Positions 1 to 31,171 of a stretch of DNA of 31,171 nucleotides are shown piece by piece. A program made the translations under genes and the position numbers. The DNA comes from a virus. The stretch covers positions 1-31,171 of IMG/VR virus record IMGVR_UViG_3300007363_000068, one strand, 5' to 3'. Under the pieces are notes generated by a model that saw only the letters and a list, made by a program, of their open reading frames with translations, was not told the origin of the DNA and did not search any database. Positions within the stretch are counted from its first letter, which is position 1; each line of letters begins with the position of its first letter.

Positions 1-1
1 T

Positions 2-58
2 CAGGTTCCTGAATACAAATTTGGGGAACTTAGCTGTGGTGGCGGTTTCCTTTTGTAA
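2..58 (+). CDS. C-terminal tail of an upstream gene cut by the window edge
   Basis: The frame is open from base 2 and ends at a TAA at 56-58, giving an 18-residue tail that finishes in CGGGFLL. It lies directly upstream of the HNH and large terminase genes, where a small terminase or other packaging gene would be expected, but 18 residues are too few to name it. It could also be chance, since a run this short is not significant by itself. Confidence 0.25.
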   Translation, partial: QVPEYKFGELSCGGGFLL

Positions 59-120
59 GGGGCAGAGACTAGAAGCAACTTAAACTAATCTAAGGTCTGG
101 TGCTTTGCCCCACAATTTAT

Positions 121-582
121 ATGAAAAAGATTACAAGCCCTATTGGATATTCTTGGTGTTCTATATGCCGACAGCACCTAGATATTTCTAATTTTCACAG
201 GGGATCAAGATATAACGGATTCCATTCGTTTTGTAAAAGTTGTGATTCTATTCGTAGAGATGTTTGGAATAAAGATCATAGTGAACACGTAAAGATATAT
301 AACGATAATTATGTGAGATCATTAAAAAATGAAGTTATTTTCAATTACGGCGGGAAGTGTATCTGTTGTGGTGAGAACAAATTCGAGTTTTTGACAATAG
401 ATCACATTAGTGAGAATGGGAATAAGCATAGGAAAGAAATTGGGCAGTCGAGTATTTATCAATGGTTAAAGAGGAATGGATATCCCCAAAATAGGTTCCA
501 GCTTCTTTGCATGAACTGTAATTTTGCTAAAGGCAAGTATGGTAGTTGCCCACACAAAATGGAGATGCTAAAGGCAATCTGA
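121..582 (+). CDS. HNH endonuclease with N-terminal zinc finger
   Basis: A protein of about 153 residues with two metal-binding parts. First comes a four-cysteine finger (CSIC near residue 13, CKSC near residue 40). Then comes an HNH nuclease core: CICC, an IDHI segment with the catalytic Asp-His, GNKHR, and a closing CMNCN. This arrangement is typical of free-standing phage HNH (homing-type) endonucleases, which nick DNA and often sit beside terminase genes, where some HNH proteins also aid packaging. The ATG at 121 has no obvious ribosome site; a GTG at 100, preceded by AAGG, is an alternative start. The stop codon overlaps the start of the terminase gene (TGATG), so the two are translationally coupled. 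Confidence 0.8.
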   Translation: MKKITSPIGYSWCSICRQHLDISNFHRGSRYNGFHSFCKSCDSIRRDVWNKDHSEHVKIYNDNYVRSLKNEVIFNYGGKCICCGENKFEFLTIDHISENGNKHRKEIGQSSIYQWLKRNGYPQNRFQLLCMNCNFAKGKYGSCPHKMEMLKAI

Positions 583-1928
583 TGGAAGTTAAACTAGATT
601 TTGTTTTGCATGAAAATCAGAGGAGGATACATGACAGCCCCGCACTTTACAAAGTTGCGAAATGTGGTAAGCGTTTTGGAAAAAGTCGATGGGCTATATT
701 TTCCTTAACGCAAGCGGCTGGACTCAAGCCTGGTGGTGTCTTCTGGTATATTTCTCCCACGTACCGCCAATGTAAGAATATTGCATGGAGGGAATTTAAG
801 AAGTTAATTCCACATCAATATATAAAGAGAATGGTTGAGAATGAGCTTTTAATTACTTTGATTAACGATGCAAGTATTCAGTTGATTGGTGCGGACAACG
901 AGGATTCTCTACGTGGTCCTAAATTGGATGGAGTAGTTTTAGATGAGTGCGCATATATAAATAAATATATTTGGAACAACATTTTGCGTGGACAACTTTT
1001 GGGTAGCAATGGAGAAAAGCCAGGATTTGCGTGGTTCATTTCGTCCCCAATCAATCCCGTTGAGACAATGGGAAAGAACATTGAAGACTGGTATCCTGAA
1101 TTTTATCAGGAAGCGTTGCGGAAGAGAGATAGTGGGAATAAAGAGTGGGACGCATGGCATTTCACGATTTATGATAATCCGACGCTGAGCCGAGATCAGA
1201 TTGAGGAGATCAGGAAAGATAACACGGACGATGCTTGGGGAGTGGAGTATTTGGCGAACGAGAGCGCGTTTGCTGGGAATGTTTACGGTGAGTTTTCTTA
1301 TGAGCGGCAAGTTAAGGAGTATATTCCTGATCCTTCATCTTTATATGTGCGTGGTATTGACTGGGGGATAAGTCATCCGACGGTATGCTTATTTGGGTAT
1401 GTAGATGACAAGAACAAGAAGATTTATATCGAAGACGAGTATGTGAAGAGTGACCATACGATTGAAGAGAGTTGTGATGTGATTAAGCGCAAGACGATGG
1501 ATAAGAGGGTGGAGTGGACGGTATGTGATCCTTCGCTTCACAAGAGGAATTCTGTGACATTAGTGCCTGACATTCAGGAGTTTAACAAGAATGGGGTTCC
1601 GTGCATAGCTGGGGATAACAATAAGCGTGGATATAACATTTTGAAGATGTTTTTAAAGAAGGATGTGATTGTGATTAATCCCAAATGCCGAATTTTGATT
1701 AAACAGTTGAAAGAATTGCAATGGACGGACAAGACAGACGACGATTGTCCTGACGTTTTAAGGTATATGGCTGTGCGTGTACATGATTTGATGTTTAAGT
1801 TTAAGGATTTGAATGAGAGTTCTATTGAAGTTAAGAAAAATCCATTGACGTTTAATCTTAACAGCGCGATGTTCAATCAGAAGGAAGCGTACAGGAACAA
1901 ATATATGGAAGCGGTAAGGAGTTATTGA
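582..1928 (+). CDS. terL: terminase large subunit
   Basis: The DNA-packaging motor and headful or cos nuclease, acting at the portal of the procapsid. The 448-residue product has a Walker A motif GKRFGKS at residues 29-35, a Walker B VVLDE at about 118-122 and an ISSP segment that fits the coupling motif. A C-terminal RNase H-like nuclease follows, with acidic positions in GIDWG (near 258), CDPS and the DDDCPD stretch before the last helix. The length is normal for the family. The start was placed at 582 because this ATG overlaps the HNH stop; the longer frame back to 546 lies inside the HNH gene. It overlaps the portal start by one base. No small terminase gene is visible in the window. Confidence 0.93.
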   Translation: MEVKLDFVLHENQRRIHDSPALYKVAKCGKRFGKSRWAIFSLTQAAGLKPGGVFWYISPTYRQCKNIAWREFKKLIPHQYIKRMVENELLITLINDASIQLIGADNEDSLRGPKLDGVVLDECAYINKYIWNNILRGQLLGSNGEKPGFAWFISSPINPVETMGKNIEDWYPEFYQEALRKRDSGNKEWDAWHFTIYDNPTLSRDQIEEIRKDNTDDAWGVEYLANESAFAGNVYGEFSYERQVKEYIPDPSSLYVRGIDWGISHPTVCLFGYVDDKNKKIYIEDEYVKSDHTIEESCDVIKRKTMDKRVEWTVCDPSLHKRNSVTLVPDIQEFNKNGVPCIAGDNNKRGYNILKMFLKKDVIVINPKCRILIKQLKELQWTDKTDDDCPDVLRYMAVRVHDLMFKFKDLNESSIEVKKNPLTFNLNSAMFNQKEAYRNKYMEAVRSY

Positions 1929-3820
1929 TGCCTGTGAATCCTAGTTTTAACATAATCATTCCGAAACCATTTGTATTGGCTGAGCAGAACAAGGCTGATC
2001 TTGAGAAGATACAGTCTGAGATTATGGACAAGGTAACGACTTGGGAAACTAGGAGTTCAAGTAAATTTGAAGAGATGTTTACAACGGCTGATTCATGGAG
2101 AATTAGGCCGAAGTCTGGGAAAAAGAAGGAAACAAAAACTTTATTTGACTCTAAGAGTGGAGAGACGCACAGAGGAACTGAGACATTGGCGACAGTTTGG
2201 CAAAGGATGCTGACTGCTTCTGATCCCTATTTTGAGGCTGTAGCTATGGGACTTGGTTCAATGGGTCAACCTGTAAGCGAGACTGAGATTTATGCGACAG
2301 AAGGCATACTTCGTGAACAGCAAAGGGTTTCCAAGTTTAAGAAGAAGCTTTTAAAGTTCTTACGTTCTATTTCTTTGTATGGAACAGGGATAGCCGAGGA
2401 GCCTTTTGTTTCTTTGCCTCATGGATTTGGAAGAAAGAACATAGAGTTTACTGATTTTGTTCCGCGATCTTTGTTGCTTACTGGATTTGATACTGCTGTT
2501 TGCGACATTTACGATTCTGATTTTATATTCACGATTGATTTTGTTAGCAAATGGATGTTGCGTAATCTTTCTAGCCAATCGACAGAGTTTTGGGACGTAG
2601 ATTTGGTTGAAAAACATATTCAGGAGTTCGGAGTAGGACATGGCAGCGGTCAGACTTATACAAGGTTACAGCAGAGCCGCGCTCGTGCAGGATATTACGA
2701 CAACAATGCGAATGTTTTTGAGAACCTTAACTATCATGGACGGTTAGAAGACAATTCCGTGATAAATGCCTATGCCGAATCTATGGGACTTGATAGAGAT
2801 CCTAAATTTGTTGATTGGTCTGTAGGTATTTTGGATGGGACTGACGTTGCGAAGTTTCACATGACACAGTATGGCGATTGGCGGACAAGATTTAAGGCTT
2901 GTACTTATAAAGAATTTGAAAATGAGCCGTACGGGTATGGAGTTGGCGCGTTGGGCCGGAAACTTCAAAGAAACATGGACGTTTTGGAGAGCATGGCTGA
3001 CGACAAGTTGATGTTCGACGTATTGAACATGATGAAAGTAGGTAAATATTCAGGATATGATCAGAAACAGTTTGTTGCTGAACCATTGAAGATGGTCGAG
3101 CTTGAAGATATTAATCAGTTGGCTCCTATTGTTGGCGATCCAAGAGTATTACAGCAGGCAATTGCAATGATTAATATGAGGCGTGAAGATTTTAGAAACA
3201 TTGTAGGAGCGCAAACCAATCTTCAGGCCCAGGCCAATTCTGCTAATTCTGCTACGGAAGCGGCTATCTCACAGACAGAAGCTATTAGAAGTGCCGGAGT
3301 TCATGCAGAGATTATTGGTGAGGTATTGCGTGAGCATCTTGATACAGCTCATATCAACAATTTGAACCATCTTGATGAGGGTATTTGGGTTGGGATGACA
3401 GGAGAAAAAAAGCCCTTGTACGTTACAAGAGATATGTTGCCTATTTCTGTTGGATTTATCATTAAGGTTGTAACAGATAAAGATTTTAGGCCGGAGAGAC
3501 AGAGAAACCTATTGCAGTTCTTACAGATTTTGACTTCTATTCGACAATTCCTACCTTCTTCGATTAATGCTGTTAAACCTACAACAGAAGAGATAATGAG
3601 AAATTTCGGAATGAATCCACGTTTAATTAATACTCCGCCAAGTGTAATGGATGTTATGGAAAGAAATATGAGACAAAATCAGAATCAGCCTGGTTTGGCT
3701 AATCAGAACGCGGGAGAAATGTCTGAAGAAATGGGAGGATCAGGAGCTACGAACATGATGCCGACACCCGTAGGACAAGTGCCGACATCAAGCGTACAGA
3801 TGCCTGATACAAGCGCATGA
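1928..3820 (+). CDS. portal protein (podoviral head-to-tail connector)
   Basis: A 630-residue protein directly after TerL, matching in size, position and style the 'bacteriophage head to tail connecting protein' family (T7 gp8 and relatives), which forms the dodecameric ring for DNA entry and tail docking. Visible features are an early LATVWQRMLTASDPYFEA segment, like the conserved N-terminal region of that family, a long mixed alpha/beta core, and a low-complexity Gln/Asn/Gly/Met-rich tail of about 70 residues. The ATG at 1928 overlaps the TerL stop (TGATG) and has an AAGGAG site just upstream; a TTG one codon earlier is less likely. It overlaps the next gene by ATGA. The one-piece long portal is a main argument for podovirus morphology. 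Confidence 0.88.
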   Translation: MPVNPSFNIIIPKPFVLAEQNKADLEKIQSEIMDKVTTWETRSSSKFEEMFTTADSWRIRPKSGKKKETKTLFDSKSGETHRGTETLATVWQRMLTASDPYFEAVAMGLGSMGQPVSETEIYATEGILREQQRVSKFKKKLLKFLRSISLYGTGIAEEPFVSLPHGFGRKNIEFTDFVPRSLLLTGFDTAVCDIYDSDFIFTIDFVSKWMLRNLSSQSTEFWDVDLVEKHIQEFGVGHGSGQTYTRLQQSRARAGYYDNNANVFENLNYHGRLEDNSVINAYAESMGLDRDPKFVDWSVGILDGTDVAKFHMTQYGDWRTRFKACTYKEFENEPYGYGVGALGRKLQRNMDVLESMADDKLMFDVLNMMKVGKYSGYDQKQFVAEPLKMVELEDINQLAPIVGDPRVLQQAIAMINMRREDFRNIVGAQTNLQAQANSANSATEAAISQTEAIRSAGVHAEIIGEVLREHLDTAHINNLNHLDEGIWVGMTGEKKPLYVTRDMLPISVGFIIKVVTDKDFRPERQRNLLQFLQILTSIRQFLPSSINAVKPTTEEIMRNFGMNPRLINTPPSVMDVMERNMRQNQNQPGLANQNAGEMSEEMGGSGATNMMPTPVGQVPTSSVQMPDTSA

Positions 3821-4194
3821 AGATTGATAGAAACCTAAAGAACGGACTTCCCAATATTGTTTTTGAGAAAAACGATATTTCTGATTTAGCCAGAGTTGAG
3901 GAGATGTTTTCTGGGAAATTTCATTGTAATAAATGCGGAATTCCTTATGAGAATGGCGGATGGGAGATATTTAAGAAGTATTTAGAGTCTGAGCGTATTA
4001 AGTTAGAAGCATTTATGAAGTTAAGCGTATCAATCAATAAGGTAGATGATATTCAGACGAAAGTAGAAGTGGCGAAGTTGGTTGGATTTGACCATTTTTT
4101 AGAATTGGAAAACAAGATTAAACTTAAACTTGAAAAACTAAGAGAAGTACCAAAGGAGAATAAAAATGATGAACCAAACCCCTACGGGGACTGA
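3817..4194 (+). CDS. small protein with CxxC knuckle and C-terminal coiled coil
   Basis: Not recognised. A 125-residue product with a single CNKC pair near residue 41, followed by a long charged helical stretch rich in Lys, Glu and Leu that should form a coiled coil. The start overlaps the portal stop (ATGA) and the end overlaps the next gene. It belongs to the head operon, so a role in particle assembly is likely by position only. Confidence 0.75.
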   Translation: MKIDRNLKNGLPNIVFEKNDISDLARVEEMFSGKFHCNKCGIPYENGGWEIFKKYLESERIKLEAFMKLSVSINKVDDIQTKVEVAKLVGFDHFLELENKIKLKLEKLREVPKENKNDEPNPYGD

Positions 4195-4420
4195 AGAACA
4201 GGAATCAGAGGGCGGAGGGATTGATTCAATCATTTCCACAGTTGATTCTTATATCCTCGACCCTAAACTTATCACTCCGCAGACTTTAGAACAGCTTAAA
4301 TCCGACTTAATGGATTTGAAGTCTTATCTTGATGGTGAAGAGACTCAGGAACCTATGGAGTCAGAGTCAGAACCTTCGCCTATGGCTGAGATGATTAAGA
4401 AACATGGAGGGATGCAATGA
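4166..4420 (+). CDS. small acidic protein of the head module
   Basis: Not recognised. An 84-residue, strongly acidic product (many Glu, with Ser and Met) containing one predicted amphipathic helix pair in the middle and a flexible C-terminus. A clear AGGAG site lies before the ATG, which is inside the end of the upstream gene. The stop overlaps the next start (ATGA). Small acidic proteins between portal and scaffold genes are common in podoviruses, and a scaffold-helper role is one possibility. Confidence 0.72.
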   Translation: MMNQTPTGTEEQESEGGGIDSIISTVDSYILDPKLITPQTLEQLKSDLMDLKSYLDGEETQEPMESESEPSPMAEMIKKHGGMQ

Positions 4421-4848
4421 AGAAGATTATTTTTGCTTTAAGTTTTTTAATGGGAGGAGTTCTTCATGCAAGCGGACTCCCTGAATGGAATTATATACCA
4501 AGATCATCTTATACGGAAGTAGCGTCTGGAGGGGCTGTACTGTTTTCTTCTGGCCCTATTCAATTTGTTGCTATAACAGTATCTTCTGCTTCTGCTAATT
4601 CTTATGTTGCAATTTTTAGGTCAACGTCCGCGACATTCACTGCGGACATTACGACTCAAATAGCTATTGCCACAGATGCCCAATCAATAATGACTACAAA
4701 CTATATTCCACTCTATGATATGTTGAACACTTCTTATACCTATATCAATAAGGTTGGGCCTTCAAAGTTGATCTATTGGATTCGATGCCCCAATAACAAT
4801 AACGTTGGAGCTTGCCCTGGTCTTAAATCTTCAGGACAAAATAGATAA
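4417..4848 (+). CDS. secreted small protein, paralogue of the 7393 product
   Basis: A 143-residue product that begins with a textbook Sec signal peptide: MKK, a hydrophobic core of about 13 residues, then LHA-SG as a likely signal peptidase I site near residue 19. The rest is beta-rich, with a segment LFSSGP..FVAI....SYVAIFRSTSATFT that resembles, in order and spacing, the GVFFSSGNTVDFVDVFDSTSA segment of the protein encoded at 7393, so the two are probably paralogues. It sits between the portal group and a glycosyltransferase. A decoration or head-fibre role would fit the position, but the export signal is then hard to explain. GGAGGG precedes the start; the stop overlaps the next ATG (TAATG). 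Confidence 0.78.
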   Translation: MKKIIFALSFLMGGVLHASGLPEWNYIPRSSYTEVASGGAVLFSSGPIQFVAITVSSASANSYVAIFRSTSATFTADITTQIAIATDAQSIMTTNYIPLYDMLNTSYTYINKVGPSKLIYWIRCPNNNNVGACPGLKSSGQNR

Positions 4849-5621
4849 TGCCTGATTTCAAGGTCGGATTAGGAATTTGCACGCATAGAGAAATCCGAAT
4901 GAGGGTTCACCAGAACCTTCGGATGCTCTATAAATGCCCTAACCCTGAAATTAGCGAAATCTCTGTTGATCAAGACGGTCTTATTTCTAGGTCGAGAAGT
5001 CGGGTTGCGACTTACTTTACGGACAAAACAGATGCAGATGTGCTTCTTTTCTTAGACGACGATATTATTATTTCTAGTGTAGATGCTACAAAGTTAGCTT
5101 GGCTATGTTACAAGGAATATCCAATCATAGGCGGTATTTACGCTACCAAAAGTCAATCTAACCCAGGATTAGCCGCTCAGCCGTTTCAAGATAATGGAGA
5201 GATTATTTTTGGTAAGAATGGCGGAATAGTTAAGATGAAAAATCTTTCTACAGGTTGCATGGCTATCAGAAGAGAAGTATTTGAAAAGATGAAAGCAAAT
5301 TCGGAATCAATCGGTATTCATGATTGTGTTCATGGAGACTATAAATATTGGAGTTATTTCCAGCAGAGAGACGTTTTTACTGGTCAATGGAATGATACTT
5401 CCGAAGATTGGTTTTTTTGCAGGAACGCAATGCAATTAGGATATGAGATTTACGCTGATACGACTATTATTTTGGGACATATCGGCAATTATGAGTATAC
5501 GGTTCATGATATCCCTAATTTTAAGAAGCATCAGAAAACAGAAAATGTTTTATTCAAATTTGGAAAAAATACCGTTCCTGTTCTTAACGGGAACGAGGCC
5601 CTAATAGGCTCAAAGGAGTAA
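4848..5621 (+). CDS. GT-A type glycosyltransferase
   Basis: A 257-residue enzyme with the GT-A layout. It has a Rossmann-like start (FKVGLGICTHRE), a metal- and nucleotide-sugar-binding DDD in LLFLDDDIII near residue 70, a GGIYATK segment, STGCMAIRREVF as often seen in GT2-like acceptor regions, and an EDWFFC motif supplying a candidate catalytic Glu-Asp near residue 184. No signal peptide or membrane span is evident, so it should act in the cytoplasm. It is embedded between a secreted small protein and the scaffold gene with no gap, so its acceptor could be a virion protein, a cell-surface glycan precursor or DNA. The substrate cannot be read from the sequence. Confidence 0.82.
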   Translation: MPDFKVGLGICTHREIRMRVHQNLRMLYKCPNPEISEISVDQDGLISRSRSRVATYFTDKTDADVLLFLDDDIIISSVDATKLAWLCYKEYPIIGGIYATKSQSNPGLAAQPFQDNGEIIFGKNGGIVKMKNLSTGCMAIRREVFEKMKANSESIGIHDCVHGDYKYWSYFQQRDVFTGQWNDTSEDWFFCRNAMQLGYEIYADTTIILGHIGNYEYTVHDIPNFKKHQKTENVLFKFGKNTVPVLNGNEALIGSKE

Positions 5622-5623
5622 TC

Positions 5624-6487
5624 ATGGAAGAAATACTAACTGCCCCTACGGAAGTGGGTAACGCGAATGAAATCGCGCCGCAGGATTCTCAGCCACAGGC
5701 GCAAGCCCCCGCTGAGACTCAATCGTCCGTCGTTCCCCAGGTCGAGGCGAATGTCAACCCACCTCAAGCAGTTGAAACACAGAGGCCGAAGGTGTCAAGT
5801 TTCTACAAGGAAAGAGAGCGTGTCCGAAGGATTGAAGAAAATTCTCAAAGACAAGCTCAAGAACTTGCGGAAATGCGTCGGCTATATCAGGAACTTAAGA
5901 ATCCTAAGCCTGATGTTTCAAATATTCAGAAACTCACAGCGGAAGAACTTTTAAATGACCCTGAGAAAGTTTTTCAATCGAGAGAGCAAAGACTCTTACA
6001 AGAGTTTAACTCTCTTAAAGAAGAACTTAATCAGTTAAAGTCCAAAGAAGTGAACGCTGAGCGTACGAAATTAGAGCGAGAGGCGTTGGAAGTGTTATTC
6101 CCAAAATCAAGCCCAGATTCAAAAGAAACGCTTGAAGAAAGGATTAAAAATCAAGAACGTGCTGATTTAATTCAGCAAGTATTGAGAGAGAATCCAAGTT
6201 TGGATAGGTTTTCGTCAATTGATCCAAAAGCAGCCGCAGAGTTCCTTTTGGAGAAAATTAACAAAATCAAACCTCAGTCGAGTCCCAATGTGATTCCTAA
6301 AGCATTGATGGGTTCCACGGCGAGAGGAAATCCAGGCGCAGGTAAAGTGTCTTTTGAAAATCTGATGTCCGATTATAAAAAGCTTACAGCAGAGATTGAT
6401 AGGAATCCTGCTTTGCGTTTCGATGCTAAACACAAAGAGCGCAGAGAATCTCTTATGAGGCAAATGGACTCGCTTGCAAAAGAATAA
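5624..6487 (+). CDS. capsid scaffold protein
   Basis: A 287-residue hydrophilic protein directly upstream of the coat gene, the usual scaffold position. It starts with a Pro/Gln/Ala/Glu-rich disordered region of about 60 residues. A long charged coiled coil follows (from about 65 to 200, many Arg/Glu/Gln with RVRRIEENSQRQ and LKEELNQLKSKE). The Lys/Arg-rich helical C-terminus has the shape of the coat-binding end of P22-type scaffolds. It assists procapsid assembly and leaves or is cleaved on maturation. AAAGGAG lies seven bases before the ATG. Family assignment rests on composition and position, since scaffolds share little sequence. Confidence 0.82.
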   Translation: MEEILTAPTEVGNANEIAPQDSQPQAQAPAETQSSVVPQVEANVNPPQAVETQRPKVSSFYKERERVRRIEENSQRQAQELAEMRRLYQELKNPKPDVSNIQKLTAEELLNDPEKVFQSREQRLLQEFNSLKEELNQLKSKEVNAERTKLEREALEVLFPKSSPDSKETLEERIKNQERADLIQQVLRENPSLDRFSSIDPKAAAEFLLEKINKIKPQSSPNVIPKALMGSTARGNPGAGKVSFENLMSDYKKLTAEIDRNPALRFDAKHKERRESLMRQMDSLAKE

Positions 6488-6515
6488 GGGAATAGCAATA
6501 AGTTAAGGAAATTTT

Positions 6516-7379
6516 ATGGCAAATGAATTCGATAATACAGCCTTAAACGCTACTGTTAGAGAACTTTGGGACGAGAAGGTTGAAGAGGCACGTTATGCCA
6601 AGATGGTTATTGGCAATCGCGTTTCTAATAAATCAGGTCTCGCTCAGAAAAAGGGTGACATTATCAATGTGACCGTTGACCAGAAGTATACCGTTGGGAC
6701 AGTTTCTGCTGCTGGCGTTGTTGCCGCGCAGAACTATACTCCTACTTCTGTTCCGATCACATTGAACCAATGGGAACAAATTACGATCGTGGAGTTGGAC
6801 AGAGCCGTTGCTCAGTCTTTTTGGACTCCCGATTCGATCTTCCCTAGGAAAGTTGGTGAAGCCTTTGGTTCTCGTTACGATGCTCAGTTGGCTGCGCTTT
6901 ATACGGGCGTGGCGGCTGGTAATACCGTTGGCGATCCTAACAATCCTGAGGAATTTAGCAAAGCTCTATTCCAAGAGGCTATGTTGGATCTCGCTAATGC
7001 AAATGTTCCTTTGGAAGACTTGTCCTGGATTATTCATCCCAGGGCGTATCTCAAGGGATTGACTAACGAAGGACAGCTGACAGCGGCGCAAGATTCAGGC
7101 CAAAATAAAAACGTCTTGACTACGGGATATCAGTTCCCGTTGTTTGGCGTTCCTGTTTATCAGTCCACTAACATTGTTCGTGTCGGATCTCCTGCAGTTT
7201 ACAAGAACCTCTTGGTTCACAAGAGTGCGATTGCGATTGCATGGCAGAAAGACGCGGAAATCAAGAAAGCGGACGGATTGGCTGGACTTGTTCTGGGAAC
7301 GATTTTCAACGCGCAGAGCCTTTATGGTCTGTCGGTGATTCGTTCTGATCATTTCGTAGTTGCAAATAGTGCTGCATAA
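6516..7379 (+). CDS. major capsid protein (HK97 fold)
   Basis: A 287-residue protein of the HK97-fold coat class, similar in style to P22-like/N4-gp56-like coats. It has an N-terminal helical arm (MANEFDNTALNATVRELWDE), a beta-hairpin-like VTVDQKYTVGTV stretch, a spine-helix region with FGSRYDAQLAALYTG, and a C-terminal beta-rich P domain containing FGVPVYQST and a WQKDAEIKKA segment. It follows the scaffold gene by 28 bases with its own AAGGAAAT site. Codon choice here looks more optimised than in the neighbouring genes, as expected for a highly expressed coat. The exact subfamily is not settled by eye. Confidence 0.88.
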   Translation: MANEFDNTALNATVRELWDEKVEEARYAKMVIGNRVSNKSGLAQKKGDIINVTVDQKYTVGTVSAAGVVAAQNYTPTSVPITLNQWEQITIVELDRAVAQSFWTPDSIFPRKVGEAFGSRYDAQLAALYTGVAAGNTVGDPNNPEEFSKALFQEAMLDLANANVPLEDLSWIIHPRAYLKGLTNEGQLTAAQDSGQNKNVLTTGYQFPLFGVPVYQSTNIVRVGSPAVYKNLLVHKSAIAIAWQKDAEIKKADGLAGLVLGTIFNAQSLYGLSVIRSDHFVVANSAA

Positions 7380-7392
7380 AAGGAGGCGTAAA

Positions 7393-7860
7393 ATGAAGAA
7401 GTTTCTTTTGACCGCCTTGGTTATGCTCTCTATGACGCTTGTTTCTCATGCAGGTTCCCTTCGGGACATTCCCGTTGGCCCTGACCGAGCGTTAGCTACG
7501 GCTGATTATGGCGGCGTTACTTATTCGACCAACAACTTCCCATTGGCGGGTTCTTTTTCGACCGCTTGCATTAATTCTGCAAACTTCACTTGTCGCGGAG
7601 TGTTTTACGGAGTTTTTTTCAGCTCTGGTAACACCGTTGACTTTGTTGATGTGTTTGACAGCACTAGTGCGGATACTGGCAAGCTCCAGGGAGCGATTAT
7701 GCGTTTGTATAACGTGCAAATCTCCTCTGCTGGAACTTCTCAGTTTGCGGCAGGTTTTTCTGGTCCCCCTAAACCTATTCGGTTTAGTGAAGGCTTGATT
7801 ACCCGTCCAAGTGTTGGTGGTTACAATAGCATTATGACTCTTTATAACCAAGAGCGTTAA
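7393..7860 (+). CDS. secreted small protein, candidate decoration or head-fibre protein
   Basis: A 155-residue product directly after the coat gene. The ATG at 7393 was chosen because an AAGGAGG site precedes it by six bases and it gives a clean signal peptide (MKK, hydrophobic core, VSHA-G); the frame also opens at 7360, inside the coat gene. The mature part is beta-rich, with a CINSANFTCRG pair that could form a disulfide and a GVFFSSGNTVDFVDVFDSTSA segment shared in outline with the protein at 4417. Position after the coat gene is where decoration proteins are found, yet the signal peptide would send it out of the cytoplasm. Confidence 0.8.
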   Translation: MKKFLLTALVMLSMTLVSHAGSLRDIPVGPDRALATADYGGVTYSTNNFPLAGSFSTACINSANFTCRGVFYGVFFSSGNTVDFVDVFDSTSADTGKLQGAIMRLYNVQISSAGTSQFAAGFSGPPKPIRFSEGLITRPSVGGYNSIMTLYNQER

Positions 7861-7869
7861 AGGTTTCGG

Positions 7870-7888
7870 GAGGGGTGAAAAGCCCCTC
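7870..7888 (+). promoter_or_regulatory. hairpin covering the Shine-Dalgarno region of the 7897 gene
   Basis: GAGGGG at 7870-7875 pairs with CCCCTC at 7883-7888, and an inner G-T pair can extend the stem, leaving a short A-rich loop. The 5' arm contains the only purine-rich ribosome-site-like sequence upstream of the ATG at 7897. It is followed by a weak T-run (ATTTTAT), so it may act as a weak terminator after the coat/decoration genes, or as a translation control. Either use is inference. Confidence 0.4.
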
Positions 7889-7896
7889 ACGATTTT

Positions 7897-8181
7897 ATGT
7901 TGATTTGCGATAACTGCAAGACAGACAAACATTACAAGCTTCGATGTGAGAAGGGTCTTTGGTTATGTTCAAATTGCCGATCCTATCAGGAGCATAATGT
8001 TCATGGCGTTTTGTTAAACAAAAAAGTAAAAATTGGAAAGACTTGGGCGACTGAAAGACAGTTGAACGAGATGGAAAGGCGAGTCATTCTACCTTACAGT
8101 AAACCTGACGGCGGATATTATGTAGGCCGCCGTGGAGATAATGGGAAGATTCAGGAACGCTGGCCTCAATATCAGTCTTAA
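7897..8181 (+). CDS. zinc-ribbon small protein
   Basis: A 94-residue basic protein. The N-terminal half carries a four-cysteine zinc ribbon: CDNC at residues 4-7, then CEKGLWLCSNC around 19-29. The C-terminal half contains a YYVGRRGDNGKIQERWP segment and no recognisable domain. It lies between the coat group and the coiled-coil/adaptor pair. The start has no well-spaced ribosome site; the GGAGGGG upstream is tied up in a hairpin. Function unknown; a nucleic-acid-binding structural or regulatory role is possible. Confidence 0.7.
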   Translation: MLICDNCKTDKHYKLRCEKGLWLCSNCRSYQEHNVHGVLLNKKVKIGKTWATERQLNEMERRVILPYSKPDGGYYVGRRGDNGKIQERWPQYQS

Positions 8182-8192
8182 AAGGAGAAAAT

Positions 8193-8567
8193 ATGGAAGA
8201 AATCACAATGCAAACGATGGATTTAAAGATTAGGAAATTTAAGGAGTTTATGGACGACTTCAATAAGATGTTTGAGAGCGGACATCTTTCCGTCAATATG
8301 TGGAAAACACAAAGGGGACAACTTAAAGCGGCTAATCTTGAGTTGGAGGAAAAGAATCGTAAGGCCGAGGAACTTTTGAATCAGACAGTTTCAGCTATGG
8401 AGAAGATTAAGGCTGACGCTATGGAGTTTGAACAGCGTAAAAGGGCAGATGCGCTTGTCCTTTATTCTAAAGCTCATGCCAAATATAAGGAATTTGAACG
8501 TCATTTAGAAGAGGCGGATAAGAAAAGGTTAAAGAATGAATTGAAGGAGTTGGAGGCGGTGGCCTAA
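8193..8567 (+). CDS. coiled-coil protein of the head module
   Basis: Not recognised. A 124-residue, almost wholly helical product rich in Lys, Glu and Leu, with heptad-like spacing from about residue 30 to the end (LELEEKNRKAEELLNQ, ERHLEEADKKRLK). A strong AAAAGGAG site precedes the ATG. The stop overlaps the adaptor start (TAATG), so the two proteins should be made in fixed proportion. A chaperone or minor virion role is plausible. Confidence 0.75.
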   Translation: MEEITMQTMDLKIRKFKEFMDDFNKMFESGHLSVNMWKTQRGQLKAANLELEEKNRKAEELLNQTVSAMEKIKADAMEFEQRKRADALVLYSKAHAKYKEFERHLEEADKKRLKNELKELEAVA

Positions 8568-9280
8568 TGTCAAACCTAGGCCAGATAAAGAGCCTGATTA
8601 GAGTAAAAATATCACAAACTGATACGACTAATACTGATTTTACCGATCAGGAGCTTACTGGATTTGTAAATGAGGGCCAAAGATTCTTGGGCGCATTGGT
8701 TAAGAAGCCTATTGACCATGTTGAGATACAAGTTCAACAGGATTATCCGGCATATACCCTGCCAAATGACACAATTCTCCTTAATACAGCCTATTTCGGA
8801 GATGTCTCAATCAATGGTGATGTTCGACCATTGACAATCACGACCGAAGAGGCATTGAAAGAGGCTAATCCTAATTGGATGGATGAAACTACTAATTCTC
8901 AAGGGCGACCAACTAGGATTGTGCTGATTGACCGAGTTACTGTTTTAATTTCTCCTAGACCCAACGCTGCGGAAGGTGCTAGTGGAAAGAAACTCCATAT
9001 TGGATATGTTTATCAGCCCGCAATCCTTACAAATGACTCGGACACTCCCGATTTGCCTATTGTTTACCATGATTTATTGGCTGATTATGGACACTATATG
9101 TGCTGTCTTTCAAAATTAAATAAACCAGAATTAGCCACGGCAATCCTATCTCAAATGATGGATAAGGCTAAGAAATTGGAGCCGTTAATTATAAAGGAAA
9201 CTAATTCTTTTGGTTTTTCTTGGGGTGGCGGTTTTGATCCAAACGACGATAATGGCAGCGGATTGAGGTTTTCGTTTTGA
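8567..9280 (+). CDS. head-tail adaptor (head-completion) protein
   Basis: A 237-residue protein of the adaptor type found in podoviruses (P22 gp4, T7 gp11 or SU10-adaptor-like). It starts with a helical LGQIKSLIRVKI...DFTDQELTGFVNEGQR module, then a beta stretch with VQQDYPAYTLPNDTILL, and RVTVLISPRPN followed by IGYVYQPAIL. A C-terminal helical region (HDLLADYGHYMCCLSKLNKP) and a Gly-rich tail complete it. In this family the N-terminal helices bind the portal ring, and this protein seals the head and seats the tail. The position, before the tail-hub gene, agrees. It overlaps its neighbours on both sides. Confidence 0.8.
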   Translation: MSNLGQIKSLIRVKISQTDTTNTDFTDQELTGFVNEGQRFLGALVKKPIDHVEIQVQQDYPAYTLPNDTILLNTAYFGDVSINGDVRPLTITTEEALKEANPNWMDETTNSQGRPTRIVLIDRVTVLISPRPNAAEGASGKKLHIGYVYQPAILTNDSDTPDLPIVYHDLLADYGHYMCCLSKLNKPELATAILSQMMDKAKKLEPLIIKETNSFGFSWGGGFDPNDDNGSGLRFSF

Positions 9281-9540
9281 AAATATCATCTAATCAGTTT
9301 TCTAAGAAGAATTTTAACAAAGGGACAGGATTTACTGACCAGTCCTTTAATACTTGTTCTAATTCTTTTTCTAAAAAAGCTTTCAATAAGGGGACGAATG
9401 TTTGGGGTGGAGATAATACTGCTGAATCAGCTTATGGCGTGGATGATATATACGGAGGAGTAGATAGCACGTACGGGACAACCCCCTATGGGGGAATGAG
9501 TCATTTCCGTTTGCGTCAATTTTACGATTTGTCTCACTAA
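9277..9540 (+). CDS. small repeat protein with TTG start
   Basis: Not recognised. The 87-residue product begins at a TTG that overlaps the adaptor stop (TTGA), with a GAGG site upstream; no ATG is available near the start. It contains two copies of a motif (SNQFSKKNFNKGT and SNSFSKKAFNKGT) about 24 residues apart, then a Gly/Tyr-rich part with DIYGGVDSTYGTTPYGG. Composition suggests a flexible structural peptide. It ends in a TAATG overlap with the tail-hub gene. Confidence 0.65.
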   Translation: MKISSNQFSKKNFNKGTGFTDQSFNTCSNSFSKKAFNKGTNVWGGDNTAESAYGVDDIYGGVDSTYGTTPYGGMSHFRLRQFYDLSH

Positions 9541-11879
9541 TGAAAAAACTATTGCTTCTTCTATTCCTTGTCGGTACGGCTCATGCTGATCCTCTAGCAG
9601 TAGAAGAGATTCAGACTCCGTTGGGAGGATTGAATACGGCGGACCCGACATGGAGGATAAGCTCAAAATACTCTCCTTATATGAGGAATGTATTTATTGA
9701 TCAAGGCAGAATTGAAGGCATAAATGGATATCAGACAGTTGGCACAACTTTAACACTAAGTAAGGTTACTGGAATTTTTCCATTTAGGCGTGAAAATGGG
9801 AATACAACTTTTTTAGTTACAGATTCAAGCGTTACACTTGAAACATCTGATTTTCAAACATGGGTTTTAGTAAGTTCAAACTCAAATACTGGAAGCCCAT
9901 TAAATTGGATTCAGGTTAGGAACAAAATGTGGGGATATAATGGATTGGATTTTGTTAAGACATGGGACGGGATAAATAGATCTATTCTTAATGGGAATGA
10001 TAATACTCCAAATGTCCCAAAGTTCAAGTATGCACAATATTGGCAGGAGCGTGTATGGGGATTTAACAACCCTTCACTCGCTTCAGAACTAGCGTTCAGT
10101 TCAGTTGTTACCACAGATGCTGTAATTATTGATCCTACTGATTCAAGAGCTTGGCCTGTAACTAATTCATTGAAAATAGGTCAAGGAGACGGTGAGATTG
10201 GGACAGCATTATGGGTTAGAAATGGTCAATTGAAGGCAGGAAAAGAACGGTCAAAGTACACGATCTATGGAACGAATGTTTCTAACTATTTCGCTCGTAA
10301 AGATATATCTAATTCCGTTGGCGTGATTTCAAATGATTCTGTTGTTAATCTTGATGACAGTACATATTATTTAAGTTATGACGGGATATACAAGGATGAG
10401 CAAAGGATATCTGATTTAATTGAAGATGATATTGAGAATATTAGCCGAGGAGTTCAGAAGAATGTGCAAAATATTTGGGACACACAATCAGATTTTACAA
10501 AAGGTCAATTATTTGGGACGACTGCGACAGCATCTGGATTTTTAAAGCCTCTAAGTAAGGGGAAGTTCTTCAATAATGTCAGAAAATTCCAAGGTGGAGC
10601 ATCTCAACCATTTTCAGCTGTACTTAGCTCAGTTTATCCATCCACCCCATCTACAAGCATAACAAATGATGCTTCGACTTATATTCGTATTGCCGTTACT
10701 CCTCCTGATTATATTCCGACGGATGATGTGTTTGCTCCAGGAGATAAAATGTTTATTAGTGATTTAGCTTTGCCTTGTAACGGGACAGCAATCAATATGA
10801 GTATTAAAAATTTCTATACAGGGGAAGAGGCTATTATAGATTTGGAAAGTGTAAAACCTTATGAAGCAAAGATATTATTTGATCATTTTGTTGTTGATGG
10901 TGGAAGTTTAGGATTCAGGTGGGCATTAAAAAATATAGGTGATGTAATTTCATGTGGGAGAGCCGCTTCTTTACAGGAAGATTTAGGAAATTGGTTCTTT
11001 AAGCCAACGACTACGGGATCATTTATTTCTGAAATAACAACAGTTTCATCAAATATTACTTCATGGTCTAGTCTGGATTCTTTAAATAGTACAAATGGTG
11101 GTGAAATATCTTATTTTTATCGAACATCAACTAGTGCAGTTAATATTGCAACTCAGACATGGAATGCTATTGGCCCAGGGGCCATAATCAATGCTCCTAT
11201 AATAAATAATTATATTCAATGGACTACCACAATAACGTCCGTATCTTCTATGACTCAAAGCGTTTCTAACATTGACTATTTAACTATAAATCACGTTGAA
11301 GGAGCAGGTTCTTTTAGTAGAGCTTTTGGCATAGACTGGAAAAACAGGTATTGGCTTGCGACTTCTACTGATGGCGGGAATATATTTAGTCTTATTTATG
11401 TTAAGTCAAAGGTTACGAATGAAAACCCTAATGCTTTTATGCCTATTGAGGGGATAAATATCCGATCTTTTGCAAAGGATGGGAATGTTCTTTATGGCGG
11501 ATCTTCAAGTACTGGATCAGTCTATAGATTGGATTATGGGACGAACTTCGATGGAGCCGCTATTCCATTTATATATGAAACTCCTGACATGATACTAGGA
11601 AGCAATTTCACATCAAAGAATATTCAGTCCTATTTATTGGATGCAGATAAGGGGTCCGCTTTAACTCTAAATGTTGGAAGTTCCATAGATTTTGGTTCAT
11701 TCTCAAATAAGAGCATACCTTTGATTGGTTCCGGCAGATCATTAAATTCTATTAAGGGTGTGACAGCTCCTGCAAAGACTTTAAGGATAAGACTTTCTCA
11801 TTCTCTTTTGGATCAACCATTTGTTATTAACAATTTATCTGTTCTTTATAGTCCTACAGCGATATTGGAGCCGAAGTGA
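9540..11879 (+). CDS. tail hub / P22 gp10-like virion protein carrying a signal peptide
   Basis: A 779-residue protein. After the first 17 residues it resembles the podoviral tail-hub or stabilisation family: GGLNTADPTWRISSKYSPYMRNVFIDQGRIEGINGY matches the usual opening in which 'N, points, then a gene-specific frame' precede many beta-propeller-like blades, and WQERVWGFNN is typical of the middle part. The C-terminal half is beta-rich and Ser/Thr-rich. The very N-terminus is a clean Sec signal peptide (MKKLLLLLF, then GTAHA-D as cleavage site), which these virion proteins do not normally have. The ATG overlaps the previous stop and no better internal start is apparent near D17. Assignment to the hub family is by pattern and position. 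Confidence 0.72.
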   Translation: MKKLLLLLFLVGTAHADPLAVEEIQTPLGGLNTADPTWRISSKYSPYMRNVFIDQGRIEGINGYQTVGTTLTLSKVTGIFPFRRENGNTTFLVTDSSVTLETSDFQTWVLVSSNSNTGSPLNWIQVRNKMWGYNGLDFVKTWDGINRSILNGNDNTPNVPKFKYAQYWQERVWGFNNPSLASELAFSSVVTTDAVIIDPTDSRAWPVTNSLKIGQGDGEIGTALWVRNGQLKAGKERSKYTIYGTNVSNYFARKDISNSVGVISNDSVVNLDDSTYYLSYDGIYKDEQRISDLIEDDIENISRGVQKNVQNIWDTQSDFTKGQLFGTTATASGFLKPLSKGKFFNNVRKFQGGASQPFSAVLSSVYPSTPSTSITNDASTYIRIAVTPPDYIPTDDVFAPGDKMFISDLALPCNGTAINMSIKNFYTGEEAIIDLESVKPYEAKILFDHFVVDGGSLGFRWALKNIGDVISCGRAASLQEDLGNWFFKPTTTGSFISEITTVSSNITSWSSLDSLNSTNGGEISYFYRTSTSAVNIATQTWNAIGPGAIINAPIINNYIQWTTTITSVSSMTQSVSNIDYLTINHVEGAGSFSRAFGIDWKNRYWLATSTDGGNIFSLIYVKSKVTNENPNAFMPIEGINIRSFAKDGNVLYGGSSSTGSVYRLDYGTNFDGAAIPFIYETPDMILGSNFTSKNIQSYLLDADKGSALTLNVGSSIDFGSFSNKSIPLIGSGRSLNSIKGVTAPAKTLRIRLSHSLLDQPFVINNLSVLYSPTAILEPK

Positions 11880-12154
11880 GAAAGATATGGATATTTTTAG
11901 TTTTGCCTTTATTTGGATTTACTCGTATTCATACTGATTATATTGATCCTAGGAATACTCAGGACGAGTTTTCAAATTTAGAAAACACAGTTCAAGATCA
12001 GGAGAACATTGTATTTGTTTCCACGCCAAACTTATCAGATGTTAAAGATAAGCAGATATTTTTGATTAGTTCAGGAACATACAATTCTTTTGGATGGCGA
12101 TATAATCAGGAAATTTATGCAGTTAGCGGGTCTTGCGTGACCATTAGAAGGTAG
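11876..12154 (+). CDS. small protein with hydrophobic N-terminus
   Basis: Not recognised. A 92-residue product from a GTG that overlaps the preceding stop (GTGA). Residues 1-15 form a short hydrophobic segment that could be a signal peptide or anchor, less clear-cut than its neighbours because no AxA site is obvious. A mixed region follows with FSNLENTVQDQENIVFVSTP and a C-terminal beta segment. Its place between the hub and the ejection proteins suggests a minor tail part. Confidence 0.65.
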   Translation: MRKIWIFLVLPLFGFTRIHTDYIDPRNTQDEFSNLENTVQDQENIVFVSTPNLSDVKDKQIFLISSGTYNSFGWRYNQEIYAVSGSCVTIRR

Positions 12155-12166
12155 AGGAGATAATTT

Positions 12167-13129
12167 ATGGCAGAACAACCTTTAAGTAGTTTAATTCCAA
12201 ATTACGGTCTTGGGGTGGATATTGCGTCACCGCAAGATTATGAAGGTCTTATCAATCAAGCTTATGTTGGTCTTGGTCAACCCGCTAATGATAACGGTAG
12301 GTATGAAACCACTCAAGATTTTATCAGAGGGTTAAGTTCTTCTTTTGTAGATAATTATTACAAGAAAACAGGAAAAGTCCCAACTGTTGATCAAGTTAAA
12401 CAATTTGTGGCTTTCAATGCAGATACTTCCAATGCAAAACAATTTATTACTGGAACACTAAATGCTGACAAAATGAATGCTTTGTCGAATATGTATATTG
12501 AGAGCAATCCAGAGATAGTTGCCGCTAATTCTCAACCGACTGACTTGGGAGCTACAGCTGAGCAAATCAATGCTCTTTTTGATCCGCTTCAAAAGAACGC
12601 TATTGAGGCGAATTCCCGCAACTTCGCTCCATTAAGAGCTAGGGCTGTTGAGGAGGAAGCGGCATTGGGTCGGTTACGGTCAGGAGTATCCGCTGATCCT
12701 TCTTCTACAATCGGACAGGTAGACGTTAATGAAGCAAACTCGTTAAGTTCTGTAATAGGAAATATACTGGGTCAAAAAGCTTCAGGGACTTTGGATTTGA
12801 ATAAATTCAATCAGAGCCTTGATTTTTCTAAGCAAAATGCCGCTGACGCTAGGAATCAATTCAATCAAAATCTGGCTTTCAATAAAAACGCCTATTCCGA
12901 TCAGATGGATTTGGCACAGAGGCAGTTATCTTTATCTGCATTACTTGGAAGATTGCAGGGAAGCAGAAGAAAGAATAATGGGATAGCAGGAGCATCTGGA
13001 GGAGCATTATCAGGGGCAGCTAGCGGAGCATTATTAGGAAGTATTGTCCCAGGGATCGGGACAGGGATCGGAGCCGCTGGCGGTGCATTGGTAGGTGGCC
13101 TTGGCGGATATTTCGGGAGTGCTGATTAA
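12167..13129 (+). CDS. candidate internal virion (ejection) protein with Gly-zipper tail
   Basis: A 320-residue protein in the position of podoviral internal proteins. The N-terminal 120 residues are mixed. The centre is a Gln/Asn/Ala-rich coiled coil (EAALGRLRSG, then FNQSLDFSKQNAADARNQ and NQNLAFNKNAY). The last 45 residues are a Gly/Ala/Ser-rich zipper (GASGGALSGAASGALLGS...GAAGGALVGGLGGYFG) able to insert in a membrane. Ejection proteins of this shape form the trans-envelope channel for DNA entry. AGAGGAG precedes the start. The role is inferred from composition and gene order. Confidence 0.65.
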   Translation: MAEQPLSSLIPNYGLGVDIASPQDYEGLINQAYVGLGQPANDNGRYETTQDFIRGLSSSFVDNYYKKTGKVPTVDQVKQFVAFNADTSNAKQFITGTLNADKMNALSNMYIESNPEIVAANSQPTDLGATAEQINALFDPLQKNAIEANSRNFAPLRARAVEEEAALGRLRSGVSADPSSTIGQVDVNEANSLSSVIGNILGQKASGTLDLNKFNQSLDFSKQNAADARNQFNQNLAFNKNAYSDQMDLAQRQLSLSALLGRLQGSRRKNNGIAGASGGALSGAASGALLGSIVPGIGTGIGAAGGALVGGLGGYFGSAD

Positions 13130-13138
13130 GGAGAATAT

Positions 13139-14287
13139 ATGCCTAATTATCCAAATGTAGATACACTTTCTGAACTTATTAGAAAACAGTCTTTTTATAA
13201 TAGTGGTGGAGAAGAACCAGGGACAACTACTGCTGATAGATTTAATCAAGGTGTTAAATTAATTGGTGGAGTTGGAGATATTGTAAGCAATACCATCAAT
13301 AATGTCCTAGCGATCAAGAAGGCTAATTTAGAAAGACAAAAGTTAAAGGCAGACATAAATGAAAAGCTTCAAGGGCAGACGCCTATGCGTGATTTAACGA
13401 TGCCTTTGAATCCTCAGACAATGAGAATTGACGAGAACACTACTCCTGAACAAAGAGCCGAGCAGGATAAGATTTATGCCGCTCGTGAAGCTATGGGGAC
13501 AGGAACTTTGGATCAAGCTAAAGAGATGTCCGAGATTGAGAAGAATTTGAGAGAAAGACAGTTAAATCCAATGAAATCCGGAGTACATAGATTTGTTGAT
13601 AGGAAGACTGGGAAGATTTTACAAGAAATTCCTTCAACTCCTGGAACAGGTGATACGACTACTTTGATTGGAGAAGGATCAGGTGGCGGAGATGTTACTG
13701 TTGCCAGCAGGCTTAGACAAGAATTTATAAATCGTCCTGAAGTTAAAGATTTTGTGACTGTGAACACATCAATTAAATCAATGGATTCTTTGCTTAAGAA
13801 TGCATTACAAGGAAACAAACAGAATCAACTTGCTTTGGATCAGGCATTGATAACAATGTTTAATAAATTGACTGATCCTCAATCTGTTGTTAGGGAATCC
13901 GAATATGCTAGAACCCCAGAGAATCTTCCGATGGTAAATAGAATTGCTGGCGCACTTGAAAAGGTAGGTCAAGGTGGTGCTGGTATGACCAATGAAGACC
14001 GTTTAGCATTAGTTACGGGAGCAAAAATTATTGGAAATGAAAGAGGTAATACATTCAACAATCTACGGAATGAATATGAAACTCTTTCGACAAAATATCA
14101 AATTGATCCATCTCTTATAACTGGAACCTTAAAGCCATTTAATCCATATCAATATGAGAATGAAGGTCAAAAAGAATTAGATAAATTAAGAAGCCAATCA
14201 TCTCCTGAAGAGTTGAACTTTATAGACTCGTTACAGGGAACCCCAGATCAGAAATTGGCTGAAATTAAAAGAAGGATGAAACAATGA
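13139..14287 (+). CDS. candidate internal virion protein
   Basis: Not recognised by sequence. A 382-residue hydrophilic, largely helical protein with a helix pair at residues 25-75 (NNVLAIKKANLERQKLKADI). It has a charged centre with HRFVDRKTGKILQEIPSTPG, which reads like a degraded repeat unit seen in other phage internal proteins, and a helical C-terminus. An AAGGAG site lies before the ATG. The end overlaps the next gene (ATGA). It is the middle of three consecutive long proteins where T7- and P22-like phages encode their ejection proteins. Confidence 0.62.
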   Translation: MPNYPNVDTLSELIRKQSFYNSGGEEPGTTTADRFNQGVKLIGGVGDIVSNTINNVLAIKKANLERQKLKADINEKLQGQTPMRDLTMPLNPQTMRIDENTTPEQRAEQDKIYAAREAMGTGTLDQAKEMSEIEKNLRERQLNPMKSGVHRFVDRKTGKILQEIPSTPGTGDTTTLIGEGSGGGDVTVASRLRQEFINRPEVKDFVTVNTSIKSMDSLLKNALQGNKQNQLALDQALITMFNKLTDPQSVVRESEYARTPENLPMVNRIAGALEKVGQGGAGMTNEDRLALVTGAKIIGNERGNTFNNLRNEYETLSTKYQIDPSLITGTLKPFNPYQYENEGQKELDKLRSQSSPEELNFIDSLQGTPDQKLAEIKRRMKQ

Positions 14288-15759
14288 GTCTTGGATTAGA
14301 CTTATCAGACATTAACACAAATTCTTCGTCTAATTCAAGTCCTACACAAACAGAACCAAAGAGGGGCTTAGGATTAGATTTAACTCCGAGTCAAGAACCG
14401 TCATTGTCTTCTTATGCAAAGGCAGTTCTTCCTTCTATGAAAGCAGTAGGTTCTCAAATGCTTGATACTAATCAAAAACTTGGGAGAGGAATTGTTCGTG
14501 GAGCTACTATGGGACTGCTTGAGAAAAAGACTCCTGAAGAACAGGCAATGGAAGGGAGCATTTTCAATGAGCAGGGTAAGGAAAAGACTTTTGCAGATAA
14601 ATACTTAGCTCCAGAAAAAATTGGAGAGATGGCAGGATCAGTAGTTCCTCTTGTAATATCTGAAATGGTTTCTGGTACTCCTGCTAGTTTATTGGTTTCA
14701 AGATTTGGACTTGGAGCAGTTAAAGCGGCAATGGCAAAAGCTGGATTGACAATGGCAACATATGAAGCGGCTAAAGGTGGAGTAGAGAATAAGCCGCCAT
14801 TAGAGACAGCTTCAAATATGGCATCTGGGGCTATGGGTGGTGGAGTTCTTGGAGCTATTGGATATGGAGCAGGGAAAGTTGGTGAAGCATTAACAAAAGA
14901 TTTACCTAAAGCCATAGCTACTGATTATCTTAATACCCCTTCTTCTATTTCCGAGAATCTTCGTAGAGATGGGAAAACATCTCTTAGTGAGCAATTTCTT
15001 GAAAGGACAAAGTATGGAGCGGGACAAAGCAAAAATCAAGTTTATGACGATATTAGCAAAGAACTTGAACAAAACAGATTTGTTATTAGAAGTAAACTTC
15101 AACAAGCTGACGAAAGCGCTATGGTTGGGGATGTTGGAACTTATAGGACAGGAAAACTTGGAGAACCTATTAGAATTTCACAGTTACAAGAAGGTTCAGG
15201 GATTGATTTAGACAAAATAAGAAATAACTTAGCTCCTTTAGCTAAAGAACAGTCCTCTATTGGTCAAAAAAGTCAAGCCAGAACAATTAGACGGTTAATG
15301 TCCGATATTGCTCCAGGTAGGAGTGTTATCAGTAAATCGGATGCCTATGATCTATTAGGACAACTAGATGCCGAGGTTAATAAAAATTATCTAAAAGCAA
15401 CGAACGATATAGCTCCTGGAACCGAAGCTAGGGCAGCTTTTGCGAATGGTCTTAGACAAATGTTGAGTGAAACTGCTCCTGAAGTTTCCAAACTTATTAA
15501 TCGTAATCATTTTCTTCAAAGTGTACAAACATCACTTTTACCGCAAGTGTCTGATACTGGTGCAAAATTTGGGAATGTTAAAAATGCTGCTGTCCGGTTT
15601 CTTCTTGGGAATAGATTTACTCTAGGTGCAGCAAGAGGTTTACGATCTCCTGTTGTTGAGCAAACAACTAATGTGGTAAGTCCAGTAATTAAACAAGCAA
15701 CAAGACTAAAATTATCTGAAACTATTGACAATATGCGTAACAAAGGCAAAAAACAATGA
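14284..15759 (+). CDS. large candidate internal virion protein with membrane-active segments
   Basis: A 491-residue protein. The N-terminus is a low-complexity Ser/Asn/Thr/Pro-rich linker holding GLDL motifs twice (GLDLSD, GLDLTP). Between about 105 and 200 lie Ala/Gly-rich hydrophobic stretches (VVPLVISEMVSGTPASLLVS, GAMGGGVLGAIGYGAG) that could span or perturb a membrane. The remainder is helical and charged, with ARTIRRLMSD and AYDLLGQLDAEV. This layout is common in podoviral ejection proteins. The start overlaps the upstream stop and the end overlaps the fibre gene. Confidence 0.62.
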   Translation: MSLGLDLSDINTNSSSNSSPTQTEPKRGLGLDLTPSQEPSLSSYAKAVLPSMKAVGSQMLDTNQKLGRGIVRGATMGLLEKKTPEEQAMEGSIFNEQGKEKTFADKYLAPEKIGEMAGSVVPLVISEMVSGTPASLLVSRFGLGAVKAAMAKAGLTMATYEAAKGGVENKPPLETASNMASGAMGGGVLGAIGYGAGKVGEALTKDLPKAIATDYLNTPSSISENLRRDGKTSLSEQFLERTKYGAGQSKNQVYDDISKELEQNRFVIRSKLQQADESAMVGDVGTYRTGKLGEPIRISQLQEGSGIDLDKIRNNLAPLAKEQSSIGQKSQARTIRRLMSDIAPGRSVISKSDAYDLLGQLDAEVNKNYLKATNDIAPGTEARAAFANGLRQMLSETAPEVSKLINRNHFLQSVQTSLLPQVSDTGAKFGNVKNAAVRFLLGNRFTLGAARGLRSPVVEQTTNVVSPVIKQATRLKLSETIDNMRNKGKKQ

Positions 15760-17729
15760 AAAAATGGCTCCTAGCTCTACTTCTTCTACCTACGAATGTT
15801 TGGTCTGATACTATTACGACAGGGGCATTAGGATTGCTTAAACCTACGACAGGACAAGTCAGTTCTCGTCCTGCTGGTGACAAGCTCAATTCTAACTTTG
15901 ACATTATTGATTCATCCTTTACTTCTCTTAAATCTCAGGTAAATAATATTGCACAAGCTACAGCCGCCTTGGCTTTGGGTGGAGGAGGGGCTTCATCTTT
16001 AGCGGTAGGCACAGGGACATTGCAGTCAGTTACAATCATATCTAGTCCGACTTCTATTATCAGTTTTGCAAATGGCCCTTTTAAGGTTAATCTTGTAAAT
16101 AATGCTACGGCCTATATTGATATTGATTATTCCTCTATTACGGCTCAGGGACTTGTAACTGGAGGATCATCTGGAATTCCATTACCAAATGGTGACACCT
16201 CTTACATTCAGAGGGAAGCGACATGGACTGTGACGGGAAGCCCGACGTTTGCAAGTTCAACGACTTTTTTGGGTGATGCTATATTTGACAAGCACGTTGG
16301 CATATCAAGCAACGTCAGAATTTATAACAATTTTGAATCTAATACTGATTATGCACCGATGCTTTACATAAAGGAAGGAAGAGTAAATCAACAATATTCA
16401 CTATTGGAGCTTAATAGTGTGACAACTGGGAGAAATGGTTATTACATAAAAGCTGGGGATTTCTTTTTATTAAACTCGGTACAAAGTCCTACCTTTAGCC
16501 CTTCCCCTGGGATGGTCATAGGTAGCACAAACCCCACATCTATGATTGATGTTGTTGGCGGTTCTATAACGGTGCGCGGGAATAACGCCGGACTTTACAT
16601 GGCAGGAGTTTCATCTATATCTGCGAGTGGGATTGAGGTTAGGCAAAGTTCGATTACGTTCCAGAATTACACAGCTGTCTTTGCAACTGGTGGAGCATCC
16701 GTTGGCGATAGATTAATAGCGACTCAAGTTAATGGATCGAATGTCATCATTGGTTTTGGGAAAGCCGTGTCAGCGTCTGGGAGTGGGATAACTACAGATC
16801 AGGCGAATGCTCTAATCTCGTCAACATGGACAGCGTTTACAAACTTCACGTCAACCACTCAAGCCGTTGGGACATCGACATCAAACATTCAGGCGTTTTA
16901 TGCTGGCTTCACTTCCACTTCAGATGCGCGCGGGAACACTTTTGTGAATTTCCGCTCCACAACTGACACGACGTTCAACCATATCAATTCAACGATCACG
17001 GCGATCAAAACATCTACGACAAATATTCAAAACTTCTACGCCGGATTCACCTCTACATCGGACGCAAGAGGCAATACATTTGTAAATTTCAGGTCAACGA
17101 CGGATTCACAAATTACCACATTCCAAAACTTTAGATCCACCACAGACGCGCTGACAAGCGTTATCCGTTTCTCCACGTATTCAGGTGTCTACGCCCTTAA
17201 TTTTGATATGGCGTCACTTCATGCGTTATCAACTGGATTTGCGACGATAGAATCAACGGCATCCTATGCCTCTCCATATGGGCTTTCCCTTGTGCCAATG
17301 CTTGTGAGGGCATTTGACGGGACTTTGACTGAAACGGTTCATGGGAAATTTATACTCCCCGAGGACGTGGATGTCAGCTCAAATGTGCTCTTTATGACGA
17401 CGGTTATCCCGAAGACGGCTGGTCCGAATAAAAATGTGACCATTTTATTTAATTCCACAGCCACGTTTGCGAATGGAGCCGGCGTTTACAATTACGCAAA
17501 TTCTACAGGAGCGCAGACGTGCTTACTTATAGGATCGACAGGAACATTCAATACCTGTTCTTGGACTCAATCAATGTCAGCCCTAAACTGGCAAGCATAC
17601 GAGCAGGTATTTTTTGAAATTGGCAGAGGAAATGACACGGCAATTTTAGGAACTACAAATTTAAGCGGAGATTTGTACATGATGAATCTGATGATCCAGA
17701 TTCCGATGGTTTACAAGAAGGAACCATGA
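15756..17729 (+). CDS. tail fibre protein with signal peptide and tandem repeats
   Basis: A 657-residue, Ser/Thr/Asn-rich fibre. It starts with a signal-like peptide (MKKWLLALLLLPTNVWSD). Next comes a short helical part (DKLNSNFDIIDSSFTSLKSQ) resembling the virion-attachment stalk of fibres, a beta-structured shaft with SMIDVVGGSITVRG, and a repeat region (residues about 360-465) with units containing NFRSTTD and FYAGFTSTSDARGN. A globular C-terminus of about 190 residues has two paired cysteines (QTCLLIGSTGTFNTC). The C-terminal domain should bind the host. From about 16.7 kb on, base composition and codon choice look different from the first half, which suggests a mosaic junction inside the gene. 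Confidence 0.75.
   Translation: MKKWLLALLLLPTNVWSDTITTGALGLLKPTTGQVSSRPAGDKLNSNFDIIDSSFTSLKSQVNNIAQATAALALGGGGASSLAVGTGTLQSVTIISSPTSIISFANGPFKVNLVNNATAYIDIDYSSITAQGLVTGGSSGIPLPNGDTSYIQREATWTVTGSPTFASSTTFLGDAIFDKHVGISSNVRIYNNFESNTDYAPMLYIKEGRVNQQYSLLELNSVTTGRNGYYIKAGDFFLLNSVQSPTFSPSPGMVIGSTNPTSMIDVVGGSITVRGNNAGLYMAGVSSISASGIEVRQSSITFQNYTAVFATGGASVGDRLIATQVNGSNVIIGFGKAVSASGSGITTDQANALISSTWTAFTNFTSTTQAVGTSTSNIQAFYAGFTSTSDARGNTFVNFRSTTDTTFNHINSTITAIKTSTTNIQNFYAGFTSTSDARGNTFVNFRSTTDSQITTFQNFRSTTDALTSVIRFSTYSGVYALNFDMASLHALSTGFATIESTASYASPYGLSLVPMLVRAFDGTLTETVHGKFILPEDVDVSSNVLFMTTVIPKTAGPNKNVTILFNSTATFANGAGVYNYANSTGAQTCLLIGSTGTFNTCSWTQSMSALNWQAYEQVFFEIGRGNDTAILGTTNLSGDLYMMNLMIQIPMVYKKEP
16896..17147 (+). 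repeat. protein-level tandem repeats in the fibre, recoded at DNA level
   Basis: Two 24-codon units at 16896-16967 and 17034-17105 (period 138 bases, 46 codons) encode exactly the same 24 residues, FYAGFTSTSDARGNTFVNFR plus STTD. By direct comparison 20 of the 24 codons differ, all synonymously. A third partial unit at 17121-17147 repeats NFRSTTD and again uses different codons; the Arg in the three copies is CGC, AGG and AGA. DNA-level identity is therefore low while the protein is unchanged. Confidence 0.9.
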
Positions 17730-18487
17730 CGAAAATATTGACTGTTATTCTTGCGATTATTTTAGCCAATCGAATTGCTTGGTCAGCTTCGAGTTTAACC
17801 TTCGGCACAGCCACAACCGACGTTGTTAATCACGGCTCTCAGTCAGTCGTTGATGATCTCGACCCATTTACATGGCTGGCATGGATTTATCCAACATCTT
17901 GGGCCGTGAATAGAATTCTGATCAGAAAAGGGGCGGCGGTCACTGGCAGAAAAGTTATATTCATGAACACGAGCCTCGGTCAATTGCAGGTCAATGTTGA
18001 CAGGGTCACAACCGACACGGATTACACGACAAATCAAATTATTTCTCTCAATAACTGGTGGAGAGTCGGACTTGTGTTTAATAGTCAGGGTTCCGTTAAT
18101 AACATCGCAAATATCTATTACGCAATAGGGTCAACGGCCCCTATTCGAGAGGCAACGTATCAGGGCATTACTGACGGCGCAGGTGCGATTGATTCAGACG
18201 CGCCGAACCCGCTAACCGTCGGGAACCGCGACGGCTCGGTTGGTGCATTTCCTGGTCAAATTGCTTGGGTTGGAATTTATAAAGGTGCTCTGACACCAGC
18301 GGAGATGGCTGAACAGTTTATAGTCCCATCGTCAACGATGCTGGTTTTCTCTGCCTATTATGGGCGCGGATCGAGTGACACGGCACTTGTGCAGGATTTA
18401 ACTGGCAATGGCAGTATTGGGGTTGCAGCTGGAACCGTAGGATCAAGCAACGGCCCGCCTTTAACATTTTTTGGAGGGAATAGATAA
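17726..18487 (+). CDS. LamG/concanavalin-like lectin protein with signal peptide
   Basis: A 253-residue protein. Residues 1-21 form a signal peptide or anchor (MTKILTVILAIILAN, then AWSA-S). The rest has the sequence order of a LamG (concanavalin A-like) jelly roll: FTWLAWIYPTSW, then RILIRKG, NNWWRVGLVF, an NPLTVGNRDG turn, GQIAWVGIYKGALTPAEMAE and a closing strand. LamG domains bind glycans or proteins, so it may add receptor binding to the fibre encoded just upstream. Start and stop overlap both neighbours (ATGA, TAATG). Confidence 0.75.
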   Translation: MTKILTVILAIILANRIAWSASSLTFGTATTDVVNHGSQSVVDDLDPFTWLAWIYPTSWAVNRILIRKGAAVTGRKVIFMNTSLGQLQVNVDRVTTDTDYTTNQIISLNNWWRVGLVFNSQGSVNNIANIYYAIGSTAPIREATYQGITDGAGAIDSDAPNPLTVGNRDGSVGAFPGQIAWVGIYKGALTPAEMAEQFIVPSSTMLVFSAYYGRGSSDTALVQDLTGNGSIGVAAGTVGSSNGPPLTFFGGNR

Positions 18488-18831
18488 TGTCGAACATGGT
18501 GATTTTCAACACAAACGACGGAGAGATTTTAGAGGTTTATCCCGAAGGAGGATTCAGCGTACCCGATTATAAAGGGCGCCCAGACGTTCTGATTGATATC
18601 GATATGTCGATTCTTAAAACGGTTCCGCGCGATCATGTTAAGGTGGATTTGAAGGATCACTTTCTTTATGAGATTCCCCAAGAAGAAAAGGACGCCAAAG
18701 AGCAAGAAAAGATTGACGCAGAGAACGCCAAGAAATCATTCTCCGACGGAATAAAAGCAAAGTTTATCGGACTTGGATTTACTGATTCAGAGGTTGACGC
18801 AATCAGTTCGGGCAGTTGGAGATATGACTGA
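18487..18831 (+). CDS. small tail-associated protein with exchanged C-terminus
   Basis: A 114-residue protein following the fibre and lectin genes, where fibre chaperones or accessory proteins often lie. It has an N-terminal beta region, a charged Glu/Lys helix (QEEKDAKEQEKIDAENAKKS), and a C-terminus FTDSEVDAISSGSWRYD. The ending of the form E-x-D-A-I-x-x-G-x-W is repeated in frame-like form just downstream (18840-18873), which suggests that the end of this gene has been swapped or duplicated. Function not recognised. Confidence 0.68.
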   Translation: MSNMVIFNTNDGEILEVYPEGGFSVPDYKGRPDVLIDIDMSILKTVPRDHVKVDLKDHFLYEIPQEEKDAKEQEKIDAENAKKSFSDGIKAKFIGLGFTDSEVDAISSGSWRYD

Positions 18832-18910
18832 CACCATCGGAGGCTGACGCAATCAGGACGGGTGAGTGGTAAAAAATATAATTGGGGAGATAATCAATGA
18901 CACCATCGGA
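18791..18910 (+). repeat. duplicated 3' end of the 18487 gene
   Basis: AGGTTGACGCAATCAG at 18791-18806 recurs as AGGCTGACGCAATCAG at 18841-18856 (15 of 16 identical). The second copy reads GAG GCT GAC GCA ATC AGG ACG and on to GGT GAG TGG TAA, that is EADAIRTGEW and stop, a second version of the gene's own ending (EVDAISSGSW). A 13-base sequence TGACACCATCGGA also occurs twice, at 18829-18841 (start of the spacer) and 18898-18910 (start of the next gene). Confidence 0.85.
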
Positions 18911-19202
18911 AGAAGAAATAAAAAAAGCCACGGATCAGGTTGAGTTTCGCGTCAACATGATTTCTAAAATTGATTCTCTCAATGCGACCATTGCATCGCT
19001 TGATAAGAGCTTTACTCAATTTAATCAGGGGATGGGGAAAAGAATTGATGAGATTGAGAAAGTCCTCATGCAACATTCAATTATAATGCCCGACCTAAAA
19101 TGTGGCATTGAGGATTATCGTGATTCTAAGAAATGGATATCGAGGATCGTTGTCGGATCAGTCATTACCGCTCTTTTGGGGCTGGTGATTCTCAAAAAAT
19201 GA
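18897..19202 (+). CDS. XhlA-like lysis-associated membrane protein
   Basis: A 101-residue protein with the build of the XhlA (haemolysin/holin-associated) family: a hydrophilic coiled coil (residues about 15-60, SKIDSLNATIASLDKSFTQF) ending in one C-terminal transmembrane helix (WISRIVVGSVITALLGLVIL) and a KK tail. Such proteins sit at the inner membrane and work with holins and the endolysin. A GGGGAGAT site precedes the ATG. It opens the lysis region and overlaps the next gene by ATGA. Confidence 0.72.
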   Translation: MTPSEEEIKKATDQVEFRVNMISKIDSLNATIASLDKSFTQFNQGMGKRIDEIEKVLMQHSIIMPDLKCGIEDYRDSKKWISRIVVGSVITALLGLVILKK

Positions 19203-19501
19203 AACGTCTATATCGGGAATTTAAGAGTTTCTTTGTGAGGGACATATCAAAGCAAAATTTGTCTGAATGGAAACAAACCATCATCGGCATGAAGCAGACG
19301 GCTATTGATAGGAAGCTAGAAAATATCTTTAAGACGCTATCAGAGCTTAAGAAAATCGAGGATCGGAATTATTCCAAGTTTCTATTGATCGAAGCCAATC
19401 AATCATTGACGACAAAATCCATGAATGACATTCGAGGCGACTTGAGCAATGTCTTGAGAGAGATTCATGCTTTGCTTGTCGAGACGGGCAAAAAGGGGTA
19501 A
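19199..19501 (+). CDS. coiled-coil protein of the lysis region
   Basis: Not recognised. The frame opens earlier (19133), but the ATG at 19199 overlaps the upstream stop (ATGA) and gives a compact 100-residue, helical, charged product (EWKQTIIGMKQTAIDRKLEN, then long Leu/Ile heptads). It has no membrane span. Placed between the XhlA-like protein and the DUF5675 protein, it may partner one of them. Confidence 0.62.
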   Translation: MKRLYREFKSFFVRDISKQNLSEWKQTIIGMKQTAIDRKLENIFKTLSELKKIEDRNYSKFLLIEANQSLTTKSMNDIRGDLSNVLREIHALLVETGKKG

Positions 19502-19503
19502 AT

Positions 19504-19941
19504 ATGGAGAATAGCACGCCGATACCGTTGATGGTAATTAAAAGAATAGCCCTTAGCCAAGATTGGACGCTAGGGGTTATTTTATCGGAAGGGAAAATTC
19601 CATTTGCGCTCACAATGGAAAGGCCGTGGCTCAATAATCAAAAGTCTGTTTCTTGCATACCTAAAGGGGAATATACCTGCAAGCGTGTTGTGAAGCCAAA
19701 ACACGGATCATGCTTTGAGGTCACGAATGTCCCTAACAGGACTGATATCCTGATTCACAAGGGGAATTTTGTATGGGATAGCGAGGGGTGCATTATTCTT
19801 GGAGAGAACTATCAGGACGTGATGACATCGAAGTCGGATAAACCCGTAACTTCCGTTCAGTCCAGCGGAGTGGCTTACCATGAATTTATGATGCTTCTGG
19901 ACAAAAAAGACGAATTCAAACTGGTGATTACAGAATGCTAG
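19504..19941 (+). CDS. DUF5675 family protein, candidate lysis enzyme
   Basis: A 145-residue protein matching the DUF5675 pattern: ALTMERPWLNN, then CIPKGEYTCKRV, FEVTNVPNRTDILIHKGN and WDSEGCIILG. The conserved His in IHKGN and Cys in SEGCI resemble the His/Cys pair of L,D-transpeptidase-like folds, so an action on peptidoglycan peptides is possible. DUF5675 proteins are often encoded in phage lysis cassettes, but their activity is not established as far as I know. No other endolysin is visible in the cassette. AAAAGGGG precedes the start. Confidence 0.8.
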   Translation: MENSTPIPLMVIKRIALSQDWTLGVILSEGKIPFALTMERPWLNNQKSVSCIPKGEYTCKRVVKPKHGSCFEVTNVPNRTDILIHKGNFVWDSEGCIILGENYQDVMTSKSDKPVTSVQSSGVAYHEFMMLLDKKDEFKLVITEC

Positions 19942-20042
19942 CTAGATGTGATCATTGCGGATATCAGTTTATTAAAAAAGACGAGAGTGATGTTTTATCT
20001 TATTGCGAGAAATGCGAAAAAATAACAATATGCGAAAACTAA
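19935..20042 (+). CDS. 35-residue zinc-ribbon micro-protein
   Basis: Begins inside the end of the DUF5675 gene and encodes 35 residues with a full four-cysteine ribbon: CDHC at 5-8 and CEKC near 24-27 (MLARCDHCGYQF, then YCEKCEKITICEN). Two CxxC pairs 15 residues apart in so short a frame are unlikely by chance. Resembles the Com-like zinc peptides of phages in form only; function unknown. Confidence 0.6.
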   Translation: MLARCDHCGYQFIKKDESDVLSYCEKCEKITICEN

Positions 20043-20140
20043 TTGACGTTCTCATGCTTTTTGGAATCCCAATTATAATCTGTCTACTTCCGCTTATTGG
20101 GCTTTTAATTTTAATCGAGGTAATAATCAATGGACATTGA
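20030..20140 (+). CDS. 36-residue single-span membrane peptide
   Basis: MRKLIDVLMLFGIPIIIC followed by LLPLIGLLILIEVIING gives one long hydrophobic helix with a positive N-terminus. It overlaps the end of the zinc micro-protein and the start of the next peptide. The position right after the candidate lysis enzyme suggests a holin or spanin-like role. The ribosome site is weak. Confidence 0.5.
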   Translation: MRKLIDVLMLFGIPIIICLLPLIGLLILIEVIINGH

Positions 20141-20216
20141 CGGTGCCGGAGTCTGGTTCTGGGGATGCATGATTAACCTGCTACCTTTAATTGTATGCAT
20201 TCTGTTTACACAATAA
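20130..20216 (+). CDS. 28-residue membrane peptide
   Basis: MDIDGAGVWFWGCMINLLPL plus IVCILFTQ: an aromatic-rich start and a hydrophobic helix. GAGG lies eleven bases before the ATG and the frame overlaps the previous peptide by eleven bases. It could form a holin pair with the 20030 peptide. Small size keeps confidence low. Confidence 0.45.
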   Translation: MDIDGAGVWFWGCMINLLPLIVCILFTQ

Positions 20217-20223
20217 ATACATT

Positions 20224-20250
20224 AGTTACATACTAGTTACATATAGTTAC
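20224..20250 (+). repeat. phased AGTTAC repeats in a promoter-like gap
   Basis: AGTTAC occurs at 20224-20229, 20235-20240 and 20245-20250, spaced 11 and 10 bases, within copies of TAGTTACATA. A further copy lies at 20291-20296 just inside the next gene. One-turn spacing suggests a protein-binding array (operator) before the lipoprotein gene, immediately followed by the palindrome CGTCGACG at 20251-20258. Confidence 0.55.
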
Positions 20251-20269
20251 CGTCGACGATTTTACATAT

Positions 20270-20536
20270 ATGCGTAAAAAAATACATTTGAGTTACATTA
20301 AAATTGCATTAATCGGTTTAGCCATAATCGGGTGCGCTAAGAAGCCGGAGCCTAAGAATTACCCTTTAACTGGCCCCTGCTATCTATGGAACCTTGTCGA
20401 AGTGAAGAGAGAAGGGAAGAAAAAACTTTGTTGGACTATGTGGAAAGACGACAAAACGCTAAGATGCAATCGGGAACGTGGTCATGCTGGACGCCATCAT
20501 ATACATTATGTTAATGACTGCGTGGCTATATTTTGA
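20270..20536 (+). CDS. lipoprotein of the lysis region
   Basis: An 88-residue product with a lipoprotein signal: MRKKIHLSYIKIALIGLA then IIGC with the lipidated Cys at residue 22. The mature part of about 66 residues holds four cysteines (CYLW, KLCW, LRCN, NDC) and a HAGRHHIHY stretch. A short outer-membrane lipoprotein at the end of a lysis cassette could be an o-spanin, though the expected Pro-rich region is only hinted at (KKPEPKNYP). No ribosome site is visible at the ATG, but the gap upstream has the phased AGTTAC repeats. Confidence 0.68.
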   Translation: MRKKIHLSYIKIALIGLAIIGCAKKPEPKNYPLTGPCYLWNLVEVKREGKKKLCWTMWKDDKTLRCNRERGHAGRHHIHYVNDCVAIF

Positions 20537-20622
20537 GGAAATTAAAGCGTTTGGCTCTATGGCTCAAGGATCATTACAAGGACGGGCGATTCTTTGTGAC
20601 TCTCTTTAAGTGGAGGTGGTGA
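20533..20622 (+). CDS. possible 29-residue basic amphipathic peptide
   Basis: A TTG overlapping the lipoprotein stop opens a frame with 9 Lys/Arg among 29 residues and many Trp, Phe and Leu (ALWLKDHYKDGRFFVTLFKW), ending two bases before the hydrolase ATG. Coupling at both ends is the main support. It may equally be spacer. Confidence 0.3.
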   Translation: MRKLKRLALWLKDHYKDGRFFVTLFKWRW

Positions 20623-20623
20623 G

Positions 20624-21310
20624 ATGAGTCTGGACATTTTTTTAATTCACGGAATAGGCCAGAAATTCGATCCGTCATCCTACGATGACTTTGTAAATGG
20701 AATCAGGAAGTACCTACCCCTTGATTCGGACATTGTATGGCATCCGATTGATTATAGCTCCCTGTTGGCTCCAAGAGAGGCAAAGATTTACTCATGGATG
20801 AAACACTTGCCGTGGCCCAAGGTTAGGCGGTTTGCTTGTGATTTTATTGGAGATGTCTTGGCCTATGGATATCCCAAGAGGCCACCCGAAGAAGGTGATT
20901 TTATACATGACCTCAACAAACTTCTGGGCCAAGAGTTCGCTAAGTGTAGGGACAATTCAAAGCGTGTCATTATAGGCCATTCCCTCGGCTCAATCGTGGG
21001 CTACGGCGCAACATTTGATTTCAAGACTGATTGCTTAATTGTAATGGGAAGCCCTTTTTGTTACTTTTCTGTCAGATATAAAAACTTTGGTGAGATGAAC
21101 CCAGACCTTCCGCAATTTCATAACTTCTGGCGTGGGCGTGATCCTGTTTCTACGATTATTTCAAAGAATCCAAACTTTAAGATGGTGCATGACTATGAGG
21201 TTAAATCCTTCAATCCTCTAAATCAATTCATGCTTCGGAGTCACGGTATCTATTGGAAGAGTAAATTTGTCCATGAAAAGATTGCTAAAATTATTCAGTC
21301 TTTGGCTTGA
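20624..21310 (+). CDS. alpha/beta hydrolase (serine esterase/lipase type)
   Basis: A 228-residue enzyme with IHGIG at residues 8-12 (oxyanion region), the nucleophile elbow GHSLGS with Ser at 120, a likely acid in GRDPVS (Asp 173) and His in RSHGIYW (207), the full order of an alpha/beta-hydrolase triad. No signal peptide. It closes the rightward late operon, with GGAGGT before the ATG. In mycobacteriophages a hydrolase (LysB) of this fold cleaves outer-membrane lipids at lysis. A lipid or ester target here is possible, but lack of an export signal is a caution. Downstream lies the att-like region. Confidence 0.8.
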   Translation: MSLDIFLIHGIGQKFDPSSYDDFVNGIRKYLPLDSDIVWHPIDYSSLLAPREAKIYSWMKHLPWPKVRRFACDFIGDVLAYGYPKRPPEEGDFIHDLNKLLGQEFAKCRDNSKRVIIGHSLGSIVGYGATFDFKTDCLIVMGSPFCYFSVRYKNFGEMNPDLPQFHNFWRGRDPVSTIISKNPNFKMVHDYEVKSFNPLNQFMLRSHGIYWKSKFVHEKIAKIIQSLA

Positions 21311-21354
21311 TTTCAATAAAAAAACCCAATTATAACCCAAAAACAATATATTCT

Positions 21355-21420
21355 CCGTCGATGAAACACGCTTTCCAGGCGAGCCGTTTAAGCCACTCAC
21401 GCACCCCTCCTCATCGACGG
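21355..21420. repeat. perfect 10-bp inverted repeat bracketing the tRNA half
   Basis: CCGTCGATGA at 21355-21364 and its exact complement TCATCGACGG at 21411-21420 flank 46 bases. Those 46 bases are exactly the tRNA-like part. A third related copy, CCGTCGACGA, is at 20250-20259 before the lipoprotein gene. Confidence 0.92.
21365..21410 (-). other. 5' half of a tRNA-Ser(GGA) gene, candidate att core
   Basis: Read on the - strand the 46 bases match nucleotides 1 to about 45 of a bacterial serine tRNA: acceptor 5' strand GGAGGGG, TG, D-stem CGT/ACG closing an 11-base loop GAGTGGCTTAA, then an anticodon arm CTCGC-CTGGAAA-GCGTG with anticodon GGA. One T-T mismatch is present in the anticodon stem. 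The variable arm, T-arm and acceptor 3' strand are missing and replaced by the inverted-repeat arm, so it cannot be a functional tRNA alone. It fits integration at a tRNA-Ser gene with the crossover in the anticodon region. Confidence 0.75.
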
Positions 21421-21533
21421 TAAATCAAGACTTATCCACAGGCGGATTATTGGGTAAATTTGGGTCAATCGTGACAACGTAGGCCATTGTTTGGTCTTGA
21501 AAACTTTGAAAACCCAAATTTTACCCAATAAAA

Positions 21534-21923
21534 TCATAGCCGTACTCGGATCATTCTTTCCGCAAGATAGTGGGGCTGGAAGTGAGCATACCTTTGAACC
21601 ATTGAAAGCGTTCCCCACCCGCCAAGAACCCTTAAATCGGCCAAGGTTCCGCCGGATTTGAGGTAAGCCGAGGCCCAAGTATGCCGAAGGTCATGGGGCC
21701 TTATACGGCCCATTCTAGCGCGGGCGATTGCAATCTGTGGGCTTGCTTGATAGACTTCTTGGGTTTCATTGACCCGCCCCATGCCCAGCCCGATATAAGG
21801 GCGGACGGCGGACCATATCGGCGGAACCGACAAAATGGTTAAGGGAAAAATGATTAGAATGCCTTTAATTGTTTTCAGGAGACATCCAAACCGTATAGTT
21901 TTTTGAAAACTTTTTATTTTCAC
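21534..21923 (-). pseudogene. int: tyrosine integrase, C-terminal part only
   Basis: The open frame is 130 codons, but only the part after about 21864 reads as integrase: FPLT, then RPHDLRHTWAS (Arg II with its His), LGGWGTLSMVQRYAH with the nucleophilic Tyr, and a basic tail. The arm-binding and core-binding domains, the first catalytic Arg and the beta-hairpin Lys are absent; a whole integrase would need about 200-250 more residues. The missing 5' part coincides with the end of the membrane-protein gene (stop at 21865-21867), whose last codons overlap this frame. It is therefore a truncated gene, probably cut when the cargo cassette arrived. It lies beside the attP-like site, as int genes normally do. 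Confidence 0.82.
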
Positions 21924-23499
21924 GCATAGACTTCAATATCGGATCAAGAAATGGCTGACGTGGATATTGGCTAACATTTACAAAACCGTCCAGGCAGAAC
22001 ATAAATTCCGAAATGTCGCCCTGATTGTAATATAGGTTTTTGTTCAGATCGCCATTAGTCGGCGTATAATATCTCCAGACGAACTCCTCCTCGCCAATGC
22101 CTAAAGTATTCGCCAAAATACCAGTATTTTTTAAGTTTTCATCTCTCGGCGTTGATCCGATAGTCGGATGTCCATCTCCGATGATTTGGCGGTTATGGGT
22201 ATGAGTAGCTATTAGTTTGCTTAGCAATGGGCTCATAGTTAAAACGATTGATCCTTTGTCGGTTTTATTATTCAGCCAGTCTATATGTTCTTCCCACTCA
22301 ATTGGTAGCCCAGCAAAAAGATAATGCTTTTCGGCGGAGGATTTGGCATTGAAAAAGACCACGCAAAGCATGACACCGACAGCGACACGGGCCACGGCTC
22401 TGATCTGCGGTCCAACATAATCATGCGCCAGCTTTATTAAAGCGATGAGGATGACGGGCTTGAGGAACCTCTCCAACACGGACATTTCGAGAGGGACATT
22501 TATGACAAGATCAAGGTTCACCGCAATTGCGACCATAATCAGAGTTGATCCGACGGCAGACCAAAATAGCTTGTCCGCTTTGGCAGACCTCCAGATGCAA
22601 ACCACTCCCGCAACGAGATACGGGATCGTGGCCCATCGGCCTTGTGTCGCAATCGACTGCATTTTCTCTGCTCTGTCAAAAGTTCCGCCAAAAGATAGGC
22701 ATATGATACCGACAACGAGAGCCAAACATAGAATAATCATAGTCCTTGCCCTATTTTCGGCGGACAAAATATATGTCATCCCGATCACTCCGAGGCAGAA
22801 AATATATTCCGGAGGATGAACTAACGGCATGAGGCCGGCACATAAACCCAGAAGAATGTTTGTCAGAATTGACTTTCCCCTCGACAAAGAAAACCATCCC
22901 CACCAAGCCACGGCAAAGAGGGACGAAAATAGAGGCGACGGTAGACATGAAACCGCGCCACGGTACATGACGCCGAAATTGATTGCATGATAAAGTGCCT
23001 TGCCAACGCTGAACCCGCCAGATAGAGCGATGAACGCTTGCAGAAATTCAGACATGAGCAGGGAATAAAACACCCTTTCCCAGAAGTCCGATTCAGGCAA
23101 CAATTTCCGAAAATAAAGCATCGCCCAGATGAACCATAGAGACGGGCAGAGGAAAGCAAAGAAAGTAAATCCGATGTCCAGCCGCTTAAATAATCTGCAC
23201 CAACCATAAATGATATAGTGCATCGCAGAGTCCAGAAGCCATGATTTTAATCGAGTGTCACCAGAATAAGGGTCCCCTGGAACGCCTGTCTGCCTGATTG
23301 CGTTGATCTTGGTTATGTAATCAATGTTTGATAGCCACGGTACTGCGAAGGTCGTCTGCCCATTTGTAACAGTCTCCGTCCATGTTGTTCCGCCGTTTGA
23401 CTTGGCTTGTGCTCTCAAATAATCCGCGTAGAAATACTCGAATGAATGGAAAGCGAAAAGAGTTACCGCCAAGCCAATAACTAAAAACGCTTTTTTCAC
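21865..23499 (-). CDS. polytopic membrane protein, GT-C-like, cargo gene
   Basis: A 544-residue integral membrane protein. It has an N-terminal signal-anchor (FLVIGLAVTLFAFHSF), a long first loop of about 75 residues, then roughly nine or ten hydrophobic spans to residue about 370. A soluble C-terminal domain of about 165 residues follows, including GLPIEWEEHIDWLNN and IATHTHNRQIIGDGHP. This architecture is that of GT-C glycosyltransferases and related O-antigen-type enzymes, but I see no diagnostic motif. By eye it is more GC-rich than the late genes. It overlaps the radical SAM gene (ATGA), so the two are one unit. Both look like bacterial envelope-modification genes carried as cargo. Confidence 0.75.
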   Translation of the reverse strand: MKKAFLVIGLAVTLFAFHSFEYFYADYLRAQAKSNGGTTWTETVTNGQTTFAVPWLSNIDYITKINAIRQTGVPGDPYSGDTRLKSWLLDSAMHYIIYGWCRLFKRLDIGFTFFAFLCPSLWFIWAMLYFRKLLPESDFWERVFYSLLMSEFLQAFIALSGGFSVGKALYHAINFGVMYRGAVSCLPSPLFSSLFAVAWWGWFSLSRGKSILTNILLGLCAGLMPLVHPPEYIFCLGVIGMTYILSAENRARTMIILCLALVVGIICLSFGGTFDRAEKMQSIATQGRWATIPYLVAGVVCIWRSAKADKLFWSAVGSTLIMVAIAVNLDLVINVPLEMSVLERFLKPVILIALIKLAHDYVGPQIRAVARVAVGVMLCVVFFNAKSSAEKHYLFAGLPIEWEEHIDWLNNKTDKGSIVLTMSPLLSKLIATHTHNRQIIGDGHPTIGSTPRDENLKNTGILANTLGIGEEEFVWRYYTPTNGDLNKNLYYNQGDISEFMFCLDGFVNVSQYPRQPFLDPILKSMRENKKFSKNYTVWMSPENN

Positions 23500-24830
23500 A
23501 GATGCCCGTCCGTCAGCTTACGCCTCGCCTTTAATAGATTTATGCCCACGCCAAGTCCCTCATTCGCCTGCAAAAGAAGTTGTTGCCAAGTTTTTATACC
23601 AGTCATCCGCTTCCAAATGTAGGACGGACGGAGATAGAATCGACGCACCGCGTGGTTACGGAGGCCCACTAAGGTCGCCGGCGACATAGTATCCGTGCCC
23701 ATGACATTATTGCCTGCCGTGTCAAAGCCCAGCTCCGTACCCTCTTGCCTAAGTGATGATCCCAACAATGGAGTTGCAATATTGAACGATGCATAATCAA
23801 CGCCGATGTCTAACGCCATTTGAATTGTTTCCTTGCAGGATTTCTCACTTTCACCATTAAATCCGATGATGAAGTCCCCGCAAACCGATATCCCACGCCG
23901 ATGGGCCTCACGAATGAAATTCTCAATTACGGGCCTTGAGACATATCGCCCGTAAGTTGAGAGCATATTAGTGTCAGCCGAGTCTATACCGATCACGAAT
24001 GTATGACATCCCGATCTTGCGGACATGTCCATCATCTCCTCCGTCATAACAGACGGGTGCGTGTAACTTGACCACGAGAAATTAAATCTTTCCTCAATCA
24101 TACCTTGAAGGATTTCGATTGCGTTGTCTCTTGGAGTTCCGAATGTTGCATCTCCAATAAGTATTTCTTTGTATCCTGATTCTTTTAATATTCTCATTTC
24201 GCTCAGGACATCCACGGCGGGCCTATAGGTGACATTAGTTAAAGATTCTGTGCAGTACGAACAGGAGAAAGGACATCCAAATTGAGTGTAAACGCTCGCA
24301 AATTTGAAATGCCGAATAAAAGGCCAGCGGTATTTCCAGTTATTAAAAAGCCAATGTCTCGGATATTGTGTGCGGATTTGTTTCGTGTCCTTTTTTCCAG
24401 AAATATGAGTACTTTTCCCTGTCGTAAAATCAAAACGGAGCGGGTCCCGAATAATTGCGTCCACATATTTCGTGGCAAATTCCGCCGCTTTCGGTTCAAA
24501 GTAAACTTCTCCGAACGTGTAAATTGTTTTGAGAGGGAATTCTTGGCGAAGTTTGATTAGAAAATTGCTGTCATCCTCCCATGAAATTGACGACGCTGCC
24601 ATAACGATTATGTCAGGCGATTTATCCTTAATCCATTCGAGGGAATATTCAGCAGACTTGCCGTTTATGCTCGAATCGAGAAAATGAATTTTCCAATCAG
24701 GCGGCACCATGCTCGACAGTAGGATGAAGTCCTTCGGCTTCCACACGTATCGGGATTTGGATATGTAAGTGCAGATTGTTCCTCGATAAAGGAAACGATT
24801 TCCTGGTGGGTTGATAAATGCAATGTTCAC
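23496..24830 (-). CDS. B12-binding-type radical SAM enzyme, cargo gene
   Basis: A 444-residue enzyme. The N-terminal 150 residues have the Rossmann-like build of the cobalamin-binding domain found in this superfamily (NIAFINPPG, then PDIIVMAASSIS), but without a visible DxHxxG motif. The radical SAM core carries the [4Fe-4S] motif CPFSCSYC at residues 186-193, followed by ILIGDATFGTPRD, a YTHPSVMTEEMM barrel segment and GDFIIGFNGE. Such enzymes methylate or rearrange lipids, sugars and natural products. It starts at a GTG overlapping the RusA stop (GTGA), so it is translated with the phage early operon. A host-like gene in a phage operon is unusual. Confidence 0.85.
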   Translation of the reverse strand: MNIAFINPPGNRFLYRGTICTYISKSRYVWKPKDFILLSSMVPPDWKIHFLDSSINGKSAEYSLEWIKDKSPDIIVMAASSISWEDDSNFLIKLRQEFPLKTIYTFGEVYFEPKAAEFATKYVDAIIRDPLRFDFTTGKSTHISGKKDTKQIRTQYPRHWLFNNWKYRWPFIRHFKFASVYTQFGCPFSCSYCTESLTNVTYRPAVDVLSEMRILKESGYKEILIGDATFGTPRDNAIEILQGMIEERFNFSWSSYTHPSVMTEEMMDMSARSGCHTFVIGIDSADTNMLSTYGRYVSRPVIENFIREAHRRGISVCGDFIIGFNGESEKSCKETIQMALDIGVDYASFNIATPLLGSSLRQEGTELGFDTAGNNVMGTDTMSPATLVGLRNHAVRRFYLRPSYIWKRMTGIKTWQQLLLQANEGLGVGINLLKARRKLTDGHL

Positions 24831-25225
24831 GCGAGAACCTCCATCACAACCTGTATTCGCGGGTTTGTTTTGTCATAACCCATGTGTGTCCAAAATACAT
24901 TCTCGAGGAGAGCATCATCCTCCACGAATCCGCCACGCTCAAGAACGTGCCAAAGCGCGTCAATCATAGCGGGCACGTCGCGCCGACGCTTATCGCCAGA
25001 CCAATACCGAACGGTTACGTGAGCAGGAGTTTTAATTGTTCGATCCACCCCATAATGGTTAAAAACGTGTTGTTGTCTGATCTGTGCAATCGCGCCGTCC
25101 CTCCATTCCACAAACGCTGGATTTGGGTATCTGTGCCCGGTGCGCGTGATCTGCACGTGGTTTTTACCACCTCGAATTTGTCCTTTAAGCTCAAACACAA
25201 TCATTCGATTATCACCGCCCCTCAC
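24827..25225 (-). CDS. rusA: RusA-type Holliday junction resolvase
   Basis: A 132-residue protein of the RusA endonuclease family, which resolves four-way junctions during phage recombination. GKNHVQITRTGHRYPNP matches the N-terminal basic segment. The acidic metal-binding set follows: RRDVPAMIDALWHVLE (Asp 83, Asp 89), then FVEDDALLENV (Asp 103/104), and a C-terminal strand IQVVMEVL. The GTG at 25225 overlaps the upstream stop with GGAAGGGGG before it; an ATG at 25204 is an alternative. The family's usual length is 110-140 residues, so it looks intact. It belongs with the ERF, YqaJ and NinG genes farther upstream in the operon. Confidence 0.8.
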   Translation of the reverse strand: MRGGDNRMIVFELKGQIRGGKNHVQITRTGHRYPNPAFVEWRDGAIAQIRQQHVFNHYGVDRTIKTPAHVTVRYWSGDKRRRDVPAMIDALWHVLERGGFVEDDALLENVFWTHMGYDKTNPRIQVVMEVLA

Positions 25226-25461
25226 TTCGCCCCCTTCCTGTTCAGGGGCATATTTTTAGGGGATAAACGATAATAGGCCATAAATATTAACGAAGTTGAT
25301 AGATGGACATCGAAGTCCCCTTCCATATCTCGGCTCAGTAAAGTTTCGTTATAGGTGGCTATCCATGTAATTTCAGCGATAATCGGGGTATCTCTTTTGG
25401 GCGATGCCAACACAATACCCGAAAAGAAAAGAAGGATCAGAACTGCGGATTTAATTTTCAT
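25222..25461 (-). CDS. small secreted protein
   Basis: Not recognised. A 79-residue product with a signal peptide (MKIKSAVLILLFFSGIVLA, cleavage near residue 19) and a short mature part of about 60 residues without cysteines. It overlaps its neighbours on both sides (ATGA, GTGA). An exported protein made early from a recombination operon could act on the host envelope, for example in superinfection control, but that is guesswork. Confidence 0.65.
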   Translation of the reverse strand: MKIKSAVLILLFFSGIVLASPKRDTPIIAEITWIATYNETLLSRDMEGDFDVHLSTSLIFMAYYRLSPKNMPLNRKGAK

Positions 25462-25775
25462 TCCCTTCCGCGAGGGGCTTTGTTAAATCCACAGACACAA
25501 TCGCCACGATTCACACTCGCAGGACAAGCTCCGTCTGTATGTCCGGTTACAAAAAAAGGCAATCCGTCTGTAATATGTTGCCCATACTTCTCCAAAGCCG
25601 CTCTCAGCCGAATATTATCCGATTTTAGATTTGCCAAATCATTAGCCCTCCAAGTTTCCATTTGCACAGAGAATGTTGAAAACTTTCTAGAAGAATTATT
25701 TTCTACAAATAAAGATTGTCCTGGTATTGCACATTCAACTATTTTATACTCACAATCTTTTTTCTCGTCGATCAT
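25458..25775 (-). CDS. early-region protein with coiled coil and Cys-rich end
   Basis: Not recognised. A 105-residue product with a central coiled coil (LANLKSDNIRLRAALEKYGQH) and a C-terminal ACPASVNRGDCVCGF segment that could bind zinc. Phage early proteins of the form 'helix, then C..CxCGF' are common and uncharacterised. AAGGAG lies nine bases before the ATG. It overlaps the neighbouring genes by ATGA. Confidence 0.68.
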   Translation of the reverse strand: MIDEKKDCEYKIVECAIPGQSLFVENNSSRKFSTFSVQMETWRANDLANLKSDNIRLRAALEKYGQHITDGLPFFVTGHTDGACPASVNRGDCVCGFNKAPRGRE

Positions 25776-25990
25776 TTTGAAATTCTCCTTGGGTTGCGCT
25801 CAATTATTTCGCAAAATCTTGCATCCCTGCCTTCCCATCCATCGTTATAGATAGATTTCTTACTAGGCCAAAATCCTCCAATTGGTCTCCCTCTTTTGAA
25901 AGCAACCCATGCAAAATACCTCTTCGTCTTAGTCATCAAGTCCTCCTCTATTTCTTTTTCAGCTTGTGATTTTATTGCTTTTATATCCAT
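25772..25990 (-). CDS. small early-region protein
   Basis: Not recognised. The start at 25990 is chosen because AAAGGAG lies six bases upstream; the frame opens further at 26023. The 72-residue, charged product has a helical N-terminus and a basic centre (KTKRYFAWVAFKRGRP, then GGFWPSKK). The stop overlaps the next start. Confidence 0.62.
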   Translation of the reverse strand: MDIKAIKSQAEKEIEEDLMTKTKRYFAWVAFKRGRPIGGFWPSKKSIYNDGWEGRDARFCEIIERNPRRISK

Positions 25991-26011
25991 ACTGTTCTCC
26001 TTTCGCTTCCA

Positions 26012-26037
26012 GCGGATCGACATGGAGCCAACCTATA
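26012..26037. repeat. dispersed 26-bp repeat, copy 1
   Basis: GCGGATCGACATGGAGCCAA and the following CCTATA match 28485-28510 at 22 of 26 positions. Both copies lie at gaps of the early operon just upstream of a gene or operon segment. On the - strand each can be read as I-G-W-x-H-x-x-P, so the repeat may be a remnant of a duplicated coding end or a shared regulatory element. Confidence 0.6.
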
Positions 26038-26116
26038 AAGTTTGACTCTTGGGGATATGACACGGACACTCGCATTTTCCATCATCGTGATTTTTCTCAT
26101 TCCAACATGAACACAT
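26033..26116 (-). CDS. 27-residue Cys-rich micro-protein
   Basis: AAGGAG lies seven bases before the ATG. The product is MCSCWNEKNHDDGKCECPCH followed by seven residues: CxC, then CxCxC with a His, enough ligands for a small metal site. Its end runs into the dispersed repeat at 26012-26037. Length makes it uncertain. Confidence 0.5.
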   Translation of the reverse strand: MCSCWNEKNHDDGKCECPCHIPKSQTL

Positions 26117-26119
26117 TGT

Positions 26120-26248
26120 TTATCTCCTTAGCTCTGGGTTCTCGTAAATGTTGCCGATGACTTCATAAATATTCTCAACAATTTCTGGAGCGCAATCACC
26201 ACCACCATCATCAATGTATGAAGCGGAAACATTGAATCCGCATCCTCC
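26120..26248 (-). pseudogene. start-less 42-codon frame, possible gene remnant
   Basis: An open frame without ATG, GTG or TTG codons reads GGCGFNVSASYIDDGGGDCA and then an acidic helix with EIVENIYEVIGNIYE, stopping at 26120. The composition looks protein-like. Upstream in the same frame is a TGA, and a GAGGAGG site with an ATG in another frame lies just there, so a frameshift may have broken the gene. Confidence 0.35.
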
Positions 26249-26280
26249 TCAAATTGTGGGTGGCGGCGGCAGGGAAGCCT

Positions 26281-26397
26281 TTAATCCGCGTCTCTTCCCC
26301 ATGATTCGGATTTACCGACGGACACGGCGGATTTATAGTCCGACGCTTCGTCACCGGTTCGCTGTACGTTTTTCGCATGAAGCCGCCAGTTTGTCAT
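26281..26397 (-). CDS. 38-residue small protein
   Basis: Starts at an ATG overlapping the upstream stop (ATGA) and encodes MTNWRLHAKNVQRTGDEASD plus 18 more polar residues. No domain recognised. The coupling to the upstream gene is the main support for it. Confidence 0.45.
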   Translation of the reverse strand: MTNWRLHAKNVQRTGDEASDYKSAVSVGKSESWGRDAD

Positions 26398-26618
26398 AAT
26401 GTCATCAATCCTCTATCCTCGACTTCCTTTTTGCTTTGATCTTCTTTGAGACTGTTCACCCATCGGCCATCTTTGAATATTTCAATGTCCCCGCCTGCTC
26501 TCAAATAATCGTTCCCGCCATCTACGAATGAATGTCCGCACTTGCAAATATCCATGTGATGCCTGTGAGTTGATTCAATCTCATCGTGGCAGATAGCGCA
26601 CCGAGTTCTAAGTTTCAT
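26394..26618 (-). CDS. zinc-binding small protein, DUF7695-like
   Basis: A 74-residue protein with CAIC near residue 7, then HRHHMDICKCGHSFVDGGND. This CxxC...ESxHRH...CxCG..xVDGGxDY pattern matches a widespread phage/plasmid small protein family (DUF7695-like, from memory). Function not known. It overlaps neighbours on both sides and belongs to the coupled chain from 27998 to 26281. Confidence 0.72.
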   Translation of the reverse strand: MKLRTRCAICHDEIESTHRHHMDICKCGHSFVDGGNDYLRAGGDIEIFKDGRWVNSLKEDQSKKEVEDRGLMTL

Positions 26619-26890
26619 GACTTCATCCCCTCCCGATCGGCGCGGAGCTTGGATTGCAATTCTTCAATTGTTTTGTGTGCCCAATATAACCCATTCGCCG
26701 TTATTGTAACGACTTGCATAAAATCTTCGTCTTCCCAATTTCTATCACAAGCATTTTTTAGAACAGTCTTTGCCTCATCCAAGAGCCGCCGCGCCTCTGC
26801 AAGCTCGAATTTGAGAAAGGCGATTTTTTCCGCATGGACACACTCGATACAATTCGCATTGGTTAAATTAAGGTGCTTGCAATGGCTCAT
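26615..26890 (-). CDS. coiled-coil early protein with N-terminal Cys/His
   Basis: Not recognised. A 91-residue product with HCKHLNLTNANCIECVH at the start (three Cys and several His, possible zinc site), then a long coiled coil (KIAFLKFELAEARRLLDEAK) and a second helix near the end. The start overlaps the upstream stop (ATGA). Confidence 0.68.
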   Translation of the reverse strand: MSHCKHLNLTNANCIECVHAEKIAFLKFELAEARRLLDEAKTVLKNACDRNWEDEDFMQVVTITANGLYWAHKTIEELQSKLRADREGMKS

Positions 26891-27045
26891 TTCACTCTCC
26901 TCCGCTTTGGGATGGGTTCGTATTTTAAGCAGACTCCGGTATCGTACATGGTGTCTATCTCGTCACAATGACTACATCCACTATCGCCTTTTATAAAATA
27001 GTGTTCCGATCTTGGATGCGAACATCTACACACTCTCCGAGCCAT
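26887..27045 (-). CDS. 52-residue Cys/His small protein
   Basis: The ATG at 27045 has GGAGGG eight bases upstream and overlaps the upstream stop (TGATG), so it is preferred over the frame's earlier opening at 27093. The product carries CRCSHPRSEHYF, then GCSHC and a lone Cys near the end: a likely zinc-binding peptide resembling the 'CxCxHxxxxH' small proteins of phages. Basic tail KRRRVK. Confidence 0.62.
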   Translation of the reverse strand: MARRVCRCSHPRSEHYFIKGDSGCSHCDEIDTMYDTGVCLKYEPIPKRRRVK

Positions 27046-27161
27046 CAGGGCTTCCCTCCGCGTCTCACTCGACGAGTTTCGCACATGCAACATTGATCGT
27101 GAGGAACTTTATCTGCACCCACAAAGACAGTCTGACAAAAGCAATGTTCGCAAGTAATCAT
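27045..27161 (-). CDS. 38-residue zinc-ribbon micro-protein
   Basis: Overlaps the upstream stop (ATGA) and the downstream start (TGATG), with AGGGGAAGG just before its ATG. The product MITCEHCFCQTVFVGADKVP continues to CCMCETRRVRRGGKP: CxxCxC and CCxxC pairs about 20 residues apart form a ribbon, followed by a basic tail suited to nucleic acid. Confidence 0.6.
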   Translation of the reverse strand: MITCEHCFCQTVFVGADKVPHDQCCMCETRRVRRGGKP

Positions 27162-27448
27162 ACCTTCCCCTCATCCTTGGCGGGCGCGAGGGCTTCGTTA
27201 AGTATGTTACGGATTGCTTTCATCTGTCTATAATAATGATCTTCCACAGCCGCCTGATCTGCCCAACCTGTAAACTTTCCTTCGGCATTAACCTGATTTA
27301 ATGCAGTTTTCAAGATAGATAAATACCGCACATTCTCAGCTTCGAGGCGGTCGATTTCTTTTTTATAACCACAATCACACGCCCATATATCAACCCTGTT
27401 CCCAGGATGTACTCTGCAAGTCAACTGTGTAATATTTGCATCAAGCAT
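27158..27448 (-). CDS. early-region protein with Cys pair and coiled coil
   Basis: Not recognised. A 96-residue product with CRVHPGNRVDIWACDCGYKK near the N-terminus (three Cys and one His), a coiled coil (EIDRLEAENVRYLSILK) and a helical C-terminus ending NEALAPAKDEG. A similar QALAPVEREKG ending occurs in the neighbouring gene at 27448, so the two may share an origin. The start overlaps the upstream stop (TAATG). Confidence 0.7.
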   Translation of the reverse strand: MLDANITQLTCRVHPGNRVDIWACDCGYKKEIDRLEAENVRYLSILKTALNQVNAEGKFTGWADQAAVEDHYYRQMKAIRNILNEALAPAKDEGKV

Positions 27449-27855
27449 TATCCCATCCTCCCTTTTTCTCTTTCTACTGGCGCGAGGGCTTGTTCCGCTG
27501 AATGAAATTCACATAGGGAATTATCCTTTATCATTGTTGCCTCAGGGCATAATCGGCAAGCATGGTCTGTCCATTCCCATCTACGGGGACCTTCACGCAT
27601 AATTTTATTTCTACGATAGAGCGCGCATAGAGCCTCTTCCAGCTCCTTCACGCGGGCGGTGAGAGATTTGGTTTTAGAAATTGGCAACTTGGATCGCGGA
27701 AATGGGTATACACCTCCGTGTTGTTCTTTATATGCGCTTATGACAAAACATCTTCGTGGGTAACATCTCCGCCATTCCCCACAGCTACATTCTCCAACCC
27801 AGTCTTCTCCGTCATCAGAGTGTTTTATTTTAATTAACCTATGCAATTCACTCAT
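27448..27855 (-). CDS. early-region Cys-rich protein
   Basis: Not recognised. A 135-residue product. The N-terminal part has WVGECSCGEWRRCYPRRC (four Cys), the centre a coiled coil (LTARVKELEEALCALYRR), and the C-terminal part HACRLCPEA and CEFH, another possible zinc site. It ends with QALAPVEREKGRMG. A GGAGGG site precedes the ATG, which overlaps the small gene upstream (ATGA). Confidence 0.7.
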   Translation of the reverse strand: MSELHRLIKIKHSDDGEDWVGECSCGEWRRCYPRRCFVISAYKEQHGGVYPFPRSKLPISKTKSLTARVKELEEALCALYRRNKIMREGPRRWEWTDHACRLCPEATMIKDNSLCEFHSAEQALAPVEREKGRMG

Positions 27856-27998
27856 ATTCCCTCCGATCCTTCAAAGTTGAAGTGGTGGACGATGGTGACG
27901 AACCTTACTAGGGCCCGCCAACTACCTCTGTGTGGCTCTATCACTAGTCTCATTTGACACGTTCGATTAGTCGTCGTCCGCTTAACATGAGCATTCAT
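27852..27998 (-). CDS. 48-residue basic small protein
   Basis: Begins at 27998 and ends in an ATGA overlap with the next gene, whose ribosome site lies in its last codons. The product has TTTNRTCQMRLVIEPHRGSW then RALVRFVTIVHHFNFEG. The same frame is open upstream for 16 more codons, rich in Trp (FTKWWRCLSLWTDW) but without a standard start, so the gene may have lost its true beginning. Confidence 0.5.
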   Translation of the reverse strand: MNAHVKRTTTNRTCQMRLVIEPHRGSWRALVRFVTIVHHFNFEGSEGI

Positions 27999-28051
27999 AA
28001 GCCAGTCCGTCCACAGAGATAAACACCGCCACCACTTCGTAAATCATTTTT

Positions 28052-28222
28052 TTAATAGCCATAGCCATCATCACCCCAAGCAATACCAGTCAGCGCATCC
28101 ATCACGCTTTTTGCAAAATTATCTACATCCGGCCTCTTGAAACATGGCAACAAACCGTAAAAATCGATTTTACGGCACTTGGCTTTCGGTCTTTTAACAT
28201 GGACATCAATCCATACCCTCAT
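28052..28222 (-). pseudogene. second RusA-like gene, truncated at both ends
   Basis: The core motif of RusA is clear: RVWIDVHVKRPKAK, then RPDVDNFAKSVMDALTGIAW and GDDGYGY, containing the DxDN and DxL/DD acidic sets. About 50 N-terminal residues are missing (the upstream sequence is the end of a membrane-protein gene) and the last 30 or so residues after the DD are replaced by a stop. The frame opens at 28273; the ATG at 28222 is the likelier start. It belongs to a different RusA subgroup from the intact gene at 24827. Confidence 0.7.
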
Positions 28223-28238
28223 GCCCTGAAAACTTACT

Positions 28239-28457
28239 TTACTTTTTTTCCTTCGACAAGCTATCACGCACATAGCTCATAGCCAGATTTTTAATCTCCT
28301 GCATATCTTCGGGAATTTCTTTAATGAATTGAGAGTTTGCAATCTTCGGAGCAATGTAAATAAATGTGCCTATTGTAAATACAGCAATTCCGGTAGTAAT
28401 AAAAAATCCCTGCACATAGTCCATCCTAGTAAGTAAGTACGCTTGCATTCTCGTCAT
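28239..28457 (-). CDS. small single-span membrane protein
   Basis: A 72-residue product with one strong transmembrane helix (GFFITTGIAVFTIGTFIYIA, residues about 17-36) and a charged C-terminal helix (EIPEDMQEIKNLAMSYVRDS). AAGGA lies 11 bases before the ATG. Function unknown. Confidence 0.6.
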   Translation of the reverse strand: MTRMQAYLLTRMDYVQGFFITTGIAVFTIGTFIYIAPKIANSQFIKEIPEDMQEIKNLAMSYVRDSLSKEKK

Positions 28458-28484
28458 ACGTTCACCATCCTTTTAATATTGTGC

Positions 28485-28510
28485 GCGGATTGGCATGGAT
28501 CCAACCTATT
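28485..28510. repeat. dispersed 26-bp repeat, copy 2
   Basis: GCGGATTGGCATGGATCCAA plus CCTATT; pairs with 26012-26037 (22 of 26 identical). It lies in the 62-base gap between the 28239 and 28520 genes. Confidence 0.6.
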
Positions 28511-28519
28511 ACACCGTAG

Positions 28520-28693
28520 CTAGCGGACGCGCCTTGTCGTCTTGTCATGACAAATTTTTACAATATCGACTTCAACAATCTCTTTTTCAGGAATTTCTCC
28601 GCAATTCAATCTAAGTTCCTGAATTGATTTATAAACCACCGTGCATCTTTCATTGGCATAGCGTGATTCATAAACGTAGCCCTTGGTTATCAT
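28520..28693 (-). CDS. 57-residue early-region protein
   Basis: An ATG overlapping the upstream stop (ATGA) opens 57 codons: MITKGYVYESRYANERCTVV, then a helix (YKSIQELRLN) and a basic end CHDKTTRRVR. No domain recognised; the compact beta-alpha-beta-like pattern and coupling support a real gene. Confidence 0.6.
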   Translation of the reverse strand: MITKGYVYESRYANERCTVVYKSIQELRLNCGEIPEKEIVEVDIVKICHDKTTRRVR

Positions 28694-28860
28694 TTCCGTA
28701 TGTCCTCAATAGTATTGAATACCTTTTGACGCAAATCATGTAAACCTTTCCTGTCTTTAATGTTCATCAGAAAGTGATAAATTTCTATTAGCGTATTATC
28801 AGCTTTCTCCAGCTTATAGCGCAATAACTTTGTGTTTTCGTCTAATTCGCATTGACACAT
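28690..28860 (-). CDS. 56-residue helical early protein
   Basis: The ATG at 28860 has GAAGGA seven bases upstream and is preferred to a TTG at 28875. The product begins MCQCELDENTK and is otherwise helical with leucine spacing of a coiled coil. The stop overlaps the next gene. Function unknown. Confidence 0.6.
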   Translation of the reverse strand: MCQCELDENTKLLRYKLEKADNTLIEIYHFLMNIKDRKGLHDLRQKVFNTIEDIRK

Positions 28861-28880
28861 TATCAAGTCCTTCAAACACT

Positions 28881-29321
28881 TTATGCAGGTAATAATTCTA
28901 TAACCTCACGATCAATAATTTCCTCTTGTATTTTACGCTCATACTCTTCTATCAATTTCTTATAGTCCTCTACTGTGAATTTCACCACCTGTTTGGCATT
29001 GTGTCTTAATTCCTCGATCAAATTATCGGTATATTCTTTGCCAAACTCTGTGCGCATATAGGCCACATATTCGTGGATGTTCCCACCCTTCATTATATTG
29101 CACCCATAACAGCACGGGAAAATGCCTCGCTCATCAAAAAGTATTCCTAACCGCCTCGAAGGGACAAGATGCCCTGCCTGTAATTTCTTCCAATGTTTTG
29201 ATACTCCACAGCAAACGCAACTTGCAAAGCCATCAGGATTAGAATACTTACGACGGATATATTCAGAGCATAGTTTCCAAGCATCGGCTTTCCAAAGACT
29301 CAATTTGCGAGATTTCTTCAT
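28881..29321 (-). CDS. ninG: NinG-type recombination protein
   Basis: A 146-residue protein of the lambda NinG (Rap) family, which binds branched DNA and aids phage recombination. The diagnostic stretch is SEYIRRKYSN, then CVCCGVSKHWKKLQAGHLVP, LFDERGIFPCCYGCNIMKGG and HEYVAYMRTEFG: an HNH-like zinc site with CxxC, AGH and CxxCN. The C-terminus is a charged coiled coil. GGAGGAG precedes the ATG, which overlaps the gene upstream. It sits in the same operon as ERF, YqaJ and RusA. Confidence 0.85.
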   Translation of the reverse strand: MKKSRKLSLWKADAWKLCSEYIRRKYSNPDGFASCVCCGVSKHWKKLQAGHLVPSRRLGILFDERGIFPCCYGCNIMKGGNIHEYVAYMRTEFGKEYTDNLIEELRHNAKQVVKFTVEDYKKLIEEYERKIQEEIIDREVIELLPA

Positions 29322-29602
29322 TTCTCCTCCAATCCTAATTCCTGTTGTCCGATTCCGTAAAGTTCAGGATATCGCTTCTTCATCATCTCGGTAATTTGTC
29401 CTTGCTCATATTTAACCTTTTTAAGATCATCCTCGATTCTGGATCGCTTATCTCCGCAATCATCGCTCGGCAAGCAATGGCAACAGGTTCTTTGCGCCAT
29501 CGGGTCATTATCGGAGATTATCTCACCTTGTGCATTTTTAACGATAGAACGCTTTGCAAGATACTCTCGGTCATGGTTGGCGCAGATGAAATGAAAGGCC
29601 AT
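29318..29602 (-). CDS. Cys/His early-region protein
   Basis: Not recognised. A 94-residue product with Cys/His at FICANHDREY and TCCHCLPSDDCGDKRS (possible metal site), then a charged coiled coil (RIEDDLKKVKYEQGQITEMM). Start and stop overlap the neighbours (TAATG, ATGA). Confidence 0.68.
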   Translation of the reverse strand: MAFHFICANHDREYLAKRSIVKNAQGEIISDNDPMAQRTCCHCLPSDDCGDKRSRIEDDLKKVKYEQGQITEMMKKRYPELYGIGQQELGLEEK

Positions 29603-29838
29603 TAGATCATCACCCCTTGCCCATTAGCCTCGTATACTATCGGCGATTTTAGTATATAACGATTATTCGATGGATACTTACTGTCACGCTGACAGTCCAC
29701 CGTGTACCCTCTTTTCCTTAATTCTGTAAACATCCTTCGATATTCGACGCGATAATCTTCTAAGTCCATAATCTCTTTCAATGTTATCTGATTCCCTCGG
29801 AATTGAATTACACCTAAAAAACTATCGGTTTTGTTCAC
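29602..29838 (-). CDS. winged-helix DNA-binding protein
   Basis: A 78-residue protein with a helix-turn-helix/winged-helix outline: NQITLKEIMDLEDYRVEYRR then FTELRKRGYTVDCQRDSKYP and RYILKSP, close to the small 'it..eA....i.rl...i..LR.rGy.I' proteins of phages. It starts with GTG overlapping the small gene upstream (GTGA). It could regulate the early operon or help replication. Confidence 0.65.
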   Translation of the reverse strand: MNKTDSFLGVIQFRGNQITLKEIMDLEDYRVEYRRMFTELRKRGYTVDCQRDSKYPSNNRYILKSPIVYEANGQGVMI

Positions 29839-29942
29839 AGTATTATCTTCACGCTCCTTTTATAAACTTTCTTCTTCGCCTTGATACACTTTACGACAAT
29901 CACGCTGAAACATAGGATGCAGATGGATGCGCTGACGATCAT
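29835..29942 (-). CDS. 35-residue membrane peptide
   Basis: MIVSASICILCFSVIVVKCI followed by a strongly basic tail KAKKKVYKRSVKIIL: one membrane helix and a positive end. It overlaps the next gene by GTGA. No good ribosome site. Confidence 0.42.
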   Translation of the reverse strand: MIVSASICILCFSVIVVKCIKAKKKVYKRSVKIIL

Positions 29943-29955
29943 AGACTAGAATGGT

Positions 29956-30306
29956 TCAAAAGGGTACAATAGGCTGACAGTTCTCAAAATAGTAGTTATC
30001 AAACTTTCCATCCTTCGACTTCGTAACCTTGAGAGTGCATGAAAATGTCCTTCCTTCCACCTGTTCGTCATCCCACTCGACATCATTCCCCACTTTCTTT
30101 CCTCCGATAGCCAAGACAATAGAATTATATTGATTCCCAAACAGGTGAAATTTCTTTGTAGTTTCACCATTCTTACCAATATAACCTAAATTCCAGATTC
30201 GCTTAAATCCATTGTTAGGGAGCATATGCTTCTCTGGTACGCCAATAACCGTAAACTCATACGGCCCTTCTTCTAACGGCCCATTACCTGTAATAATCTC
30301 TTTCAT
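29956..30306 (-). CDS. candidate single-strand DNA-binding protein (DUF669-like)
   Basis: A 116-residue, beta-rich protein with GPYEFTVIGVPEKHML, then TTKKFHLFGNQYNSIVLAIG, EGRTFSCTLKVTKSKDGKFD and a closing NYYFENCQPI. This order resembles the DUF669 and similar OB-fold SSB-type proteins encoded with ERF and YqaJ in phages. It would protect the strands made by the exonuclease. A clear AAAGGAG lies ten bases before the ATG. Assignment is by pattern and context, not a sure match. Confidence 0.6.
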   Translation of the reverse strand: MKEIITGNGPLEEGPYEFTVIGVPEKHMLPNNGFKRIWNLGYIGKNGETTKKFHLFGNQYNSIVLAIGGKKVGNDVEWDDEQVEGRTFSCTLKVTKSKDGKFDNYYFENCQPIVPF

Positions 30307-30309
30307 ATT

Positions 30310-30915
30310 TTATTCTCCTTTTATTTGTTTGATAAGATCAGTAAGTTGGTTACAAAACGTAACCAAGTGTTCACTCAATTTGTCCTGAAAGTCTTTTATC
30401 GGCTCGACCCGAACTACCAGAGGTCTGATAGCTGGATAATATGAAATTATATCGCACCATTTACGGCCTGTTACAAGCAATTCCCCTTGTACTTGCTGAA
30501 AGTATTCCATATCCAGACCGCCGTCAACAAGATATGAAACATGGGTAGCCATCATCGGGCACTTAATCTCGATCATACCGTCGTCGCCAACAAACCCATC
30601 AGGAGATGCCCCATATCTGGCCTTGCCTTCTGATTCGCAAAACCCGACAAGCTCAACCGTTTTACCCGTCGTCAATTCGTAAAATGAACGGGCCTCGGAC
30701 TCCATTTCATTGCCTCGAATCATAGCCGCATTTTTGTACGTTTCCTCTTGCTTACCCGCAACGCTCTCTCCCGCCAATTGCAGAAGGTATTTGCGCCATT
30801 GCTTAGACGGTTCGCCTTTAGTGGTCAAAATTTTATCGAAATTTGAGGCCGTAGGCATACCGCACCGAACAGACAGCCACTCTTCCGATCCTTGAACGCA
30901 GTTTATGATCTTCAC
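30310..30915 (-). CDS. YqaJ/lambda-exonuclease-type recombinase nuclease
   Basis: A 201-residue enzyme of the YqaJ (lambda Red exonuclease) family that digests the 5' strand of double-stranded ends. Signs are GSEEWLSVRCGMPTASNF at the start, RGNEMESEARSFYE (Glu near 74), YGASPDGFVG (Asp 106), MIEIKCP (Glu 116, Lys 118) and QVQGELLVTG; these are the PD-(D/E)XK residues. Length is normal. The GTG start overlaps the ERF stop (GTGA), so annealing protein and nuclease are co-translated. Confidence 0.9.
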   Translation of the reverse strand: MKIINCVQGSEEWLSVRCGMPTASNFDKILTTKGEPSKQWRKYLLQLAGESVAGKQEETYKNAAMIRGNEMESEARSFYELTTGKTVELVGFCESEGKARYGASPDGFVGDDGMIEIKCPMMATHVSYLVDGGLDMEYFQQVQGELLVTGRKWCDIISYYPAIRPLVVRVEPIKDFQDKLSEHLVTFCNQLTDLIKQIKGE

Positions 30916-31171
30916 TTCTTCACCGTCCGCTTGGCCTCAATCGCATTTAGTGCCTTCCTCATATCAGATTTAGTCATATCCTCCAAGCGCTCAATCTTCA
31001 TATATTCTAGGAATTTGGCTATATTGATATCGACTTCCGACAGTAACACGTTGATTTTTTGAATATCTTCCTCGCTTACTTTTTCAGTCACGGCCTGCCC
31101 GTCATCATCAATCATATCTTGAGCGGCTAAACCTGTTATGCAAAGGAGTGAATATCTGGATAAATAGCTAA
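30912..31171 (-). CDS. erf: ERF-type single-strand annealing protein, C-terminal part
   Basis: The frame is open to the window edge. The visible 85 residues read SYLSRYSLLCITGLAAQD followed by MIDDDGQAV, the signature end of the ERF core (typically 'xYaxRYaLxxllGiaxxDDDDG'). The C-terminus contains EEDIQKINVLLSEVDINIAK and an ALNAIEAKR helix, as in ERF C-terminal domains. It anneals single strands produced by the YqaJ nuclease encoded next. The N-terminal two thirds lie outside the window. An internal ATG at 31115 is not the true start. Confidence 0.85.
   Translation of the reverse strand, partial: SYLSRYSLLCITGLAAQDMIDDDGQAVTEKVSEEDIQKINVLLSEVDINIAKFLEYMKIERLEDMTKSDMRKALNAIEAKRTVKK

Follow-up and report, generated by a model that had tools for sequence, protein, structure and literature searches.

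A dense cluster of small cysteine-pair genes in a predicted recombination-type early operon of a phage

The window analysed here comprises 31,171 nucleotides, positions 1 to 31,171 of the IMG/VR virus record IMGVR_UViG_3300007363_000068. Its stretch from 26033 to 29602 had been read, from the letters alone, as encoding at least nine cysteine-rich proteins; all nine of the named minus-strand frames are open, and each carries at least one C-x(1-2)-C pair (hereafter, cysteine pair). A first gene caller, based on codon scores, was discarded as it penalised cysteine-rich frames, and we adopted a second one, whose frames closely matched those annotated in one phage region. The features are given below by decreasing coordinate, and the nine proteins (the members) are designated in the text by their lower coordinate.

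30310-30915, minus strand: YqaJ-type exonuclease (PHROG 149)
29956-30306, minus strand: SSB-like protein, weak match (PHROG 378)
29318-29602, minus strand: 94-aa cysteine protein with C-x2-H and a CCHC cluster, orphan, upstream of NinG (ORF and cysteine pairs)
28881-29321, minus strand: NinG/Rap family recombination nuclease (predicted), 146 aa (Pfam PF05766, PHROG 5034)
28690-28860, minus strand: 56-aa ORF with a single CxC at the N-terminus, absent from the list of the sequence-only reading
28052-28273, minus strand: RusA resolvase remnant (Pfam PF05866, PHROG 140)
27448-27855, minus strand: 135-aa protein with 8 Cys, which opens the overlapping block
27158-27448, minus strand: 96-aa protein with C-x2-H and C-x-C
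27045-27161, minus strand: 38-aa protein with 6 Cys
26887-27045, minus strand: 52-aa protein, CxCxH..H..CxxC
26615-26890, minus strand: 91-aa protein, CxH..CxxC at the N-terminus
26394-26618, minus strand: 74-aa DUF7695 protein with four Cys, zinc-ribbon-like (Pfam PF24749)
26128-26397, minus strand: broken stretch of short frames, including a relic that is in frame but lacks a usual start codon
26033-26116, minus strand: 27-aa peptide, CxC..H..CxCxCH, with a strong Shine-Dalgarno (SD) sequence
25458-25775, minus strand: 105-aa protein with one cysteine pair, in the same operon as the cysteine block
24827-25225, minus strand: second RusA-like resolvase, fuller than the 28052 remnant (PHROG 34)

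For the 52-aa protein, a start at 27045 is more likely than one at 27093, because it creates a 1-nt junction and has an SD of its own. The sole close relative that we found for the locus is a near-identical sibling contig, 99.3% identical over the cysteine block part.

By its sequence, the product of 28881-29321 is a member of the NinG/Rap family and a predicted recombination nuclease: it scores 50.1 bits against PF05766, above the curated cut-off of 25.4, matches PHROG 5034 at 5.4e-17 and has matches in 15 phage records. The match spans profile positions 68-189 of 193, and the protein is devoid of the N-terminal third of the family. Its gene overlaps that of 29318 by 4 nt and is followed by a gap of 20 nt. 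Other recombination functions are predicted nearby. The RusA remnant matches just the central part of the profile (positions 49-102 of 124; PF05866 3e-9, PHROG 140 4.1e-11), and the fuller RusA-like protein matches PHROG 34 at 2.5e-8, with no Pfam match at E 0.01. The exonuclease is well supported (PHROG 149, 1e-33; 384 phage records). The SSB-like protein matches PHROG 378 weakly (E 0.009) and no Pfam family at E 0.01, and an IMG/VR scan with it returned the sibling only. An ERF gene lies directly upstream in the sibling contig (L002, 6576-7295), with phmmer relatives in L003, L004, L249, L251 and L005. Judged by these matches, the cysteine block appears to sit in a recombination-type early operon with ERF, YqaJ, SSB-like, NinG and RusA genes.

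The second member that could be assigned is 26394, which is on sequence grounds a DUF7695 protein (PF24749, 49.7 bits versus a curated cut-off of 25). It shares 29-46% identity with 60 aligned relatives, and C7, C10, C25, C27, G28, V32-G35, D37 and Y38 are invariant among the 61 sequences. For this family, retention of the cysteines in relatives could be established: the first CxxC is present in all 61 aligned sequences and in 226 of 226 usable pattern matches, that is, those with at least 16 residues upstream, out of 236. Neither set had been filtered beforehand for the first CxxC; the search pattern demanded the second half of the motif (the CxCG, VDGGxDY side). DUF7695 is widespread, being found in many phage and bacterial contigs; a protein scan of IMG/VR with 26394 itself returned the sibling only, and our literature search found no paper mentioning the family. 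The AlphaFold2 model of 26394 (pLDDT 77) is the sole usable one among the members, the single-sequence model of 27448 (pLDDT 49) being too poor to use. The likeness of the DUF7695 model to the S27e zinc ribbon is weak, as Foldseek gave a probability of at most 0.63 (E 0.9) and the best Z was 3.5, and the fold searches excluded no family. For 26394, weak matches were also obtained to a PHROG family without known function (0.004), to PADLOC TniQ (E 0.002) and, as the sole NCBIfam match, to ribosomal protein L31 (6.9e-5, 22 bits versus a cut-off of 70).

None of the seven remaining members matches a Pfam family at E <= 0.001, member 27045 included, and we infer that they are orphan zinc microproteins. 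Phage protein searches returned nothing for 29318 at E 0.1, nor for 27448, 27158 and 26615 at E 1; 26887 gave six mycobacteriophage matches, all at E 0.5-1. The sibling was the only IMG/VR match of 29318, 27448 and 26887. Two of these proteins weakly match PHROG families without known function (29318 at 0.016, 26887 at 0.049). As a side observation, a radical SAM protein matched a PADLOC defence candidate at 6e-7.

The high density of putative zinc peptides, which had drawn attention to the stretch, is real. Ten of its 15 small ORFs (25-150 aa) contain a cysteine pair, whereas 5000 shuffles gave 4.7 on average and never more than 9. In 14 phage regions around YqaJ or NinG, such a pair occurs in 41 of 290 small ORFs (Fisher p = 1.2e-5, an optimistic value as the stretch was chosen for its cysteines). 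These comparison regions consist of 10 that we picked from 35 listed YqaJ and NinG phage matches, plus 4 non-sibling IMG/VR matches; the sibling's own upstream part (3/13) and Pseudanabaena phage Pan2, obtained via DUF7695 (2/15), were kept out of the pool. Late genes of the same phage show a pair in 2 of 11 small ORFs. Overall, cysteine makes up 55 of the 1081 residues in the small ORFs of the stretch (5.1%), versus 1.4% in the late ones. All nine members hold two C/H ligand pairs, whereas within-protein shuffles yield 5.9 such members on average and reach nine in 19 of 5000 trials.

In the 14 comparison regions we detected no significant clustering of such genes: a cysteine-pair gene was followed by another small one with a pair in 6 of 31 cases, against 21 of 177 for the remaining small genes (p = 0.25). 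Around DUF7695 genes, small cysteine-pair genes are more common within two genes than farther off (64/231 versus 148/839, p = 0.001), a count that took in 103 of 118 IMG/VR loci, those where the DUF7695 gene was called; in L054, seven of eight consecutive genes carry a cysteine pair. The survey hints at neighbouring small cysteine-pair genes in some phages.

The stretch had also been proposed to form one long translation-coupled chain. Six genes, from 27855 to 26394, are linked in an unbroken stop-start chain, all five of their junctions overlapping by 4 or 1 nt; the chain does not extend over the whole, as gaps of 196, 62 and 20 nt lie upstream of the six genes and the broken stretch 26128-26397 lies downstream. 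We counted overlaps of 1 or 4 nt at 15 of 24 junctions among early genes, 14 of 24 among late ones and 135 of 361 in the comparison regions; overlap is as frequent in late genes as in early ones, and we reject coupling as a specialty of cysteine genes. Since the majority of the members are also equipped with a good SD, we grade translational coupling as no more than possible. A scan of the minus strand from 31171 to 23000 revealed no terminator-like site, the whole scan yielding no more than shuffles did. As for duplication, which the similar endings ALAPAKDEG and ALAPVEREKG had seemed to hint at, the two tails have 13 exact nucleotides in common, but the alignment score of 27158 with 27448 is attained by 274 of 500 shuffles, and duplication is thus not supported. 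The best of five other protein pairs tested, 25458-27448, has a score reached by 33 of 500 shuffles.

With a probability of roughly 55%, we consider the locus to be an accessory nin-like segment of a tailed-phage early operon, in which a recombination module is interspersed with tiny putative zinc genes that are gained and lost. Genes for ERF annealase, YqaJ exonuclease, SSB-like protein, NinG nuclease and RusA resolvase would alternate with tiny genes unrelated to one another, many products of which seem to resemble one-domain zinc ribbons or knuckles. A single long message would probably be translated via stop-start junctions and the SD of each gene, and the small proteins would thereby be made early and together. 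Each would probably fold around one zinc ion and act as a binding module, presumably non-essential. Some of these modules would work alongside NinG and the rest of the recombination enzymes, with DNA or RNA as their target, and others might target host proteins. The high density would mark a site of small-gene gain and loss; the block is flanked by a degenerate RusA gene and an interrupted frame, which suggests such accessory-gene turnover.

A narrower interpretation would make the small proteins recombination helpers only, either as subunits of NinG, RusA, ERF and YqaJ or as their DNA-binding partners. Cysteine genes do surround NinG and RusA in one operon, and in phage 434 NinE and NinF stand ahead of NinG. 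In virus L277, a frame resembling the 27-aa peptide 26033 lies 63 nt upstream of a NinG gene and is possibly its relative (E 0.002, from a set pre-selected by part of the motif, the frame not being called by the gene caller). In phage Pan2, the DUF7695 match falls within an annotated gene that shares 4 nt with the gene of a RuvC resolvase. However, phmmer at E 1 found no homologue of the seven orphans in the 14 YqaJ/NinG regions, and DUF7695 is present across many contigs of phages and bacteria, so that we regard an exclusive helper role as a tentative alternative, with odds well short of even.

The sequence-only reading had favoured a host-takeover set, that is, early zinc proteins that bind and redirect host RNA polymerase, nucleases or restriction enzymes (compare lambda Orf73). 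An operon of early type and small orphan proteins that all offer potential ligands for zinc are consistent with this. Still, no TraR/DksA or other host-targeting family was matched convincingly (the DksA/TraR zinc-finger profile matched none of 10 proteins at E 0.1 and none of 10 at E 1), and the sole recognisable enzyme among the nine is the recombination nuclease NinG. The setting points at least as much to recombination or replication accessory genes as to host takeover, which we judge unlikely, slightly more so than the helper role.

It is improbable that the cluster is in part an artefact of calling very short frames, and would shrink because some of its tiniest ORFs (26033, 27045) are not genes. 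Frames of 27 and 38 codons are readily open by chance, and most members have no relatives found, but 26033 and 27045 have good SDs (dG -9.1 and -8.5, equalled at 3.6% and 5.3% of random early positions), 27045 is tightly packed, and the cysteine pairs of the whole set exceed shuffles. We give marginally slimmer odds to a bolder generalisation, in which zinc-microprotein islands beside NinG-type genes would consist of unrelated one-domain proteins, co-translated and swapped as a set, forming a multi-target early toolkit against host proteins. That the co-made peptides together buffer zinc or redox state during infection, as a metal or thiol sink, would fit the 5.1% cysteine content, but is very improbable given that the members are dissimilar and that the conserved VDGGxDY motif and NinG domain would be needless for a plain sink.

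The preferred reading, an accessory nin-like segment, invites comparison with the lambdoid nin region. In phage 434, short early genes are likewise chained mostly by 4-nt overlaps (7 of the 8 junctions between ren and the Q fragment), and the small cysteine proteins NinE and NinF stand directly before NinG. The lambda-type trait of a NinG gene within an overlapping early-gene chain is present here; PF05322 and PF05810 (NinE/NinF), which both match in phage 434, gave no match here at E 0.1 or 1, nor did antiterminator Q among the early proteins scanned, a subset of the ORFs. Unlike the 434 region, our block has more cysteine genes and lies mostly downstream of NinG, between the RusA remnant and the fuller RusA, with late genes on the other strand. 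As to dispensability, PMC10695390 describes the five lambda nin genes targeted by CRISPRi as nonessential once Q is supplied. TraR/DksA-type proteins of phages and mobile elements, among them lambda Orf73, a small TraR-family protein (PMC9239242), are likewise small and a model for host reprogramming, but show no sequence match here. HF1-like haloviruses, according to PMC7230728, encode numerous small CxxC proteins, mostly without known function and unevenly spread, with zero in one 26.4-kb region; these are archaeal viruses, and the likeness lies in the small CxxC proteins. Small cysteine-rich phage proteins are common and mostly without known function, and clusters of them are already known in other viruses; the present locus is thus striking rather than new in kind, an extreme case, compactly arranged and anchored by the recognisable NinG and DUF7695 genes, that is convenient for deletion or expression as one block.

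The window, a 31,171-base IMG/VR virus record, has its late genes, including that for the terminase, on the plus strand; the minus strand carries the early-type genes, which form an operon that we infer from gene content to be early. Megablast of window positions 20000-31171 against phage records returned no match; the only close relative found was a sibling contig (L002, IMGVR_UViG_3300025635_000008; 38,967 bases), which is 99.3% identical over window 20313-31171, reaches about 7 kb farther upstream than the window's right end and in this added part includes an ERF recombinase (L002 6576-7295), a name taken from an annotated relative in locus L249. On the minus strand from 31171 to 23000, no terminator-like site was found, and the whole scan was no richer than shuffles.

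Genes of the early-type operon in their order
Right end of window (tail only), minus: ERF recombinase, first in the operon
30310-30915, minus: YqaJ exonuclease, after ERF
29956-30306, minus: SSB-like protein (weak), after YqaJ; small genes follow
29318-29602, minus: Cys protein, directly before NinG
28881-29321, minus: NinG; two small genes and a 72-aa gene follow
28052-28273, minus: RusA remnant, after the 72-aa gene
27855-26394, minus: Cys block, after the RusA remnant; a broken stretch follows
26033-26116, minus: 27-aa Cys peptide, after the broken stretch; three small genes follow
24827-25225, minus: second RusA; a radical SAM protein and a 544-aa protein follow

The dense cluster of small Cys-rich genes described in the sequence-only reading is real, and represents a strong local excess. 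Between 26033 and 29602, 15 small ORFs (25-150 aa) were called, 10 with a Cys pair, C-x(1-2)-C, and seven with two or more. When the residues of each protein were shuffled, a mean of 4.7 ORFs had a pair, with a maximum of 9 in 5000 shuffles. In 14 comparison regions of other phages (approximately 5-21 kb around YqaJ or NinG, 10 of them hand-picked from the 35 YqaJ and NinG matches listed), a pair is present in 41 of 290 small ORFs and two or more in 20 of 290. The corresponding Fisher p values, 1.2e-5 and 7.7e-5 (4.7e-5 for pairs with NinG left out), are optimistic because the stretch was selected on its cysteines. The sibling's upstream part (pair in 3/13) and Pan2 (2/15) stood outside the comparison pool. 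For the early region of the window as a whole, the count is 11 of 22.

By sequence comparison, two of the nine Cys-rich members belong to known families, 28881 to NinG/Rap (50.1 bits; cut-off 25.4) and 26394 to DUF7695 (49.7 bits; cut-off 25); the other seven drew no Pfam family at E 0.001 and, as far as the searches reached, are orphans. A DNA-pattern scan with the second half of the DUF7695 motif gave at least 119 stretches in IMG/VR and at least 117 in GTDB genomes; among the matches listed, most of the 80 genome records are titled Clostridia, Bacilli or members of these, and the 236 hits represent 217 distinct sequences, the sibling counted in. The first CxxC, absent from the search pattern, is kept in all 226 hits having at least 16 upstream residues (of the remainder, nine are cut short and one has no match in its frame). 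In an alignment of 61 sequences, C7, C10, S16, C25, C27, G28, V32-G35, D37 and Y38 never vary, and H20 hardly does. The AlphaFold2 model is all-beta (pLDDT 77, pTM 0.57), and among its PDB neighbours are many weakly matching S27e ribosomal zinc ribbons, most of the matched ribosome chains being ones that we take to be S27e/eS27. Foldseek gave no match at E 0.001 (highest probability 0.63, at E 0.9), the best structural alignment had Z 3.5 (51 residues, rmsd 2.9), and the profile reached S27e among PDB sequences at E 0.66, below four ribonuclease P entries (E 0.02-0.05). Model and matches are at most consistent with a four-Cys zinc ribbon.

In 118 IMG/VR loci with the DUF7695 motif, among the matches listed, the richest stretch of eight consecutive genes held seven Cys-pair genes in one locus, five in four and four in eleven, compared to six in the window, which is thus near the extreme but not alone. 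A cluster denser than the window's lies at L054 10238-12424, where 7/8 consecutive genes are small with Cys pairs, one bearing the DUF7695 motif. Small Cys-pair genes are more frequent within two genes of DUF7695 (64/231) than farther away (148/839; p = 0.001; gene called in 103 of the 118 loci listed). In the 14 comparison regions, clustering was not significant: the next small gene has a pair in 6/31 cases after a Cys-pair gene and in 21/177 otherwise (p = 0.25).

For the 27-aa peptide, an IMG/VR motif scan gave 22 stretches, the sibling counted in, and most frames had no further resemblance. One virus, present as two contigs (L275 and L277, identical over 2283 bases), has a 53-aa frame, missed by the gene caller, that resembles the 27-aa peptide and reads C-x2-C...HD-x-G-x-CECPCH. 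At L277 2032-2670 (reverse strand), this frame lies upstream of a gene matching NinG (32 bits; Pfam cut-off 25.4), at a distance of 63 nt; its motif part was preselected by the scan, its neighbour was not. As a single case, it is only suggestive.

The long chain proposed as translation-coupled is unbroken from 27855 to 26394, where all five junctions are 4- or 1-nt overlaps, but not across the operon: of 24 early junctions (21865 to 31171), 15 are overlaps of this size, eight are gaps (3 to 196 nt) and one is a 29-nt overlap. This style is ordinary for the phage, with such overlaps at 14/24 late junctions (135/361 in the comparison set). For eight of the nine members, at most 5.3% of random early positions reach the same Shine-Dalgarno pairing; for 29318, 7% do. 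Coupling is thus plausible but unproven, since most members have their own Shine-Dalgarno site, and it is no peculiarity of these genes, since late genes overlap as often. Duplication, proposed from similar protein tails, was not upheld.

The two RusA-type genes have different best PHROG families, and one is cut down to the profile's middle, as might follow if one gene took the other's place. The broken stretch (26128-26397, minus), within the part 99.3% identical to the sibling, holds a protein-like open frame (FNVSASYIDD...NIYENPEL) lacking a usual start codon. Together, the RusA remnant on one side of the block and the broken frame on the other suggest that genes are gained and lost at the site. 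The radical SAM (Pfam 5.2e-17) and 544-aa genes (21865-24830, minus) are joined to the second RusA by 4-nt overlaps, and this host-like cargo is thus seemingly read with the early operon. A frame at 21534-21923 (minus), whose start resembles a sibling protein (L002 4671-5315; 82% over 76 nt), perhaps an outer-membrane protein, and whose end looks like the C-terminus of a tyrosine recombinase, is perhaps a recombination junction. A 22-nt element, GGTTGGMTCCATGYCRATCCGC, has two copies in operon gaps (26012-26033 and 28485-28506, both minus), 21 and 27 nt ahead of the next called start. One copy touches the stop codon of the 26033 peptide, and the second is 13 nt past that of 28520. The element had 0 matches in 100 shuffles, was confined among 278 loci to those of this phage or its sibling, and is possibly a regulatory or leader element.

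We infer zinc binding, co-expression and each function of the block, which is most likely an accessory early one. Its one-domain zinc proteins, for the most part dispensable, would be expressed together with the recombination genes and serve as modules that bind nucleic acid, phage enzymes or host proteins. The host-takeover role put forward from sequence is a live rival for at least some members, and both it and this anatomy have precedents. As reported, many nin-region genes are without known function (PMC3224144), two haloviruses encode 23 and 21 CxxC-motif proteins, unevenly placed, of which 14 and 12 are shorter than 100 aa (PMC7230728), and the small phage protein Orf73 acts on host RNA polymerase (PMC9239242). 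Phage 434 likewise has a chain of annotated genes, running from ren to the Q fragment, in which 7/8 junctions overlap by 4 nt; NinE and NinF directly precede NinG, and NinF also gives matches to double-zinc-ribbon profiles that stay below the cut-offs.
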